From assembly GCF_900143055.1 (NCBI RefSeq), contig NZ_FRCW01000006.1:62001-126000 (forward strand): DNA of 64,000 nucleotides. The letters run 5' to 3'. Position numbers and translations under genes: made by a program. Source of the stretch: Fibrobacter sp. UWR3 (GTDB lineage Bacteria > Fibrobacterota > Fibrobacteria > Fibrobacterales > Fibrobacteraceae). This document shows positions 1 to 64,000 of the stretch, in pieces; positions within the stretch are counted from its first letter, which is position 1, and every line of letters begins with the position of its first letter. The notes beneath the pieces are model-generated. The model was not told the DNA's origin. It made no database searches and was given only the letters and a program-made list of their open reading frames with translations.

Positions 1-20
1 AACTGTACACGTAATAACGG

Positions 21-253
21 GGCTCTGTCGGGCCAGACCGTACTTTTGGGTCGAAACTGCGAAAACGCTGCGAAAATGACCCTCTGGCTCTGTTAGGCCA
101 GGCCGTATAGCTGCGAACATGCTGCGGACCGCCGAATGACCATTTCAGCGTAAAAACATCGGTCATGCAGCCGAAAAACAGTTTTGGAAGGGCTTACGGA
201 ATGAGGATTTTTTGCTAGCCGAGGTCGGGCGTACAGATTGGCCCAGCAGAGCC
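21..253 (+). repeat. MITE-like 235-bp element, copy 1
   Basis: The copy starts with GGCTCTGTCGGGC (21-33) and ends with GCCCAGCAGAGCC (241-253), an imperfect inverted match. It is nearly identical to copies at 263-510 and 6695-6928. Each copy also holds two degenerate direct sub-repeats of about 65 bp, both starting GGCTCTGT and followed by GGCCAGGCCGTA-like sequence. The reading frames crossing it look accidental and no transposase is visible. Only 9 bp separate it from copy 2. Positions 1-10 (AACTGTACAC) are the reverse complement of 471-480 near the end of copy 2, so another, inverted copy may lie just outside the window. Confidence 0.8.
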
Positions 254-262
254 TCCCCTTAT

Positions 263-510
263 GGCTCTGTCGGGCCAGGCCGTACTTTGGGGTCGAAACT
301 GCGAAAAAGCTGCGAAAATGGCCCTTTGGCTCTGTTAGGCCAGGCCGTATAGCTGCGAACATGCTGCGGACCGCCGAACGGTCATTTCAGCGTAAAAACA
401 TCGGTCATGCAGCCGAAAAACAGTTTTGGAAGGGCTTACGGATTGAGGATTTTTTGCTAGCCGGGCACAAGTGTACAGTTTAGCCCGACAGAGCCTAGCC
501 CGACAGAGCC
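263..510 (+). repeat. MITE-like element, copy 2, with perfect terminal inverted repeats
   Basis: Here the 13-bp termini are perfect: GGCTCTGTCGGGC at 263-275 and its reverse complement at 483-495. The right terminus is duplicated at 498-510. The interior matches copies 1 and 3. The right end is read as the last codons of the helicase gene at 457-2493, so the element or a recombination event at it cut that gene short. A non-autonomous transposable element is the simplest reading, but no target-site duplication is clear. Confidence 0.8.
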
Positions 511-2493
511 GGTAAATTCGTCATCTTCTAGAGTCGCGCTATCGATATCATAAATAATATCTGCATCCGCAGTCGCGTTGCCAGCATCAATACTTTTCTT
601 GTACTTCTCAATCTTGTCAACTGTTTTTTGAACCAGTTCGTGATAACGGTCCAATGTCAGCTTGAACGAATAGACAGAACTTTCCAGGCGCTTGAGCATG
701 TTGATGCTCATGAGTTTCCGAATGCCCATTTCGCGGCCAAGCAACAAATCCTTTTCTTCGGAACTGTCGATATAGCCCTCGATACGGCTCGGGTGCACAA
801 ATCGCGCCGGACTATAGACACTCATTTGCAACTGACTCAACAGCAGATAAATGCTATCGAACGAAATTCCCGCCACGTCGGTCAAGTCGGAAGATTCCGA
901 AATGGGCGGCAACCGTTCCGGGAACTTGCCCACCTCATTGATGTCGTAAAATTTTTCGATATGCTTGCGGGAACGCGCAATCGTTACCGAATCAAGCAAT
1001 TCAAAAAAGTCAAAATCCAACGTTTCAAGCAACGCCTGCGTAGTTCGCTGAGAGGCCGGGAGTTTTACCCACGCATTGTAGGCACTCTGCGCCTGCTTGA
1101 AAATGGAATCAATGCCGTTGTTCAAGTTCAGCAGAGAATCCATCTTTTCTGAATCATCCTCGTAGGCCAAGCGCAACTGGTTCTTCAAATCGTTGAAGCG
1201 ATTGTTCACCGGCGTTGCCGAAAGCATCAGCACCTTCGTCTTCACGCCCTTGCGAATGACCTGATTCAATAAGCGCTGGTAACGGTTTTCCTTGCGGTCG
1301 ATATCATCGTCAAATTCATCGGCAGAAAAATCATCGCCCGTGGCCGTACCACCATTGCGGAAATTATGGGATTCATCAATCACCACAAGGTCGTAGTTGC
1401 TCCAAATAATGCGGCTTAAGTCAAGGCCGTTTGTGCTCCCCGAATCACGCGACAAGTCCGAATGGTACAGCACGTCATAACGAAAACGGTCCGTAACAAG
1501 CGGATTGTTCGTCTGGTTATTCTTGAAGGTCATCCAGTTGTTGTTCAACTTCTTGGGACAAAGCACCAACACGTTCTTGTTGCGGTTCTCGTAATACTTG
1601 ACCACCGCAAGCGCCGTGAAAGTCTTGCCAAGACCCACGCTATCGGCGAGAATGCAACCGTTGTATTTTTCCAATTTGTTGATGATAGCAAGGGCCGCAT
1701 CTTTCTGGAAGTTGTAAAGCTTTTGCCAAATAGCACTTTCCTTGAAACCCGTCGCCGAATTCGGCAAAACATCTTCGCTGATGTCATTCAAGAATTCATG
1801 GAAAATATTGTAGAGCGTCACGAAATAAATGAAGTCGGGAGAATTTTCTTTATAGACCGTAGCAATGCTGTCCATGACCGCCTGGGTCACTTCTTCAAAT
1901 TGCGATTCGTCAAACCAACATTCGTTGAACTTGTTGATGTAATCGTTAGAAAGCGGGGCCGAAACCCTCATGCTAAAATTGGAAATGTTGTTGCCTTTTT
2001 CTACACCAAGGCCCACCGCCGAAAACTCGTTGAACGGCGTATAAAGCGCGTCATCATCGGGCTGCTTTACATGCATGAACGTCTGATAGTTCAAATCGGT
2101 AATGTTCGTCCGAAATTTCACCTTCTGACGAATCCATTCAGCACATTCCACCGCAATCGCTTTCTGGTTCAGCTGGTTGCGCAACTTCAATTCAAATTCG
2201 CTACCGAACAGCGAACGCTCGCGGGCAGACTGTTCCTCGTTGAGGGTACGTTCGCGGGCACTTTTAGAAATGTCAAATTCGCGACTTTCTTTTGAAACCC
2301 GTTTCTTGACAAATGTCCTTGAAGTAAAAATGAACCGCAAAGAATCAATCTTCCAGAGTTCATCCTTCAATGTCTCAAAAGCGTATAGGGAAAAGCTTGC
2401 TGCAGCAATAGACAAGCGGGAACCAGGAACGACCGTTTTACGAAGGTCATCCACGACCTTCTCAGACATATTATTAAAAAAACACTGTTCCAT
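457..2493 (-). pseudogene. 3'-truncated PLD/SNF2-type DEAD/DEAH helicase
   Basis: The 678-residue frame begins with a region resembling the phospholipase-D-like N-terminus of large bacterial SNF2-type helicases. It continues with a helicase N-terminal core: Walker A (DSVGLGKT, about residue 283), DESH Walker B (about 372) and motif III SATP (about 424). The second RecA lobe with motifs IV-VI is missing. Full-length relatives are about 1,000 residues. Real sequence stops near 511; the last 17 residues are read from the right end of repeat copy 2. It is therefore probably inactive. Such helicases often sit in restriction or anti-phage islands, so this may be a defence remnant (inference). The start could be 2493 or 2469; neither has a clear ribosome binding site. 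Confidence 0.8.
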
Positions 2494-2668
2494 AAAAAAA
2501 AACGCTACTTTGTGCGGTACAAAGATGAATATACACTATTATAGGAACAGGAATTGTTCCGGCATTGCAAAAGTCACTTTTTTACCGAACTAAATATATG
2601 AAAATTCCCGCACCTTTCCCTACATTTTTTATAGATTTAAATTTATCACCCCATTTCCCAGAGACTTT

Positions 2669-3199
2669 ATGAACGAAACTATCAAGACTTTGCTCAACCG
2701 CAGGAGCATCCGCAAATTCAAATCTGACGCCGTGAGCAAGGAACTCATCGCACAAGTCGCCGAAGCGGGCATCTACGCCGCAAGCGGCATGGGCAAGCAG
2801 TCCGCCACCGTGGTCGCCATCACGAACAAAGGACTGCGCGACCGCATCTCCGAAATGAACCGCAAGATTGGCGGTTGGGACGAGGGTTTCGACCCGTTCT
2901 ACGGTGCGCCCGTGATTTTACTCGTCCTCGCGAAAAAGGAAATCCCGACCTACCTATACGACGGTTCGCTCGCCATGGGGAACCTCATGAACGCCGCTTA
3001 CAGCCTCGGGCTCGGCAGCATCTGGATTCACCGCGCCAAGGAAGAAGTCGAAAGCGACGAGGGCAAGGAAATTCTCAAGTCACTCGGTCTCAACGCTGAC
3101 GAATGGGTCGGCATCGGCCACTGCGCTTTGGGTTACGCCGATTGCGAGCAGCCCGTGGCGCACCCCCGCAAGGAAGGCCGCGTCATCTGGGCGGAATAA
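2669..3199 (+). CDS. Nitroreductase family protein
   Basis: This 176-residue protein has the compact nitroreductase fold: the N-terminal RRSIRKF motif that contacts FMN phosphate, the PVILLVLA strand, and a C-terminal GYADCEQPVAHPRK segment typical of the family. Members are FMN-dependent NAD(P)H oxidoreductases acting on nitroaromatics, quinones or flavin substrates; the substrate cannot be told here. The length is normal. It is read away from the truncated helicase across a 175-bp AT-rich gap (2494-2668) in which I see no other gene. The weak CAGAGA ahead of the ATG is the only ribosome-binding candidate. Confidence 0.85.
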   Translation: MNETIKTLLNRRSIRKFKSDAVSKELIAQVAEAGIYAASGMGKQSATVVAITNKGLRDRISEMNRKIGGWDEGFDPFYGAPVILLVLAKKEIPTYLYDGSLAMGNLMNAAYSLGLGSIWIHRAKEEVESDEGKEILKSLGLNADEWVGIGHCALGYADCEQPVAHPRKEGRVIWAE

Positions 3200-3267
3200 A
3201 AGAGTCATAGTATAGCAATCAGGCGGCAGCACCGCACAAGAACAAAGCCATCGACAGGAGGTCACTT

Positions 3268-4053
3268 ATGGCGACAATACATATCGACGACTCAAAGCCG
3301 TTCCCGTGCATCCCGGCGGAATCAAACAACAGGCGCGAATCTTTTGCAGCTCTCTGCAAGCGGCAGGCAGCCGGGCTCAAGCTCGAAAGCGACGAGATGG
3401 ATCAGGAAAACAGGGAGCAGGAGGAACTGAATGCCCTGCAGAAAAAAAGTTCTGAACGCAAGCGTGCGTTGCTTTACAATAATTTGGACCTTATTCTGCG
3501 CCACAGGGACGAAATTATCGCGACCCCGCGATACGCGAATATCGATGTACAATACGCAATCAAGGGTGGCGGGCTTTACGTGGGGCCCTTATCCACTGTA
3601 AGGCATTTTAACTTCGCAGGCACCCTCGTCAGCATCAACCTCAAACTTTCTACGCTCCTCGAAGTTTGGGACAACGAACAGTTCAAGGTGGAATGCAAGT
3701 GCGGCGGCACGGCAGTCATCCGCTCGTTTACGGGTTCACCTCTTTCGGGCGGTTCGCAAGCAACGGCGGTTTGCCCCAAGTGCAAAAAGGAAATCCACGT
3801 CAAGAACCGCAGTTTTGGCGGTTACTATGGCCTGCTACGCATAAAGTTCGACAGGGATATCGAAATGGTTGCAAGGAACATTGCCGCCAAGTGGACCCTT
3901 GCCGAAGCTAATTACAACAAGGAGGTTGCCGAAGGGAAAGATGCGAAATGGAGAAAAATGGGTTCTTATTTGAATGGTGATGGCGAGTTTTGCAACCTCG
4001 AAACCATGATCAATGAACTGAAGATGAAGGAATTCCAGCTTGCTTCACGATGA
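3268..4053 (+). CDS. Unrecognised protein with zinc-ribbon-like cysteines
   Basis: I do not recognise this 261-residue protein. It has a charged, probably helical N-terminal region (residues 40-90, rich in E, Q and K). A middle region carries a CxC followed about 30 residues later by CPKC, which looks like a small zinc ribbon. A charged helical C-terminus follows. No signal peptide or membrane segment is visible, so it is probably cytoplasmic. AGGAGG lies 7 nt before the ATG, giving a firm start. The stop overlaps an ATG of the next frame, and the next gene begins 20 nt later, so the two are almost certainly cotranscribed and may work together. It lies between repeat copies 2 and 3. Confidence 0.75.
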   Translation: MATIHIDDSKPFPCIPAESNNRRESFAALCKRQAAGLKLESDEMDQENREQEELNALQKKSSERKRALLYNNLDLILRHRDEIIATPRYANIDVQYAIKGGGLYVGPLSTVRHFNFAGTLVSINLKLSTLLEVWDNEQFKVECKCGGTAVIRSFTGSPLSGGSQATAVCPKCKKEIHVKNRSFGGYYGLLRIKFDRDIEMVARNIAAKWTLAEANYNKEVAEGKDAKWRKMGSYLNGDGEFCNLETMINELKMKEFQLASR

Positions 4054-4073
4054 TGAAATATAAGGAGGATAAA

Positions 4074-5183
4074 ATGGAACAATGCAAAATCAAGCCGTGG
4101 AATATCCGCAAGCTGCACTTCGCAATCGACCAGTTGCAGGGTGCCGGGAAACGCAGGGACCGGAGGGAAATGCACCGTGAGCTGGATGTCATGACGCGCC
4201 TGCTTTGCGAATCGCGCAAGATGACCTTGCCTGACTATGGGCAGGCGGGCGAAGCGCCCGTTTCGGGCAACGGGATGAACATGGCGGTGTTTACCGTCAA
4301 GAAGGGAAAGTTCCCGCAAGAGATTGAAATGCAGGAGAATTTCTTCCCGTGTAGGCTTGTCGAGGGTGAGCACAGCGATTGTCTTGTTTGTGTTGTCGCG
4401 TTGGCAGAAATTGCCAAGGCGTTGGCTGCGAAATTGGAAGTGGACGGTTACATCTTCATGGAGCGCGCGGCCGCCCGTGCGCCCGAATTCTCGCAGTATT
4501 CCAAGACGACGGATGACACCGGCTATTACTATCTGGTCCAGGTAAATTCGAGCCTTCCGCTTCAGGAACCGTCGGCGGTATTCGATGCCATCGCACAGAT
4601 CGATGCCCTTGTGGATGGGCTGGACGAAAAAACGCGGAAGATGCTTTCTGAAGAGAACGTGGATGAATTCCAGAAATTCCGGAAGCGGGCGTACTGTATG
4701 CACAGGGGCCTCGGAAAAGACGAAACTTACGAGGCAGCTCTTGAGTGGCTCAGGTTACAGCAGTTCGCGTTGGTGGAGTTGCCGGAATCGGAAAAGAAGC
4801 TTACCCCCATGTTTAACCTTACCCGTTTTGAACTCTGCATGAACCATCTGGGGTACGCCGTAAAGAAGATTGCAGGGGACTGCCGTTATGTTGTATTCAA
4901 TACGCATGAATCGGCGACCTTCGAGCACAACATGCAAACGGTCGCGGAGCGCATGCACGCCGTAAAAATCCAGATGTCGTCGGAGGAATGCATACCTTCG
5001 ATTGCAGAAAACCTTTGCAACGAAGTGCTCTGCTACGACAGGGGTAAATACTACAGCGTAGAAGCCCTGAACGAGAAGGAATATTTCCCCATAAACGCGA
5101 GCGTTCCGAAGCGCCTGGGTAGCTTTATGCGGGCCGTGTACTACTGGGGCGCTGCCCTCAGCCTAGTCTTGGACTTGAAATGA
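4074..5183 (+). CDS. Unrecognised 369-residue protein paired with the zinc-ribbon gene
   Basis: This protein matches no family I recall. It has no signal peptide; residues 90-330 look like a mixed alpha/beta region with scattered cysteines, and the C-terminus (about 345-369) is hydrophobic and aromatic. The frame opens at an ATG at 4050 overlapping the previous stop, but a perfect AAGGAGG at 4062-4068 sits 5 nt before the ATG at 4074, which I take as the start. It ends 60 nt before a strong bidirectional hairpin. Together with 3268-4053 it forms a two-gene unit. Function unknown. Confidence 0.75.
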   Translation: MEQCKIKPWNIRKLHFAIDQLQGAGKRRDRREMHRELDVMTRLLCESRKMTLPDYGQAGEAPVSGNGMNMAVFTVKKGKFPQEIEMQENFFPCRLVEGEHSDCLVCVVALAEIAKALAAKLEVDGYIFMERAAARAPEFSQYSKTTDDTGYYYLVQVNSSLPLQEPSAVFDAIAQIDALVDGLDEKTRKMLSEENVDEFQKFRKRAYCMHRGLGKDETYEAALEWLRLQQFALVELPESEKKLTPMFNLTRFELCMNHLGYAVKKIAGDCRYVVFNTHESATFEHNMQTVAERMHAVKIQMSSEECIPSIAENLCNEVLCYDRGKYYSVEALNEKEYFPINASVPKRLGSFMRAVYYWGAALSLVLDLK

Positions 5184-5243
5184 TGGGTGAAAATACGATA
5201 AAAGAGCGGTTTTAGAAAAAAATTATAAATACTTGCATATAGA

Positions 5244-5275
5244 ATAGGGCCCGGTCTAGAACCGGGCTCTATTTA
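5244..5275. terminator. Bidirectional hairpin terminator
   Basis: A 12-bp stem (5244-5255 with 5261-5272, one G-T wobble, 5-nt loop) lies between convergent genes ending at 5183 and 5305. Short T/A runs on both sides fit intrinsic termination in both directions. Confidence 0.75.
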
Positions 5276-5304
5276 AATGTCATGTAATATAAAGGCTGTC
5301 TGGA

Positions 5305-6252
5305 TTAGAAACCCTTAATCGCAAGAAGGCTACCGACGCCGATGGCTGCCCACAGGATAACGCCCTGAATAAAGGGCTTGGCACCGCACTTCTGAAGGGC
5401 TGCCTTGGAAAGTCCCGTACCGATGAGGAACAAGGTAATGGCGAAACCGCGCTTGGCAATAGTTACGATGGTTGTTCCTACTGCAGAGGGAACGCCAATT
5501 GCCGGGAACAGGTAGGTGTTGATGACCATGGCAATTGCAAACAGGAAGATGAACCAGGGGATTACATCCAGCTTGCCCTTACCGCTATTCTTGCGGAAGA
5601 ACAGCATGGTAACGAGAGCCAGAGGCAAAATCCAGAGGGCTCGGGTACACTTCACCATGGCGGCCACCTGGAGGGATTCATCGCTGTAGGCTGCTGCAGC
5701 ACCTACCACGGAACTGGTGTCGTGAATGGCAATTGCTGCCCATTCGCCAAACTGCTGGTTGGAGAGTCCAAGATAGTGGCCCAGGGGCGGGAAGATGAGG
5801 AGCGCCAGGGCGTTCAGAACGAAGATGGTTCCTAGGGAAACGCTCATCTGCTTGTCGTCTGCGTCCACAACGGGAGCAACTGCTGCGATGGCGGAACCAC
5901 CGCAAATTGCCGTACCGCTACTGACCAGATAGGAAGTCTTGGTGTCCACTTTCAGAATCTTTCCTACGATGAAACCGAGAATCATGACGGCTGCCACAGA
6001 GATGATGGTAAACATCATGCCGTCTTTTCCGGAGGCGAGGGCTGCCTGCAGGTTCATACCGAAACCGAGCCCCACGACGCAGCCCTGCAGCAAATACTTC
6101 TGGGTTTTCTTGGCGAACTTGGGAAACGCTGGACCGCCAAAGATGAAGGCGTATACAATACCTGCCATTAGTGCCATCCAGGAGGCAACACTGGGACAAC
6201 AGGCGGCGAGAATTAAAACTACGAAGGCAATCTTTGCAATTTTTTCTTTCAT
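5305..6252 (-). CDS. YeiH/UPF0324 family putative anion (sulfate) exporter
   Basis: The 315-residue protein is nearly all hydrophobic, with about ten transmembrane helices. It carries family segments such as GCVVGLGFGMNL, SGTAICGGSAIAAVAPV and the AIHDTSSVVGAAAAYS loop typical of the YeiH (Cons_hypoth698) family. Members are inner-membrane permeases annotated as putative sulfate exporters; the substrate is poorly established. AGAGG lies 6 nt before the ATG, just after the stop of the broken DUF5662 gene upstream, so the two were probably one operon. The length is normal. Confidence 0.85.
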   Translation of the reverse strand: MKEKIAKIAFVVLILAACCPSVASWMALMAGIVYAFIFGGPAFPKFAKKTQKYLLQGCVVGLGFGMNLQAALASGKDGMMFTIISVAAVMILGFIVGKILKVDTKTSYLVSSGTAICGGSAIAAVAPVVDADDKQMSVSLGTIFVLNALALLIFPPLGHYLGLSNQQFGEWAAIAIHDTSSVVGAAAAYSDESLQVAAMVKCTRALWILPLALVTMLFFRKNSGKGKLDVIPWFIFLFAIAMVINTYLFPAIGVPSAVGTTIVTIAKRGFAITLFLIGTGLSKAALQKCGAKPFIQGVILWAAIGVGSLLAIKGF

Positions 6253-6261
6253 TGTATCCTC

Positions 6262-6565
6262 TTATTCTGTGGAAAGCTTTTTAGTGCGGCGCATAAAGGC
6301 TAGAGTTTTCTTTTCACCTTTTCCAGCAAGCATGGTTAAAAGGTAAAGCAACTTCTTGTAAGTGGATTCTTCCATTTTTTCGCGGGCGGTGCTCTTGAGA
6401 TTCCTTGCCCGTGTAATAGATGCAGCCGGGTATGAACTCGGTAGGTGTATACTTGGATAGATCGAGGAAGAGTCCCTGAAATCCGATTCCCGCCTTGAAG
6501 CAGAATCGAATGACTTCGTTTCTATGCTTGGTAATGGTAATGAAATGGCGGATAGGATGAATCAT
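6262..6565 (-). pseudogene. Broken DUF5662-like gene
   Basis: The 5' part encodes about 53 residues resembling the DUF5662 N-terminus (HPIRHFITITKHRNEV, then GIGFQGLFLDLSKYTPTEF). After YYTGKES the frame becomes nonsense and stops at 6314. A different minus frame then reads KMEESTYKKLLYLLTMLAGK and continues GEKKTLAFMRR to a stop at 6262-6264, which fits the C-terminus of the same family. About 70 central residues and the frame are lost, so this is a deletion plus frameshift. The stop is 9 bp upstream of the permease start. Confidence 0.65.
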
Positions 6566-6694
6566 GAATGAAAAGATAGAAATTTTCTTTTTTTATTATT
6601 AGTGTCCGGGTAAATCGTCGAAAACGTCTAGGCCCTAGAATTTGTACGGTCTAGACTTTTATTTTGCCGTTGCAAGCCCCTCCCTAAAAAACGG

Positions 6695-6928
6695 ACGCTA
6701 TGGCGGGCCAGGCCGTACTTTTGGGTCGAAACTGCGAAAAAGCTGCGAAAATGGCCCTTTGGCTCTGTTAGGCCAGGCCGTATAGCTGCGAACATGCTGC
6801 GGACCGCCGAATGACCATTTCAGCGTAAAAACATCGGTCATGCAGCCGAAAAACAGTTTTGGAAGGGCTTACGGAATGAGGATTTTTTGCTAGCCGAGGT
6901 CGGGCGTACAGATTGGCCCAGCAGAGCC
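6695..6928 (+). repeat. MITE-like element, copy 3
   Basis: The interior is nearly identical to copy 1 and in the same orientation as both other copies. The left terminus is degraded (GCTATGGCGGGCC in place of GGCTCTGTCGGGCC); the right terminus GCCCAGCAGAGCC (6916-6928) matches copy 1, including the following TCCC. It fills most of the gap 6566-7105. The stretch 6566-6694 upstream is AT-rich and shows no gene. Confidence 0.8.
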
Positions 6929-6971
6929 TCCCATATTACTGCACAAATTGTCACTCTTTGACAAAAATTTT

Positions 6972-6980
6972 TGCTATATT
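6972..6980 (+). promoter_or_regulatory. Extended -10 promoter of parE
   Basis: TGCTATATT is an extended -10 element (TGn plus TATATT at 6975-6980), with GGGGGC directly after it. It starts 44 bp after repeat copy 3. The likely leader of about 120 nt up to parE holds no recognisable riboswitch. Confidence 0.5.
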
Positions 6981-7105
6981 GGGGGCAAAGGGCGGACCGG
7001 AGCCGCGAGTCCGGGCAAATACCGCCAGAATTCTCGCAAAAATTCTTAAAATTGGCGAAAAAAGGCACTTTTTTAGTTTTGCAAAGGTAAGCAGACAGGT
7101 AGATA

Positions 7106-8956
7106 ATGGCTGTAAAGTACGACAAGGACAGCATCAAGACTCTAGATTGGTACGAACACATTAGGCTCCGCCCCGGTATGTACATCGGCAAACTGGGCGA
7201 CGGACAGAGCCCCGACGACGGCATCTACGTGCTCGCGAAGGAAGTTATCGACAACTCCATCGACGAGTTCGCCATGGGCGCGGGCAAGAAGATTGAAATC
7301 GACATGGAAGACCACAGCTGCCGCGTGCGCGACTACGGCCGCGGCATCCCGCTCGAGAAGGTCATCGACTGCGTGTCGAAAATGAATACGGGCGGCAAGT
7401 ACGATTCCGAAGCCTTCCAGAAGTCTGTGGGCATGAACGGCGTGGGTACCAAGGCGGTGAACGCGCTCTCTACAAAGTTTATCGTACAAAGTTTCCGCGA
7501 CGGCAAGGTAAAGCGTGCCGAGTTCAGCAAGGGCATTCTGGTGAAGGACTTCAAGATTACCTCCACCACCGAGAAAAACGGCACCGAAATCTACTTCGAG
7601 CCCGATAACGACCTGTTCAAGAACTTCCGGTTCCTCCCCGCCTACATGGAAGAGAAAATCTGGAACTATGCCTATCTGAACAACGGGCTCACGCTCGTGA
7701 TGAACGGCAAGGATTACAACAGCCCGAACGGCCTCCTGGACCTGCTCCACAGCCGCACCGACGACACCATCCGCTACCCGGTCATCCACTGCAAGGGCAA
7801 GGACATCGAGTTCGCCATCACGCACTCGAACCAGGAAGGCGAACACTACTTCAGCTTCGTGAACGGCCAGCACACCACCCAGGGCGGTACCCACCAGGCG
7901 GCATTCCGCGAGGGCTTGGTGAAGGGCGTGCGCGACCACTTCAAGAAGGAATACGACGCATCCGACGTGCGCAACTGCATCGTGGGTGCCGTTTCCGTGC
8001 GCATCCAGGAACCGGTTTTCGAATCCCAGACCAAGACCAAGCTGGGTTCCACCACCACGGCCCCGAACGGCCCCGCGCTCCGTACCTGGATTGTGGATTT
8101 TGTGGCCCGCGAGCTGGACAATTACCTCCACAAGAACGAGGACACGGCCAAGAAGCTCCTGGAGCGCATCAACCAGAACGAAAAGCTCCGCAAGGAACTG
8201 GCCGGCGTCAAGAAACTTGCCAACGAGCGCGCCAAGAAGGCGAACCTCAACAACAAGAAGCTCCGTGACTGCAGCGTGCACCTCACCGACGCCAAGAACC
8301 CGCTCAAGAGCGAGACCATGATATTCATTACCGAGGGTAATTCCGCCTCCGGTACCATCACCACGGCCCGCAACCCCAAGACCCAGGCGGTGTTCAGCCT
8401 GCGCGGCAAGCCGAAGAACAGCTACGGCCTTTCCAAGAAGATCGTGTACGAGAACGAGGAATGGAACCTGCTCCAGGCCGCCCTCAACATCGAAAACGGG
8501 CTCGAGGACCTGCGCTACGACAAGGTGATTATCGCGACCGATGCTGACGTGGACGGCATGCACATCCGCCTTCTGGTGATGACGTTCTTCTTGCAGTACT
8601 TCCCGGAACTCGTGCAGGAGAAGCACCTCTATATATTGCAGGCACCGCTTTTCCGCGTGCGCAACCGCAAGGACAAGAAGAAGACCTTCTACTGCTACGA
8701 CGAAGAGGAACGCGACAAGGCCGCGAAGGAAATCAACAAGAAGGATTTGGAAATCACGCGCTTCAAAGGTCTCGGTGAAATGGACTCCGAGGACTTCAAG
8801 CTGCTTATCGGCGAAAACATGCACCTGGAGACCGTCACCATGCCAAGCGACGCATCGCTCGGCAAGCTGCTGGAATACTACATGGGCAAGAACACCCAGG
8901 CCCGCCAGGACTACATCGTCGAAAACCTGCGCACCGAAGCGGTAGAGGAACTTTAA
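7106..8956 (+). CDS. parE: DNA topoisomerase IV subunit B (ParE type)
   Basis: This is the ATPase subunit of a type IIA topoisomerase that decatenates or relaxes DNA with the partner encoded next. The GHKL ATPase region has the N-box helix ([11 protein letters not shown], about 48-58) and the ATP-lid stretch [20 protein letters not shown] (about 97-116). The TOPRIM domain shows ITEGNSASG (about 409) and [12 protein letters not shown] (about 478); the C-terminal tail includes RFKGLGEM. At 616 residues it fits the short ParE form found in Bacteroidetes and relatives rather than long GyrB. Only a weak CAGG precedes the ATG. The linked ParC supports the ParE assignment. Confidence 0.9.
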
Positions 8957-9040
8957 TTTAGACGAAAGACGATAGACGATAGACGAAAGATATTGCCAAT
9001 AACTATTGACTAATGACCATTGACTAATGACTAACAACTA
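8957..9040. repeat. Heptad repeat tract between parE and parC
   Basis: The 87-nt gap is read as twelve consecutive 7-mers. Five are of the type GAAAGAC/GATAGAC (8957-8991), and most of the rest are of the type TTGACTA/ATGACTA (8999-9040). Three bases later comes the parC ATG. The period is kept through the change of motif. No Shine-Dalgarno sequence is left room before parC. Confidence 0.8.
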
Positions 9041-9043
9041 ATT

Positions 9044-11578
9044 ATGGACGAAGAACAGAAAACTTTAGGACTTTCGAACGTAAACCACCTGGAAAAGCTG
9101 TACAACGGCTGGTTCCTGGACTACGCGAGCTATACGATTCTCGACCGCGCCGTGCCCTACTTCGAGGACGGTTTAAAACCGGTGCAGCGCCGCATTCTGC
9201 ATACCATGTACGAGATGAACGACGGCAGCTTCCACAAGGTGGCGGGCATCGTGGGCGACACCATGCACTACCACCCCCACGGCGACGCCTCCATCTACAC
9301 GGCCCTCGTGAACATGGGCCAGAAGAACCTGCTTATCGAGCCGCAGGGTAACTGGGGTAACCCGCTTACGGGCGACGAGGCGGCCGCCCCGCGTTACATC
9401 GAAGGCAAACTCAGCGACTTCGCGCTCGACGTGATGTTCAACCCCGAGACTACGGAATGGATTCCGAACTACGACGGGCGTTCCAAGGAACCGGTGACGC
9501 TCCCCGCGAAGTTCCCGATTCTCCTGGCCCAGGGCGTGGACGGCATCGCGGTGGGCCTTTCCACCACCATCCTCCCCCACAATTTCAAGGAACTGTGCCA
9601 GGCGAGCATCGACTACCTGCGCGGCCGCAAGTTCACGCTTTACCCGGACTTCTACACGGGCGGCATCATCGACGTGAGCGAATACAACGACGGCCAGCGC
9701 GGCGGACGCCTCAAGGTCCGTGCGAAAATCGAGAAACTCGACAACAAGACGCTCGTCATCCGCGAAATTCCCTTCGGCACCACCACCGACAGCCTTATCG
9801 ACTCCATCGTGGCGGCCAACGACAAAGGCAAAATCAAGATTAAGCAGATTGTGGACCACACCACCGAAAACGTGGAAATCCAGATCCACCTACAGGCAGG
9901 TTCCGACCCGCAAGTCGTCATCGACGCGCTCTATGCGTTTACCGACTGCCAGACGACCTTGGCCGCCAACAGCTGCGTGATTATCGACAAGAAGCCGAAA
10001 TTCAGCAGCACCACCGAACTTTTGAAGCTCAGCACCGACCACACGGTGCACCTGCTGGACTGGGAACTCGACAACGAGCTCAAGCACCTGCAGGACCAGT
10101 GGCACATGACGAGCCTCGAGAAAATCTTCATCGAGAAGGAAGTCTACGAGGTCATCAAGAAGGCAAAGACCCACGACGAGATGGTCCAGCTGATTGACGA
10201 AGGCTTGAAGCCCTATGTGCGCAAGCTCCGCCGCGAAGTGACCCGCGAAGAAATCCTCAAGCTGGCCGAAATTCCGGTCCGCCGCATCAGCCGCTTTGAC
10301 CGCAAGAAAGCCGACGAATTCCTCGAAGAACTCGACAAGAAGATCGAGGAAGTGAACTACAACAAGGAACACCTCACCGACTACGCCGTGAACTACTTCA
10401 AGAACATTCTGAAGAAGTACGGTGAAGGTCGCGACCGCAAGACGGAAATCGGCGAATTTGGCCAGGTGAGCGCCGTGCACGTGGCTCTCGCGAACCAGAA
10501 GCTCTACGTGAACCGCAAGGAAGGCTTCCTCGGCACGGGCATGAAGAAGGAAGAATACCTCTTCGACGTCTCCGAGTACGACGACCTCATCGTGTTCAAG
10601 GCCGACGGCAGCTTCAAGGTCGTGAAGGTCTCCGACAAGGACTTCGTGGGCAAGAACATCGTGCTCGTCGAGAAGTTCAACAAGGACGACGAACGCCACA
10701 TCTACAACGTCATCCATCAGGACGGCAAGGAAGGCACGGCCTACATCAAGCGCTTCAACGTGGGTGGCGTGACCCGCGACAAGGACTACTTCATGGGCAA
10801 GAACAAGCCCGGTAGCCGCCTGCTTTACCTCTCCAGCAACATGAATGGCGAGGCCGAAGTCGTGGAAGTGACGCTCAAGCCGCGTCCGCGCACCAAGCTC
10901 AACTTCGAGGTGGATTTCAGCACCATCGAGGTGAAGGGCCGTGGCGCGATGGGCAACATCGTCACCAAGTACCCGGTCAAGAGCGTAAAGCGCATCCGCA
11001 AGGGCGTAAGCACCCTCGGCGCGCGCGTACTCTACTTCGATGCCCCCAGCGGCCTCATCAGCACGCAGAAGAAGGGCGACCGCATCGGCGAATTCGGCGA
11101 GAAGGACAAGATCCTTATCGTGAAGGAGAACGGTACAGCCCGCGTGCACGACATGGCCGACCCGATTCTCGTGGGAACCGGCGTGAAATACGTCCACAAG
11201 TTCGACCCCGCGCAGGTATTTACCGTGCTCTACTTCGAGGGCGGGAACTTCAACTACATGGTGAAGCGCTTCAACCTGGAAGGCTGCCCCATGACGACGG
11301 AATTCAGCCTCATCAGCGACCACAAGGATTCGCAGATGATTGAATTCTTCGCGACAGACGACGCACGCCAGCTCATGGAATACCAGGTGGGCCGCGAAGT
11401 CCAGAAGGAAGAACTCGACCTGACGGAAGTCGCCGACATCAAGAGCTACAAGGCGCTCGGCAGCAAATTCACCGCGAAGAAGGTCAAGCGCACGAGCCGC
11501 ATCACTCCGCCGGATACTTTCGACGACGGCACGAGCGACGACGCTGGCGCCGAGCCCGAAGACCCGACGCTGTTCTAA
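9044..11578 (+). CDS. parC: DNA topoisomerase IV subunit A (ParC type)
   Basis: This is the DNA-cleaving subunit of topoisomerase IV. The breakage-reunion region carries LKPVQRRILHTMYEM, HYHPHGDASIYTAL and AAPRYIE with the catalytic Tyr at residue 118. The 844 residues include a C-terminal beta-pinwheel region (roughly 480-800), as in the ParC form of Bacteroidetes-type bacteria, and an acidic tail. It follows parE across a heptad repeat array and lacks a Shine-Dalgarno sequence, so translation may depend on coupling or on an unstructured AT-rich start region. A strong hairpin follows the stop. Confidence 0.9.
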   Translation: MDEEQKTLGLSNVNHLEKLYNGWFLDYASYTILDRAVPYFEDGLKPVQRRILHTMYEMNDGSFHKVAGIVGDTMHYHPHGDASIYTALVNMGQKNLLIEPQGNWGNPLTGDEAAAPRYIEGKLSDFALDVMFNPETTEWIPNYDGRSKEPVTLPAKFPILLAQGVDGIAVGLSTTILPHNFKELCQASIDYLRGRKFTLYPDFYTGGIIDVSEYNDGQRGGRLKVRAKIEKLDNKTLVIREIPFGTTTDSLIDSIVAANDKGKIKIKQIVDHTTENVEIQIHLQAGSDPQVVIDALYAFTDCQTTLAANSCVIIDKKPKFSSTTELLKLSTDHTVHLLDWELDNELKHLQDQWHMTSLEKIFIEKEVYEVIKKAKTHDEMVQLIDEGLKPYVRKLRREVTREEILKLAEIPVRRISRFDRKKADEFLEELDKKIEEVNYNKEHLTDYAVNYFKNILKKYGEGRDRKTEIGEFGQVSAVHVALANQKLYVNRKEGFLGTGMKKEEYLFDVSEYDDLIVFKADGSFKVVKVSDKDFVGKNIVLVEKFNKDDERHIYNVIHQDGKEGTAYIKRFNVGGVTRDKDYFMGKNKPGSRLLYLSSNMNGEAEVVEVTLKPRPRTKLNFEVDFSTIEVKGRGAMGNIVTKYPVKSVKRIRKGVSTLGARVLYFDAPSGLISTQKKGDRIGEFGEKDKILIVKENGTARVHDMADPILVGTGVKYVHKFDPAQVFTVLYFEGGNFNYMVKRFNLEGCPMTTEFSLISDHKDSQMIEFFATDDARQLMEYQVGREVQKEELDLTEVADIKSYKALGSKFTAKKVKRTSRITPPDTFDDGTSDDAGAEPEDPTLF

Positions 11579-11584
11579 CAAAAA

Positions 11585-11606
11585 TCGCGCGGGTTAAACC
11601 GCGCGA
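11585..11606. terminator. Hairpin terminator after parC
   Basis: A perfect 8-bp stem (TCGCGCGG, loop GTTAAA, CCGCGCGA) lies 7 nt past the parC stop. A second, imperfect GC-rich hairpin at about 11624-11654 faces the convergent gene ending at 11702. Confidence 0.7.
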
Positions 11607-11701
11607 AACTCACTTTTAAAAGAAATCCCCGCAGGCATAACCCGCGGGAATTTTCAATTTCTAGTCAATGATTGCGCCAGCCACAGGCCTCACAACAGCT
11701 A

Positions 11702-12127
11702 TTACAGGCCGTAACGAGCGAAGGCATCTTCCTCGCCCACAATCTTGAAATCGACTATGTACTGCTTCTTCGAAACGGGATTGTTGTATTCAAAGACCTC
11801 GATAACCCAGGCGTTCTTTTCGCACTGGATGAGGAAGCCGGTGCGTTCGAGCGTTCCGACAGTCTTCGTGCCAAGAATCTCGAAACCCACGGGTTTGCCG
11901 TACTGCGCCGCGATATTCTGGAATATCGTGGCATATTGCATCTTGAGGTTCGAAACGTTCACGTTGCCCTTGAGGAAGGGGCTATCGTCGAGCACGGCAT
12001 CGAAGGCCTTGTCGTACTTATCTGCTTTCAGGTGATCGACCATCGCCTTGACGCATTCACTGGAATGCGGGCCCGCAAATGCAAAAGAGCAAAGCAACAG
12101 GGAAAAAATTACAGCCTTGATTTTCAT
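11702..12127 (-). CDS. Small secreted protein, paralogue of the next gene
   Basis: The 141-residue product begins MKIKAVIFSLLLCSFAFAG, a clear signal peptide, so the rest should be exported. The mature part (about 120 residues) has a helical N-half and a beta-rich C-half containing QCEKNAWVIEVFEY, closely matched by NCEKSAWLIVIKEY in the upstream gene; the two are tandem paralogues. The frame is open from 12151, but AAAGGAG lies 5 nt before the ATG at 12127. The overall shape resembles small DUF4878/NTF2-like lipoprotein relatives, but I cannot name a family. Confidence 0.7.
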   Translation of the reverse strand: MKIKAVIFSLLLCSFAFAGPHSSECVKAMVDHLKADKYDKAFDAVLDDSPFLKGNVNVSNLKMQYATIFQNIAAQYGKPVGFEILGTKTVGTLERTGFLIQCEKNAWVIEVFEYNNPVSKKQYIVDFKIVGEEDAFARYGL

Positions 12128-12137
12128 TGTTTCTCCT

Positions 12138-12566
12138 TTATTTTTTATCATAATACTTGAATACGTCTTCCTCGGTCAACACGCGCAACTCACTGAACTC
12201 GCTTTTCCCGTTTGGCGATACGTATTCCTTTATCACAATCAGCCACGCAGATTTTTCACAGTTGATCTGGTAAACAGTCTCGTCATAGGCCTTGGACAGG
12301 CGGCGCGTACGCAGTTTCGTATGGTTCAGCACCTTGCCGTGCTGCTTGACAAATTTCTCGAAATACCCGGCGTACTGCGTAACTCCCACTACCTTTTGTT
12401 CGTCAGCCATGTTCAAGCCATAGTCCAACAGAGCCGTTGCGGCTTCCTTGTACTTGGACTTCTTAAGGAATTTTTCGACCTTATCCATCTGCTTGTCGGC
12501 AACCTCACCGGCATGGCACACGAAAGCCATCAACAAGACATATAACAACGAACGCAGAAATTTCAT
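12138..12566 (-). CDS. Small secreted protein, tandem paralogue
   Basis: This 142-residue protein starts with a signal peptide (MKFLRSLLYVLLMAFVCHAG). It aligns with the downstream protein over the C-terminal half, including CEK.AW and the closing EEDxFxxY. The gene pair is separated by 10 nt and is probably cotranscribed. No Shine-Dalgarno sequence is present; instead TATATT ends 7 nt before the ATG, suggesting a leaderless transcript. Function unknown. Confidence 0.7.
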   Translation of the reverse strand: MKFLRSLLYVLLMAFVCHAGEVADKQMDKVEKFLKKSKYKEAATALLDYGLNMADEQKVVGVTQYAGYFEKFVKQHGKVLNHTKLRTRRLSKAYDETVYQINCEKSAWLIVIKEYVSPNGKSEFSELRVLTEEDVFKYYDKK

Positions 12567-12573
12567 ATAACTG

Positions 12574-12579
12574 AATATA
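12574..12579 (-). promoter_or_regulatory. -10 box 7 nt before start codon
   Basis: TATATT on the minus strand is followed by CAGTTAT and then ATG (12566). Transcription would begin at or next to the start codon. Confidence 0.5.
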
Positions 12580-12785
12580 GTATTTTTTTAGCATAGTGGA
12601 ACACTTCGCAAAGAGAACACTGGAACGAAGTGTGAGTGTGAGCCAAAAGCGACTCGTATCAACGAGTCGTGATGGCGAAAGCGAGTGAGAAAACGGAGGT
12701 TCTTCATCTGAGATGACGAACGAGCGGTCGCATTAGAGCGTGCGGAGTGCACCTCAGAGCAAACATTCTCTATGAATATGCAGGA
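12580..12785. other. Non-coding intergenic stretch with a perfect hairpin
   Basis: I see no gene here. The region holds a perfect 8-bp hairpin (12650-12657 with 12662-12669, loop ATCA) and GTGTGAGTGTGAG-type low-complexity sequence. It lies between the nadK stop and the promoter of the divergently placed small-protein pair. Confidence 0.5.
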
Positions 12786-13667
12786 TTATGCGAGGCGGGG
12801 CTTTCCCGTCCAACCTAACTTTTCGCGGAGTGCACCCACAAAACCGGTATGGCGCATGCGGATAAACGTCGTCACGGCCTTGCACTCGCTCAGCACGACC
12901 TTCTCGCCCACCTTCATCTCGTAGGCGGTACGGCCATCGAACACGAGGTCAAGCGGGCGCTCCACCGCAGAGACAATTTCAAGCTTCTTGTCGGTAAGCG
13001 AAAGCACGAGCGGGCGCACGGAGAGACTGCTAGGAGCGACGGGCGTGAGCACGACGGCAGGAGTGCTCGGGTGGATGATAGGGCCACCCGCCGCGAGGTT
13101 ATAGGCGGTAGAACCCGTCGGTGTAGAAACCAGCAGGGAATCAGCCCAGTATTCGGTAAGGCACGTGCCGTTGTAGGCCACGTTCACGTTCACCATGCGG
13201 TCAGGCATGTGCGCGCGGACATGGACCTCGTTCAAGACCGTCTGTTTTGCGACCACCTTGCGACCGCGATAAACGACTGCGTCAATCATCATGCGTTCGC
13301 GGGTAGAAAAGTCACCCGCGAGCAAGTCATCGAGCGTTTTTGCAAGGCCTTCCACGCGACTTTCGGCAAGGAACCCCACGCGGCCCGCATTCACTCCGAG
13401 TATGGGAATGTTGTGTCCGAGCGCGATATGCGCGGCAGAAAGCACCGTACCGTCCCCGCCGATAGCGAGAAGCAGGTCCATGCGCGAAAGCCCGGATTCC
13501 TTGATCACGTGAATCGGCTTCTTGGCAAGCCCCTTCAGGGAATCAAGCGCAAAGAATTCCACCTTCGGGTGCGTCGCGGCCCAATCCGCAATCTGGTCGA
13601 GAGCGTTCGCGAGGTCGGCACTCTTGTCCTTGAAACCGACGATTCCAATTTTCGAAAACTTCTTCAT
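12786..13667 (-). CDS. nadK: NAD kinase
   Basis: This enzyme phosphorylates NAD to NADP. The 293-residue protein has the diagnostic GGDGT motif (about residue 69) in AIGGDGTVLSAA, followed by PILGVNAGRVGFLAE, the NE in VLNEVHV, and TPTGSTAYNLAAGGPIIHP near the C-terminal half. The frame is open for 16 more codons upstream, overlapping the preceding gene, but GGGGTG sits just before the ATG at 13667, so I use that start. It is the last gene of a minus-strand run with aromatic amino acid genes, 10 nt after the EPSP-synthase-like gene. Confidence 0.92.
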   Translation of the reverse strand: MKKFSKIGIVGFKDKSADLANALDQIADWAATHPKVEFFALDSLKGLAKKPIHVIKESGLSRMDLLLAIGGDGTVLSAAHIALGHNIPILGVNAGRVGFLAESRVEGLAKTLDDLLAGDFSTRERMMIDAVVYRGRKVVAKQTVLNEVHVRAHMPDRMVNVNVAYNGTCLTEYWADSLLVSTPTGSTAYNLAAGGPIIHPSTPAVVLTPVAPSSLSVRPLVLSLTDKKLEIVSAVERPLDLVFDGRTAYEMKVGEKVVLSECKAVTTFIRMRHTGFVGALREKLGWTGKPRLA

Positions 13668-13677
13668 AGTCACCCCC

Positions 13678-15051
13678 CTATTCCTTGCCCTCATTCGCGG
13701 GAGCCTCAGCGACAAGCACCTGCTTCAGCTTTTCGACAACGCCCGGGAAAATCGCCTCGACTGCATCTGCATTCGCCACCGGTTCATCGTTCTCGAGGGC
13801 AAAAGAAAGCACACTAAGCGCAAGCCCCGCCTCGGGTGAATTTCCGCCGTCAAAGTCGCTCCCGTTCACGATGGTTTCCATCCCGCGAATAACGAGCCCG
13901 TCATCGTACACGCCGACTTCCACGCCGGTCTTCCGCAGGTTTTCTGCCAAGAAGTCGTTTGACACGCGCATCTCGGAGCGAATTTCCTTCGGGATACGGA
14001 GGATGGTTTCGCCCTCGGCAAAGCACGCCGCCACCGCGAGGAACGCATATTCCGAAAGCGACGTCGCTACGGTGTCTTCGCCAAAGCGCCTGCCCTGCAG
14101 CCGCTTGCCCGCTTCCATCGGGTAAATTTCCACATCGCCATACACGTCGCCGAACTTTTCCCTGCGGGTTACGGTCTCGATGTTTGCGCCCATGCGCTTG
14201 AGGCAAGTGAGCGCCCCCGCACGGGTGCTGTTCAGGTCCACGTTCAAAAGCTTTACCACATTGCCCTTGGGCACCTTGCCGATGGTCGTCAGCAAGGCAA
14301 ATGCCGTCGCCTCGGTCGTATCGCCCGGCACGTAGTAATCGCGCCCGGTAATCACGCGGGTTTCCGCAAGTTCCGTCATCTGGGTGCGTTCAATTTTCTT
14401 GCCCTGCGCCATCATCAGGCGGCGTTCGAACTCGCTCAGTTGCTCCATGCCGCGACCCTCGTAACGGAGGGGCACGCCAAAGTACATGAGCATCTTTGTC
14501 CACTGGTCATGAACCAGCGAACGTTCCTCGAAGCTCACGTACTCGCCACGCACCAGCGTGCGGAGCAGCACCCTGTTGCGCATAATAAACGGCACGTTCC
14601 CGAGCGAATCCTTCTTGAGCGCGGGTTCTTCGGGCGCAAAGCGGAACACGAACTTCGCGGGAGCATCAGTTTCGACATTGACCTTGAAATACTTGAGGAG
14701 CATCGCCTTCACGGCGACAATCTTCTCGATGCCGTCCCTGTCGGGTTCGGCTGCAAGCGTATAGACCTGCTCGGAATCCTTGCTCGCGAGCGTCCACAAA
14801 AGTACGTTCTCCTGCTCCGGAAAATCATACGGAAGCATCGACGGGAGCGCATACTGGAAGCCCCTGCCGTCAAGCACCAGCTGGTGCCCGTGCAGTTCAT
14901 AGCGGAGCCCGAATTCGGCGAGGGCCTGCGCAAAACGTTCTGAACCGCTGGCCCAGGCAAAATCGTCGAGTACGGTGCGCCCGTTTACCAACAGGCCCAT
15001 CAAAAGCGTAAGGTCCATCCGTTCCCTGTCGGGATTCAACGCAAATTCCAT
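13678..15051 (-). CDS. EPSP-synthase-like protein without canonical active-site motifs
   Basis: At 457 residues the protein has the size and C-half pattern of 5-enolpyruvylshikimate-3-phosphate synthase: VPGDTTEATAFALL aligns with the VEGDxSSAxxFL region, LNSTRAGALTCLKRMGA with the next helix, and LRKTGVEVG with the late LRKxGAEV. The catalytic motifs are gone. LPGSKSxxNR at the N-terminus is replaced by NPDRERMDLTLL; no GNAGTxxR is seen; KExDR and NDHRMAM are replaced by EMRVSND and NSPEAGL. It is therefore probably not a working EPSP synthase, though its place after tyrA and before nadK keeps it in aromatic metabolism by context. Its ATG overlaps the tyrA stop by one base (TAATG). Confidence 0.65.
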   Translation of the reverse strand: MEFALNPDRERMDLTLLMGLLVNGRTVLDDFAWASGSERFAQALAEFGLRYELHGHQLVLDGRGFQYALPSMLPYDFPEQENVLLWTLASKDSEQVYTLAAEPDRDGIEKIVAVKAMLLKYFKVNVETDAPAKFVFRFAPEEPALKKDSLGNVPFIMRNRVLLRTLVRGEYVSFEERSLVHDQWTKMLMYFGVPLRYEGRGMEQLSEFERRLMMAQGKKIERTQMTELAETRVITGRDYYVPGDTTEATAFALLTTIGKVPKGNVVKLLNVDLNSTRAGALTCLKRMGANIETVTRREKFGDVYGDVEIYPMEAGKRLQGRRFGEDTVATSLSEYAFLAVAACFAEGETILRIPKEIRSEMRVSNDFLAENLRKTGVEVGVYDDGLVIRGMETIVNGSDFDGGNSPEAGLALSVLSFALENDEPVANADAVEAIFPGVVEKLKQVLVAEAPANEGKE

Positions 15052-16319
15052 TATCGTTCCTTAACTTCGTAACCCAGGTAACGGAGCAGCTTGACCGCGC
15101 GGGCGGCCTCGTCCTCGGTCTTGAAGGCAATCAGCAATGTGCCCGCTACGTTCTCGCGGACCTTCATGAGTTCAATGTCGCGGATGTTTAGTCCCTCTTC
15201 GGCGAGCGGATGCAACACGCTCAAAAGCGCGCCCGGTTTGTCCTTGAGCGGCACCGTAATCTCGAAAAATGCGGAAGCGGCGTTCCGGCCAGGAGCGAAC
15301 AGGCTCGCACGTCCCTCGTTGCCCGCCTTGAAAATTTCTTCCAGCGAATCGGAACGGTCGGCGCATTTCCCACCGGCTACCGAACCGCGGGTCGCATCGA
15401 ACGAACCACCCGCAGGCCTGCCGTCCTTTACCACGTCGAGTTTCTGCATCGCCTCGATTGTCGCATTCACGCCATCGCGAACCTCGGTCAAGGCTCGCAC
15501 CGTCTCGTCGCGATTGGTGACCGCGATATCGTGCCACATCGCCCACCCGCTTGCCGCAATGCGCGTCATGTCGCGGAAGGCGCGACCCGCATAGTGCTGG
15601 TAGTTGTGTTCGAGCAGGCGGTCCGGAATGCTTGCCGCCAGAGTAGAACTGAGCATCTGGGGCATGTGCGAAACCCACGCCATGGTGCGGTCGTGGTGCT
15701 CCGGCGGGAACACTACGGCAGAGGCCCCGAGGAACTTCACCAGGTCCAGGAGCGGCGCGTACACATTCTCGGCAGTACCCTCGGGCGGACACACAAACCA
15801 GTAGGCGTTCTCGAAAATCGCGGGGTCGTTGAATTCGCAGGTGCGCTTCTCGGAACCCGCCATCGGGTGGCTACCCACGAACCTGAACGGGGCCGGCAGT
15901 TTGGAACCCGCCCTGCAGATTTCGACCTTCGTGCTCCCGATATCGCTCACGAGGCACGCGGCGCCGTTTAATTTTGCGTCGATTGAATTCGCGCCGTTTG
16001 AACCCGCGACGCAATCCTTACCCGCAACGCCGTTAGACAGCGCGGCCTCCTTGACCCACTTCACGTGCGAAAGCGCGTCAATCGTCTTCAAAATATGCAG
16101 AATCGGGCCACACAGCAAAATGAGGTCGCAGTCGCGGGACCATTCTTCCACCTGCGCGTATTCAAAAAACTCGTCCGCTAGTTCCAACTCGCGGGCGCGT
16201 GCAAGCGTCGCGGGCGAGCTCACCGCGCGTATGACCGTCGGGCGCTTCGCCTGCTTGAGTGCAGAAGCGATAGAACCTGCCAGAAGTCCAAAACCCACCA
16301 AGGCTATCCGCTTCATCAT
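15051..16319 (-). CDS. tyrA: Prephenate dehydrogenase with C-terminal ACT domain
   Basis: This enzyme oxidatively decarboxylates prephenate to 4-hydroxyphenylpyruvate for tyrosine synthesis. The Rossmann motif is at the start (VGFGLLAGS, residues 8-16); SDIGSTK (about 125-131), GSHPMAGSE and HDRTMAWVSHMPQ follow in family order. Residues about 345-422 form an ACT domain (ITVPLKDKPGALLSVLHPLA), the usual site of tyrosine feedback. Two low-complexity insertions are odd: about residues 94-120 before SDIGSTK and about 300-340 before the ACT domain. Its start overlaps the chorismate mutase stop (ATGA), so the two steps are translationally coupled. Confidence 0.88.
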   Translation of the reverse strand: MMKRIALVGFGLLAGSIASALKQAKRPTVIRAVSSPATLARARELELADEFFEYAQVEEWSRDCDLILLCGPILHILKTIDALSHVKWVKEAALSNGVAGKDCVAGSNGANSIDAKLNGAACLVSDIGSTKVEICRAGSKLPAPFRFVGSHPMAGSEKRTCEFNDPAIFENAYWFVCPPEGTAENVYAPLLDLVKFLGASAVVFPPEHHDRTMAWVSHMPQMLSSTLAASIPDRLLEHNYQHYAGRAFRDMTRIAASGWAMWHDIAVTNRDETVRALTEVRDGVNATIEAMQKLDVVKDGRPAGGSFDATRGSVAGGKCADRSDSLEEIFKAGNEGRASLFAPGRNAASAFFEITVPLKDKPGALLSVLHPLAEEGLNIRDIELMKVRENVAGTLLIAFKTEDEAARAVKLLRYLGYEVKER

Positions 16320-16591
16320 TCCTCCACCTTGCGGGTCTCTTCCATAATCGTGCGGAAAATATTCACGATAGATTCCGGCGGGAGCGGTCCACCCCCCTTT
16401 ACCGCCTTCTCGGCGACAGCGGCTAGCACCGCCTCTTCGCGGGCAGCGTCGAATACCGGCAGGCCCTTCTCTTTCTTGAGCTTACCAATCTCGGTCGCGA
16501 ATTCCGCCCGCCTGTTCAAAAGCGAGATAATCGTATCGGTGAGTTCATCGATGCGCTTGCGCCAATCGTCTATTTCCATGTGGGAATCCAT
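16316..16591 (-). CDS. Chorismate mutase (AroQ class)
   Basis: The 91-residue, all-helical protein converts chorismate to prephenate. It shows the AroQ pattern: WRKRIDELTDTIISLLNRRAEFATEIGKLK in the first helix (catalytic Arg, then Lys), then PVFDAAREEAVL and a C-terminal helix IVNIFRTIMEETRK. It is the first gene of the run to tyrA, the EPSP-synthase-like gene and nadK. There is no Shine-Dalgarno sequence at 16591; TATCTT ends 7 nt before the ATG (16599-16604), the same leaderless arrangement as elsewhere in this window. An internal ATG (16579) is a possible alternative. Confidence 0.88.
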   Translation of the reverse strand: MDSHMEIDDWRKRIDELTDTIISLLNRRAEFATEIGKLKKEKGLPVFDAAREEAVLAAVAEKAVKGGGPLPPESIVNIFRTIMEETRKVEE

Positions 16592-16806
16592 GTGCCGAAA
16601 GATAGAAAATTGAGGGTAATTTTTAGAAAATGAGGGTATTTTTATGCCTGCGCACGCCCTGCCCCAAAATTCAGCTCAAACCCCTACCCCAAACACGCCC
16701 CGAACCTAGCACACTTGATACACCTCATTCATTTACAACCTTCACACCATTGCGCACCCCACAAATCGAATCTATTTTATTTCTTGTGTATGGGCAGGAG
16801 ATGATT

Positions 16807-17829
16807 ATGAGCATTCTAAAAACACTCACCACTGGAACATTGGCGGTACTAGCCATGGCATCTACCCTCAGCGCAAAAGACTTCAGCGGCGCAGAACTCT
16901 ACACCAATGAAGAATACACCTACGGGAAATTCGAAGCCCGCATGAAAATGGCCGCCGCATCGGGAACCGTGAGTTCCATGTTCCTCTACCAGAACGGTTC
17001 CGAGCAAGCTTCTGCCCAGCGTTGGGTCGAAGTTGACATCGAAGTTCTCGGCAAGAACCCGAACAGTTTCCAGTCCAACATCATTACCGGCAAGGCCGGC
17101 GCACAGGTCACCAGTGAAAAGCACCATAATGTGAGCCCGGCTGCAGACCAGGCTTTCCACACCTACGGCCTCGAATGGACGCCCGATTACGTGCGTTGGA
17201 CTCTCGACGGGCAAGAAGTCCGCAGGACCAACAAGGGCGACAATAAAAACCAGGTGGCGAACCTGATTGGAACCCAGGGCCTCCGCTTCAACCTGTGGTC
17301 TTCCGAAAGCGCCGATTGGGTCGGTCAGTTCGACGAATCCAAGCTCCCGATTTTCCAGTTCATCAACTGGGTCAAGGTCTACAAGTACACTCCGGGCCAG
17401 GGCGAAGGCGGCAGCGACTTCACGCTCGACTGGACAGACAATTTCGACTCGTTTGACGGTTCCCGCTGGGGCAAGGGCGACTGGACCTTCGACGGCAACC
17501 GCGTCGACCTCACCGACAAGAACATCTACTCCAGGGACGGCATGCTGATTCTTGCCCTCACCCGCAAGGGCCAGGAGTCCTTCAACGGTCAGGTCCCGAA
17601 AGACGACGAGCCCGCTCCGGTTTCTTCGAGCAGCGTGACCCCGCCGCCGGAATCCTCCAGCAGCAGCGAGCCGTTTATCCCGCCGATGTCCTCCTCCAGC
17701 GAGCCCATTACGGCCATCCAGCAGGTTCGCACCCCGCAGATGCAGCCGAAGGAAGTCCGCGGCATCGTGAACGCGAAGGGCGCCCACGTGAAGGAAATCA
17801 ACCGCTACCGCGTGAACTTCAAGTACTAG
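16807..17829 (+). CDS. GH16 endo-1,3-1,4-beta-glucanase (lichenase), circularly permuted
   Basis: This secreted enzyme cuts mixed-linkage beta-glucan (lichenan, cereal glucan). Its 340 residues match the F. succinogenes enzyme almost throughout: signal peptide to about residue 23, then KDFSGAELYT, the catalytic WVEVDIEV with Glu75, Asp77 and Glu79, and GLRFNLWSSES. The order is the circular permutation peculiar to that enzyme, with the catalytic strand in the first quarter and FTLDWTDNFDxFDGSRW at the C-terminal side. A Ser/Pro-rich linker (about 270-300) and the conserved NAKGAxVxxxxRYRVNF tail follow. GGAG at 16797-16800 favours the ATG at 16807 over 16801. A longer frame from 16630 is not supported. 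Confidence 0.95.
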   Translation: MSILKTLTTGTLAVLAMASTLSAKDFSGAELYTNEEYTYGKFEARMKMAAASGTVSSMFLYQNGSEQASAQRWVEVDIEVLGKNPNSFQSNIITGKAGAQVTSEKHHNVSPAADQAFHTYGLEWTPDYVRWTLDGQEVRRTNKGDNKNQVANLIGTQGLRFNLWSSESADWVGQFDESKLPIFQFINWVKVYKYTPGQGEGGSDFTLDWTDNFDSFDGSRWGKGDWTFDGNRVDLTDKNIYSRDGMLILALTRKGQESFNGQVPKDDEPAPVSSSSVTPPPESSSSSEPFIPPMSSSSEPITAIQQVRTPQMQPKEVRGIVNAKGAHVKEINRYRVNFKY

Positions 17830-17859
17830 AAATTCTCCTAATCACTCCAAACAACAAAG

Positions 17860-17896
17860 GTCCGTGCAGCTTCGCGCCGCGCGGACTTTTGTTATT
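17860..17896 (+). terminator. Terminator after the glucanase gene
   Basis: An imperfect stem GTCCGTGCAGC / GCCGCGCGGAC (17860-17885, loop TTCG-type) is followed by a T-rich run. The T-run overlaps the -10 box of the next gene. Confidence 0.65.
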
Positions 17897-17898
17897 TT
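17893..17898 (+). promoter_or_regulatory. -10 box 6 nt before start codon
   Basis: TATTTT then ATGGGC then ATG (17905). It shares the TAnnnT-N6-7-ATG arrangement, with GGGC before the start codon, seen at 30010 and 47315. Confidence 0.45.
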
Positions 17899-17904
17899 AT
17901 GGGC

Positions 17905-19278
17905 ATGCGCGAAGAACTGGCAAAGATAATCCAGGATATCCCCCACAACGACGGCGATCGGCTCCCGAGCGTACGCGAAATCATGAAGGCTTACGGCGTC
18001 TCCTCGAACACCGTGCAGTCGGCGCTCAAGATGCTAGAGAAAGCATCGCAAATATGCCGCATCCAGGGCAAGGGATGCTTCTGGACATCGGGCGGAGTCG
18101 CTAAAATCTACGAACGGCACCCCGCACCGCAGGCCAGGGAAAGCGCCTACGACAAGGTGGAGCGCCTTTTTCGCGAGGACTGGGACCGCGGCACATTCCG
18201 CATCGACGAACCGCTCCCGCTCATGAAGGAACTCGCACAGCGCTACAACGTTTCGCAGGCGATTCTCCGGAACTTCCTGAACGTGATGGTGCAAAAAGGC
18301 GCGCTGGCCCGTTCCGGAAGGCACTACAGCTTTATTCGCAATAGCAAGAACGAGCAACCCGCATCGCTCAGCGAAATCATATTCGTAACGCGATGCAACA
18401 GCTGGGGCGGCTTTACCGCCGAAAGCGAACGCGAAATGGATTTCTTGCGCATGGTCTACAAGAAGGCGGGTGCAGACAACTACAAGCTCATATTGCTCGG
18501 CATGAACGAGAACAGCGGCAAGCTCATCGACCGTAGCGGCAAGACCCGCAAGCTCGCGGACTACCCAAACGCCGTGGGAGCAATCCTCTCGACGCTCCTT
18601 ATAATGCAGCCGCTAAAGCTGATGCAGCAATTCGCGGGCATCCGCTACCCTATCGCCGTCTGGTGGGAGCAGCCCCTGCAAGATATCCCGCTCAGGTACC
18701 TGCAGAAAGAAAACTGGACATTCTTCAATTCCACCTTCGGGACAGCCCCGGGGAAAGAAATGGGCAAGTTCCTTATCGCCCACGGGATAAACCAGGTGGC
18801 CTACTTTTCGCCCTACCACAACAGTTCGTGGTCCATAGACCGCCTGCAGGGGCTACGCGACGCAGGGCTTTCCGTAATCGACTACACCGACAGCGAGTTT
18901 GCAAGCCCGTGGGACTACAAGCAGATTGCGCGCAGCAAGGTGGAAAAGTTCTCGGTCGAGGTTTACGCCCGCGAACTTTTGAAGCAGAAGATGGTTTCGC
19001 TCATGAAGAACCGCGATTACGAGCAGGTCGCAATCGTCTGCGTGAACGACGACGTGGCAAGCGCGCTTCTCGAAATGCAGGAAGAGGGCCGAATCGAAAA
19101 ACTCGGCCCGCTGTACGCCTTCGACAACTCCGCAGAAAGCTACATGTTGCGCCTTCCCTCCTACGATTTCAACACGCAGGCGCTCGTAGACCACATGTTC
19201 TACAGCATCGCAAACACCGATGCCTTCCGGATGCAGCGGAAGGTCCAGCAGATTCTGGGCCAGGTCGTAGAGAAATAA
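17905..19278 (+). CDS. GntR-type transcription regulator with two winged-helix regions and a LacI-like sensor
   Basis: The 457-residue protein opens with a GntR winged helix (about residues 3-62: RLPSVREIMKAYGVSSNTVQSALKMLE). A second GntR-like winged helix appears to follow at about 80-150 (PLPLMKELAQRYNVSQAILRNFLNVMV). Residues about 160-457 resemble a periplasmic-binding-protein-type sensor (LSEIIFVTRCNSWGG, then VAIVCVNDDVASALLEMQEEG near the end), as in LacI or AraR regulators, so the ligand may be a sugar. It follows the GH16 gene in the same direction but behind a terminator with its own -10 box, so a regulatory link to the glucanase is only inferred. I choose ATG 17905 over 17899 from the -10 spacing. 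Confidence 0.75.
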   Translation: MREELAKIIQDIPHNDGDRLPSVREIMKAYGVSSNTVQSALKMLEKASQICRIQGKGCFWTSGGVAKIYERHPAPQARESAYDKVERLFREDWDRGTFRIDEPLPLMKELAQRYNVSQAILRNFLNVMVQKGALARSGRHYSFIRNSKNEQPASLSEIIFVTRCNSWGGFTAESEREMDFLRMVYKKAGADNYKLILLGMNENSGKLIDRSGKTRKLADYPNAVGAILSTLLIMQPLKLMQQFAGIRYPIAVWWEQPLQDIPLRYLQKENWTFFNSTFGTAPGKEMGKFLIAHGINQVAYFSPYHNSSWSIDRLQGLRDAGLSVIDYTDSEFASPWDYKQIARSKVEKFSVEVYARELLKQKMVSLMKNRDYEQVAIVCVNDDVASALLEMQEEGRIEKLGPLYAFDNSAESYMLRLPSYDFNTQALVDHMFYSIANTDAFRMQRKVQQILGQVVEK

Positions 19279-19288
19279 ATCAGTACAG

Positions 19289-19335
19289 ATCCTCGCCTTG
19301 CTTCGACAAAACTCAGCACAGGCCGCGAGGATGAC
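19289..19335. repeat. REP-like palindromic repeat (intergenic copy)
   Basis: ATCCTCGC (19289-19296) pairs with GCGAGGAT (19325-19332), followed by GACGAAG. The centre CTTCGACAAAACTCAGCACAG nearly matches the copy inside the UvrA-like gene (50484). It lies between convergent genes and may also help termination. Confidence 0.7.
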
Positions 19336-19350
19336 GAAGCAGCCCTAAAA

Positions 19351-20571
19351 CTATTGGCGCTGGTAGAGTTCCAGCCCGAATTCCGGCATGGCTGCAATCA
19401 GGTGGTCCAGGATATCCGCCTGGATTCCTTCGAAATCTTCCCACACGGTCGTATTCGCGAAAGCATAAACTTCCAGCGGGAGGCCCAACGGGGTCGGCTC
19501 CAGCAGGCGCGTCATGAGCGTCATGTCCTGCGCGACTGTCTTACGTGAACGCAGGTATGCCGTGCAGTAGGCGCGGAACGTGCCGATATTCGTGAGGTGT
19601 CGGGCATTGAGCATATCAGGGCTGCCAGAACCCTGTGCGATTCCCAACAGGCCCGCCTTGGACTCCTCGCCCACAATCTCGTGAATCTTAGCCTCCAGGT
19701 ACGGAGCAAGAATCTTTATTTTAGATAAACTAGCAATTTCGTCCGGAGTAAGGAACCGGACCGTCTTCTGGTCAATATACATGGCACGCTTGATGCGCCG
19801 CACGCCGGAATCCTGCATCCCGCGCCAGTTGCGGAACGAATTCGTAATGAGGTCGTATGCGGGTATCACCGAGATGGTGTTGTCCCAGTTGCGCACCTTC
19901 ACCGAGGTAAGCGTAATGTCCATGACCGTACCGTCGGCATTGTGGCGTTCAATTTCAATCCAGTCGCCCTTTCGCAGCAGGTCGGACAAGTTTATCTGTA
20001 CTCCCGAAACTACACCCAGAATAGAATCCTTGAAAATGAGCATCAGCACGGTCGCCATCGCACCGAGAGCGGAGAAGATGATAACCGGGCTCTTGTCCGT
20101 CAACTGGCTCACGATGAATATCGCGGCAAGGCAGAACAGCGAGACCTTTATCGCCTGGAATATACCGTGCAGAGGGCGCTTCATCGTGCGTTCGTTTATG
20201 CCGTTAAAATGCTCAATCACGTCAAGAATCGAGCACGCAATCGCAAACGAAAGCAGCGTATACCAGATGTTCGCAATCCTCGAAGACACCTCGAAAAGCC
20301 ACGTACTCGGGTCAAGAACATTCTGGACCGCGGCAGAGAACGCCGTCGCCGGGATAACCTGCAAAAGGCGCGAAGCCAGATGGCGTTCCACAAGAATCTT
20401 GTTCAACGCGCTCGGACTCTTTTTCGACCAGCGTTTCATTATCGGCATTACGAGGGCATAAATCGCGAGGAAAATAATCGCAATCGAAAGGACTACGATT
20501 CCAAAATGGAAGAACTCGCTGTCCATCTGAAGGTTTTCCACCTGCGTGGCAAAATCGTGCACTTTATTCAT
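19351..20571 (-). CDS. MscS-family mechanosensitive channel (YbdG type)
   Basis: The 406-residue inner-membrane protein has four to five N-terminal transmembrane helices and then the MscS pore and beta-domain region: FSALGAMATVLMLIFKDSILGVVSGVQINLSDLLRKGDWIEI, then the VRNWDNTISVIPAYDLITNSFRNW stretch. The layout and length fit the YbdG/MscM type, which opens under osmotic downshift. It starts 3 nt after the stop of the DUF4261-like gene, so it is the last gene of the minus-strand envelope operon beginning at 28473. Only a weak AGAAAG precedes the start. Confidence 0.85.
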   Translation of the reverse strand: MNKVHDFATQVENLQMDSEFFHFGIVVLSIAIIFLAIYALVMPIMKRWSKKSPSALNKILVERHLASRLLQVIPATAFSAAVQNVLDPSTWLFEVSSRIANIWYTLLSFAIACSILDVIEHFNGINERTMKRPLHGIFQAIKVSLFCLAAIFIVSQLTDKSPVIIFSALGAMATVLMLIFKDSILGVVSGVQINLSDLLRKGDWIEIERHNADGTVMDITLTSVKVRNWDNTISVIPAYDLITNSFRNWRGMQDSGVRRIKRAMYIDQKTVRFLTPDEIASLSKIKILAPYLEAKIHEIVGEESKAGLLGIAQGSGSPDMLNARHLTNIGTFRAYCTAYLRSRKTVAQDMTLMTRLLEPTPLGLPLEVYAFANTTVWEDFEGIQADILDHLIAAMPEFGLELYQRQ

Positions 20572-20574
20572 AGG

Positions 20575-21270
20575 TTACTTTCTCACTAAACGCATGATTC
20601 CCTGGCGGTTGAACTCGGGAACATCCTTCGCGAAGGGGCTCTTTGTTTCTGCACGGAGCGTAAACACACCGGCATCGCCCGCATCGACTTCCGTTCCCGA
20701 CTTGGAAGATACTCCATCCACAAAAATCGAGTCCGCGACAACAGAAAGGATATTCTCCAAATCTTCCTGAGCCCCGTTCGTGCGCGAAATACACAAATCC
20801 GGCAGGCCAAACACCTCCAGCCCGAGCGTATAGAGCACGTCCGCACTTTCTACAAAGTTGATCCACGTGTCCATCGGGAATTCCGCATCACCGAGTTCCT
20901 CACGGAAAGCGGCCGCAGCCCACGCCGTACCCGACTGCTGCATATACACGCCGGTCGCACCCGCGGCAAGCACCTTGAGAATGGCGGCATTCACCATGCG
21001 CAGTTCATCGGCACTCTTGAGCGAGCCCAACAAAAACAGCAGCGACTTGTGCGAATCGATTGCACTCGCCTCTTCCGCAGAAATCTCGTTGTGTTCCTTG
21101 AAAATATCGGAGAGACCAGCCGCAGGGGCATTACGTACAACGTCAAAACGCACATTGCAACCGGGCACGAGCAAGTTTTTCGCATCGGCCCCCACCGAGA
21201 CGACGTCCGTTATCTTGAAGGGTTCCGTCACTGCGACAGGAATCGGGAAAGCAAGTACAAACCTATTCAT
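20575..21270 (-). CDS. DUF4261-like protein
   Basis: The 231-residue protein lacks a signal peptide and membrane helices. Its middle (LKVLAAGATGVYMQQSGTAW, a Trp-containing stretch, then LYTLGLEVFGLPDLCI) follows the pattern of DUF4261, whose function is unknown. I judge the match by pattern only. Of the two nearby ATGs, the one at 21270 lies 6 nt after GAGGA, so I prefer it to 21276. It is cotranscribed with the MscS channel (3-nt gap) and follows the glycosyltransferase gene by 32 nt. Confidence 0.5.
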   Translation of the reverse strand: MNRFVLAFPIPVAVTEPFKITDVVSVGADAKNLLVPGCNVRFDVVRNAPAAGLSDIFKEHNEISAEEASAIDSHKSLLFLLGSLKSADELRMVNAAILKVLAAGATGVYMQQSGTAWAAAAFREELGDAEFPMDTWINFVESADVLYTLGLEVFGLPDLCISRTNGAQEDLENILSVVADSIFVDGVSSKSGTEVDAGDAGVFTLRAETKSPFAKDVPEFNRQGIMRLVRK

Positions 21271-21302
21271 ATCCATTCCTCTGCCCGAAGGGGCATCAAC
21301 GT

Positions 21303-22490
21303 TTATCGCCTGCGCGAGATTTTATCGCCCACGCGCGAAAACAAGTCCTTTACCGCATTTTCGAGCACGCCCGCCTGCTGTGGCCGAGGGAGCGCGACAT
21401 TCCCCTTGAAGGCATCGAGAAGCGATTCTACCGAAAGCCGATTCGCAGGAATATTGACCGCATAGCCTGCAGTGGCGAGGTCGCGCGCGAGTACCACCTG
21501 CTCGTACTGCCCCGGAGTCGGGACAAATATGCACTTTGCGCCCAAGTAGGCCATGTCCATTACGGTGCTATAGCCACCACGGCTAATCACCCAGTCTGCA
21601 TTCCTCACCGCACAGGCAAATTCACCCGTAGGCAGGTGCGTCACGAACTCGATATTCCCTTCGGTCCAGTGCCTGCGGGGGGCCTGCGGCTTGCCCAGAA
21701 TCATCAAGTGTTCCCCCGGAACATCGCGCAGAATATCGCGCAGGCGGTTCTCGAACTGCGTGCGAGCAGGCTCGACACCCGAAATAACGGCAACGACCCG
21801 ATACATGCCCGCATTTAAACTGCCCGCGACCCGAGAGGCGCCGGAACAAGGCGTGTCAAATCGCGAGAGCGGCCCGACGAACCTGACCGCAGGCGCACCG
21901 CCCACCCCGAACGAGTCCCGCTCGCCACGCGAATCACGGCCACCGCCCGTAACCTGCTGGCCATGCGCCGGCAAGTGCGAGAGCGCGCCCGCGTATCCGG
22001 GTGCAGTTTCCACATCGGGCACCCACACCTCGTCAAAATTCCTCATGCGGGCACGGTGCCAGCGAATGCCGATACCCTCGAGCGCCACAAGCGCGGGCGG
22101 GAACGCAATCCGCCGCTGGTGCGTCATGTAAATGCTGAGCGCCTTCCCGGAATAGAAAGCAAAGCGATTGTCCGAAAATAGCACGTCGTAGCCGTGACGT
22201 TCCACCATCTCTTCGGCATAGCGATGCTCGTAACGCATCACCGCATTCAGGTGTGCGCTGTTCTTCAGGAGCCACAGCGCCATGTTAAAGCCATATTTCG
22301 GGTACACGACGTTGTAGCCCGGCGCCACCCGCTGGCGTAGTTCCGGGAATACCTCGCGGAAGAATCCCGCATTCGCCTTCACTACGGCAAGTTCCACCTC
22401 GGCTCCCTGGGCCAGGAACTCCCGGATAACGGGCACGCAACGCGTCGCATGCCCCAAGCCCCAATCAAGAGGGGCTACCAGGATTTTCAC
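21303..22490 (-). CDS. MurG-like glycosyltransferase (GT-B fold)
   Basis: The 395-residue protein begins KILVAPLDWGLGHATRCVPVI, the GxGHxxR pattern of GT28/MurG-type transferases. The C-half has WVISRGGYSTVMDMAYLGAKCIFVPTPGQYEQ, the sugar-nucleotide-binding GGxST and PxxxQxxQ region. It should be a cytoplasmic or membrane-peripheral sugar transferase for an envelope glycan or lipid; donor and acceptor are unknown. A Gly/Arg/Ser-rich insert (about residues 175-200) interrupts the domain junction. It overlaps the upstream membrane-protein gene by 4 bp (ATGA). Confidence 0.75.
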   Translation of the reverse strand: MKILVAPLDWGLGHATRCVPVIREFLAQGAEVELAVVKANAGFFREVFPELRQRVAPGYNVVYPKYGFNMALWLLKNSAHLNAVMRYEHRYAEEMVERHGYDVLFSDNRFAFYSGKALSIYMTHQRRIAFPPALVALEGIGIRWHRARMRNFDEVWVPDVETAPGYAGALSHLPAHGQQVTGGGRDSRGERDSFGVGGAPAVRFVGPLSRFDTPCSGASRVAGSLNAGMYRVVAVISGVEPARTQFENRLRDILRDVPGEHLMILGKPQAPRRHWTEGNIEFVTHLPTGEFACAVRNADWVISRGGYSTVMDMAYLGAKCIFVPTPGQYEQVVLARDLATAGYAVNIPANRLSVESLLDAFKGNVALPRPQQAGVLENAVKDLFSRVGDKISRRR

Positions 22491-25051
22491 CTAGCCTCCA
22501 GCCAGGCGTTCGCCCAGTCGCCGTGGTCGCAGTTCTTCTCGCCCGCCATGTCGATGCTCAGGTTCAGCTGACGCACGCCCTTCACGTCCACGTCAATCGC
22601 CTGCTTTTCCATCGAGTAGAGCCTCTTGGAGCGCAAGATTTCGCGGCCGTCGCCCGACACGATAAAGTACACGCCGTCACCGCAGGCGCTTTCGTCATCA
22701 AGCCCAATAACCGCATGCAGCACGTCGAACCCGCGGGGCAACGTGAAATCGATACTCGAATTCGCATGGCTCCCGATACCGTAGCGGAACGGTTCGCCAT
22801 CCAGCGTAAGCGTGTGGTGTTCTACCGACTCGTTCATCTGCGGGTCGCCCCACTCCTGCGAGAAACGGCCCATCTTGAGGCTCGAAAGCAGCACGACGTT
22901 CTCGCTCTCGCGGAAGAAGTCGCGGTAAACCACAGACGTATCGCCATCGGGCATCGAGCACACGAACATCGCGCGGTTCATACCCGGGTGAATCTTCGTT
23001 GAATCCATACGGAGCGAATCCGAAGGCACCGTCACGAGCATCTCGCCCTGCTTTTCGCCATTGAGCGAGTAGTCGCAGGCAATCGATTCCGGGAACCGCT
23101 TGTTCAGCACGATAATCCCCTCGCTCTCGTCCGAGACCATGAAGTTCTGCGCGTACTGCGAAACGCCCTTCTTCGAAATTATCTTGTATATAACCAGCGG
23201 ATAGCCAAAGCGCTTCGCATCCACCAAGATGCGCTCGTGCTTGTAGCTATCGAGAATCTTGTCAATCTGGTCGGTCGTCTTGAAGCCCACCACGCGGCTG
23301 TCACGGTTTACCTTGCCGTAGCCATCCTGCCCGCGCACCAGGTAGATGTTTCCGCCCGACTTTTGCATCCACGAGGCAAACACGTCGGTACTCCAGCCCT
23401 CGAAAGTGCGTTCGCTAAACGCGCTATGCCCCTGGGCAAGCATCTGCCACGGCCTCGCATAGATGTAGATTGAATTTTCGGGCAACTTCGCGAGTTCCGT
23501 GTTCAAGAAGTCCTCTTCGCCCAGCAACTTGTTCTTGTAGTAGAGCATGTTGCTCTTGTAGCTGGGAGCATGGTAGAACATGAGCCCGAGCGAAAGGAGG
23601 CAGGCAAAACCCATCACGATTCCGGCGACGGCATCGCGCTGCATCTTGGACTTGAAGAGGCGCGAACCCGCAAAGAGGAGCGCGTCGTACAGGCCAAGCG
23701 CCATCAGGAGCGCAAACAGCGGGAGCGCCACCAGCACGTAGCGCTGGTTGATATCAATCGTGAACGTTCCCGACACGTTGAACATGATGACGAAAATCTG
23801 GAGGCAGAAGAAAATGCCCAAGATAAACCCGCGCACGTAACGGCGGAATACAACCATGCGGAGCAGGAGCCATACAGTCGCCACGAGCAAGATGACCGTG
23901 AACGTCGTGTAGAACGGGTTCACCATGATGCCGCCGAAAGCCGGGTCGACATCGAGGTTCATCATCGTCTGGATATTCGTCTTCAGGTTGAACCACAGGT
24001 TATCGAAGGAATGGGCCGCATGTTCCCCGCCCTGGAAGTCGTAACCGCGATAGGCCGCCATGTTGTTCACGCTGGGCCAGCTCACCGCAATCACGGCGGC
24101 AACAAAGGCCGGCAGGCGGTAAGGCTTCTCGAGGAAGTAGCGGTAGTAGTAGAGTGCGAACGGAATGAACGCGAACACCGTCTCCTGGCGGGTCTGCGCA
24201 AAGAACCCGAGCAGCGGGACCGTCAGCAAGAAATGCTTCCACGTTACCTTGTTCGCAGGCACAAAAGCATACCAGGCCATAAGGAAGGTCAGCAGGCAAA
24301 TGTAGAGCACTTCCGTAGATGCAGAGCGCGACTGGAGCAGGTATATGGGCATACCTCCCAGGAAGGCGACTGCAGCCAGTGCCAGTTTATCGCTCCTGAA
24401 CCACTTCGACAGCGCGAGGAAGAACGCCAGCAGGCTCAACAGGTAGAACGGATAGTTCACCTTGAGCGCAGTATCGCGCGTCGGTTCCATGAAGTTGAAC
24501 ACAAGCGAGTAGACGAACCCGAGTGCCTTGCCCTTGAAGTTGTTCACCTCGCTCTTGCAATCAAGGACTCCATCCGTCCAAACGCCCTCGTTGCAGATGC
24601 CGCCCGTATGCTGGAAGTACATCTGCAGGCCCATCGATTCCCAGCTGGTCTCGTCGCTCAGTACACGGTGCGTATTGCTGATGTTCCCGAACACGAACAC
24701 CGAGAAAATAATCATCAGGATGGCAAGCCCGCAAAAGGCCTTACCGCTCGGCAAGAACTCCCGGATATGCTTCGCGATAAACGGTACGTTTACCACCACG
24801 CCCGCAATGAACAGCACAAACGTCGAGAGTATCGCATAGTAGCCCCAGTCGATATCCCAGCGGCGCGCGTACGAAACGGAAAGGTTGTTGAATATGAGGA
24901 ACGCGGCGACCAGCACGGCGACCGTGGTCGCAAGCATCACCGCCTGTGGCTTGCCCAGGCTGAGCGACGTTACCCACTCGTGCAGGGACGTGGTCACCGA
25001 CTTCTGTTCAATCTTTTCTTCTACAGTAACAGTTTTCTCTTTCTTTTTCAT
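22487..25051 (-). CDS. Polytopic membrane protein with C-terminal NPCBM domain
   Basis: This is an 854-residue protein. Residues about 40-520 hold roughly a dozen transmembrane segments with a large loop between the first segments (SDETSWESMGLQMYFQHTGG), reminiscent of GT-C glycosyltransferases such as the GT39/ArnT group. Residues about 725-854 look like an NPCBM carbohydrate-binding module (YGIGSHANSSIDFTLPRGFD, then DGVYFIVSGDG and HGDWANAWLEAR at the end), which would face the periplasm. I infer a lipid-linked sugar transferase or an envelope glycan protein. It sits between the Aas fusion and the MurG-like gene, overlapping the latter. Confidence 0.7.
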   Translation of the reverse strand: MKKKEKTVTVEEKIEQKSVTTSLHEWVTSLSLGKPQAVMLATTVAVLVAAFLIFNNLSVSYARRWDIDWGYYAILSTFVLFIAGVVVNVPFIAKHIREFLPSGKAFCGLAILMIIFSVFVFGNISNTHRVLSDETSWESMGLQMYFQHTGGICNEGVWTDGVLDCKSEVNNFKGKALGFVYSLVFNFMEPTRDTALKVNYPFYLLSLLAFFLALSKWFRSDKLALAAVAFLGGMPIYLLQSRSASTEVLYICLLTFLMAWYAFVPANKVTWKHFLLTVPLLGFFAQTRQETVFAFIPFALYYYRYFLEKPYRLPAFVAAVIAVSWPSVNNMAAYRGYDFQGGEHAAHSFDNLWFNLKTNIQTMMNLDVDPAFGGIMVNPFYTTFTVILLVATVWLLLRMVVFRRYVRGFILGIFFCLQIFVIMFNVSGTFTIDINQRYVLVALPLFALLMALGLYDALLFAGSRLFKSKMQRDAVAGIVMGFACLLSLGLMFYHAPSYKSNMLYYKNKLLGEEDFLNTELAKLPENSIYIYARPWQMLAQGHSAFSERTFEGWSTDVFASWMQKSGGNIYLVRGQDGYGKVNRDSRVVGFKTTDQIDKILDSYKHERILVDAKRFGYPLVIYKIISKKGVSQYAQNFMVSDESEGIIVLNKRFPESIACDYSLNGEKQGEMLVTVPSDSLRMDSTKIHPGMNRAMFVCSMPDGDTSVVYRDFFRESENVVLLSSLKMGRFSQEWGDPQMNESVEHHTLTLDGEPFRYGIGSHANSSIDFTLPRGFDVLHAVIGLDDESACGDGVYFIVSGDGREILRSKRLYSMEKQAIDVDVKGVRQLNLSIDMAGEKNCDHGDWANAWLEAR

Positions 25052-25056
25052 AATAA

Positions 25057-28000
25057 CTAGTTTGCTGAAATTCCAAGGCGTTCCATGGCAATTCTCTTGC
25101 CGGTCTGCACGTCGCTCTTGCCGCTCCCGAGTTTCGGGAGTTCATCCACCTTCACCACGGCACCGGGGAGCATGAGCGGCGGGAGGCCCACCTGCTTGAG
25201 CATATCCTTCACCTCGTCTTCGGACTTATCGCCCGCATACACGAGCACAATCTTCTCGCCCTTGCTGCCATCCGGGACGGCAACCGCAAAGTGGTCAATT
25301 TCGTCGAACAGCGAGCATTCCGAAATCTTGAAGTCCACCGACCCAAGGCTCACCATCTCGCCACCAAGCTTTGCGAAGCGGCTGTAGCGGTCCACAATCG
25401 TGAGGTAGCCGTCCTCGTCCACGTGGCCCTTGTCGCCCGTCTTGTACCAGCGCTTGCCGTTTATAACCGCAATCGCCTGTGCCGTACGTTCCGGGTCCTT
25501 CAGGTAGCCCTTCATAATCTGCGCACCGCCAATCAAGATCAGGCCATCCTCGCCCACGGCGAGTTCTTCCATGGTATCGGGGTCCACGATGCGGATCTGC
25601 GTTCCGGGCAGCGGAGCGCCAACGGTACCCGGCTTGTTGCCCTCGATAACCGTCTTGTAGTCGTCCATGAGCACGTCCTTCGTGTTCACCGCCGCCACCG
25701 GAGTCGTTTCCGTACAACCGAACCCCTCGAAAATCTCGAGCTTGAACTTGTTGCGGTAAAGCTGGCGCACATCCTCGCGAATCTTCTCGGCGCCGGCGTA
25801 GATGCTACGCACATGCGAGAACATCAGCGGGTGCACCGCGCGGTTCATGCCCCACATGCGCAGGAACGTGCCCGTGGCCACCATGATGCTCACCTTGAAC
25901 TGGGCACACATGCGCGACACGAGCCTTGCATCCGTCGGGTCGGGGCAGGTCGCCACCGGCACGCCTTCCACAAGGCACAACATCGTCGTGATGGAGAACC
26001 CGAACGCATGGAACAGCGGGAGCGAACCCAGGAATACGTCTTCCGCGGTCGGCAACAGCACGCTTTCGCACTGCTTGATATTGCCAATCAGGTTCAGGTG
26101 CGTGAGTTCCACACCCTTCGGGCGGCCCTCAGAACCGGAACTGAAGATGATGGTCGCCACGTCATCAAGGCTCACCTTCTTGAAGAAGCGAAGCTCCAGG
26201 TACCAGGCCGGCAAAAGCATCACGCGCAAGAAGTTCTTCACGAGCGTCGACTTGTGCAGTTGCCCCTTCAGGTCTTCCATGTAGTAGACCTTGTACTTGT
26301 CGAGCAACTTCTCCATCGGGAGGCCCTTCTGCTTGAGTTTCTCGACAAACACGCGGGCCGTAATAATCGTCTTCACTTCGGCCACGCCACAGCAGTAGTC
26401 CATCGTCTCGGGCGTGTTCGTGTAGTTCAGGTTGTAGACCGTCTTGCCCCTGATGAGGCACGCCATGTTCACGATGATTCCCGGGCCGGAAGGCGGAATA
26501 AGCACGCCCACCTGCTTCTCGCCCTTCGTGAGTTTCTCGATCATGCCCGCAAACGAGAGCGCCGCCGTCGCAAGCGCGTTTGCTGAAAGGTGGTTGCCGT
26601 CGGGGCTATAAACGGAGGGCCCGCTGCCGACTCGCTTCACCGTGCGAATCCAGGCAGATGCCACCGGACGCAACTTGCGGATGTAACTCGTCCACGCGGT
26701 AATCGAGAGTTCCTGCACCGCGCGCTTCACCATCATCGGGTTGGAATCGAGCGGGAGTTCGTTGCCGAACGCGACAGAAATGATACGGCCACCGCTATGC
26801 ACCATGTCCTTGAAGCCGGCATCAGCCATGGAGTAGCTACTCCCCCACAGCCCCTGCACGTAGAACGGCAACAGTTTCAGGCGCGGCACATCCTTCACAA
26901 CGGACGAGTAGTCCAGGCGGAAGCGGCTCATGTTGCCCGTCGAGGTCATCGCGTTTTCCGGGAACATCACCACGGCTTCGCCGCGCAGCAAGGCCTTCTT
27001 CGCCTCCTCCATCGCGGGAGCAGGGTTCGAGATATCGAGGTCAATCGTTTCCATCTGCGAAAGCAACAGCTTCACGTACCACTTCTCAAAAGGCCTGCGC
27101 GTAATCACGAAACGCATCGGGCGCGGGCTTGCCATCTGGATAATCGCCCAGTCAATGTACGAGATGTGGTTACCCACCAGGAGCACCGGGCCTTCCCACG
27201 GAATGTTCTGCACGCCCGTCACCAGGAACCGGTAGTGCATCGATAGCACCGAGCGCAATAGCTGGCGCAAAAGCGTCTGCGGCATGGCCCACAGCGCCCA
27301 CACCGTACCCACAAGGCAGACGATGCCGAGGATAAAGAACAGGCTCATCCGGTCGACAGCAAAGTAACGGATGGCGACAATCGCGAGGATATCGAAAACG
27401 AGAATGCTCAGGTTCTGCACCACGTTCGAAAGCGAGAGCACGTGGCCCGCGGAACGGGGCTTGGTGTTGTAGAGCATCGTCGCGAACATCGGGAGCGCAA
27501 AGATGCCGCCACAGAACCCGAGAAGCGCGAACGCGATGGCGTTATACGGGCGCGGAATCAGCGGAATGATGAATATGAGGATGGAAGCCCCTGCGGTACC
27601 CATCGGGATAAGCCCCATCTCGATAAAGTTCATCGACATGCGCATCGCAAACCAGAAGCCCGCGACAAGCCCGATGCCCGTACCGAAAATGGCATAGTTC
27701 GCAAGGGCATCCTGCGTAAACAGCGAGCCCGAGCTGAACTGGTCCTGGATGACGAACACCATCAGGAATATCATGACCCAGAAAATCGCCTGCCCGACAA
27801 TCGACTGGCGGAGCGCCCGGTTCTTCCACGCCTTCGCCATCTTGCGGCGCGCGTACTTGAACGTAAGGAACTGCTTCCAGGGGAATTTCAGTGTTTCATC
27901 GTAGGCGCCGATAGACGGGAGCCGGATTGCAAAAATCACCCCCAGAACCTGCAGTGCACCGAGCGAATAGAGCACGGGCTCGACCAGGTTCTCGCGGACG

Positions 28001-28473
28001 GCAAACGCAAGCGACACGCCCGCAAAGAACATCGCGCAGAACGTGACTATCATGAGAGTCCCGCTCCCGCTGGCAAGGAAACGCACCCCTATCAGTTCCT
28101 TCATGTAGCCGTTCTTTGCCGGACTCTGGAACGCCTGCAGCACAAAGAAAAGCCCGACACCAGCAAACATCATGGGCAGGCAAGAATGGTACACACCGAC
28201 ACCGAACAACCCCAGCGGGAGAGCCGAAAGCACCGTCGTCCACAGGAGCACCCGTTCCTTCGGGTGCTTGTCCGACATAAAACCCGCAGGCGTCAGCAGC
28301 AGCACGCAGGGCAACAGGAACAGCAGGTGCAGCACGTAGAACTGCCACGAACCCGTAGCCGTATACCCCATGCGGCTAAGGACGAGTTCCGTGTAGGCAA
28401 TAATCGCGGTAGAGACCGCCACCTGCGTAAAAGCCAAACCAAAAAACGAGAAAAAGCCTTCGACCTTTTTCAT
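25057..28473 (-). CDS. LplT-PlsC-Aas fusion: lysophospholipid transporter, acyltransferase and acyl-ACP synthetase
   Basis: The 1138-residue protein joins three modules. Residues 1-405 are a 12-helix MFS transporter resembling LplT. Residues about 420-620 are a PlsC-type acyltransferase with NHISYID (HxxxxD, about 440) and FPEN. Residues about 640-1138 are an AMP-binding acyl-CoA/ACP synthetase with IIFSSGSEGRPKGVELTH (about 776) and YKTGDKGHVDEDGYL. In E. coli these are LplT plus Aas, which flip and re-acylate lysophospholipids; here all are one chain, expected at the inner membrane. The frame is open from 28503, but AAAGGA lies 6 nt before the ATG at 28473, which I use. It heads the operon down to the MscS gene. 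Confidence 0.88.
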   Translation of the reverse strand: MKKVEGFFSFFGLAFTQVAVSTAIIAYTELVLSRMGYTATGSWQFYVLHLLFLLPCVLLLTPAGFMSDKHPKERVLLWTTVLSALPLGLFGVGVYHSCLPMMFAGVGLFFVLQAFQSPAKNGYMKELIGVRFLASGSGTLMIVTFCAMFFAGVSLAFAVRENLVEPVLYSLGALQVLGVIFAIRLPSIGAYDETLKFPWKQFLTFKYARRKMAKAWKNRALRQSIVGQAIFWVMIFLMVFVIQDQFSSGSLFTQDALANYAIFGTGIGLVAGFWFAMRMSMNFIEMGLIPMGTAGASILIFIIPLIPRPYNAIAFALLGFCGGIFALPMFATMLYNTKPRSAGHVLSLSNVVQNLSILVFDILAIVAIRYFAVDRMSLFFILGIVCLVGTVWALWAMPQTLLRQLLRSVLSMHYRFLVTGVQNIPWEGPVLLVGNHISYIDWAIIQMASPRPMRFVITRRPFEKWYVKLLLSQMETIDLDISNPAPAMEEAKKALLRGEAVVMFPENAMTSTGNMSRFRLDYSSVVKDVPRLKLLPFYVQGLWGSSYSMADAGFKDMVHSGGRIISVAFGNELPLDSNPMMVKRAVQELSITAWTSYIRKLRPVASAWIRTVKRVGSGPSVYSPDGNHLSANALATAALSFAGMIEKLTKGEKQVGVLIPPSGPGIIVNMACLIRGKTVYNLNYTNTPETMDYCCGVAEVKTIITARVFVEKLKQKGLPMEKLLDKYKVYYMEDLKGQLHKSTLVKNFLRVMLLPAWYLELRFFKKVSLDDVATIIFSSGSEGRPKGVELTHLNLIGNIKQCESVLLPTAEDVFLGSLPLFHAFGFSITTMLCLVEGVPVATCPDPTDARLVSRMCAQFKVSIMVATGTFLRMWGMNRAVHPLMFSHVRSIYAGAEKIREDVRQLYRNKFKLEIFEGFGCTETTPVAAVNTKDVLMDDYKTVIEGNKPGTVGAPLPGTQIRIVDPDTMEELAVGEDGLILIGGAQIMKGYLKDPERTAQAIAVINGKRWYKTGDKGHVDEDGYLTIVDRYSRFAKLGGEMVSLGSVDFKISECSLFDEIDHFAVAVPDGSKGEKIVLVYAGDKSEDEVKDMLKQVGLPPLMLPGAVVKVDELPKLGSGKSDVQTGKRIAMERLGISAN

Positions 28474-28559
28474 CTTTATTCCTTTATATATCCAATCCGG
28501 CAAGGCCTGCGCCTTCCCTCATGGTAAATATAGCAAGGCGCACCATTATATATATAAGA

Positions 28560-28581
28560 ACGGCCCCCGAAAGGGAGCCGT
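28560..28581 (-). terminator. Terminator after the 28619-29521 lipoprotein gene
   Basis: The stem ACGGCCCCC / GGGAGCCGT (one mismatch, GAAA loop) is followed on the minus strand by TTCTTATATATA. Confidence 0.65.
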
Positions 28582-28618
28582 CCTAATAGGTTCTAGACGC
28601 TATCTAGCCTAAACCGTC

Positions 28619-29521
28619 TTACTTCACTTCGAAGTAGTAGGTCTGGAGAGTCTTGCCTTCCTGGGAAAGCTGGATAATCTGCTTGCCCTTCGGGAGGTCG
28701 CCAGAAATCTTGTAGAGGTTTTCGGCAACGTAGGTCACCTGGAGGTCGGTAGCCTTGCTCTTGTCCGGGAAGATACCCTTCACGTCGGTCTCGGTGAAGC
28801 CCTTGCAGTCCTTGTGGTTTGCAACTTTGTCTTCAACGGCAGCGAAGGTCTTCGCGACGAGCGGAGCGGTCACGGAACTAGCATTCACGTAGAGCACGTT
28901 GAGCTTGCCATCCACGACGAGCGGTGCGGAAAGCGCAATCATCTTGGAAGCCGGAGCAGCGGCCGGAGCGGCAGCCTTCTTGGCCTTCTTACCCTTCTTG
29001 CCCTTGGCCTTCTTGTCGGCCTTGGGGGCCGGAGGAAGCTTGGCGGTTTCGGAAGCGGCAGGCATCTCGAGGCGGTAGCCGGCGATGGATTCGGTGCACT
29101 GCGTGGAGAACAGCACCCATTCGTTGTTGATCTTGGTCGGGGTCTTCTCGCCCGTCTTGTACAGGCCCGGGTTCACCTGGTCGCTGTAGATGTAGAGCTT
29201 GACCTTGAGGTTCGGTTCGGCCTCGGTGGTCTGGACGGGGTTACGGCTCTTCACGTACTTGGAGCGGCCGGCGAGGATGCGGTAGCTGCCAACGGGAACC
29301 TTATTGAACTTGAATTCGCCCTTCTGGAGTTCTTCCTTGTAGGGGTACTTTTCCTTGGTCGTGGTGTAGATAGTGGAGTCCATCCACACGGTCGGCATCG
29401 GGACAGGCTGTTCAGTGAACGGATCAAGCACGACACCTTCAATGGTACCAGTCTTGTCGCAAGCGGTCATGCCCATGGCGATGAGAGCGGCGGCACAAGC
29501 AGTCATAAGTTGTTTCTTCAT
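28619..29521 (-). CDS. Lipoprotein with carboxypeptidase-regulatory-like domain and Lys/Ala linker
   Basis: The 300-residue protein has a lipoprotein signal (GMTAC, Cys about residue 21). Residues about 24-110 resemble a small beta-sandwich of the CarboxypepD-regulatory type (TIEGVVLDPFTEQPVPMPTV). A strongly basic, Ala/Lys-rich stretch (about 165-195) links to a C-terminal beta-rich region ending QLSQEGKTLQTYYFEVK. It is probably anchored in the outer membrane. I do not recognise a specific family. It has its own downstream terminator, and the next gene upstream ends at another terminator, so it appears monocistronic. Confidence 0.7.
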   Translation of the reverse strand: MKKQLMTACAAALIAMGMTACDKTGTIEGVVLDPFTEQPVPMPTVWMDSTIYTTTKEKYPYKEELQKGEFKFNKVPVGSYRILAGRSKYVKSRNPVQTTEAEPNLKVKLYIYSDQVNPGLYKTGEKTPTKINNEWVLFSTQCTESIAGYRLEMPAASETAKLPPAPKADKKAKGKKGKKAKKAAAPAAAPASKMIALSAPLVVDGKLNVLYVNASSVTAPLVAKTFAAVEDKVANHKDCKGFTETDVKGIFPDKSKATDLQVTYVAENLYKISGDLPKGKQIIQLSQEGKTLQTYYFEVK

Positions 29522-29567
29522 CGTTTTTTCCTTGTGTTATAAAAACGGAATTGAATTTAAAAAAAAA

Positions 29568-29590
29568 TGCCCCCCGCAAAGTGGAGGGCA
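29568..29590 (-). terminator. Terminator after rpmE
   Basis: The stem TGCCCCCCGC / GTGGAGGGCA with an AAA loop is followed on the minus strand by a run of T (complement of the A-run 29560-29567). Confidence 0.7.
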
Positions 29591-29607
29591 CAGAAAAGAG
29601 CCTAAAA

Positions 29608-29910
29608 TTAAGCTTCTTCTTCGGCCTTGGCGGGTGCAGCCTTGCGGGTCTTGCGCTTTGCGCCCGTGATGTTGCCAGCGAAACGCTTGTTGAAGCGGTC
29701 GATACGGCCAGCCGTATCCACGCGATGCTGCTTGCCCGTCCAGAACGGATGGGTATCAGCCGTGATTTCAAGGGAAATCACGCTATGTTCAACACCATCG
29801 ATAGTCTTCTTTTCGGCGGAAGACTTCGTGGAGCGGGTGATGTATTCTTTACCCGTATTCGCATCGACGAACACGACCGGTTGATAGTTAGGGTGGATAC
29901 CTTCTTTCAT
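29608..29910 (-). CDS. rpmE2: 50S ribosomal protein L31 type B
   Basis: This is a component of the large ribosomal subunit. MKEGIHPNYQPVVFVD, FITADTHPFWTGK-like and RFNKRF are typical of L31. None of the four zinc-binding cysteines of the C+ form is present, which marks the type-B (C-) form used when zinc is scarce. At 100 residues it is longer than usual because of a Lys/Ala/Glu tail. The frame opens further upstream (29949), but AGGAAG precedes the ATG at 29910 at normal distance. Confidence 0.92.
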   Translation of the reverse strand: MKEGIHPNYQPVVFVDANTGKEYITRSTKSSAEKKTIDGVEHSVISLEITADTHPFWTGKQHRVDTAGRIDRFNKRFAGNITGAKRKTRKAAPAKAEEEA

Positions 29911-29996
29911 TTTTAAACTTCCTATTGAAGTGATTAATTGGAGTTCCAAATTTAGCAGATTTTGGCAAATTTGGCAAGATACGGGCTCTTTTTTTG

Positions 29997-30002
29997 TATT
30001 TT
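29997..30002 (+). promoter_or_regulatory. -10 box 7 nt before start codon
   Basis: TATTTT, then TTAGGGC, then ATG (30010). No Shine-Dalgarno sequence is present. Confidence 0.5.
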
Positions 30003-30009
30003 TTAGGGC

Positions 30010-30660
30010 ATGAGAACGCTCAAGAGTTTAATTGCCGTGCCCGTTTTGGCCGGTTTTGCGCTTTACCTTGCCGCCTGCAACGACGAACGCCCCGTGGCAA
30101 AAGTCATCGTGGTAGACCAGAAAATGCCGCTCATCGAGTGGCCCGACAGCGTGTACGTGAACTCGCTCGACTCCATTTTGGCACTCGAGCCCGTCAAGAA
30201 GTCCGCAAACGAGAAGAAGGACGTACACCTCACGTTCAACTCCAAGAGCGCGCCCGTATTTAAGCTGCCGAGTTCCGTAACCGGGCAAAAAGGCGGGCCA
30301 AAGCAGCCCAGTACCGCAGAAATGCTCAAGAGAATCGCCGCCGAAAAACAGGCGCGCGAATCGGGCAAGGCCGCCCCGCAAGGCCGGAGCGACGACGTTT
30401 CCGGCAAGAAGGCGGAGGCCTTCAGCGACAAGTTCGTGAACGCGATGAGCGCGCTGCAGTCCGACCCGAACAACGCGAGCCTCTACAAGATGGTAACCGC
30501 AAACGACGAGGATTTGAGCAAGCTTTTGCGCCGGACCTACGGTGCAGGTTCACAGACCCTCCCGCTGTTCTTTGCAAAGTCCGCACTGCAAACAGTAAAC
30601 CCCGGCATCAATCTGGATAACCTGAATGCCGGGGATAAAGTGAAAGTTCCAAGGATTTAA
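30010..30660 (+). CDS. Lipoprotein with LysM-like C-terminus
   Basis: The 216-residue protein has a lipobox (LAAC, Cys about residue 23) and a charged middle region with low-complexity stretches. The last 45 residues (LLRRTYGAGSQTLPLF, then LQTVNPGINLDNLNAGDKVKVP) look like a LysM domain, with NP followed by L.AGDxVxVP, which would bind peptidoglycan. I infer an outer-membrane-anchored, cell-wall-contacting protein. It starts without a Shine-Dalgarno sequence, just behind a -10 box, and its stop abuts the end of the convergent hisB gene, so the two 3' ends touch. Confidence 0.65.
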   Translation: MRTLKSLIAVPVLAGFALYLAACNDERPVAKVIVVDQKMPLIEWPDSVYVNSLDSILALEPVKKSANEKKDVHLTFNSKSAPVFKLPSSVTGQKGGPKQPSTAEMLKRIAAEKQARESGKAAPQGRSDDVSGKKAEAFSDKFVNAMSALQSDPNNASLYKMVTANDEDLSKLLRRTYGAGSQTLPLFFAKSALQTVNPGINLDNLNAGDKVKVPRI

Positions 30661-31245
30661 TTAAAGCACGCCCTTGCTGCTGGGAACGCCCTTCACGTTA
30701 CGGCTCGGGGCAACGGCCATGGCCATCGCGCGGGCAAACGCCTTGAAGATGCTTTCGAGGCAGTGGTGGTTGTCGTTTCCGTAGAAGAGTTCCACGTGCA
30801 GGTTCATGCGGGCATTCTCGCACAGGCTCTTAAAGAAGTGCTCGAACATGCTGGCCTCGATGCCACCTGCCATGGCGGCAGGCAGGTTCACGTTCCACAC
30901 GAAGCCTATGCGGTTGCTGAAATCGAGGCAAACGCGGCTCAGGGCCTCGTCCATCGGGACAAAGTAAAAGCCGTAGCGTTCGATTCCCTTCTTGTCTCCA
31001 AGGCATTCCACAATCGCCTGACCGAGCACAATCGCGATGTCTTCCATGCTGTGGTGCATATCGACAGCGGTATCGCCCTTGCAGGTGAGGTTGAGCGTAA
31101 AGCCGCCATGCACCTGGAACAGGTCGAGCATGTGGTCGAGAAACGCGTTGCCGGAATTGACGACCCCGCGGGAAGCCTCGTCCAGGTTCAGCGAGAGTTC
31201 GATATCGGTTTCGCCGGTCTTTCTCTTGATGTTCGCGGTACGCAT
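30661..31245 (-). CDS. hisB: Imidazoleglycerol-phosphate dehydratase
   Basis: This enzyme catalyses the sixth step of histidine synthesis. The 194-residue monofunctional form has the two metal-binding motifs: FLDHMLDLFQVHGGF with DMHHSMED, and EHFFKSLCENA with DNHHCLESIFKAFARAM. There is no HisB phosphatase domain. Its ATG overlaps the stop of the RodZ-like gene by one base (TAATG), so a histidine gene is translationally coupled to cell-shape and division genes rather than sitting in a his operon. Confidence 0.95.
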   Translation of the reverse strand: MRTANIKRKTGETDIELSLNLDEASRGVVNSGNAFLDHMLDLFQVHGGFTLNLTCKGDTAVDMHHSMEDIAIVLGQAIVECLGDKKGIERYGFYFVPMDEALSRVCLDFSNRIGFVWNVNLPAAMAGGIEASMFEHFFKSLCENARMNLHVELFYGNDNHHCLESIFKAFARAMAMAVAPSRNVKGVPSSKGVL

Positions 31246-32267
31246 TAGCGGCCTCCCTTCGTCTTCACGATTTCGCCACCGAACACGCGGAACTTGGCCA
31301 CACGGCCGTACTTCGATTCGGGAATCTTCGTTTCCTTGCCGTTCAGGAGCATCTTGGAAATTGCACGCGGCTCGCCGATGATTACATACAACGTATCAGC
31401 AGACTCGTAAATCATGCGGGAGTTCTTTTCGGCGATGTTCGCCTCTTTCACGAACGCACCGTCTTCTTCGTGACGCTTGATGCCGACCCACGAACGCATC
31501 GCGCCGGAGCCCAGCAATTCCATATGAGTCTTGCCCGAGGCGGCTTCCGCATTTTCGGAAGTCTTCGAGACAGAAGAAATGAAGATGGTAGCCGATGCCG
31601 GGAGGTCGGACTTCTTCACGGCCTCGTCAACAACAGCCTGCGTCACGGTCTCGTCGGCCTTCTTCGCGGTATCAGTTTTCGCCTTCGCCGCAGAATCTTT
31701 AACGACAGAATCTGTCACAGCCGTATCAGGAGCAACAGCTTCGGCACCTTCGGGCATCTCGGTGATATCTTCAACCGGAGCAGGCGGTTCGTTCGCTTCG
31801 ACAGAAGCCGTTTGCGGGGCCTGCGCAGCTGCCTCGCTCTCGCCCATTTCATTCAAGAAATGAGAGCCGACCACAAATGCCAGTACGAGCAAGACGATAA
31901 CAATAGGCACGGCCTTGCTGCGGGGCTTCTTTTCCTCGTCGGTCATCGGGGAAACCTTCACGGGTTTCTCGGGTACCGGAGAAAGCAGGCTCGAGAACTT
32001 CTTGCCCGATTCCATGTAGTAAAAGTCGAGAATCCTCTTGGATTCAAGCCCAAGCTTCTCACAAAGGGAATTGAGGTAGCCACGGACGTAGGCTTCCACC
32101 GGGAAGGCCTTCCAATCACCACTTTCAATCAAGGTTATGTTTTTTACTGTGAGTTTCGTCACAGTGGCGAGTTCCTCTATGGACATTCCCTTGGCCTCGC
32201 GCACGCGGGTAAGGTATGCCCCAAGGCGTTCGTCGGGGCGCTTGTCTTCAATAGGGTTCATACTCAT
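31245..32267 (-). CDS. RodZ-like protein: N-terminal HTH, single membrane helix, C-terminal periplasmic domain
   Basis: The 340-residue protein has a cytoplasmic Xre-type helix-turn-helix (about 16-75; SIEELATVTKLTVKNITLIESGDW), the hallmark of RodZ. A single transmembrane helix (119-138) and a periplasmic part follow: a Pro/Ala/Glu-rich linker, then a beta-rich region (about 250-340) resembling the DUF4115 domain of RodZ. RodZ links MreB to the wall-synthesis machinery. I use the ATG at 32267, which overlaps the maf stop (ATGA) and has AAGG upstream; the frame is open farther 5' inside maf. Confidence 0.75.
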   Translation of the reverse strand: MSMNPIEDKRPDERLGAYLTRVREAKGMSIEELATVTKLTVKNITLIESGDWKAFPVEAYVRGYLNSLCEKLGLESKRILDFYYMESGKKFSSLLSPVPEKPVKVSPMTDEEKKPRSKAVPIVIVLLVLAFVVGSHFLNEMGESEAAAQAPQTASVEANEPPAPVEDITEMPEGAEAVAPDTAVTDSVVKDSAAKAKTDTAKKADETVTQAVVDEAVKKSDLPASATIFISSVSKTSENAEAASGKTHMELLGSGAMRSWVGIKRHEEDGAFVKEANIAEKNSRMIYESADTLYVIIGEPRAISKMLLNGKETKIPESKYGRVAKFRVFGGEIVKTKGGR

Positions 32268-32845
32268 ACATCTACCTTCTGCCTTGCAAGCATTTCGAGC
32301 GTCAGGGCCACGGGCAAGCCCACGACGTTGTAATAGCAACCTGAAATCGATTTGATAAGGCGGGCTCCGCGGGTCTGGATTCCGTATGCCCCCGCTTTAT
32401 CCATCGGGTCCTTAGAATTTACATAATCTTTCAGTTCTTGTAATGTGTTCTCCCGGAAAACCACCTCTGTTTCTTCTCGTTGAGTATCAACGACTTGCGA
32501 ATCTTTTGCAAGTGCGACTCCGGTAATAACTTTGTGAGATTTTCCGTTCAGTTTTTGTAGCATTTCAAGGGCTTCTTCGGGGGTTTTCGGCTTCCCGAGG
32601 GGCTTCCCGTCCAAAAAAACTAGCGTATCGTACCCGAGCACATACTCTCCGGGCCTCATTTTCGAAACGGCGAGCGCCTTCGCGGCGGCATTCTCGCCAG
32701 GGAAATCGAGCGGGTCTTCGCTCCTGGGGCGTTCTTCCTCGTTCGAGACAACCACCTCGAAATTCACCCCAATCTGGGTGAGGATTTCACGGCGCCTCGG
32801 CGAACCGCTCGCCAAAATTACTTTATTTGTAACAACATCACTCAT
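32264..32845 (-). CDS. maf: Maf family nucleotide pyrophosphatase
   Basis: The 193-residue protein hydrolyses non-canonical nucleoside triphosphates. It begins with the Maf signature ASGSPRRREIL. EYVLGYDTLVFLDGKPLGKP and DKAGAYGIQTRGARLIKSISGCYYNVVGLP follow. The frame opens at 32857, but GGAG lies 7 nt before the ATG at 32845, so I choose that. Both the GGAG and the start codon lie within a heptad repeat array. It overlaps the RodZ-like gene by 4 bp. Confidence 0.9.
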   Translation of the reverse strand: MSDVVTNKVILASGSPRRREILTQIGVNFEVVVSNEEERPRSEDPLDFPGENAAAKALAVSKMRPGEYVLGYDTLVFLDGKPLGKPKTPEEALEMLQKLNGKSHKVITGVALAKDSQVVDTQREETEVVFRENTLQELKDYVNSKDPMDKAGAYGIQTRGARLIKSISGCYYNVVGLPVALTLEMLARQKVDV

Positions 32846-32877
32846 TGAACACTCCACATTTCACATCACACATTTAT
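32843..32877. repeat. Heptad repeat tract at the maf start
   Basis: Five 7-mers (plus strand CATTGAA, CACTCCA, CATTTCA, CATCACA, CATTTAT) fill the gap between lptD and maf. Read on the minus strand each unit ends in ATG or GTG; the last unit's ATG is the maf start codon and the GGAG ribosome binding site lies in the unit before it. Confidence 0.75.
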
Positions 32878-35339
32878 CAGTTCGTATCCGTGCTACCTGC
32901 GTTAAGCTTGATATCGGGCAAGTCCCTCACGTAAATCGAGAAGCTCCAGCCTGCTGCAGGGCCCGTGGGCGTCCACGTAAAGTCAAGTTGCCAGCAGTGC
33001 AACACCCTGTTGAACGTGAAGCGGTGCGTCACGAACTTGCCCTCGTTGTAATCGTACTGCGTACTGTAAGAGACTTCCCAGTTTACCGTCGGCTGGAAAC
33101 TTGCCGAAATCGAAGTCGAGTGGCTCACGTTATCCTGGAACAGGTCCTTCCCCACTCGCGTACTCGAGAACGAATAGCGGTAGTTTAGCCCGAGCGACCA
33201 CTTCTTCATCTCGTACTTGTTCATCTGCGAAGGCAGGCCCACGTTGAACGTTCCACTCCAGTTAAAGCTGCGGCTCAGTTCATAGCCCCAGTACGTGAGT
33301 TCCGGGAACCTTACCTTGTTCGGGTCGTCCGAATACTTGTGGTACAGGCTGTGGCGCGTAGTCACGGTAAACATGTAGTCAGGCAGAATCTGCAGGCCGA
33401 ACGTAGAATTGATGTCCGAAAAATTCAGGGAATCTGCCGCAAAGTTGTACGAAACGCTATGGCGCGTAGTAAGCAATCGACGGTTGCCGTACTGGTCCTC
33501 GACCGCCTTCGCCGTATCGCCCTTCGTGGTATCGGGCTTGTGGCCCACCACCTTCAGGTACTTGATATCGAAGTCATTGCCGAGCGAAAGACCTACGGTC
33601 TGCTGTTTCTTCTGGAAAGGCGACTGGCCAAGTAACGGGTGCGGGGCAAAGTACTTCGCCGTATCGATTTCGGGCGCGTACGTGTACGACACGCTCGGCG
33701 AAAGGATATGCCTCACGCCCGTAAAGCGCCCAATTTCAGGCACCCAGATGCCGTACAGTTTGGTATCGGCGGTAAGGCTGTAGTTGTGGTTGTACGCAAA
33801 CTCACCGTAACTATCGTGCTCCGGGTCGAGGCTTGTACGGCGCTTCCAGTACTTGCTCGAATCCTCCGGGTTTATCCACGACTGTCCGGTCCAGTACCCG
33901 CTCCAGGTGGCACGCGGGGTAAGGTTAATCACGTTGAACAGTGAGCCCGAGTAATCCAGCGAGTAGGTGCCGGAATAACCCACGTACTTCGCAAGCGTAT
34001 CGACATCGAGCGTGGTGTCGCGGCCCTCGCGCGTATGGTAGTTGAAGCGGTTCGTAAAGCTGTAGTTGAGCTTTTCGAGGTATTTCCAAAACGAGTTGTC
34101 GTCGATGGCAACGCCGTCGTCACCGCTATCGAAATTGAACAGCGGTCCGTTCATGCGGAACTGCACGTCGGGCAACTGGCGTTCCACGTAACCCGTCTGC
34201 AGGTTGTTGGTCTGGCTCGCCTTCACCGTAAGGCTCTTATTGGTACCGAACCTTCCCGAATACGTGAGGTACGCGTTCGCCTGCTGGTTGAGGATTGTCT
34301 CGGCATCAAGCGCCTCGCGGCGTACGCTCTGGTCACTCACGAACGAACCGGTACCCGTCAAAGTGTGCTTGCCATCGGGCGTCAGGTTCTGGTTGTGCGA
34401 GAAGTTGATGTCGTAGCCGCTGTTGTCGAAGTTGAATTCCCGGAGATACGCCTTGTACGACACGTTACCGTCGAGCACATAGCGCTTCTTGTAACGCACC
34501 TGGCCCGTGATAGTCGACTTCTCGAAGCGAGCCTCCTCGCCTTCAACAATATCGCCCGAAAGTGTCGCATCCCAGTAGTCGTTCGGCGCATAGTAGAAAC
34601 CGAGGTTACTCAGGTAGTAGCCCTGCACCTGGTCGCCACCGAACTTGGGAGTAAGCAGGCCCGACTTGCGCCCGCTCTTCAAGGGAGCGACGATCATCGG
34701 GAGCACCGCCACCGGCACGTCAGCGATGTTCAAAACCACAGGCCGTGCCGTAATCGTCTCCTTGGGCTTGACCACCATGCGGCGACCGTAGAAGTAGAAA
34801 TGCTGGTGCGTAGAATCGTTACAGGTACTAAAGTCGCCACGCGCAATCTGGATGCGAGAATCCGGGAGCCTGCGCACCTCCATGCCGTTCAGCTGCTGGT
34901 TATCCTGGTAGGTAGTCGCGTAGTAGATTTCGCCGATGCGGCTGTTCATGTTGTACTTGAGTCGCATGCCCGAAAGCGAAGGGTTCTTGGTTTCGCGGAG
35001 CACGGGCTCGCCCGCCGCCGCAAGCACGGAATTCTTCTGGTCGAACCAGATGGTATCGGCATCGAGTGTCGCCGTGCGGTACTTGAGCTGCGCGTTGTTA
35101 TTCAGGTTGAACGTTTCCTTCTCTACATCGTAAATGAGGTCTACCGCGCGGTACTCAATCGTGTCCGTCCCCGTCGTGTCGTTCATCCAGTCCACCTCGG
35201 TGGTGTCCTCGACCGGCTGCTCGCGTTCCTCAAGTTCAAAGCGCGTCATGTCCTGACCGAATGCGGCAGGAGCAATGAAGGTCGCTAGCAAAAACAGCAA
35301 AACGGCCCACAGCAGACTATGGGTTCTAGACAAAATCAC
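32877..35339 (-). CDS. lptD: LPS-assembly outer-membrane protein LptD
   Basis: The 820-residue protein inserts lipopolysaccharide into the outer leaflet. A signal peptide is followed by an OstA/LptA-like N-terminal region (about 60-170; VDLIYDVEKETFNLNNNAQL, DADTIWFDQKNSVL) and then a long series of beta-strands with family segments KSGLLTPKFGG and LGFYYAPNDYWDATLSGDIVE, close to the LptD_2 form. The start codon is GTG at 35337-35339, 9 nt behind a TATATT box and without a Shine-Dalgarno sequence. It is the first gene before maf, the RodZ-like gene and hisB. Confidence 0.88.
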   Translation of the reverse strand: MILSRTHSLLWAVLLFLLATFIAPAAFGQDMTRFELEEREQPVEDTTEVDWMNDTTGTDTIEYRAVDLIYDVEKETFNLNNNAQLKYRTATLDADTIWFDQKNSVLAAAGEPVLRETKNPSLSGMRLKYNMNSRIGEIYYATTYQDNQQLNGMEVRRLPDSRIQIARGDFSTCNDSTHQHFYFYGRRMVVKPKETITARPVVLNIADVPVAVLPMIVAPLKSGRKSGLLTPKFGGDQVQGYYLSNLGFYYAPNDYWDATLSGDIVEGEEARFEKSTITGQVRYKKRYVLDGNVSYKAYLREFNFDNSGYDINFSHNQNLTPDGKHTLTGTGSFVSDQSVRREALDAETILNQQANAYLTYSGRFGTNKSLTVKASQTNNLQTGYVERQLPDVQFRMNGPLFNFDSGDDGVAIDDNSFWKYLEKLNYSFTNRFNYHTREGRDTTLDVDTLAKYVGYSGTYSLDYSGSLFNVINLTPRATWSGYWTGQSWINPEDSSKYWKRRTSLDPEHDSYGEFAYNHNYSLTADTKLYGIWVPEIGRFTGVRHILSPSVSYTYAPEIDTAKYFAPHPLLGQSPFQKKQQTVGLSLGNDFDIKYLKVVGHKPDTTKGDTAKAVEDQYGNRRLLTTRHSVSYNFAADSLNFSDINSTFGLQILPDYMFTVTTRHSLYHKYSDDPNKVRFPELTYWGYELSRSFNWSGTFNVGLPSQMNKYEMKKWSLGLNYRYSFSSTRVGKDLFQDNVSHSTSISASFQPTVNWEVSYSTQYDYNEGKFVTHRFTFNRVLHCWQLDFTWTPTGPAAGWSFSIYVRDLPDIKLNAGSTDTN

Positions 35340-35348
35340 GTTGCGGCA

Positions 35349-35354
35349 AATATA
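35349..35354 (-). promoter_or_regulatory. -10 box 9 nt before the lptD GTG
   Basis: TATATT on the minus strand, then TGCCGCAAC, then GTG at 35339. Confidence 0.45.
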
Positions 35355-35358
35355 GGAA

Positions 35359-35411
35359 TTAGTTATTGGTCTTTGGTCATTAGTTATTGGTTGTTGGTCA
35401 TTAGTTGTTAG
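35359..35411. repeat. Heptad repeat tract upstream of lptD
   Basis: Seven and a half 7-mers of the type TTAGTTA, TTGGTCA, TTGGTTG. It lies immediately upstream of the lptD promoter. The remainder of the gap (35412-35480) shows no gene. Confidence 0.8.
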
Positions 35412-35480
35412 AAAAATATGGCCGCAGGACGTTTATTGCGAAAGGCCCGAGCCCTCAATTAACTTGTTCAAAAAAAAGAA

Positions 35481-35501
35481 CCCCTGGTAGAAAACCAGGG
35501 G
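35481..35501 (-). terminator. Terminator after the PDZ protein gene
   Basis: A perfect 8-bp stem CCCCTGGT / ACCAGGGG with a 5-nt loop is followed on the minus strand by TTC and then a T8 run. This is the clearest intrinsic terminator in the window. Confidence 0.85.
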
Positions 35502-35549
35502 AGACTCGAGCGGCTCTCGTAAAGACGAGCGGCCGCCAATAACCTTTGC

Positions 35550-36365
35550 TTACTTGAGCACGGCGAACTTGCCAGACACGCCGAAGGACTGTTCGATGCT
35601 CACCATATATCTACCACTCGGGAGGTTATCCCCATTCCAAGACACGGAGTTGAAGCCAGCCGGAGCGTTATCCACGCGCACGGATGCGACTTCTTCGCCG
35701 TTCGGGCCAGAAACCTTCACGACAGTCGTACCTTCGGTCTTGAGCGTAAACGCGATGGTGTTGCGGTTAAAGGACTTGAGCGAAGCGCCGTTGGACTTCG
35801 CCTTCTTGTTGGGCGCAGCCTTCGGGCCAAATTCATCTTCCTTCTGCACGAACACGCCGTTCAGGTGCTTTGCAGAAACGCCCTTCGCATCGCCCGCCAC
35901 CACGGTACCGCGGCTGAGGACGGCAAGCAACTTCTTGTTGGCTTCGGTACCGCTTGCAAACGTCTCGAGTTCGGCGCCGTTGAATTCCTTCTTGTCGCCG
36001 TACCAGGCGCTCACGGATTCCTCGTCAAAATCCTTCACGAGCATGGAAGCACGACGCACCACCACGGAAGCCGTATCGCCGTTGCTCACGTAAGTGAGTT
36101 CGACCGGTTTGTTCACCTGGCCGCGAATCTGGCCCTTGGAGAACTCGATGTTCTGGCCCTTCAGGGAAACGCCATCGACAGCGACAATCACGTCACCGGT
36201 AGCAATCTTGGTATCGGCAGCAGGGCCACCGGGAATCACTTCGGCAACGTAGACGCCAGCCGGGACCTGGTAGATGGTAACGCCAATACCGCCGAAATCT
36301 TCGTCGGCCATGACAGGGGCTGCGGCAAGGGCAGCCATCAGGGAAAACTTAGCAAGCTTGTTCAT
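35550..36365 (-). CDS. Secreted PDZ-domain protein with FlgD-like C-terminal domain
   Basis: The 271-residue protein has a signal peptide (to about 21) and a PDZ domain at about 24-105 (GGIGVTIYQVPAGVYVAEVI, GDVIVAVDGVSLKG). The last 80 residues form an Ig-like tail (VKVSGPNGEEVASV, WNGDNLPSGRYMVSIEQ) as in FlgD and in sorting tails of Bacteroidetes-type secreted proteins. There is no protease domain, so I infer a binding or scaffold role outside the inner membrane. It lies downstream of the pectin-enzyme genes on the same strand with its own terminator. Confidence 0.75.
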   Translation of the reverse strand: MNKLAKFSLMAALAAAPVMADEDFGGIGVTIYQVPAGVYVAEVIPGGPAADTKIATGDVIVAVDGVSLKGQNIEFSKGQIRGQVNKPVELTYVSNGDTASVVVRRASMLVKDFDEESVSAWYGDKKEFNGAELETFASGTEANKKLLAVLSRGTVVAGDAKGVSAKHLNGVFVQKEDEFGPKAAPNKKAKSNGASLKSFNRNTIAFTLKTEGTTVVKVSGPNGEEVASVRVDNAPAGFNSVSWNGDNLPSGRYMVSIEQSFGVSGKFAVLK

Positions 36366-36466
36366 AAGATCTCCTTACAATTTATCCATCTTAAATATAC
36401 AATAAATAATCGTACCGGCAACAGAAAATGTCAAATATTTGCCCCAGAGCGGGCTTTTTTACACAA

Positions 36467-37801
36467 CTACTTCGCAAGACCAAAGCGAAGCGGGCGCTCG
36501 CCCTTCACGCGGAGCACGTACACACCACGTTCAAGGGTTTCAAAGCCGACAACCTCACCCTGCGACACGCGACCGTTCATGACAGTACGGCCACGCAGGT
36601 CCATAACGGCATACGGCAGGTTCGAGCCCGACGCAACGGTAAAGTTCATGTTGCCCTCGCCCATGCGCACCTGCGACGGGCGGGCCGTAGCAACAGCAAG
36701 AACCTTCGTAGAGGCAGGCTTCTGGGTCAGGCCGTAAAGGAATGCGAAAACCTTCTCGCGTACCTTCACGCCGTAGCCGTCCTCGTCATAGAACTCATGC
36801 GGCATGTCGTCGACAAAATACGTCTCGTGTTCCACGTCCTTCGCCTTGAGCACGGAATCCACAACAAAACTACCATAAAGCGTGGGCGTATTGATGCTTA
36901 TGGAATTGATTCCCGCAAGCTTGAGCATCATCATGTTCACGCCCAGCGTATTCGCGAGATTCCCGAGGGGCCGGCCCGTCTTGAACAGCACGGTGCTGTC
37001 GGCAGTCCCATGCACTAGGAGCACCGGAGATGCAGTTTCTCCGATAATGGAGGGGTCGTGAACGCCACCCCACAAGGCAACAGCCGCATTCGCCTGCGGA
37101 TTTTCACCCTGCACGCCGTAAATGTCTAGTTCGCCCAGGTCCGGAGCGTCGTGTGCAACGGCAGGAACCTCGGAAGGCTTGTCCATGTAGATGTTCTCGA
37201 GGGCAAGAATCGCTCCCGCGCTGTTGCCCAGCAGGTAAATGCGGTCCTTGTCAATCCCCAGATCAGAAGCCTTGGAACGCACGTAGCGGACAGCTGCACG
37301 CACGTCCTGGATTCCACGATAAACGGTACGCGAGAAGTTCAGACTATCGATGGTGAGCACCTTTTCTTCGAGCGTAGCCGTAATGCCCAGGCGGTACTGC
37401 ACCGCAATGGCGACAAACCCGCGGGCGGCAAGCGAATCGCAGTACGTCACCGACTGCTGTTCCATATCGTCCTTGGAACCGGCGGCAAACGCGCCCCCAT
37501 GCATCACGAGCACCGCGGCGCGCTTCTTTTCGGTATCGCCCTTGGGGGTATAGATATCCATGTGCAGGTCGATAGGCGCCATGTCCGTCTCACTTTCGTA
37601 CAGGTAAACAGTGCGCCCCTGCCCCATAAGCTGCGTCATCATCGTAGAAAGCGGGCTGAGCAGACTCAGGTGGTTCACGTCCGTCGCATAAACGACATCG
37701 TTTTCCACCTCAACATCGAACATGCGGTCCTTGTAACGTTCCGCACCATACGAAGCTGAAACAGCAAGCCCCAGGGCCAGAATAGCGGATAGAACTTTCA
37801 T
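36467..37801 (-). CDS. Secreted alpha/beta-hydrolase esterase with C-terminal sorting-like domain
   Basis: This 444-residue exported protein (signal peptide to about 19) has an alpha/beta-hydrolase domain: oxyanion motif HGGAF (about 100), nucleophile elbow GNSAG (about 193), and a probable catalytic Asp/His in VLLVHGTADST and DDMPHEFYD. The fold and motif order fit BD-FAE/CE10-like carbohydrate esterases. The last 80 residues (LPYAVMDLRGRTVMNGRV, LERGVYVLRVKG) resemble the sorting-like tails on neighbouring enzymes. It probably removes acetyl or feruloyl groups from plant polysaccharide. AAGGA lies 6 nt before the ATG. Confidence 0.8.
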   Translation of the reverse strand: MKVLSAILALGLAVSASYGAERYKDRMFDVEVENDVVYATDVNHLSLLSPLSTMMTQLMGQGRTVYLYESETDMAPIDLHMDIYTPKGDTEKKRAAVLVMHGGAFAAGSKDDMEQQSVTYCDSLAARGFVAIAVQYRLGITATLEEKVLTIDSLNFSRTVYRGIQDVRAAVRYVRSKASDLGIDKDRIYLLGNSAGAILALENIYMDKPSEVPAVAHDAPDLGELDIYGVQGENPQANAAVALWGGVHDPSIIGETASPVLLVHGTADSTVLFKTGRPLGNLANTLGVNMMMLKLAGINSISINTPTLYGSFVVDSVLKAKDVEHETYFVDDMPHEFYDEDGYGVKVREKVFAFLYGLTQKPASTKVLAVATARPSQVRMGEGNMNFTVASGSNLPYAVMDLRGRTVMNGRVSQGEVVGFETLERGVYVLRVKGERPLRFGLAK

Positions 37802-37843
37802 GGAATATCCTTATTAAAGCGTTCTACCCGCAATAATAATAAA

Positions 37844-39532
37844 TTATTGGGCGCCGCTATCGGTCCGGATAATCCATGCATTATCCGCATCGGCGAAATC
37901 GACGCTGTACTCGTAATCGGGCTTGTAGCCGAGAGCATCGCCATCAACGGACTTGCCGCCTGCCGTGAACAGGTTATCCTTCATCGCGACAAAGCCGACC
38001 GTCGAATCTACCGGAGAGCCGTCCTCGTTATACCAGCGGTAAAGCGTCACGGCCATCTCGTTATTGAAAACGTTGGATTCGACAAGGCAGCGTGCAGAAT
38101 CAGAACAGACCACACCAGACAACTCGACACCATCGAAGAAGTTGCTGTAGGCATGGAGCACACCGCCATGCGAGAGAACGCCATCCCTGCTCAGGCCCGC
38201 AAAGTAGCTGTGATGCACTGTCAGGCTCTGCGCGGTATCCTTGATGATATCGCCCGAAAGCCCGAAGAGCACTCCCGTCTGCGCATTTTCGAAGCGCGAC
38301 CAGGATATGGTAACGTTGTGCGAGCCGCGCTTCACGTCGAGTTCCACCAGCGGGTATTCCTCGAAGGTGCAGTGGTCCACCCATACGTGATGCGAACGGT
38401 TGTGAATCGAGAGCGCCCTGCGCGAACTGGTATCGAGCACGGTTATCGCGGGAGCCGTAAACGTGATGTTTTCGAAAATCAGGTTGCTCGATGTTTCGGT
38501 AAGGATTCCCATGCCAGCAAAGCGCACGTCGCGCCCGCGGCCATCAAAGGTCTTGTCGTTCTTGAGGCGGAGCGGAGACTGCAAGTTATACGTACCGCTC
38601 TTCTCGAAAAGAATCCACGTGGGGCCTTCGCGATAGGCACAGTCACGGAGAGAACCCGGAGCGATTACGGCCGAAGTTTTCGCATTGCCCGCAGAATCCA
38701 CCTCCGTCGTGTCCTCGACAATCAGGTAGTCTTCCGTCGTGGTGACGATGCAGATTTCGCCTTCCACCCTAGAGATGTTGCCCAGGGTATCGGTAATACC
38801 CGCAGCACCCAGAGTACCGACAGCATAGCCCTCCATCTGGGCTAGCAGCGCATCGTGTTCGCTCCAGTCCTTCTCGGGATACTTGCTCGCTACCGGTTCA
38901 CGATTCTTGAACACCTTTATTTCGGATTCGGGATCCGTGCAATCTACATACAAAGTATCGCCCGGCACGAAACTGAGCGTAGCCGAATTCTTTTCGGCAG
39001 CATCGGTCACATGCACATCGAATGCCCCCACCGGGAGCGAGTCGATCACGAAATGCCCGGTACTATCGGGAACCACGTAGCGGTCAAGCCCCATCACGCG
39101 AATCACGGGAGATTCTTCCCCGAGGAAAACGTACCCCTCGATTGTCGAAAGTTCACCCAGCTTGACGGTTTCCGACCTTGCCGCGTTCGTATCGAGAGTG
39201 AGGTTAAGGACCGCACCCGAGGCCCTGGAATCGCGCACGTTGCGGACTTCCAGCGCGTACTTCCCCGGTTCGGCCACAATTTCCACGAAACCGGCTTCGT
39301 CCGATTCCACCCATGCCGCACCAGAGGCGCCATCGCTCAGGTAATCGTTCGGGAGCATGCGCACGCGCGAATGGCCCGCGGGCGAACCGTCGGCAAGTTG
39401 CACCTGCAGGGCGATTGTCGATTCCGCCTCGGTACCGCCGGCAACCTTGCCGTCGTTGCTGCACGCCGTAAAGGCGAGCAGCGCAGCCGCCGCAACGGGC
39501 ATGCTCCATTTCATTCCACACACCTTACTCAT
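37844..39532 (-). CDS. PL1-type pectate lyase-like lipoprotein
   Basis: The 562-residue protein has a lipoprotein signal (FTAC, Cys about 24). Residues about 40-210 hold two beta-sandwich repeats of the carboxypeptidase-regulatory type (STIALQVQLADGSPAGHSRV, GYVFLGEESPVIRV). Residues about 225-560 look like a PL1 right-handed beta-helix: EGYAVGTLGAAG, then IVTTTEDYLIV, FDGRGRDVRF, and HHVWVDHCTFEEYPLVELDVKRG, the region of the calcium-binding Asp in PL1 lyases. It should cut polygalacturonan at the cell surface. Its ATG overlaps the stop of the TIGR02147 regulator gene (ATGA), and GGAGG lies at normal distance. Confidence 0.78.
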   Translation of the reverse strand: MSKVCGMKWSMPVAAAALLAFTACSNDGKVAGGTEAESTIALQVQLADGSPAGHSRVRMLPNDYLSDGASGAAWVESDEAGFVEIVAEPGKYALEVRNVRDSRASGAVLNLTLDTNAARSETVKLGELSTIEGYVFLGEESPVIRVMGLDRYVVPDSTGHFVIDSLPVGAFDVHVTDAAEKNSATLSFVPGDTLYVDCTDPESEIKVFKNREPVASKYPEKDWSEHDALLAQMEGYAVGTLGAAGITDTLGNISRVEGEICIVTTTEDYLIVEDTTEVDSAGNAKTSAVIAPGSLRDCAYREGPTWILFEKSGTYNLQSPLRLKNDKTFDGRGRDVRFAGMGILTETSSNLIFENITFTAPAITVLDTSSRRALSIHNRSHHVWVDHCTFEEYPLVELDVKRGSHNVTISWSRFENAQTGVLFGLSGDIIKDTAQSLTVHHSYFAGLSRDGVLSHGGVLHAYSNFFDGVELSGVVCSDSARCLVESNVFNNEMAVTLYRWYNEDGSPVDSTVGFVAMKDNLFTAGGKSVDGDALGYKPDYEYSVDFADADNAWIIRTDSGAQ

Positions 39533-40446
39533 TGTTCACCCTCCCCAGATTTTTCCGCAGAAGGCTCCACACCCTCGTTCATCTCGAGCCCGCGTATGCG
39601 GCGCTTGCGCCCTCGGCGCTGCGGCGGCGGATACGGGTCCGAAAGCGGGAACAGCTGCATCCCCAACTGGAACACGCGATTGGGCTTTTCGCACTGCGCC
39701 ACCTTCGCAAGGATTTCCCTGCGGAAGCGGCGAACCATCTCGACCAATTCCTTGTAGGTATCCTCGTTGCACGCAAAGGCGAGCGTCGAAAGGTTGCGTT
39801 CACCGCGGTCAAAGCGGTCCATCGCATCTTGCGCCACATTCAGGTTCTGCTGGATATACGAATTCACCGCCGTGCTGTACGATTCCGAGCCGCTCGAAAT
39901 CAGGCCCTGCGTCTGCTCGTAAAAACCCGTCTCGGGATTCTTCTTGATCATCGAGAGGCGTTCGAGAAGCGCAATGGAGGAACGCACCTGCGAACCCGTA
40001 ATCGGCGGGCGCACCATGAGCCCGAGGGCAGCATCGTCGCCCACATACGGGTAGAAAGTCACAAGTTCGCGGACTACCGCATGGTACCAGTGGTCAAAGT
40101 ATTCGAACTGGTCTTTCGCCACGTTCTCGACCTTGCATTCCTTCGTGGCGACAAGCTTTTCAAGATACTGCCTGCTTTCAGTGTGGGTCTTCGCCTGGTT
40201 GAAGGCGACCATGTCGGCAAAATAAGCCTTTTCGCGTTCGTCGTTACAAAAGATATCGGCAAAAACAGAAACAAGCCGGGCAGTCAGGTTGCGCTTGCCC
40301 TGCAAAATCTTGTTGAACATCGACGCGTCAAAACCGGCGCGCTCTGCAATATAGCGATGGCTAAAGCGCCAATCACCCGCATGGCGTTCCTCGTAAGCGT
40401 CGCGCAAAAATTCGCGATAGTTCAGATACTCAAAAAGATTAATCAT
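39529..40446 (-). CDS. TIGR02147 family protein (Fibrobacter paralogous regulator-like family)
   Basis: The 305-residue protein begins INLFEYLNYREFLRDAYEERH and has an HTH-like segment (RYIAERAGFDASMFNKILQGKRNLTARLV), the pattern of the TIGR02147 family that is expanded in Fibrobacter. The middle (YFDHWYHAVVRELVTFYPY) is also typical. It probably binds DNA and controls the neighbouring lipoprotein gene; overlap by 4 bp with the pectate-lyase lipoprotein supports a paired role. The C-terminus is basic (QRRGRKRR) and then acidic. A TATATT box lies 9 nt before the ATG. Confidence 0.85.
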   Translation of the reverse strand: MINLFEYLNYREFLRDAYEERHAGDWRFSHRYIAERAGFDASMFNKILQGKRNLTARLVSVFADIFCNDEREKAYFADMVAFNQAKTHTESRQYLEKLVATKECKVENVAKDQFEYFDHWYHAVVRELVTFYPYVGDDAALGLMVRPPITGSQVRSSIALLERLSMIKKNPETGFYEQTQGLISSGSESYSTAVNSYIQQNLNVAQDAMDRFDRGERNLSTLAFACNEDTYKELVEMVRRFRREILAKVAQCEKPNRVFQLGMQLFPLSDPYPPPQRRGRKRRIRGLEMNEGVEPSAEKSGEGEQ

Positions 40447-40455
40447 TTCACCCTA

Positions 40456-40461
40456 AATATA
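40456..40461 (-). promoter_or_regulatory. -10 box of the TIGR02147-pectate lyase pair
   Basis: TATATT on the minus strand, 9 nt (TAGGGTGAA) before the ATG at 40446. Upstream on the minus strand are GTGGACTTTTT and TTGACTTTTTT; the GACTTTT core also occurs at the PL11 promoter. Confidence 0.45.
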
Positions 40462-40548
40462 ACAAAAAGTCCACACTTCGCAGCATAAAAAAGTCAACAA
40501 CCAATAATGGTGTGAGCAGGCGCAAAGATTGCACCGGCCCACCCAATA

Positions 40549-42297
40549 TCAGCGTTCGAAGTATCGCCCCTTCGGGAGTTTGGAACGCGAGTTCGTGCCG
40601 GGAACTATGCGTCCGAGAGCGTTGAAGCGACGGCCATCGCGAACCGCAGGAACATCCGTCGGACGTTTCACAATCGCATCCGTTCCACTCGAAGACGATT
40701 CTACATCGCCCTTCACCTTCGCAGGGCTGCATCCGGTGCGGTACACGCCCTTGATGTCGAAGGCAATCATGTCGATATTCGGTCCGCCATCTGCCGAGGC
40801 AGAGGCAAGTTTCACCTTAAAGTCAAGTGCATCCACCCAAACGTCCTCAACATAGGCGGTATCCCACTTGTCCCAGCTTCCGGTCGACTTGAACGTCACG
40901 TCGTACTCACCGTTATCGACAGTCACCTTCATGTCTCGATCAGAATTACCTACGAACGAGTAGCGAATCATTACGCGGGCGTTCGATGCAGACTGGTCCG
41001 AGGTCACATTGTAAGTAGCCGTGCTGTAGGCCGAATTGTCAAAGTTGAAGAAGCCCAGGCCCGTATAGCCTTCGTGGTTCGCCTCGGTCCAGCCATCACC
41101 CACTTCGGGGTTAGCCATGTCAATCGGAGAAGGCCAGGCTTCGTCGGCAACACCGTCAAAACAAATTTTCGGGTCAAACGAACTCGACGATTCAGGCCCA
41201 GCGGAGCTGGAAGAGGTCGGGCTATCGAGAGAATTTTCTTCGCCGTGCGAAGTCGGCTGGCAGGCGGGCCCTCCGTCAAAGACAGCCGTATAGGTCGCAG
41301 CGCGGTAGAGGGTCTTTTTGCCATAATAGTTCGAATCGGCAGAAAGCTTATTGCAGTCGTCATCGTACCAGCCAACGAACTTCTTGCCAAAGCTACCGGG
41401 GCTCACATGCAAAGTAAGCGGAGCGCCGCCAGGGAGTTGCTGGTTATGCGTAATGAGACCCTTGCTGTTCGAAATATTCGCCTTGACCGTAAATGCGTAG
41501 CGCGGCTTGAGGGCAGACACGAGCTGCGTCAGGTTCGCCTTGTTGTCGGCAGAGATGTACGATTCATTTTTCAGGGCGCTTTCAAGTTCCTCGGCAATCC
41601 ACTGGCAGTGAGCAATGGAGCCCGATTCCTGGAAGTGCGTCGTTCCATCGTTAGTGACACCATCCGGGTAATTCGGGTATTCTCCCTTCAAGAACATCTT
41701 GAACTGGTAGCGGGAAACATACGCCGGGTCCCAGCTCTTGCTGTAGGCGTTGTAGGATTTGGCATTCAGGTTCACATAGACAGCGCCGTTTTTCTTGGCG
41801 AGTTCTTCCATCTTGCCAACAACGTTGTATTCAGTAAAGATATTGCGGCCATTCGCCCCCATGTTCATGTTCATCGGGGTCACATATACCAGGGTAACGC
41901 CCGCACCTTTAGCCACATCGGCATACTGCTGTAGCCAGTAGCCAAGCGAATCAAAGGGGACCTCGCGAGCTTTGCTTCCAAAATAGCGGTCATTATGCCC
42001 GAACTGGACCATCATGATATCGCCCTTCTGGAGATTCTTCTTGACCTCGTCCAGGCGGCCTTCCTGCACGAACGTCTTGGAACTGCGACCGCCGATAGCG
42101 TAGTTCACCACCTGAACGCGGGAACCGTCAAAGAAACTCCCCAGGATCTGCCCCCAGCCCGTTTGCGGGTAGGCGCTATCCTTGTAGTTACAGACCGTAG
42201 AGTCGCCAATCACGTGAACCTTGAAACTCGTAGAATCGCTCACGGCGACACCCGCAAACACGGCAGCGGCGATGAGAAGTTTGAACACTCCCTTCAT
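40549..42297 (-). CDS. CE12 rhamnogalacturonan acetylesterase with CBM35-like domain
   Basis: The 582-residue secreted protein has an SGNH esterase domain (about 24-240): VHVIGDSTVCNY, NYAIGGRSSKTF, VQFGHNDRYFG, and a late DGTTHF carrying the Asp/His pair. This is CE12, which deacetylates rhamnogalacturonan I. An InlB-repeat-like stretch (about 260-340; GKKFVGWYDDD) and a Ser-rich linker lead to a CBM6/35-like module (about 385-525; GFFNFDNSAYSTATYN, WDKWDTAYV). A basic tail follows. It lies 2 nt after the next CE12 gene, so the two are cotranscribed. Confidence 0.85.
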   Translation of the reverse strand: MKGVFKLLIAAAVFAGVAVSDSTSFKVHVIGDSTVCNYKDSAYPQTGWGQILGSFFDGSRVQVVNYAIGGRSSKTFVQEGRLDEVKKNLQKGDIMMVQFGHNDRYFGSKAREVPFDSLGYWLQQYADVAKGAGVTLVYVTPMNMNMGANGRNIFTEYNVVGKMEELAKKNGAVYVNLNAKSYNAYSKSWDPAYVSRYQFKMFLKGEYPNYPDGVTNDGTTHFQESGSIAHCQWIAEELESALKNESYISADNKANLTQLVSALKPRYAFTVKANISNSKGLITHNQQLPGGAPLTLHVSPGSFGKKFVGWYDDDCNKLSADSNYYGKKTLYRAATYTAVFDGGPACQPTSHGEENSLDSPTSSSSAGPESSSSFDPKICFDGVADEAWPSPIDMANPEVGDGWTEANHEGYTGLGFFNFDNSAYSTATYNVTSDQSASNARVMIRYSFVGNSDRDMKVTVDNGEYDVTFKSTGSWDKWDTAYVEDVWVDALDFKVKLASASADGGPNIDMIAFDIKGVYRTGCSPAKVKGDVESSSSGTDAIVKRPTDVPAVRDGRRFNALGRIVPGTNSRSKLPKGRYFER

Positions 42298-42299
42298 AT

Positions 42300-44177
42300 C
42301 TACCTCATCTTGACCCAGTTTGCGTTGAACTTTTCACTACCCGAGCGGACAACGACGCGGTAAAGACCCGCCGTGCGCACAGTTTCGGACAAGTCCACTT
42401 CACCCGCAGATGCGGCCTTGCGAACAACCAGGCGACCACGCATGTCGAACACGCTCACGTCGGCATCACGCACCAGAGAGAGCACGCTGCCACGGAGTTG
42501 TACTCCCGCATTTGCGGCCACGCCGCGCAGAACTGTCGTCGACGTATCAGTCGTATCCTTAGTCGAATCCTGAACTTCGGGGCAGCCCTCGCTCACGCGG
42601 CAAACGCCTGCAAGGCTGAACCCGAAGGCATCTATGTTCGGAGCTCCGTCACTCGTAAGCGACATAATCTTGAGTTCCGTTTCGCCCTGCGGGGCATCCA
42701 TCACCACGTAGGCCGTATCCCACTTGTCCCAGGCTCCCGTAGGCGGCGCACTCACAAGATAGTCGTGATCCAGGTAAGCGTTGAACATGCGGTCCGTAGT
42801 TCCGCCATTGGCGTAGCGCACGGCAAGCGTCACGTAGCCCGCCGCCGGGAACTTGACCTTGTAAGAAGCGAAAGACGTCTGCGAGTTTTCGAGATTGAAG
42901 AAGCCATCGCCCATAAAGCCGGTCCAGTTGTTTTCCTTGTAGCCGACGCCCGTATCGGGACTATAGGCATCGAAGAACTTCTTGATGTTCTTGTCGACCT
43001 CGACATCAATCTGCTCGGTACCTTCAATCGGAGTAAACGGAACGAACGTCACATCGGCAAGGCTCTTCGGAGTCGTCGTCGGGAACGCCGTCAAAGCCTT
43101 GCCGTCACCGGTATACTTCTGCGCCGTACCGCCCTCATAAACCGCAGTATATTGCGTTGCGGCAGAGCCCATCACGAACGTATGGATGTAGGGAGACTTC
43201 ACATTGGAGCGGCTCGGGGCACCCACCTTGTTGCCGTTACCGTCGTACCAGCCGAGGAATTTCTTGCCGCTCTTCGGCATGGTCTTGAGCATCACGGTCA
43301 TTCCCTGCGGGTAATACGCGCCGAGGGACGTCGCATCGGCAGCACCTTCGGGGCTCACCTTGACATCCACCTGGTACATGGGAGCCATGTAGTCCCCGAG
43401 CTTTTTCACAATCGGGTCCGCATGCGCACGCATCTGTTCGGTAATGATACGCCCGAATGCGTTCGCACCGTTCATCTGCAAGTGCACCTGGTCCGTCTGG
43501 TCACTGCCAAGATTGCTGTATTCCGCGCTCGTCGCATAGTTGAAGATGAACTGAGCCGCATACTGCTCGCCCACCGAAATCATGTAGTTCGCGACCATCT
43601 CGCTCATGTCGATAAACGGCACGTTGAGTTCTTCGGCGAGGCTCTTGTTGAGCGCCGGATAACCGCGGTAGCTGTTATGAATCTGCGTCGGGGAATCGTA
43701 ATACAGGCGGCGAATCGGGCTCATGATAATCGGGTATGCACCCTTCGCGCGGACATCGCTCACCATCTTCTTCATGTTGGAAGCGAAGAAATCCTCGGTA
43801 CTGTAGCTCACGTCATTGATTCCGAACTGGATTACGACGTAATCGCCCGCTTGCAACTTTTCGGCAATGCAGTTACCGGCAGAACAGCCCTTCTTGAAGA
43901 ACATGTCGTAATAACCGACAGCGGTATTACCCTTCTTGTCCTTGCCGCCACCGCCAAGAGACATGCCGCCCTGGCCACGGTTCACTACCGCCGCCTTGGT
44001 CGGGTCGAACCAGTAATGGAAATCCTGACCCTGACCCTGCTTGGGATAATAGCCCTCGTTCCAGTCCTGCATGGTGGAGTCGCCACACATGTAGATGGTC
44101 ACCTTCGCAAGCGCCACGGGAGCGGCAAGCATCGAGGCGATTACGGCACCCTGCCAGATTTTAGAGAAAGCGCCCAT
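42300..44177 (-). CDS. CE12-like acetylesterase with CBM35-like domain and sorting-like tail
   Basis: The 625-residue secreted protein has a second SGNH/CE12 domain (about 25-265): IYMCGDSTMQDW, NRGQGGMSLGG, VIQFGINDVSY and DQVHLQMNGANAFG with the catalytic His. Residues about 270-350 are an InlB-repeat-like module (SGKKFLGWYDGNGNK). A CBM6/35-like module (about 400-535; GDGFFNLENSQTSFASYK, WDKWDTAYV) closely resembles that of the neighbouring CE12 enzyme. The C-terminal 75 residues form the sorting-like Ig tail (VSVFDMRGRLVVRK). It overlaps the end of the PL11 gene by one base (TAATG). Confidence 0.83.
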   Translation of the reverse strand: MGAFSKIWQGAVIASMLAAPVALAKVTIYMCGDSTMQDWNEGYYPKQGQGQDFHYWFDPTKAAVVNRGQGGMSLGGGGKDKKGNTAVGYYDMFFKKGCSAGNCIAEKLQAGDYVVIQFGINDVSYSTEDFFASNMKKMVSDVRAKGAYPIIMSPIRRLYYDSPTQIHNSYRGYPALNKSLAEELNVPFIDMSEMVANYMISVGEQYAAQFIFNYATSAEYSNLGSDQTDQVHLQMNGANAFGRIITEQMRAHADPIVKKLGDYMAPMYQVDVKVSPEGAADATSLGAYYPQGMTVMLKTMPKSGKKFLGWYDGNGNKVGAPSRSNVKSPYIHTFVMGSAATQYTAVYEGGTAQKYTGDGKALTAFPTTTPKSLADVTFVPFTPIEGTEQIDVEVDKNIKKFFDAYSPDTGVGYKENNWTGFMGDGFFNLENSQTSFASYKVKFPAAGYVTLAVRYANGGTTDRMFNAYLDHDYLVSAPPTGAWDKWDTAYVVMDAPQGETELKIMSLTSDGAPNIDAFGFSLAGVCRVSEGCPEVQDSTKDTTDTSTTVLRGVAANAGVQLRGSVLSLVRDADVSVFDMRGRLVVRKAASAGEVDLSETVRTAGLYRVVVRSGSEKFNANWVKMR

Positions 44178-47062
44178 TACTTTACCATCCTCGTCGCGGC
44201 GACAAGCTTGCCGTCGAGTTTCACCTTCACCACGTACATGCCCTTCGGGAGCAGTTCGCGATCATATGCAACCGAGGTCGCGCCAGCAGTCACGTTCCTG
44301 GAAACGCCCAGGCGCATCGCACCGGACATGTCGTAGAAGTAAATTTCAGCAAGGCCTGCTTTCGGGGTGTACAACACACCCGTTGAGGGGTTGAACACCA
44401 TTCCACGCACAGAAGCTGCAACAGGCTTTATCGTGGTCTGCTCGTCGACCTGGCCCGCATAGGCGCTTACGCCCTCGATATCGAAGTAGAACACATCCAC
44501 ATTCGCGCCACCATCGGCAGTCGTCGACTTGAGCGTAATCGTATTGAGTCCCTTTGCCAAATCAATCTTCGCATCGGTCGTAAGCCAAGTCGTCCAGCCG
44601 CCGGTCGCATCCATAGAAACTGTCCCTACCTTGACTCCATTCACCACAAGTTCCATATCGCGTGCGGCACTGCCACCGTTTGCAAAGCGGATGCTGATGG
44701 TAGTAGAAGCAGTATGTTCGGAATGCAGGTTCCATGTCCCGTAGCTTGCGGTGGAATTGTCGAAGTTGAAGTATCCCTTCTCGACAAAGCCCGTATTGGT
44801 CGTCTCGGACCAGCCAATTCCCGCATCCGGCGTAGAAGCGTCGACCTTGGAGGCCTCCTTCTTCGTCGCAACCTCTTCAGCATTTCCCGGAGCAGCAACA
44901 GAGAGCACACCCTTCGCAGATGCGGCATCACCCTCACCACCTTCGGTTACAACGGTGTAGGCAAATACGCCCGCTTCCGTCGGAGTTCCAGAAATGGTCA
45001 CGGTCGAACCCTCTACCTTCGCGGTCACGCCCTTCGGGAGTCCAGTCACCTTCACGCCGTCGCAGCCGATAAACTTGTAGCCAAAGTTCTCGATTGCATT
45101 ACCCAGCAGGATTCCCTGGTTTTCAAGCCCATCGCCCACCTTCGAAATAGAAGGAGCGAGGCCCGCGACACCTTCGGTACCAAGCATGTAAATGTCGGGT
45201 TTCTTCAAGTTCTTCACCATGTCGGGCAGATAATAGCTCACATGAGGCGGCTGGTTGTAGGCAACATTCTGCCAGGCAACACTCACGCGGTATTGCGGGT
45301 CATGCATCAGCGTGTAGAGCCTGTGCGGAGTCGTCACGGGAGTCTGGAAAATCGTAATCGTCGAAGGATCCGTGCTGGAACGCGCAATGAATTCTTCGCG
45401 CCAGTCGCCAAACAGGTCTGCCACAATGCAGGGATTCGCCTTAGTGTAGTTGTTCAGAGTCGAACTATTCACTTCATAGAAGCTGAAGTAGCGATCGACC
45501 GTCTTCTTGCCAGAATTCCACTTTTCAATCTTTCCTCCGCTGCCGCCACTGCCTGTAGCATCCAGCAATTCATCCTGCAGGTCACCGTCAAAGTAAATGC
45601 GGAAATTGACCGAGGGCTTAGTCTCATTCAAAAGAGTCCCCTTCACGGTACGCATTCCACCACTGGTACCCGACCACATTTCGAAGCCGCGATTCGTGGA
45701 ATCGACATCGGCAGCCATGCCACGGCCATTGTCCACATTTCCAGCCTGGGTCTGAGTCGTTCCCCAGATGACCTTGCCATCCTTGTCGCGGAATTCTTCA
45801 CTATACGCATTCTGCTTTTCTTCGTGAACATCGTAGACTTCCAAACCCGGATGGTCAGGATCCATATCTGAAAGATGCATGGCATCGCCATGGCCAAAAC
45901 CAGTACGGTATCGGAGCGTTCCGTCATGATTGAGTGCGGCAGCCCCCATAACGATTTCGTCAAAACCGTCGCCATCCAGGTCGCCAACGGAAAGGTTGTG
46001 GTTGCCTTCGCCGTAAAGTCCCTGCCCCTTCTTGTCGGAACTGTGCTGCCAGCGGGTCTTGAGTTCCTTGCCGTCAAAGTCATAGGCGGCCACAAAGAAT
46101 TCGGTATAGTAACCGCGGCTCATGATCACACTCGGGTGAACCCCGTCTAAGTAAGCAATCGCCGCCAGCATGCGGTTGTCACGGTTGCCGTAGGTGTCGC
46201 CCGAAATCTTTCCGCGGGCAGGCCAATAGTTAATCGTATGGACAGCCTCGCCGGTATTTCCCTTGAACACCGTCAGGAACTCGTTACCGGTCATGATCGT
46301 TCCCGAAGAGGAGCGGTAATCCTTGGAACCGTCGCCAATGACCTTGCCCTTGCCGTCGACCGTCCCATCCGAAGTTTTCATCACAATTTCGGCAATTCCG
46401 TCACCATCCAGGTCGTAGACCATGAACTGGGTGTAATGGGCGCCGGCACGGATATTCTTGCCGAGGTCAATACGCCACAGGAGGGTTCCATCCATCTTCA
46501 AGCCGTCAATAAACACCGATCCCGTGTAACCCGACTGGGAGTTGTCCTTGGAATTGTTCGGATCCCATTTGAGAACCAAATCCAGTTCGCCATCGCCATC
46601 CAGGTCACCCACGCTCATGTCGTTGGGGCTGTAGCTGCATGTGGAACCGTCCGGCATCGTCTGGTCCTTGGGCACATTGAGACCCTTGATGGTCTTGTAC
46701 GGGAACCCCTTGCTGTTCTGGTCCAACACGATAAGTGCGCCTTCCGCCTTGCCTTCCTTGCCGTTCACCACGGCAGCGACCGTATACTTGGAAGTCGTCT
46801 TGCCGTCAGCATCCAGGTAGTTCGTGCCAGCAGTCTTTCCGATGGTGGCGATTTTCGTTCCGTCGCGGTAAAGGTTGAATTCCGTGTCCGGATTCTCGGT
46901 GCCCAAGAGGCGCCAGCTCACAAGCATACCCTTGCCCGTATTCGCTACAGCAAGGCCACGCGAAAGTTTTTCCATTTGGCGGGTCGCCGCGAAAGAGGGA
47001 ACGGAGAGCCCAAAAGCAAGCACCCCGGCCAACATCACAGAAGTTTTCGTTCCAATACCCAT
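44177..47062 (-). CDS. PL11 rhamnogalacturonan lyase with CBM35-like domain
   Basis: The 961-residue secreted protein carries a PL11 domain (about 25-620), an eight-bladed propeller that cleaves the Rha-GalUA backbone of rhamnogalacturonan I by beta-elimination. Calcium-binding blade motifs recur (GDLDGDGELDLVLKWDPNN, YDLDGDGIAEIVMKTSDG, GDLDGDGFDEIVMGAAAL), and DPQYRVSVAWQNVAYNQPPH is a family hallmark. Then follow an Ig-like stretch, a CBM6/35-like module (about 745-880; KGYFNFDNSTASYGTWN) and a sorting-like tail. The frame is open to 47125, but GGAG precedes the ATG at 47062. It is the first gene of the run to the two CE12 genes. Confidence 0.9.
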   Translation of the reverse strand: MGIGTKTSVMLAGVLAFGLSVPSFAATRQMEKLSRGLAVANTGKGMLVSWRLLGTENPDTEFNLYRDGTKIATIGKTAGTNYLDADGKTTSKYTVAAVVNGKEGKAEGALIVLDQNSKGFPYKTIKGLNVPKDQTMPDGSTCSYSPNDMSVGDLDGDGELDLVLKWDPNNSKDNSQSGYTGSVFIDGLKMDGTLLWRIDLGKNIRAGAHYTQFMVYDLDGDGIAEIVMKTSDGTVDGKGKVIGDGSKDYRSSSGTIMTGNEFLTVFKGNTGEAVHTINYWPARGKISGDTYGNRDNRMLAAIAYLDGVHPSVIMSRGYYTEFFVAAYDFDGKELKTRWQHSSDKKGQGLYGEGNHNLSVGDLDGDGFDEIVMGAAALNHDGTLRYRTGFGHGDAMHLSDMDPDHPGLEVYDVHEEKQNAYSEEFRDKDGKVIWGTTQTQAGNVDNGRGMAADVDSTNRGFEMWSGTSGGMRTVKGTLLNETKPSVNFRIYFDGDLQDELLDATGSGGSGGKIEKWNSGKKTVDRYFSFYEVNSSTLNNYTKANPCIVADLFGDWREEFIARSSTDPSTITIFQTPVTTPHRLYTLMHDPQYRVSVAWQNVAYNQPPHVSYYLPDMVKNLKKPDIYMLGTEGVAGLAPSISKVGDGLENQGILLGNAIENFGYKFIGCDGVKVTGLPKGVTAKVEGSTVTISGTPTEAGVFAYTVVTEGGEGDAASAKGVLSVAAPGNAEEVATKKEASKVDASTPDAGIGWSETTNTGFVEKGYFNFDNSTASYGTWNLHSEHTASTTISIRFANGGSAARDMELVVNGVKVGTVSMDATGGWTTWLTTDAKIDLAKGLNTITLKSTTADGGANVDVFYFDIEGVSAYAGQVDEQTTIKPVAASVRGMVFNPSTGVLYTPKAGLAEIYFYDMSGAMRLGVSRNVTAGATSVAYDRELLPKGMYVVKVKLDGKLVAATRMVK

Positions 47063-47138
47063 AACAACTCCATTTCTTGCGTTGTCTTTTATAAATATAC
47101 ACCCATACACCCCAAAAGGGCACATGGCACCATCGTTA

Positions 47139-47182
47139 AATATATATTAAAAATTTTTAAAAGTCTACATATTTTTGTAAAA
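47139..47182 (-). promoter_or_regulatory. Promoter of the PL11-CE12 operon with proximal dyad
   Basis: On the minus strand TAGACT (47167-47162), a 17-bp spacer and TATATT (47144-47139) form a normal promoter about 70 nt before the PL11 ATG. Overlapping its -35 is a dyad TACA-N6-TGTA (47166-47179), a candidate operator. Confidence 0.55.
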
Positions 47183-47221
47183 TTTTCAGTTTTTAACATA
47201 TTTTTAGATTGCACACAGTTT

Positions 47222-47247
47222 AAAAAGTCTACATTTTTGTGTAAAAA
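47222..47247. promoter_or_regulatory. Distal copy of the candidate PL11 operator
   Basis: AAAAAGTCTACATTTTTGTG (47222-47241) continues with TAAAA and repeats the proximal site, with its dyad TACA-N6-TGTA at 47230-47243. Dyad centres are 64 bp apart, about six helical turns. Confidence 0.5.
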
Positions 47248-47301
47248 CGTGGACACAGGAGCCGTTTTTAGTCGATATTCCGCACCGGCCTATTCATTTT
47301 C

Positions 47302-47307
47302 TATAAT
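47302..47307 (+). promoter_or_regulatory. Consensus TATAAT 7 nt before the yihY-like start
   Basis: TATAAT, then TGGGGGC, then ATG (47315). No Shine-Dalgarno sequence is present, so the transcript would be leaderless. The region 47183-47301 has no gene. Confidence 0.6.
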
Positions 47308-47314
47308 TGGGGGC

Positions 47315-48328
47315 ATGCCGGATTGGTGGAAGAATTTTTCTTGGGAGAGGCTTTTCGACTCTATTGCAGAGCGTTCCCCCTCCTTTGTAAAGGTCATGGT
47401 CGTGACCGGGAAGTCGTTCCTGTACTACCACGGAATGACCCGCGCGGCAAGCCTCACCTACACCACCCTGGTCGCAGTCGTCCCCCTGCTCATATTGCTC
47501 ACCTCCATTACCCTCGCCGTCGGATTTGGCGGGTTCGTGTCGGACTACCTGCCGATATTGCTCGACATGCTCAACCTGGACTGGCCCACCGAGCAGGTCC
47601 AGAACATCGTCGAGAACGCGGAACATATCCCCATCGGAAAGCTCGGGTTTATCGGCGCCCTAGGCCTCTTCGTGACGTTCATCCTCGCCTTCGGGAGCCT
47701 CGAGACGAACTTCAACGTGGTGTGGGAGGTCAAGACCTCGCGCACCGTCATCCGGCAAATCCAGGTTTACACCCCCTTCCTGCTTATATTCGCGGGCTTT
47801 ATCGGGATGTTCGCGGGATTCGTGAACCACGTGCAGGACGTGCTCACCATGATTATCGTGGACGGTTTCCACTTTTCGCCCCAGCTGCTCAAGATTCTCA
47901 TCACGGCGTTCTGGTACATCGCGTTCCACACCGCGGCGATGCTCCTCATATTCCTGATGCTCTACGCCCTGCCCGCAAGGAGCCTGCGGCAGCGCGAAAC
48001 CGGCAAGGCGCCCCCCTACCGCAAGCGCAAGCTGTTCGGCTACTCGCTAATGACGACCATCATCGCATGGATTTGCATCAATATCTACGTGAAGATCCTC
48101 ATGCTCATCCAGACCGCGATGGTCACCCGCATGTCCATCTTCTACGGCTCACTCGCCTTTATCCCGCTGTTCCTGTTCCTGCTCTTTGGCGTGTGGTCGA
48201 TCATCCTGTGCGGCAACAGCCTCGTGTGGACCATCTGCTACTGGCCGGAATCGTCCGAAAAGAAATGGAACTGGAACGCAACCCTGGAGGACATCCACAA
48301 TGCTCAACGGAACGAAGAAAAGAAGTAG
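47315..48328 (+). CDS. YihY/BrkB family inner-membrane protein
   Basis: The 337-residue protein has six transmembrane helices and the family order: YYHGMTRAASLTYTTLVAVVPLL near the start, FGSLETNFNVVWEVKTSRTV in the middle, and SIFYGSLAFIPLFLFLLFGVW near the end. YihY/BrkB proteins were once called RNase BN, but that activity belongs to another gene; their true role is unknown. A much longer upstream frame (from 46238) runs antisense to the PL11 gene and is rejected. The last 29 nt overlap the next gene. Confidence 0.85.
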   Translation: MPDWWKNFSWERLFDSIAERSPSFVKVMVVTGKSFLYYHGMTRAASLTYTTLVAVVPLLILLTSITLAVGFGGFVSDYLPILLDMLNLDWPTEQVQNIVENAEHIPIGKLGFIGALGLFVTFILAFGSLETNFNVVWEVKTSRTVIRQIQVYTPFLLIFAGFIGMFAGFVNHVQDVLTMIIVDGFHFSPQLLKILITAFWYIAFHTAAMLLIFLMLYALPARSLRQRETGKAPPYRKRKLFGYSLMTTIIAWICINIYVKILMLIQTAMVTRMSIFYGSLAFIPLFLFLLFGVWSIILCGNSLVWTICYWPESSEKKWNWNATLEDIHNAQRNEEKK

Positions 48329-48935
48329 ATTCACGGCGAAATTCGCCTTCGCACTTGCGCTGGTGCTTTCGCTCTCGGGAACAAGCTTTGCCGAACTGGC
48401 GGGCATGGGCGATTCGAACGCCCCCACCGAGGAAAAGTCCGAAAGGGGCATCAAGGCCCTCATCGGCATCGGTGGAGGAAACTCCATGATCACCGACGAT
48501 GGGACTATCTTCATGGCACTCCGCATAGGCCTTGACTTCGGCAAGTTGCTCTCGGCCGGCATGTGGTACGAAACTACCATCAGCGACGTGCGCAACTACA
48601 ACGTGCCCCAGAAGCAGCTCGTGAACTACAACTCGTTCGGCGCGTTCGTGGAACTCTTCCCGCTCCGCTTCAATGAACAGATGTCTGTTTCCGTGCCCAT
48701 CAGGGTCGGTGGCGGCGCCGTGAACGCTCTCGAGAACGGCGACGAGGGCTTCGAATCCGAGGACTACTTCTTCGTGGCCGACATGGCAGCACACTTCAAC
48801 TACCGCATTACCAGGATGCTCGAAGTGTCTATCGGTGGTGGTTACCGCATGTTCGCAGGCATCGAGGAGAACAACCTCGAGAACATGGACTTCTGCACGC
48901 CGTTCGGAGAACTCCGCTTTACCATTAGGGAGTAA
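48300..48935 (+). CDS. Outer-membrane beta-barrel-like protein
   Basis: The 211-residue protein has a basic N-terminus and signal peptide (to about 31, ending SGTSFA). Alternating beta-strands rich in Gly and aromatics follow (IKALIGIGGG, IFMALRIGLDFG, SIGGGYRMFAGI) and the C-terminal strand ends ELRFTIRE, as in 8- to 12-stranded outer-membrane barrels. GGAGG lies 7 nt before the ATG, inside the end of the yihY-like gene, so the two are translationally linked. No specific function can be assigned. Confidence 0.65.
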   Translation: MLNGTKKRSRFTAKFAFALALVLSLSGTSFAELAGMGDSNAPTEEKSERGIKALIGIGGGNSMITDDGTIFMALRIGLDFGKLLSAGMWYETTISDVRNYNVPQKQLVNYNSFGAFVELFPLRFNEQMSVSVPIRVGGGAVNALENGDEGFESEDYFFVADMAAHFNYRITRMLEVSIGGGYRMFAGIEENNLENMDFCTPFGELRFTIRE

Positions 48936-49019
48936 ACAATGTGAGATGTGAAATGTGAGGTGTGAAATGACACATCCCACATTACTCATTACACATTTCA
49001 CATTACCAATAGGGTAACT
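48936..49019. repeat. Heptad repeat tract folding back on itself
   Basis: The gap between the barrel protein and the UvrA-like GTG start is read as twelve 7-mers. The first five (GAGATGT, GAAATGT, GAGGTGT type; to 48970) are followed by five of roughly inverse-complement type (CACATTA, CACATTT; 48971-49005), giving a long imperfect hairpin. Confidence 0.8.
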
Positions 49020-49020
49020 T

Positions 49021-51411
49021 GTGGCCGGTTCGAGTTTCATTTCTATACGCGGGTGCCGCCTGCACAACTTAAAGAACGTGGACGCACAGTTCCCGTTGGG
49101 CGGCATTACCGTAGTATGCGGGCCTTCGGGCTGCGGAAAGTCGACCCTGGTGCTCGATACCCTGCACGGGGAATCCAAGCGGCGCTACCTCGAAACGCTT
49201 TCGCCCTTCGCCGCAGAACTCCTGGGCGGCCGCAGGATTGTCCCGCTCGACAGCGCCGAAGGTTTGCCGGCAAGCCTCGCCATCGGGGCGAGCCACGGGG
49301 AAACTCCCGCCAAGTCTTATGCGTTGAGCCTCTCGGAATGCGACGCTACGCTGCGCAGTCTGTTTGCACGGTTCGCGAAGCCCGCCTGCCCGGTATGCGG
49401 CAAGCCCATGGAGAGCACGAGCCGCGAAGAGATCATAAAGGAAATCGCGGGACTCCCCCAGGGGAGCAAGTTGCAGTTTTTTGCACCCCTTCCCACCAAC
49501 CGCGCGACCCTCGACAAGCTTTCGGCAGTGTTCCTGGCGCAAGGGTTCACCCGCGCGATGGCCGACGGCGTGGCCTACTCGCTTGCTGACTTGACGGCGA
49601 ACGAGCGCGAAATCGTGCCGCAGGAATTCTTCATCGTCGTGGACCGCATCATCGTCCGCGAGAACACGCGCACCCGCATCGCCGAGGCCGTCGACGGCGT
49701 CTTGAAACTCACGCACGGCGAACTCATTCTCGATAACGGCGGCAAGCGCTCGCTTTACAGCATGGTGCCGCGATGTGCTGAGCACGGAGCTCAGTCATCA
49801 AGACCGCTCGAACCCGAAGACCTTTCGCCCTACTCGCGGTCTTGCGCATGCGAGGCTTGCGGCGGCACCGGGAGCATCGAGGGCGACGACACCGTCGAGG
49901 AATGCCCCGAATGCAGGGGTCTGCGCCTCCGGCAGAATTTGCTCCAATCAGTCATAGACGGCACCACCTGGAAAGACATCCTGGAAACTCCGTTCGCGGA
50001 ACTCGAAGCGAAACTGCACGCGCTTTTTGATGGACGCCTGCTCGCGAACCAGAAGCCCGCATTCAACGCGCTTATCGACCGCATCCAAGCCATCAACGAA
50101 CTCGGGATTGGATACCTCACCGCGGGCCGCGCCGGTTCGACGCTCTCCGGCGGAGAAATCCAGAGGCTCCGGCTTTCGAGCCTCAGCACCGGGCACCTGA
50201 ACAACCTGCTGATTGTCCTCGACGAACCCGCAAGCGGATTGCACCAGAGCGATGTCGACGCCCTCTGGAAAGTCCTCAAGAAGGTGCAATCCCGCGGGAA
50301 CACGCTCGTGCTTATAGACCACAACCCCGCCCTCATCAGACGCGCCGACTGGATAATAGAAATGGGGCCCGGCGCCGGAGAAAAAGGCGGCGAGATTCTG
50401 CTGCAAGGGAAGGCGAAAGATGTGCTGGAGAACCCGCAGTCGCCTACGGGAGCGTGGATTCGATTGCTGGACAAAGAACAAAGATCCCCGACCATGCTTC
50501 GGCAACGCTCAGCACAGGCGTCGGGGATGACAGAAAGCAAGCAGAGTAAGACATCGAAAAGGAGAATGCCGGCCATCGATATCGAGAACTTCGCGATGTT
50601 CGATATGAAGCCGGTCACCGCGCACTTCCCGGTACAGAAATTCAGTGTCATCACGGGCCAAAGCGGTAGCGGCAAGTCCACGCTGTTCTTCAGGAACCTG
50701 GTCCCGCGCGCCAGCCGGGGCGAATTCGACAACCTCGGCATACAGGCGCTCTCCGTGCTTTCTACGGGCGACTTCCACGGGAACCGCCGCAGCACCGTCG
50801 CCTCGGCAATCAACCTGAACACGATTCTGCGCGACCTGTTCGCGAAACTCCCCGAAAGCAAGGTGCGCGGCTACACCGCAAGCAAGTTCGCGACGCATGC
50901 CCCCGGCGGCCGCTGCGAAAACTGCAAGGGAGAAGGCGTAATTCTCGACCCCGCTGGCTACGAGGAATCGCAGTGCCCCGTATGCCTCGGCAGGCGCTTC
51001 AAGGACGAAATTCTCGAGGTTCGCTTCAAGTCGCTTTCTATAGCCGACATCCTCGACCTGGAAGTCGGCGACGCCTACAGGCTGTTTACGAACCTGAAGC
51101 CTTTTGCAGATAAATTAAAACCACTCGTGGATACCGGGCTCGACTACCTGAAACTCGGGCAGACCACCTCGCACCTTTCCGGAGGGGAACGCGCCCGCTT
51201 GCGCCTCTCCATTGCGCTTGCACGTGCAAAAGCCCCAAACACGTTGTTCCTTTTCGACGAACCCGCACGCGGACTCCATCAAAAGGATATCCAGCACCTG
51301 CTTGACCTTATCCATGGCCTCACCGAAGCGGGCCATACCGTCATTGCCATCGAGCACGCACAGGATTTCGTGAACGCCGCCGACTACGTGGTGGAACTCA
51401 GCAGAAATTAA
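49021..51411 (+). CDS. Compact UvrA-like excinuclease ATPase
   Basis: The 796-residue protein has both ABC halves of UvrA: GPSGCGKSTL (about 36), signature LSGGEIQRLRLSSL and LIVLDEPASGLH in the first; GQSGSGKSTL (about 548), LSGGERARLRLSIALA and LFLFDEPARGLH in the second. Zinc pairs occur at CEACGGTG/CPECRG and CENCKGEG/CPVCLG. A UvrB-binding-like stretch is present but short; canonical UvrA has about 940 residues. It could be a second, UvrA2-type paralogue used in damage recognition or drug resistance. The start codon is GTG with AGGG upstream. A REP-like palindrome lies in frame in the linker between halves (about 488-503). Confidence 0.85.
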   Translation: MAGSSFISIRGCRLHNLKNVDAQFPLGGITVVCGPSGCGKSTLVLDTLHGESKRRYLETLSPFAAELLGGRRIVPLDSAEGLPASLAIGASHGETPAKSYALSLSECDATLRSLFARFAKPACPVCGKPMESTSREEIIKEIAGLPQGSKLQFFAPLPTNRATLDKLSAVFLAQGFTRAMADGVAYSLADLTANEREIVPQEFFIVVDRIIVRENTRTRIAEAVDGVLKLTHGELILDNGGKRSLYSMVPRCAEHGAQSSRPLEPEDLSPYSRSCACEACGGTGSIEGDDTVEECPECRGLRLRQNLLQSVIDGTTWKDILETPFAELEAKLHALFDGRLLANQKPAFNALIDRIQAINELGIGYLTAGRAGSTLSGGEIQRLRLSSLSTGHLNNLLIVLDEPASGLHQSDVDALWKVLKKVQSRGNTLVLIDHNPALIRRADWIIEMGPGAGEKGGEILLQGKAKDVLENPQSPTGAWIRLLDKEQRSPTMLRQRSAQASGMTESKQSKTSKRRMPAIDIENFAMFDMKPVTAHFPVQKFSVITGQSGSGKSTLFFRNLVPRASRGEFDNLGIQALSVLSTGDFHGNRRSTVASAINLNTILRDLFAKLPESKVRGYTASKFATHAPGGRCENCKGEGVILDPAGYEESQCPVCLGRRFKDEILEVRFKSLSIADILDLEVGDAYRLFTNLKPFADKLKPLVDTGLDYLKLGQTTSHLSGGERARLRLSIALARAKAPNTLFLFDEPARGLHQKDIQHLLDLIHGLTEAGHTVIAIEHAQDFVNAADYVVELSRN
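50484..50535. repeat. REP-like palindrome inside the UvrA-like gene
   Basis: ATCCCCGA (50484-50491) pairs with TCGGGGAT (50521-50528), followed by GACAGAA. The centre GCTTCGGCAACGCTCAGCACA matches the intergenic copy at 19289. It is read in frame as part of an inter-domain linker ending SGMTES. Confidence 0.75.
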
Positions 51412-53858
51412 AGCGTCTTGGTAATCGCAAGTTCATTGTGGTCGCCGTTCCTGCGGTAGCACACGCTATCCATCGTCTTCTTGACAATGAAAATCCCGAG
51501 GCCGCCAATCTCGCGGTCTTCCGCGGAAAGCGACACGTCGGGATCCGCCTGCCTGAGCGGATCGAAGGGCGAACCGTTATCGATAAACGTGAGCCTTGCC
51601 TCAAGCGTCGCCTTGCGGATTTCGACAATCAGGGTCACTTCCGTCGCGCCCGAGAACTTCACGATATTGCTGTAGATTTCGTCAATCGCGATGTTAATCT
51701 GCATCTGCGACTTCATGGACGGGTCCATCGGGGCAAGGATACCCTCGACGAACGTGGTAAGCACTTCCTGGTTTTCGGGAATCACGTCCACAATCTTCTC
51801 GTAACGTTGCCAGGCATCGCGCATCTGCATCTTCTTCTCGCCATCCATCGGCGTGAGGATTCCTTCCACGAACGACTTGAGTTCGCCGCGCTTCCCGTCA
51901 CCAACGTTAACGGTCTTCTCGTAGCGTTCCCACACGGGCTCGTCGTTACCGACAAACTTCACGGCAAGCATCGTGATATCGTCGAACTGCGGGGCGCCCT
52001 GCACAAAGGTATCGATTTCCTGCTTGACAAATCCGCAAATCTTGGAGGTTCCCAAATCGCCACCCTTCTTCACGGAACTCAACAGGCGCTGGTCACCAAA
52101 AAGTTCATCATTGTTGTTTGTCGCCTCGGTCACGCCATCGGTGTACATGAACAAGGTGTCGCCCGACTTGAGTTCAAAGGTCTGCGCCTCGTAAACCGTA
52201 TGTTCCATGGCGGCCATGACAAGCCCGGACTTGCTCGGGACAAACTCAACAGAACCGTCGCTGTGGCGGACAACCGGCGGGTTGTGCCCAGCAGAAGCAA
52301 ACTCGATGCGGCCCGTGCGCAGGTCGATAATGCCCATCCAGACGGTTACGAACATGTTCAGCCTGTTGCGCCTTGCAAGCGCGAAGTTTGCGGCACTGAA
52401 CGTCTTTTGCACATCCTTCAGGTTCTTCGCCATAATGCGGAGCATGATTCGGGAAACCATCATGAACAGCGAAGCAGGCACGCCCTTGCCGGACACGTCG
52501 CCCACCACAACGCACAGGTGGTCGTTATCAATCTTGAAGTAATCGTAGAAGTCGCCGCCAACTTCCTTCGCCGGCTGCAGGAACTGCGAAAGCTCGTGGC
52601 GGTCGTCATCGGAATTTTCTTCGCGTTCCTCGCCCGGGAGCATCGACAACTGAATATTGCGCGCCAGGTCAAGTTCGCGCTCGATGCGCTTCACGTCCTT
52701 CTCGGCCTCGACGTAGTTCTTGAGCGAGTCAAGCATGTTCTTGAATGCACCCGCAAACTCCGACACCTCGTCGTGCCCGGATATCTTGGGAATTTCCACA
52801 TTGAAGTCGCCCTTGCCGAGCTTCTTCGCCGCCATCGCGAGATCCTTGAGCGGCTTGGTGACCCGGAACGAGATGAGCAGCATAAAGAAAAGCAGTATGG
52901 CATAACCCGCCACGGCAAGCCCAACGAAAAGCTTAAACAGGGCCTGACGGTCCTCGTACCACTGCTGTACAGGCCAGGCAACCAGGAACGTCCAGTCGTT
53001 CGACTTCATCGTGGTGTAGTAAATGGCCGCGTCCATCCCTGCGACATTACCCAAGATAAGGCCCTTCGCCTTCTTGACGCTCCTATCGAAATCTGCAAGA
53101 TCGCCACCGACAAGTTCCCTGACCTTCATTTCGTCAGCGGTTTTCCCGCCGGCAACGGCCTTCGGGTAAGCGACCGGGACATTCCTCGACGAAAGTATCA
53201 TGGCAAAACCCGAATTGGATACCGGAATCGAGGAAACCGTTCCCTTGAGGAAATCAATAGAGATGTCAATGGCAAGGACACCGACCAAAACATCCTCGTC
53301 CGCCTTATCCTTGCGGAATATGGGGACCGTATAGACGGCGATAGGCTCTGGGACAAATTCACCGATAAACGGTTCCTGCCAGCGGGCAGTCTTGGTATCC
53401 CTCGTGCTCTTGTACCATTCATGAACATCGTAGTTGGCACCGGCGACAAGCTTGCTCTCGTTATTAACGAAATAGGCCAGCTTCATGTAGTCGCCCTTCT
53501 TGGTTTCAGGGCCCTTGCCGGGTTCCCACGCCGTGACCACCGCAATAATCTGGGGGACGGAATTCCTCGCGACATCCAAGGAGCGCAGAAGGTAGTTGTC
53601 GAGTTCTTCGCGCGTCATTTCTTGCGAGCCCAGCCTCGCGGCAATTTCCTCGCCGATTGTCTTGGCGGCATCGAAAATCGAGTTGATATAGGTTACACTC
53701 GCTTCGCTAGTCTGCTCGCCATTATCCATCGTCATCTGTTCGAGTTTTCCGTTCATCTTCGACGTCATGATGCCGAAAATCGTGCCGACGACAACCGTGA
53801 CGACTATAAGAATCATCATGGTCTGTTTGAACGCGAGTCCGCGGAAGTAGAATCCCAT
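51408..53858 (-). CDS. Membrane PP2C/SpoIIE-type phosphatase with Cache, HAMP and HATPase domains
   Basis: The 816-residue protein combines an N-terminal membrane helix, a periplasmic double-Cache sensor (about 40-310), a second membrane helix (about 318-340), HAMP (about 340-395), a coiled coil, a PP2C/SpoIIE phosphatase (about 425-640; FLQPAKEVGGDFYDYF, VVVGDVSGKGVPASLFM, SAGHNPPVV, MYTDGVTEA, FDDITMLAV) and an RsbW-like HATPase (about 700-816; INIAIDEIYSNIV, DNGSPFDP, GGLGIFIVKK). It should dephosphorylate an anti-sigma antagonist in a partner-switching pathway in response to a periplasmic signal. Before the HATPase a 37-residue segment is duplicated. It converges with the UvrA-like gene, overlapping by 4 bp. 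Confidence 0.9.
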   Translation of the reverse strand: MGFYFRGLAFKQTMMILIVVTVVVGTIFGIMTSKMNGKLEQMTMDNGEQTSEASVTYINSIFDAAKTIGEEIAARLGSQEMTREELDNYLLRSLDVARNSVPQIIAVVTAWEPGKGPETKKGDYMKLAYFVNNESKLVAGANYDVHEWYKSTRDTKTARWQEPFIGEFVPEPIAVYTVPIFRKDKADEDVLVGVLAIDISIDFLKGTVSSIPVSNSGFAMILSSRNVPVAYPKAVAGGKTADEMKVRELVGGDLADFDRSVKKAKGLILGNVAGMDAAIYYTTMKSNDWTFLVAWPVQQWYEDRQALFKLFVGLAVAGYAILLFFMLLISFRVTKPLKDLAMAAKKLGKGDFNVEIPKISGHDEVSEFAGAFKNMLDSLKNYVEAEKDVKRIERELDLARNIQLSMLPGEEREENSDDDRHELSQFLQPAKEVGGDFYDYFKIDNDHLCVVVGDVSGKGVPASLFMMVSRIMLRIMAKNLKDVQKTFSAANFALARRNRLNMFVTVWMGIIDLRTGRIEFASAGHNPPVVRHSDGSVEFVPSKSGLVMAAMEHTVYEAQTFELKSGDTLFMYTDGVTEATNNNDELFGDQRLLSSVKKGGDLGTSKICGFVKQEIDTFVQGAPQFDDITMLAVKFVGNDEPVWERYEKTVNVGDGKRGELKSFVEGILTPMDGEKKMQMRDAWQRYEKIVDVIPENQEVLTTFVEGILAPMDPSMKSQMQINIAIDEIYSNIVKFSGATEVTLIVEIRKATLEARLTFIDNGSPFDPLRQADPDVSLSAEDREIGGLGIFIVKKTMDSVCYRRNGDHNELAITKTL

Positions 53859-53894
53859 AGAAACCTGCCCTGTACGTTTTTAAGAAATATATGT

Positions 53895-53917
53895 AAAAAG
53901 TGGCGGATTGTCGCCAC
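53895..53917 (-). terminator. Small hairpin terminator
   Basis: The stem GTGGCG / CGCCAC (53900-53917, 6-nt loop) is followed on the minus strand by TTTTT. It lies downstream of the truncated epimerase frame and upstream of the phosphatase gene. Confidence 0.5.
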
Positions 53918-53937
53918 CACCCTAGAAATTATCGTTA

Positions 53938-54018
53938 CTATTTCCAGCCCTGGGCCACCGCAAGGCGCGTGATGGCCATGCTGATGGTCCCCGTACCGCC
54001 GATAAAGAGAGCAATCAT
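53938..54018 (-). pseudogene. N-terminal remnant of an NAD-dependent epimerase/dehydratase gene
   Basis: A 26-codon frame reads MIALFIGGTGTISMAITRLA and then VAQGWK before a stop. This is exactly the first beta-alpha unit of extended SDR epimerases with the GGTGxIS dinucleotide-binding motif. The rest of the gene is absent. A hairpin terminator follows, so the original 3' end may have been joined to the 5' end by a deletion. A heptad repeat tract adjoins the 5' side. Confidence 0.6.
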
Positions 54019-54025
54019 AAAGAAG

Positions 54026-54053
54026 TGGTTAGTGATTAGTGGTTAGTGGTTAG
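54026..54053. repeat. Heptad repeat tract
   Basis: Four 7-mers (TGGTTAG, TGATTAG, then TGGTTAG twice), with a further isolated unit at about 54067. It is part of the gene-free region 54019-54225, together with a TGTTCGC/GCGAACA hairpin at 54091-54108. Confidence 0.75.
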
Positions 54054-54130
54054 GGCCGAAGGTCCGTGGTTAGGATTCTGAAACTCGTCATGTTCGCGAA
54101 GGCGAACATCTGCTAGACAACTGTGAGCGG

Positions 54131-54157
54131 ATCCTCACATTCGTGAGGATGACGAAA
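54131..54157. repeat. REP-like palindromic repeat (short intergenic copy)
   Basis: ATCCTCAC / GTGAGGAT with an ATTC loop, followed by GACGAAA. It shows the same outer arms and flank as the copies at 19289, 50484 and 60326, but with a 4-nt loop. Confidence 0.65.
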
Positions 54158-54172
54158 AGGGTTTTATTTTTC

Positions 54173-54228
54173 ATTTCTCACAACTGGCTCCTCATAACCC
54201 ATCACACACTTCACACTACACATTTTTA
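54173..54228. repeat. Heptad repeat tract at the alcohol dehydrogenase stop
   Basis: Eight 7-mers, clearest at 54201-54221 (ATCACAC, ACTTCAC, ACTACAC), run up to and into the stop codon of the alcohol dehydrogenase (54226-54228). Confidence 0.65.
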
Positions 54229-55401
54229 TAGCGTCGCGTGTGCTGCGATCTTGTAAATCTCAGTCACGTCCTTCGCCTTGAGCGGCACGAAGCCCCAGCC
54301 ATCGCCCGGGTTCAGCTTTTCGACCATCTTCGGGATGTCATCTTCCTTCGCGCCGAGTTCGGCGAAGTTAATCGGCATGCCGATGGAATGCAGGAAGCGG
54401 CGGAAGGCCTTGATGCCCTCGAGGGCGGTGGCCTTCGGGTTCTCGAAGTTCATCTGACAGCCGAACACGCGGGTAGCCATCTGGGCAAAGCGCATCACGT
54501 TGTGGTCTACCACGTATTCCATCCAGGCAGGCATGATGACCGCAAGCCCCGCGCCATGGGCGCAGTCGTAAAGCGCCGAAAGTTCGTGCTCGATGGCGTG
54601 GCTGTTCCAGTCCTGACTGCGCCCGCAGCCCACAACGCCGTTGTGGGCTACCGTCCCCGCCCACATGATGTTCGCACGCACCTGGTAGTTGGCGGGGTCG
54701 GCAATGGCGCGCGGGCCCTCCTTCACCATCGTCAAAAGCACAGCTTCGCACAGGCGATCAGTCACTTCCACTTCGAGCGTGTTCGTGAAGTAGCGTTCAA
54801 AGACGTGGGCCATGATGTCGGTAATGCCGCAGGCCGTCTGGTAGGCGGGCAACGTGCAAAGGAGTGCCGGATTCTGCACCGCAAACTTCGGGCGGATATG
54901 TTCGCTGCTGGCGCCACGCTTAAGCATGCCGTCTTCCTTGGTAATTACGGAGTCGCCGCTACCTTCGGAACCGGCGGCCGCAATGGTCTGCACCACGCCA
55001 ATCGGGAGCGCGCGCGCCGCCGAGGCCTTGCCATCGTAAAAGTCCCAGAAATCGCCATCATAAACAGCACCCATCGCAATGGCCTTGGAACTATCAATCG
55101 TAGAGCCGCCGCCCACAGCAAGGATAAAGTCTATGCCGTTCTGGCGGACAATCTCGATGCCCTTGTACACGAGCGAATCGTGCGGGTTCGGCTTCACGCC
55201 GCCAAGTTCCACATGCGGGATACCAGCCGCATCCAGGCTCGCCTTCACGCGGTCGATGAGCCCCGAACGCACCGCAGAGCCACCACCGTAATGGATCAGC
55301 ACCTTCGTGCCGCCGTACTTCTTGACAAGCGCACCGCATTCATTTTCGCGGTCCATGCCGAATACAAATTCCGTGGGGCTGTAGAAATTGAAATTTTCCA
55401 T
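54226..55401 (-). CDS. Iron-containing alcohol dehydrogenase (YqhD/butanol dehydrogenase type)
   Basis: This 391-residue enzyme reduces aldehydes with NAD(P)H. It shows the group III order: NFNFYSPTEFVFG, VLIHYGGGSAVRSGL, AVGGGSTIDSSKAIA (nucleotide binding, about 95-110), PAYQTACGITDIMAHVFE with metal-binding Asp and His, and AIEHELSALYDCAHGAGLAVIMP with the remaining two His ligands. The length and motifs fit YqhD/BdhA. GGATGG-type sequence precedes the ATG. It could serve aldehyde detoxification or fermentation; which one cannot be told. No obvious partner is nearby. Confidence 0.92.
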   Translation of the reverse strand: MENFNFYSPTEFVFGMDRENECGALVKKYGGTKVLIHYGGGSAVRSGLIDRVKASLDAAGIPHVELGGVKPNPHDSLVYKGIEIVRQNGIDFILAVGGGSTIDSSKAIAMGAVYDGDFWDFYDGKASAARALPIGVVQTIAAAGSEGSGDSVITKEDGMLKRGASSEHIRPKFAVQNPALLCTLPAYQTACGITDIMAHVFERYFTNTLEVEVTDRLCEAVLLTMVKEGPRAIADPANYQVRANIMWAGTVAHNGVVGCGRSQDWNSHAIEHELSALYDCAHGAGLAVIMPAWMEYVVDHNVMRFAQMATRVFGCQMNFENPKATALEGIKAFRRFLHSIGMPINFAELGAKEDDIPKMVEKLNPGDGWGFVPLKAKDVTEIYKIAAHATL

Positions 55402-55521
55402 GTTCCATCCTTTGTTTTTTGCTTAAAAAATACAAGAATTCAGCCGGAAATGCGCACAAATTCGGCTTTTTTCTGTGTACAGGGGGAAACAGGAATTCTT
55501 TAACCCGCTGCGGCGAGGGTG

Positions 55522-58086
55522 CTATTTCACATTGACCCTGTGCGCCTGGCGGCCCACTTGAACCAGATAACTGCCGGCACGACGCATTTCGAGCGCAACG
55601 TTTCCAGTGGAGCCCACCAGCCCCTTGGCAATTACCCGGCCCTGCATATCGAACACGTTTACCTTTGAGCCCGCATGGGCGCCATAGACTTGCAGCAGGC
55701 GACCCGCGGCATTGACGCCGAACGAAAGCGTCTTGGAAACTTCGCGAAGCGATTGCCTTATACCACTCGACCAGATGGTACCATTGTTTGTGTTTACGCA
55801 ACTGTTTACGAATTTTGGGAAGGTGCCCGCATCATCCGGATGCCAGAAAAATTCTTCCCATACGGACTGGCTGTAATAATCGTTGACAAACAGTCCCGAA
55901 ATGCTGTGGCCGTTGGATTGATAAACAGGAGTGGTGTCGCCCCTGCTCAGTATGCCAATGGGGTGCCACAGTACAATTCCGTCCACCCAGTTGCTGTCGC
56001 CGTCCACGAGGGCGTCATTGACGACAATGTCGTTTTTCTGCCAGGCGCAGGGATGGGTTTCCGTAACCTTGACGCTATCAAGCTTGTTGCTCGTATACAA
56101 TGCAAACCAGTACAGTTCATTGCGATCCGAGAGGATGTAGCAGCCGTTTTCGTTTTTGGCGGGCTTCTTGGGTTCGGGATACCAGTGCGCATAAAGGTCG
56201 AAATCGCGGCTGTAGTAGGATGTTTTCCCGAAACTCTTGATTTCGCTGGAATAAGTGAGTTTGTCAAACCAACCTACAAAAATAAAGCCTTTACGGGTCG
56301 GTTCTTTTAAGGTGATGTCGGTGTCGAAATTGAATGTTGCCGGATTAACGGGGTCATTCTCGCCACCGTTCAAGTGGTACGTGATCTTATAGTTGTTCGT
56401 TATCCACTTTGCATATAACGTGATATCGTCGTGGTGTTCCTTCGCAAGCTCTTTCACAAGCGTTTTGAACGTGGAATCGGCATACCAGCCGTCAAAAGTG
56501 TAGCCTACTTTTTCAAGCCCCTTTAATGTATAGGCCGCGGAATCCGAGGACCAGCGCGAGGGATTGATTTCGGGCTCCATGCCGCCATTGGCAACATAGG
56601 TGACAAAATATTCGCTCTCCCACCTGGCGTAAAGGGTGTAGTATTTTTTGGTACCGGCCTTGATGGTGTCAATCCGTTCCTTATACAGGCTGTCGGCAAA
56701 CCACCCTTCAAAGGTGTCGCCCTCCTTTGTGGGATTTGCCAAAATAACGGAGGAATCGCCCGTGTAGTACTTGGGATTTTGATCGCTGTTCACGCCGCCG
56801 TTCAGTTTGTAATCAAGGTAATACTTCACCTTAGAACTTAAAACCGGGTATGGATCTACGCCCACGCTTTGTTCCCATGCGGCACCATAGGTGCCCTCCT
56901 GCAATTTCCCTAGAACGGTCCCGTCCCTGAATTCGTCCGCAGTCGCCTTTGATCCACCGTATTGGGCGGCCCCATCGCCGGCATAGTAGGTGTTCTTGAT
57001 TTCAACATGATGGCGGGAACTGTCATAGAAACACCATTCAAGATTATGAAGGCCAAAAATGGCATCGCCGCTATCAGAAACAGTTCCGATATTGAATACG
57101 TTCTCGAGGGTTAAATCCTGCGCTTGACCGACAATGCCTCCGGTTCCATCATATAGGCTAGATGCACCGGAAACGCGGCCAGCATTGTAGGCGTTGATAA
57201 TCTGAGTCACGTTGCTCGGGTTCATCGTGGGCCATTCGGGCTTTGCTAGGGCAGGCTTTGCCAAGGGAGGCGGAGCACAAAGGCACGACCAGTCTTCCTC
57301 GCTTATAATTGCACCGGCAATGCCGCCGGCGTTACCGCGCGCGACAACCGTCGCCTCGCTAAAAACATTGACAAGATGCGCCGACTGGTCTATATAGCCG
57401 ACAATACCTCCTGCATAACGGGTACCTTCAAAATAGGAATCCTTAATACCCAAGTTCCTTACGACGGGGGGCTTGCCGGCGCCTTCATAAAGCTTAGAGA
57501 AAAACCCGGCTTCATACTGTTTTTTTGTATAAAGCCCCGAAATGGTGTGGCCGTTGCCCTCAAATATTCCGCCAAATGCAAAAGGCAGCCAGTACATGAT
57601 GTCATTGCGGGTGGAGTCCGGGTTCCCTTCCGCATCCAGCAGATTTTCGTTGACCACGATATCGTTCTGGAGTTCTAAGCAAGCAAAGGTGGAAAGTTTG
57701 GGGATGGCGTAAAGTTCCTCCTTGGAGGTGATTTGGTAACAGCTGTCAACACTTAACTGGGGTTCCTTGACTGCAGGGGCCCAAAGCGCTGTTAGCGTGT
57801 ATTTGTCTCCACTGCAACGGGATATACTTTTTTGGGGAGCGTCGTAAAAAACACCAGTGGGAGCTTCTTTAAACCAGCCCAGAAACCGGGAACCTTCGCG
57901 GGTCGGGTCTTGGAGCGTAATCGCGCATTCGCTAGAATCTGCTTTTATGACGACATAGCTATCCGGGTTCGCGGGGTCATTCACGCCCCCGTTCAGGTAA
58001 TAGGTGATAGTCAGCGTGTCGCCTACCGCGGCAAAGCCGAAGCCAGCCAACGACAACAGCAATAAAAAGGAATACAAACACTTCAT
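55522..58086 (-). CDS. Secreted modular protein with InlB-type B-repeats and GLUG-like modules
   Basis: The 854-residue protein has a signal peptide (to about 19) and four InlB/Listeria-Bacteroides B-repeats, each with YxLNGGxxxxxNP, GWF/GWY and a closing LxAxW: about 25-105 and three in a row at about 420-635. Two related modules carry CYxI...NELY, NDIVVN and GNGHTISGLY/SNGHSISGLF (about 112-410 and 645-775), the first with GLUG-like beta-helix repeats. A sorting-like tail (VNVFDMQGRVIAKG) ends it. No enzyme motif is visible; I infer a surface adhesin or substrate-binding role. A TATATT box lies 6 nt before the ATG. Confidence 0.75.
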   Translation of the reverse strand: MKCLYSFLLLLSLAGFGFAAVGDTLTITYYLNGGVNDPANPDSYVVIKADSSECAITLQDPTREGSRFLGWFKEAPTGVFYDAPQKSISRCSGDKYTLTALWAPAVKEPQLSVDSCYQITSKEELYAIPKLSTFACLELQNDIVVNENLLDAEGNPDSTRNDIMYWLPFAFGGIFEGNGHTISGLYTKKQYEAGFFSKLYEGAGKPPVVRNLGIKDSYFEGTRYAGGIVGYIDQSAHLVNVFSEATVVARGNAGGIAGAIISEEDWSCLCAPPPLAKPALAKPEWPTMNPSNVTQIINAYNAGRVSGASSLYDGTGGIVGQAQDLTLENVFNIGTVSDSGDAIFGLHNLEWCFYDSSRHHVEIKNTYYAGDGAAQYGGSKATADEFRDGTVLGKLQEGTYGAAWEQSVGVDPYPVLSSKVKYYLDYKLNGGVNSDQNPKYYTGDSSVILANPTKEGDTFEGWFADSLYKERIDTIKAGTKKYYTLYARWESEYFVTYVANGGMEPEINPSRWSSDSAAYTLKGLEKVGYTFDGWYADSTFKTLVKELAKEHHDDITLYAKWITNNYKITYHLNGGENDPVNPATFNFDTDITLKEPTRKGFIFVGWFDKLTYSSEIKSFGKTSYYSRDFDLYAHWYPEPKKPAKNENGCYILSDRNELYWFALYTSNKLDSVKVTETHPCAWQKNDIVVNDALVDGDSNWVDGIVLWHPIGILSRGDTTPVYQSNGHSISGLFVNDYYSQSVWEEFFWHPDDAGTFPKFVNSCVNTNNGTIWSSGIRQSLREVSKTLSFGVNAAGRLLQVYGAHAGSKVNVFDMQGRVIAKGLVGSTGNVALEMRRAGSYLVQVGRQAHRVNVK

Positions 58087-58092
58087 ATCCTT

Positions 58093-58098
58093 AATATA
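58093..58098 (-). promoter_or_regulatory. -10 box 6 nt before start codon
   Basis: TATATT on the minus strand, then AAGGAT, then ATG (58086). AAGGA is too close to the ATG to act as a ribosome binding site. Confidence 0.5.
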
Positions 58099-58192
58099 AT
58101 CACAAATAAGTTAATCCGGACAAAAAAAGTAGAAAAACACGTAATTTCACGGAACGACGCACCATCTTTGTGCCATCTTAGGTGTAAAAGAA

Positions 58193-59719
58193 CTACCGCA
58201 TCGGGAATTCTTCGAAGGCCTTGCTGTTCGCCTGCAGGTTGCTACCCTTCCAGTCGAAGAGCGCGGGGCCCCAGGCGCCGCCGAGCGTCGGTTCCCAGAA
58301 GAACGTGCCTATCCAGCGGTCGAGCCCCTTCACCATCTCGGTCGTGCGCTTGCGCGAACCGTCAAAATTGTAGTGGTTCTCCGCATCGCCACCGTTGTAT
58401 TCCGCGACGATGAATTCAAGATTCGGATAGCTTGAAGTGACCGTCTGGAAGAGCGATTTCCAGTCATCGGGAGCCTTGTCGCCATACGCCGTGTAGGCGG
58501 AGAATCCCATCACGTCGGCGGGGACCTTCTGGTTCTTGAATATTTCCGTCATCCACCAGGTGACGGTATTCGCCTGGCGTATGCGTTCGATGTGCAGCAC
58601 AGTCTTGGTATTCGGCGAAACATCCTTGACGGCCTTGATGCCCGCCTTGAAGTACTTCGCCGCGTTCGCCTTGCCGCTCGAGGTGCTCATATCGCCGGCA
58701 ATCGCGGCGGAGGCCTTGTCCACATTGTCGCCCCAGCAGTTCGTACTGCTGTTCGGCACGTGAACGAGGATGCCCGGCGTGGTCTCGTTGCCAATCTGCA
58801 CCATCTCGGGAACCACCCCCACCTGCTTGAGCGCATTCATCAGGTCAAGAGTGTAGGCATACACGGAATCGGCAAGGGCGTCGGAGCTGTTCACCTTGCG
58901 CCAGCGCTCGGGAATAATCTGCTTGCCGGGATCGGCCCAGTTGTCGCTGTAGTGGATATCGAGCAAGAACGCCATGCCCGCAGCCTTGATTTTTTGCGCG
59001 TAGGCGACGATGTGGTCCTTGTCGGCATAGGCTTCTGCATCGTGGTCGCAACCCGCAGCGGCATAGCCGTACTTTGCCTTGGGGCTCACGAAAGTCTTTA
59101 AACGGATGGCGTTGAAGCCGTGGTCCTTGAGGAGCGTAAAAATGTCCTTTTCGGTTCCGTCAACGTCGAAGAACTTCGCGCCGAAGCGTTCGTATTCCTG
59201 CACGGTCGAGATGTCTGCACCGGTGTAGAAACCGAAACTGAGCGGCGATTCGGAAGCGGAGGACTGCGGAATTTTAGACGAGGACGAAGGCGGAGGTTCA
59301 TGCGCCGAGGAGCGCGGGGGTTCCATGCCCGAAGAAGAACGCGGAGTGATACGGATCGAACTGGAACTGAAATACGAATCCCACAAATAAGACGAAGATG
59401 AAGCAAAGGGCGGAAGCGGTACAGAAGAAGAGAGCGGCCCTTCGGACGAACCTGCGGGGGGATTGTCGGAAGACTGCGGGAATTCGGAAGACTGCGAGAC
59501 ATCCGAAGATGACGAGATTGCCGCAACATCGGAGGAGCCGCCCAAATCGGGCAAGGACATGCCCGCAGAGGAATCCCCCACGATTTCGTAGTCGTAACCG
59601 GCACCGCGGTCGGAATCACCGCCGCATGCAACGAAAAGAGCCCCAGCCGCAGCCATCGCCGCGACACACCCAAAACGGCACAAGTGCCGCACTCTAAAAC
59701 AACCCTGTTTGTATCCCAT
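58193..59719 (-). CDS. GH53 endo-beta-1,4-galactanase lipoprotein
   Basis: This enzyme cleaves beta-1,4-galactan, the side chain of rhamnogalacturonan I. The 508-residue protein has a lipoprotein signal (LFVAC, Cys about 32) and a long Ser/Pro-rich linker (about 60-160). The GH53 barrel covers about 160-505: GADISTVQEYERFGAKFFD, FNAIRLKTFVSP, LLDIHYSDNWADPGKQ, VQIGNETTPGILV with the acid/base Glu, and EFIVAEYNGGDAE with the nucleophile Glu. It should sit on the outer membrane facing outward. It is read divergently from the methyltransferase gene, each gene having TAAATT only 6 nt before its ATG. Confidence 0.93.
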   Translation of the reverse strand: MGYKQGCFRVRHLCRFGCVAAMAAAGALFVACGGDSDRGAGYDYEIVGDSSAGMSLPDLGGSSDVAAISSSSDVSQSSEFPQSSDNPPAGSSEGPLSSSVPLPPFASSSSYLWDSYFSSSSIRITPRSSSGMEPPRSSAHEPPPSSSSKIPQSSASESPLSFGFYTGADISTVQEYERFGAKFFDVDGTEKDIFTLLKDHGFNAIRLKTFVSPKAKYGYAAAGCDHDAEAYADKDHIVAYAQKIKAAGMAFLLDIHYSDNWADPGKQIIPERWRKVNSSDALADSVYAYTLDLMNALKQVGVVPEMVQIGNETTPGILVHVPNSSTNCWGDNVDKASAAIAGDMSTSSGKANAAKYFKAGIKAVKDVSPNTKTVLHIERIRQANTVTWWMTEIFKNQKVPADVMGFSAYTAYGDKAPDDWKSLFQTVTSSYPNLEFIVAEYNGGDAENHYNFDGSRKRTTEMVKGLDRWIGTFFWEPTLGGAWGPALFDWKGSNLQANSKAFEEFPMR

Positions 59720-59725
59720 GCCTTA

Positions 59726-59791
59726 AATTTAAACTAAAAGTTTGGCAAGCGGTGCGCCGGAGCCCATAAAATCGTGCAAATAATTTAAATT
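59726..59791. promoter_or_regulatory. Divergent leaderless promoters
   Basis: On the minus strand TAAATT (59731-59726), TAAGGC, ATG (GH53); on the plus strand TAAATT (59786-59791), TACGGC, ATG (59798). The two are mirror images differing at one base of the spacer. Confidence 0.5.
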
Positions 59792-59797
59792 TACGGC

Positions 59798-61162
59798 ATG
59801 CAACCATGGGATTTGCTCGCATCTGACTCCGTCCAGGGCTTTATCGAAGAAGCCCTTACGCGCAAGTGGGATGCGTTGCAGGTTTCGACCGCGCTCCAGA
59901 AGGCGGGCTACAGCAACGAGGACCGAGCGGCTATCATGGACTACATGGCGCTCGTGCCCAAGTTCCGTGAAAAATTCGCAAATAACGAGACCGCCCGCGG
60001 AATGTTCCTCCTGTGCGACAAGCTCGCGCTGGAACAGAGCACCGCGCAAGATATCGGGCGCTGGAAGGCGAATCTGTGGCCGCACGGGAACGACGCGACC
60101 AGCGACGCAACCGAAAATGCAACTGGCGCAGACGCAGAAGTTCACGACCTGTGCTGCGGCATGGGCGGAGACAGTTTTTACCTGCCCGCAGGCCTGAAAG
60201 TGACGGGAGTCGACCTGGACGAAAACCGCCTCGCGATGTATAGCCACAACATGCAGGCGTTCGGGAAAAACGCCAGAACGATTTGCGCCGACGTGCGACA
60301 GGTCGCCCATGAGAACGACGCAAAGATGCCCGCCTCCGCGGGCATGACGAAAACGGACTACTTCACCATCGACCCGGCACGCCGTGCGCTCGAAGGCGAG
60401 AACCAGCGCGACCTGAAGAACCTCACGCCCACGCTCGAAGAAGTCATCGAAATCAGCAGGCACTACAGGGGCGGCATGGCAAAACTCCCGCCCGGCTACC
60501 CGCCCGCTGAAATCCCGGACGGAACCGAAATCCTCTACCTGGGCGGGCACAGCGACTGCCGCGAATGCCTCGTGCTCTTCGGGGAACTCGCAAAACACCC
60601 GGACACTGTCCGCGCAATCATTGTCGGGAAGGCGGGCGAAACGCTTGCAGAATGGACCCGCAGGCGCGACCGCTCGCTCGAGACCCTCGACGACGACCTG
60701 CAGGAAAAACTCGACCGGAACGACAGCCTCGAAGGCAAGGACCGCACCTACCGCACGGCGACGAGCCGGAGCGACCTGCCCCTCGGGGAAATCGGCAAGT
60801 ACATCGCAGAACCCGCGCCGGTACTTATCCGCAGCCGCATATTCAACGAGGCGGCCCTCGCCCACGACCCGGATGCCCACCTGATTTCGGAAGGTATCGC
60901 GTATGTTTCTAGCGACAAGCCGCTCCCTGCACCGGGATTTTCCTGCTACGAAGTGCTCGCGCATACCGAAATCGCGACAGGCGCCGTCCGCAGCATGCTC
61001 AAGGAACACGACATCGGGAAAATCACGCTCAAGCTGCGCGGCGTAAAACTCGACCCCGACGCCGAAGCAAAGCGGCTCAAGCCCAAGGGCAAGAATTCCG
61101 CAATCCTGTTCTACACCCGCTTCCGCGGCGAGAAAATCGCCATACTCGCAAAAAAACTATGA
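59798..61162 (+). CDS. Class I SAM-dependent methyltransferase with THUMP-like C-terminus
   Basis: The 454-residue protein has a helical N-terminal region (about 1-100), then a Rossmann methyltransferase core with VHDLCCGMGGDSFYL (SAM-binding motif I, about 115), VTGVDLDENRL (motif II) and DYFTIDPARR (motif IV-like). The C-terminal 100 residues (PGFSCYEVLAHTEIATGAVRSMLKEHDIG, LKLRGVKLDPD) fit the THUMP-like domain attached to this family. It probably methylates RNA; the substrate is unknown. A palindromic repeat at 60326 adds KMPASAGMTK inside the core. Its stop overlaps the ung start (ATGA). Confidence 0.8.
   Translation: MQPWDLLASDSVQGFIEEALTRKWDALQVSTALQKAGYSNEDRAAIMDYMALVPKFREKFANNETARGMFLLCDKLALEQSTAQDIGRWKANLWPHGNDATSDATENATGADAEVHDLCCGMGGDSFYLPAGLKVTGVDLDENRLAMYSHNMQAFGKNARTICADVRQVAHENDAKMPASAGMTKTDYFTIDPARRALEGENQRDLKNLTPTLEEVIEISRHYRGGMAKLPPGYPPAEIPDGTEILYLGGHSDCRECLVLFGELAKHPDTVRAIIVGKAGETLAEWTRRRDRSLETLDDDLQEKLDRNDSLEGKDRTYRTATSRSDLPLGEIGKYIAEPAPVLIRSRIFNEAALAHDPDAHLISEGIAYVSSDKPLPAPGFSCYEVLAHTEIATGAVRSMLKEHDIGKITLKLRGVKLDPDAEAKRLKPKGKNSAILFYTRFRGEKIAILAKKL
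60326..60354. repeat. REP-like palindrome inside the methyltransferase gene
   Basis: ATGCCCGC / GCGGGCAT (60326-60345, CTCC loop) followed by GACGAAAAC. It is read in frame as MPASAGMTK, in the same frame relative to the repeat as the copy in the UvrA-like gene (SGMTES). Confidence 0.75.
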
Positions 61163-61836
61163 CCGTAAAACTTGAACAATCCTGGCTGAACCTGCTCGCC
61201 GACCAATTCGAGCAGCCGTATTTCAAACAAATTAAAAACAAGCTCTTGCAAGAGAAGGCGGAGCATCACGTGGTCTATCCGCCCGGCTCCAAGATTTTCG
61301 CGGCACTTGACTACTGCCCTGTAGATAAAGTAAAAGCGGTCATCATCGGGCAGGACCCCTACCACAATCCCGGCCAGGCGCACGGGCTGTGCTTCTCCGT
61401 GCCCATGGGTATCGAGCCTCCCCCGTCACTCGTGAACATCTTCCAGGAACTTCACGACGACCTCGGCATCACGCCGCCCCCGCACGGGAACCTCGAAAGC
61501 TGGGCCCACCAGGGAATCCTTCTCCTGAACGCATCGCTCACGGTCCGCGCCCACATGGCGGCAAGCCACGCCGGAATCGGCTGGCAGCAGTTCACCGACA
61601 CCATCATCCAGCGCCTCTCCCAAGTGCGCGAGAATCTCGTGTTCTTGCTCTGGGGCAGTTTCGCCATCAAAAAGCAGGCGCTCGTGGCCCCGAACCGTGG
61701 CCACCTGATTCTCACCGCGCCACACCCGAGCCCGCTTTCGGCCTACCGCGGGTTCTTCGGCTGCAAGCATTTTAGCAAGGCAAATGCATACCTCGTCAGC
61801 AAGGGTCTAGAACCCATCGACTGGAGCATCAAGTAA
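61159..61836 (+). CDS. ung: Uracil-DNA glycosylase (family 1)
   Basis: The enzyme removes uracil from DNA to start base excision repair. The 225-residue protein carries VIIGQDPYHNPGQAHGLCFS with the catalytic Asp, LLNASLTVRAHMAASH, LVFLLWGSFAIKK and HPSPLSAYRGFFGCKHF with the catalytic His. Length and motifs are normal. Its ATG overlaps the stop of the methyltransferase gene, so both are in one transcript that begins at the leaderless promoter at 59786. Confidence 0.95.
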   Translation: MTVKLEQSWLNLLADQFEQPYFKQIKNKLLQEKAEHHVVYPPGSKIFAALDYCPVDKVKAVIIGQDPYHNPGQAHGLCFSVPMGIEPPPSLVNIFQELHDDLGITPPPHGNLESWAHQGILLLNASLTVRAHMAASHAGIGWQQFTDTIIQRLSQVRENLVFLLWGSFAIKKQALVAPNRGHLILTAPHPSPLSAYRGFFGCKHFSKANAYLVSKGLEPIDWSIK

Positions 61837-61859
61837 GCATCGGCCGACAGGACTGTTGC

Positions 61860-63500
61860 CTAATCCAATATGCAGCGGACCGAATAAGCCCTCGCTTTAT
61901 AGAGGGATACATGTTCGGCCTCGCGTTCGCTAGAATAAAGGGCCATACCTTCCGCCCTATCGGTAAAGTCTTCACTGGTCGACCAGAAATATGTTCTATA
62001 GCCCAAGCCCGTATAAAGTCCTGAACTTTCCCCCTGGCCTGCAGGCAGTGCAGAAAAGCCATTGTCGACGCTTTCGTAACTACCGGACCAACCGCTAGTC
62101 GATTTCAATTTCGTAGTCGTGCTGTCTGCCGCCAACAAGGCCGACCAGTCATTATGCGAAGGCAAGTGCCAACCTTCAGGGCAAACACCTCGAGCCTGGC
62201 CATCCGGGCTCTTGCGGACTGAATTACCGCACCCCTTGCAAGCGTCACTCCAGACACCCACGCTATCGACGGCAGCGCTCCAGGTGTAAAGGCGACCATA
62301 CCTGGCGCAATTGGTCGAGTCATCCTTATAGCAATAACTTTTCGGAGTCTTGTAGTTGAGGTTCTGCGCCATCCAAATACGGCGTGCGATGTAAACCATC
62401 CTGTAAGTTTGGCCATCGCGGGCATCCACAAAGCAACTGTCATCCGTTTCTACATTGCAGGGAGGCGGCTCCGGTTCTGAACTTGACGATTCCACGACAC
62501 TGCCAGAAATTGCCTGCGTATCGGGGTCATCCATCACACAACGGACAGAGGCCCCCATGTACTTCGTCAAGGATGCCGTAAATGTCGTGGACCCTTGATC
62601 CAGCCTTATGGCAGTGGCCTGTTCGCTCCGTTCATCCGTCGATGTCCAGAAATATGCTTCCTTGCCTTCGTCAAAGAAATCTGCGGATTTGTAACCGGCA
62701 GGGAGTGCCGCAAATCCGAAAGAATCATAACCATTACCGTCATCCTCAAAAAGGGCACTCCAGTCCCACCCCGAAGTGGCCTTGAGGTACACTCCCGCCG
62801 TCGTCATGGAACCCTCTACCCGCGCACCTCCGACACCCGAGTAGAACAGAACGACCCACTCCGCCTTACTCGGCAAGTGCCAACCGCTGGGGCACACGCC
62901 CCGTATGGGATTCTTGAATTCGCAAATATATCCATTGCCACAGATCCTGTCGATTGCATTCCGGAGAGATGCGCTATCGATGGCAATATCCCACGTGTAA
63001 TACCTGCCGTACTTGGAACAGTTGGCTGCATCGTTCTTGTAACAGGTACTGTACCGCGCCGCATAGTTCAGATTTTCGGCCATCCAGGTTTGCGAGCCGA
63101 TCGTTACCGTCTTGTACGTCTGGCCGTCGCGATCGTCGACCAGGGTCCCATACACGCAGTTGTCCTCCGTCTCTGTTTTGCAGGGAACTATCTGCGAAGA
63201 ACTGGAAGAACGGGCAGAACTGCTGCTGGACACTCTTGTCTCGCTAGAGCTCGACTGCGGTTTGACGTTACTGCTGCTGGACACGGCAGACGAACTGCTC
63301 GACTTGGCCAACGAACTGCTAGACACGCTGGACGAAGACAACTCTTCGGTGCTGCTACAGGATTTTTCATCCTCTCCCGGCCTCACAGCAAAGGACTCGT
63401 CGTCACCGCAAGCCACAAAAATGGCCGCGACAAGCATAAACGAGGCAATCAGACTGAATTTTTTGAGGGGGGCGCTGTATTCTAATTTTTTCATATACAT
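61860..63500 (-). CDS. Lipoprotein with two FISUMP (TIGR02145) domains
   Basis: The 546-residue protein has a lipoprotein signal (AIFVAC) and a Ser-rich linker (about 55-110). Two FISUMP domains follow, at about 115-330 and 360-545. Each has DxRDGQTYxxVxIxxxxWMAxNLNY, CYKxDxxNCxxYGRxYTW, RGVCPxGWHLPSxxxW, FxALPAG and a late YFWxxSxD. FISUMP proteins are the largest paralogous family of Fibrobacter; their role is unsettled, probably at the cell surface. Several ATGs cluster near the start; GGAG is best spaced for 63500, with 63503 and 63494 as alternatives. Convergent with ung. Confidence 0.88.
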   Translation of the reverse strand: MYMKKLEYSAPLKKFSLIASFMLVAAIFVACGDDESFAVRPGEDEKSCSSTEELSSSSVSSSSLAKSSSSSAVSSSSNVKPQSSSSETRVSSSSSARSSSSSQIVPCKTETEDNCVYGTLVDDRDGQTYKTVTIGSQTWMAENLNYAARYSTCYKNDAANCSKYGRYYTWDIAIDSASLRNAIDRICGNGYICEFKNPIRGVCPSGWHLPSKAEWVVLFYSGVGGARVEGSMTTAGVYLKATSGWDWSALFEDDGNGYDSFGFAALPAGYKSADFFDEGKEAYFWTSTDERSEQATAIRLDQGSTTFTASLTKYMGASVRCVMDDPDTQAISGSVVESSSSEPEPPPCNVETDDSCFVDARDGQTYRMVYIARRIWMAQNLNYKTPKSYCYKDDSTNCARYGRLYTWSAAVDSVGVWSDACKGCGNSVRKSPDGQARGVCPEGWHLPSHNDWSALLAADSTTTKLKSTSGWSGSYESVDNGFSALPAGQGESSGLYTGLGYRTYFWSTSEDFTDRAEGMALYSSEREAEHVSLYKARAYSVRCILD

Positions 63501-63587
63501 CATTTTCTCCATTACAAATATAAATAAAGTGTTCTTTCCGGGCATAATTCAAGGAGTATTATCAGGTTCAAACAAACGATTTCTTAC

Positions 63588-63593
63588 TATATT
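63588..63593 (+). promoter_or_regulatory. -10 box 7 nt before start codon
   Basis: TATATT, then TAGCCAT, then ATG (63601). No Shine-Dalgarno sequence is present. Confidence 0.5.
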
Positions 63594-63600
63594 TAGCCAT

Positions 63601-63930
63601 ATGACTAACAGAAACACCTTCGGACGACTCATCCTCTTTATCGTGCTCGGCCTCATCATCGGCGGAGTGCTCGGTGAATGCCTCGGGCTCCTCTTCGGGG
63701 AACTCGGCGAACTCATGAACGCGGGCGGTTACGACAACATCGTGCACAACTTCTTCGTGAAGTCCTTCTCGCCCTCGTTCGGGTTTAACGGAGATAACGC
63801 GAGCCCTGCGGTTCTCGACCTCTACATGATCAAGCTCGCCCTGGGAATCAGTTTCAAGTTTAACGTCGTCAGCATCATCGGCATGGCCATCTCGATATAC
63901 ATCATGAAATGGTCCGGAGGAAATAGGTAA
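63601..63930 (+). CDS. DUF4321 family small membrane protein
   Basis: The 109-residue protein has an N-terminal hydrophobic helix with a Gly-rich motif (LILFIVLGLIIGGVLGECLG) and a C-terminal one (VVSIIGMAISIYIMKW), with a short loop between them, as in DUF4321 proteins. Function is unknown; the family often sits near housekeeping genes. The frame is open far upstream (from 63112) but that part is antisense to the FISUMP gene. The stop overlaps the next start (TAATG). Confidence 0.7.
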   Translation: MTNRNTFGRLILFIVLGLIIGGVLGECLGLLFGELGELMNAGGYDNIVHNFFVKSFSPSFGFNGDNASPAVLDLYMIKLALGISFKFNVVSIIGMAISIYIMKWSGGNR

Positions 63931-64000
63931 TGGAAACCATCAAGAATTTGAGCGCCAAGCTCGCTAGCGGCGAGATTTCGGCAGTTGCTCTCGCGCAGGA
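63930..64000 (+). CDS. gatA: Probable glutamyl-tRNA(Gln) amidotransferase subunit A (5' end only)
   Basis: Only the first 23 codons lie in the window. They read ETIKNLSAKLASGEISAVAL, the typical amidase/GatA N-terminus (L..KL.SGEISA.EL). GGAGG lies at normal distance, just before the stop of the DUF4321 gene, so the two are translationally coupled. GatA supplies ammonia for the transamidation of mischarged tRNA. The call rests on this short stretch alone. Confidence 0.55.
   Translation, partial: METIKNLSAKLASGEISAVALAQ

Follow-up and report, generated by a model that had tools for sequence, protein, structure and literature searches.

The window (the whole 64,000-nucleotide stretch of DNA analysed here) holds a tyrosine operon on its minus strand, in which a relative of EPSP synthase that we name AroX stands between tyrA and nadK. 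The genes of this locus, and one feature within AroX, are:

12786..13667, minus strand: nadK, NAD kinase, adjoining AroX downstream (profile matches)
13678..15051, minus strand: AroX, predicted pseudo-EPSP synthase of 457 aa, its start coupled to tyrA by TAATG
14371..14448, minus strand: AroX-specific insertion, approximately residues 202-227, a segment of the form (E/D)xxRR...GxKxER in which Arg211 is invariant (29/29)
15051..16319, minus strand: tyrA, prephenate dehydrogenase, with a weak C-terminal ACT match (profile matches)
16316..16591, minus strand: aroQ, chorismate mutase type II, overlapping tyrA by 4 nt

The AroX frame opens with ATG and runs for 457 aa with no internal stop. At the TAATG junction the tyrA stop ends on the A of the AroX ATG, and the nadK ATG at 13667 follows 10 nt past the AroX stop, bearing out the original prediction of an intact gene coupled to tyrA and followed by nadK. 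The nearest named records belong to Fibrobacter (96% identity), from which we take the phylum to be Fibrobacterota. Across the phylum, aroQ-tyrA-AroX-nadK is the usual order. Of 25 loci drawn from its breadth, 23 have a same-strand TyrA upstream (19 of them within 150 nt; one gap is a run of Ns), 24 have NadK downstream and 20 have chorismate mutase. At 38 loci of named records, TyrA is directly upstream every time, overlapping or at most 5 nt away in 28, and NadK is downstream in 36, the other two showing a contig end and a longer gap. The synteny sets L004-L033 and L034-L071 probably share genomes, judging by equal lengths and identities, and we therefore kept them apart instead of summing them. 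Frames of 844-861 aa in family f2 were considered as TyrA-AroX fusions and rejected, tyrA and AroX being separate overlapping genes there. Beside aroQ, a divergent gene on the plus strand (16630-17829) seems by eye to encode a secreted glycoside hydrolase of the family 16 type, its linker rich in serine. On the minus strand at 11702-12566 are two adjoining small proteins of 149 and 142 aa, mutually alike by eye and with signal-like N termini, for which no family match above cut-off was found. A search with a defence library returned no match.

Family profiles recognize AroX in part. The Pfam EPSP_synthase profile (PF00275) passes its cut-off with E 2.7e-15 over residues 216-442 only, the combined Pfam and NCBIfam signal for EPSP synthase is confined to residues ~211-445, and the best NCBIfam match is the model for bifunctional TyrA-AroA proteins (NF011381, E 2.8e-24). 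The aroA equivalog TIGR01356 scores 84.1 bits, below its cut-off of 287.25. That an EPSP synthase pattern survives in the C-terminal half, as first proposed, is what these profiles see, but the likeness is not confined there: in the structure model (pLDDT 85.4, pTM 0.84) the two-domain enolpyruvyl transferase fold is complete and aligns to EPSP synthases over residues 1-452. Overlay on 3rmt, the kind of check that had been suggested, aligned both domains with Z 33.9 and an rmsd of 3.1 over 393 residues. A profile search of the PDB with AroX gave EPSP synthases 210-228 bits and MurA at most 60 bits, and together with the tree it places AroX closer to AroA than to MurA.

What this fold has lost is its catalytic residues. 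We scored 19 catalytic or ligand positions, applying to the alignment what we take to be the E. coli numbering of the EPSP synthase active site; they include Lys22, Ser23, Arg27, Asn94, Gly96, Arg124, Gln171, Asp313, Lys340, Glu341, Arg344, His385 and Arg386. The AroX of the window keeps none of the 19, whereas the AroA of the same genome keeps all 19; across 29 aligned AroX the number kept is 0-4, against 16-19 in 28 AroA of the phylum and 15-18 in 16 AroA of other lineages. All four motif groups that the original prediction had reported as replaced (SKSxxNR, GNAGTxxR, KExDR and NDHRM) are indeed gone. The positions of Lys22, Arg27, Arg124, Lys340, Arg344, His385 and Arg386 have been lost from 26 to 29 of the 29 AroX. 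Lys411 and Ser170 are weak tests, being missing in most of the 16 other-lineage AroA as well, and the Asp313 position holds D or E in 22 of 29 AroX (Ser in the window protein). Three EPSP_synthase family matches occur in this genome, namely a canonical AroA with all motifs (L001), MurA (L002) and AroX, so that the second, canonical aroA on which the prediction depended does exist. At least three such matches were found in 28 of 30 genomes searched (split pieces counted), indicating that AroX and AroA co-occur. Judged by residue content, AroX is a conserved pseudoenzyme and not an EPSP synthase, and is presumably unable to make EPSP.

Profile A2 finds AroX in 155 of the phylum's 167 genomes, a count that depends on a cut (E<1e-69) of our own choosing, and in 85 of the 89 good-quality genomes (completeness of 90% or more, contamination of 5% or less). 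Because L191, a canonical AroA of another phylum, reached 247 bits with A2 in a local scan, we also ran A3, a profile of the insertion region alone; it detects AroX in 153 of 167 genomes and in 84 of the 89. Run on three other phyla (296, 145 and 145 genomes), A3 gave nothing above 32 bits, on a scale where the 29 AroX score 61-116 bits (local scoring) and some genomes of the phylum just 33-60; L191, the sole inspected outside match to span this profile, is the canonical AroA just mentioned. Twelve genomes have no A2 match at the cut. Four of these, members of the genus or family (G114, G120, G138 and G148), also have no TyrA match, which points to missing assembly; in G001 and G024 the contig ends in or after tyrA, a piece of AroX being visible in G024; and neither AroX (by A2) nor TyrA was found in G003. 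The other five are all the members of family f8, a family that has AroA. Here nadK directly follows tyrA at the only two loci with both genes on one piece (L175 and L176), another gene follows tyrA at L177, the contig ends at L178, and G027 has no TyrA match. The loss of AroX in f8 is a clean absence.

AroX frames are open in nearly all genomes, and over 16 pairs within the genus the median dN/dS is 0.059 for AroX (range 0.022-0.239), 0.067 for TyrA and 0.037 for NadK; AroX is as constrained as its neighbour TyrA. In G160, AroX falls into two weak-scoring pieces with an internal stop, through a frameshift, an assembly error or real decay. Loss of catalytic residues in an intact gene under purifying selection, in a genome with a canonical homologue, is the pattern of a conserved pseudoenzyme, and the prediction of such a protein in the tyrosine operon is supported by the AroA encoded elsewhere, the phylum-wide conservation and the selection on the gene.

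AroX is monophyletic, with SH-aLRT support of 91 in a tree of 80 rows and 96 in a tree of 57 rows (the first without 8 of 88 rows, including three AroX with N-domain deletions, and the second without 23 more). Uniting AroX and every AroA of the phylum in a single clade is rejected (AU p 0.006), so AroX did not arise late by duplication of the working AroA. A sister relationship to the class-level AroA alone is not firmly excluded (p 0.068). The free trees suggest two separate origins for the phylum's working AroA; a single clade is unrejected (AU p 0.54), and we do not claim two. AroX groups with AroA of other phyla at a support of just 66-82, in a sample whose 16 other-lineage AroA were chosen by similarity to AroX, and its branches are long, leaving its exact sister group unsure. 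Sequence and fold probably place it with the class II EPSP synthases, which we take to include 3rmt (Bacillus halodurans), CP4 2gg4 and Coxiella 3roi, and an aroA adjoining tyrA is seen in other phyla. The simplest account starts from an aroA long resident in the operon, which would have lost its catalytic function in the phylum's stem lineage; the position of AroX in the operon would then be inherited from aroA and says little about its present partner.

AroX has also acquired something. An extra stretch of ~20 or more residues is common to all 29 aligned AroX and absent in 44 canonical AroA, the spacing between the FG and GD landmarks being 49-66 residues in the former and 13-31 in the latter. 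Its motif is (D/E)E(L/F)xRR, then a run of basic residues and K.E; of the two arginines, the second (Arg211 here) occurs in every AroX, Glu207 in 24 and Lys219 in 21. The insertion is among the lowest-confidence parts of the model (block means of 54, 64 and 42 over residues 201-230), as may be expected of a segment that becomes ordered on a partner. The original prediction offered that the protein might regulate shikimate flow or have gained another activity; a conserved, lineage-specific insertion agrees with a gained function, and it is retained in genera g2 and g4, where ~75 residues of the N-domain are deleted. AroX without ~75 N-domain residues, roughly one fold repeat, and with the frame open were seen at L130-L132 (G045, G048 and G043), and in the AroX at L136 (G154) an insert of ~155 additional residues separates the N-domain match from the C-domain match. 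In a comparison of 23 AroX, strict or near-strict conservation falls mostly on glycines and structural positions, and on Arg211 of the insertion.

We lean modestly towards the reading that AroX is a former EPSP synthase kept as a non-catalytic partner of an enzyme of its operon, which it would engage through the new segment. Its ancestor would be a bacterial EPSP synthase, probably of the class II type often found beside tyrA, whose active site would have been lost before the phylum diversified while the protein was retained. Produced in step with its operon neighbours, this dead subunit would use the new basic helix to dock on an enzyme of the operon and tune or scaffold the chorismate-to-tyrosine step. 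We propose a partner because of co-translation, the new conserved helix and the want of an obvious conserved cleft set; direct evidence reaches to a protein that is conserved, selected and non-catalytic by residue content, and it would act by binding. TyrA is the leading, though tentative, candidate for docking, NadK a decidedly weaker one, and chorismate mutase or AroA an improbable one. Rate covariation with AroX (partial r 0.38 for TyrA, 0.30 for NadK and 0.24 for AroA) slightly favours TyrA, with values too close to decide and of a size that linkage alone could explain. AroX does not strictly require TyrA as a partner, since in G166 the order is aroQ-AroX-nadK and no TyrA exceeds the Pfam cut-off (21 bits), and in G043 AroX and nadK are together with tyrA on a separate contig; these two exceptions weaken a TyrA-only role. 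The partner model must also accommodate the absence of AroX from f8 and the acid that 22 of 29 AroX keep at the Asp313 position. In the excerpt drawn on here from a transcriptome table of F. succinogenes S85, the chorismate mutase Fisuc_2558 and the prephenate dehydrogenase Fisuc_2559 are up about two-fold, and that excerpt does not mention Fisuc_2560, a candidate for AroX (PMC5442110). A bolder version, in which the phylum's stem lineage gave up the catalytic cleft of an EPSP synthase, a new basic helix (ExxRR...KxE) was gained, and AroX became a phylum-defining binding protein that docks with it on TyrA or NadK and so links tyrosine synthesis with NADP supply, strikes us as rather doubtful.

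Of the competing explanations, the one that survives best, though it is unlikely, is a new enzyme in which the EPSP synthase scaffold has acquired a fresh catalytic set and acts on another substrate. Strong purifying selection, the wholeness of the two-domain fold in the model and the frequent acid at the Asp313 position would all suit it, but no obvious polar cleft set kept phylum-wide was found among the 23 AroX, and the loss of ~75 N-domain residues in g2 and g4 ill fits an active site shared by two domains. It is less probable again that the genome's own AroA has AroX as its regulatory subunit, in a heteromer like those of other dead-paralogue pairs: the aroA gene lies elsewhere in the genome, f8 has AroA without AroX, and the covariation of AroX with AroA is the weakest of the three tested, even though the two proteins co-occur and a MurA2-MurA1 assembly appears among the PDB titles. 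A decaying remnant of the old aroA, preserved by nothing more than its location in the operon, would explain the long branches and a position that is that of aroA in the tyrA-aroA operons of other phyla; this very improbable reading is largely contradicted by a dN/dS of 0.06 in the genus, by the open frames and by a new conserved insertion common to AroX. That AroX is a true, very divergent EPSP synthase, as its fold and operon position might suggest, is the least credible of all, given seven key positions lost in nearly every AroX and the canonical AroA present.

Several known systems offer points of comparison for a non-catalytic AroX. With class II EPSP synthases, its closest PDB relatives, it shares the two-domain fold over residues 1-448 (Z up to 33.9) and, as seen elsewhere, the proximity to tyrA; unlike them, it is without the catalytic and ligand residues, carries the insertion and exists alongside a separate AroA. 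The bifunctional TyrA-AroA proteins (NF011381) likewise pair TyrA with an EPSP synthase domain, whereas here the two are separate chains, with TAATG coupling between their genes, and the residues of the AroA part mark it as dead. The trypanosome AdoMetDC prozyme is reportedly an inactive paralogue retained as a partner; it resembles AroX in having been kept, and differs in that its partner is the active paralogue, whose activation is said to have been shown. In the portion of a published account used here, the DHQase domain of Candida albicans Aro1 has active-site substitutions and is inactive in assays, a separate enzyme can supply the step, and the dead domain mediates the homodimer, its deletion giving no growth defect (PMC9074039). 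That example shows how a shikimate-pathway domain can be kept for its structural part once its activity is gone (PMC9074039). The likeness to AroX lies in a dead shikimate-pathway domain whose chemistry is available from another enzyme; Aro1 is unlike it in being a multi-enzyme of which this is one domain, at a different step and in a eukaryote (PMC9074039).

AroX is apparently a pseudoenzyme derived from a herbicide target and retained from a time before the phylum diversified. On its residues it is a real conserved pseudo-EPSP synthase, pathway pseudoenzymes as such being already known; our literature search did not find an EPSP synthase treated as a pseudoenzyme, or such a protein. The worry voiced at the outset, that the gene would be annotated simply as aroA, proved moderate: TIGR01356 gives it 84 bits against 287, but the Pfam EPSP_synthase cut-off is passed. 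Counting PF00275 genes in these genomes would yield one aroA too many, and a glyphosate or pathway model that took the gene at the expected tyrA-operon position would have picked the wrong one. The natural loss in f8 and the gained motif make the question of a partner testable. Separately, the AroA of outer families (L112, L114, L115 and L117-L120) have no Arg100 equivalent in 6 of 7 cases and group beside an archaeal AroA with a support of 84-85; they may be EPSP synthases of another type that behave differently towards glyphosate.
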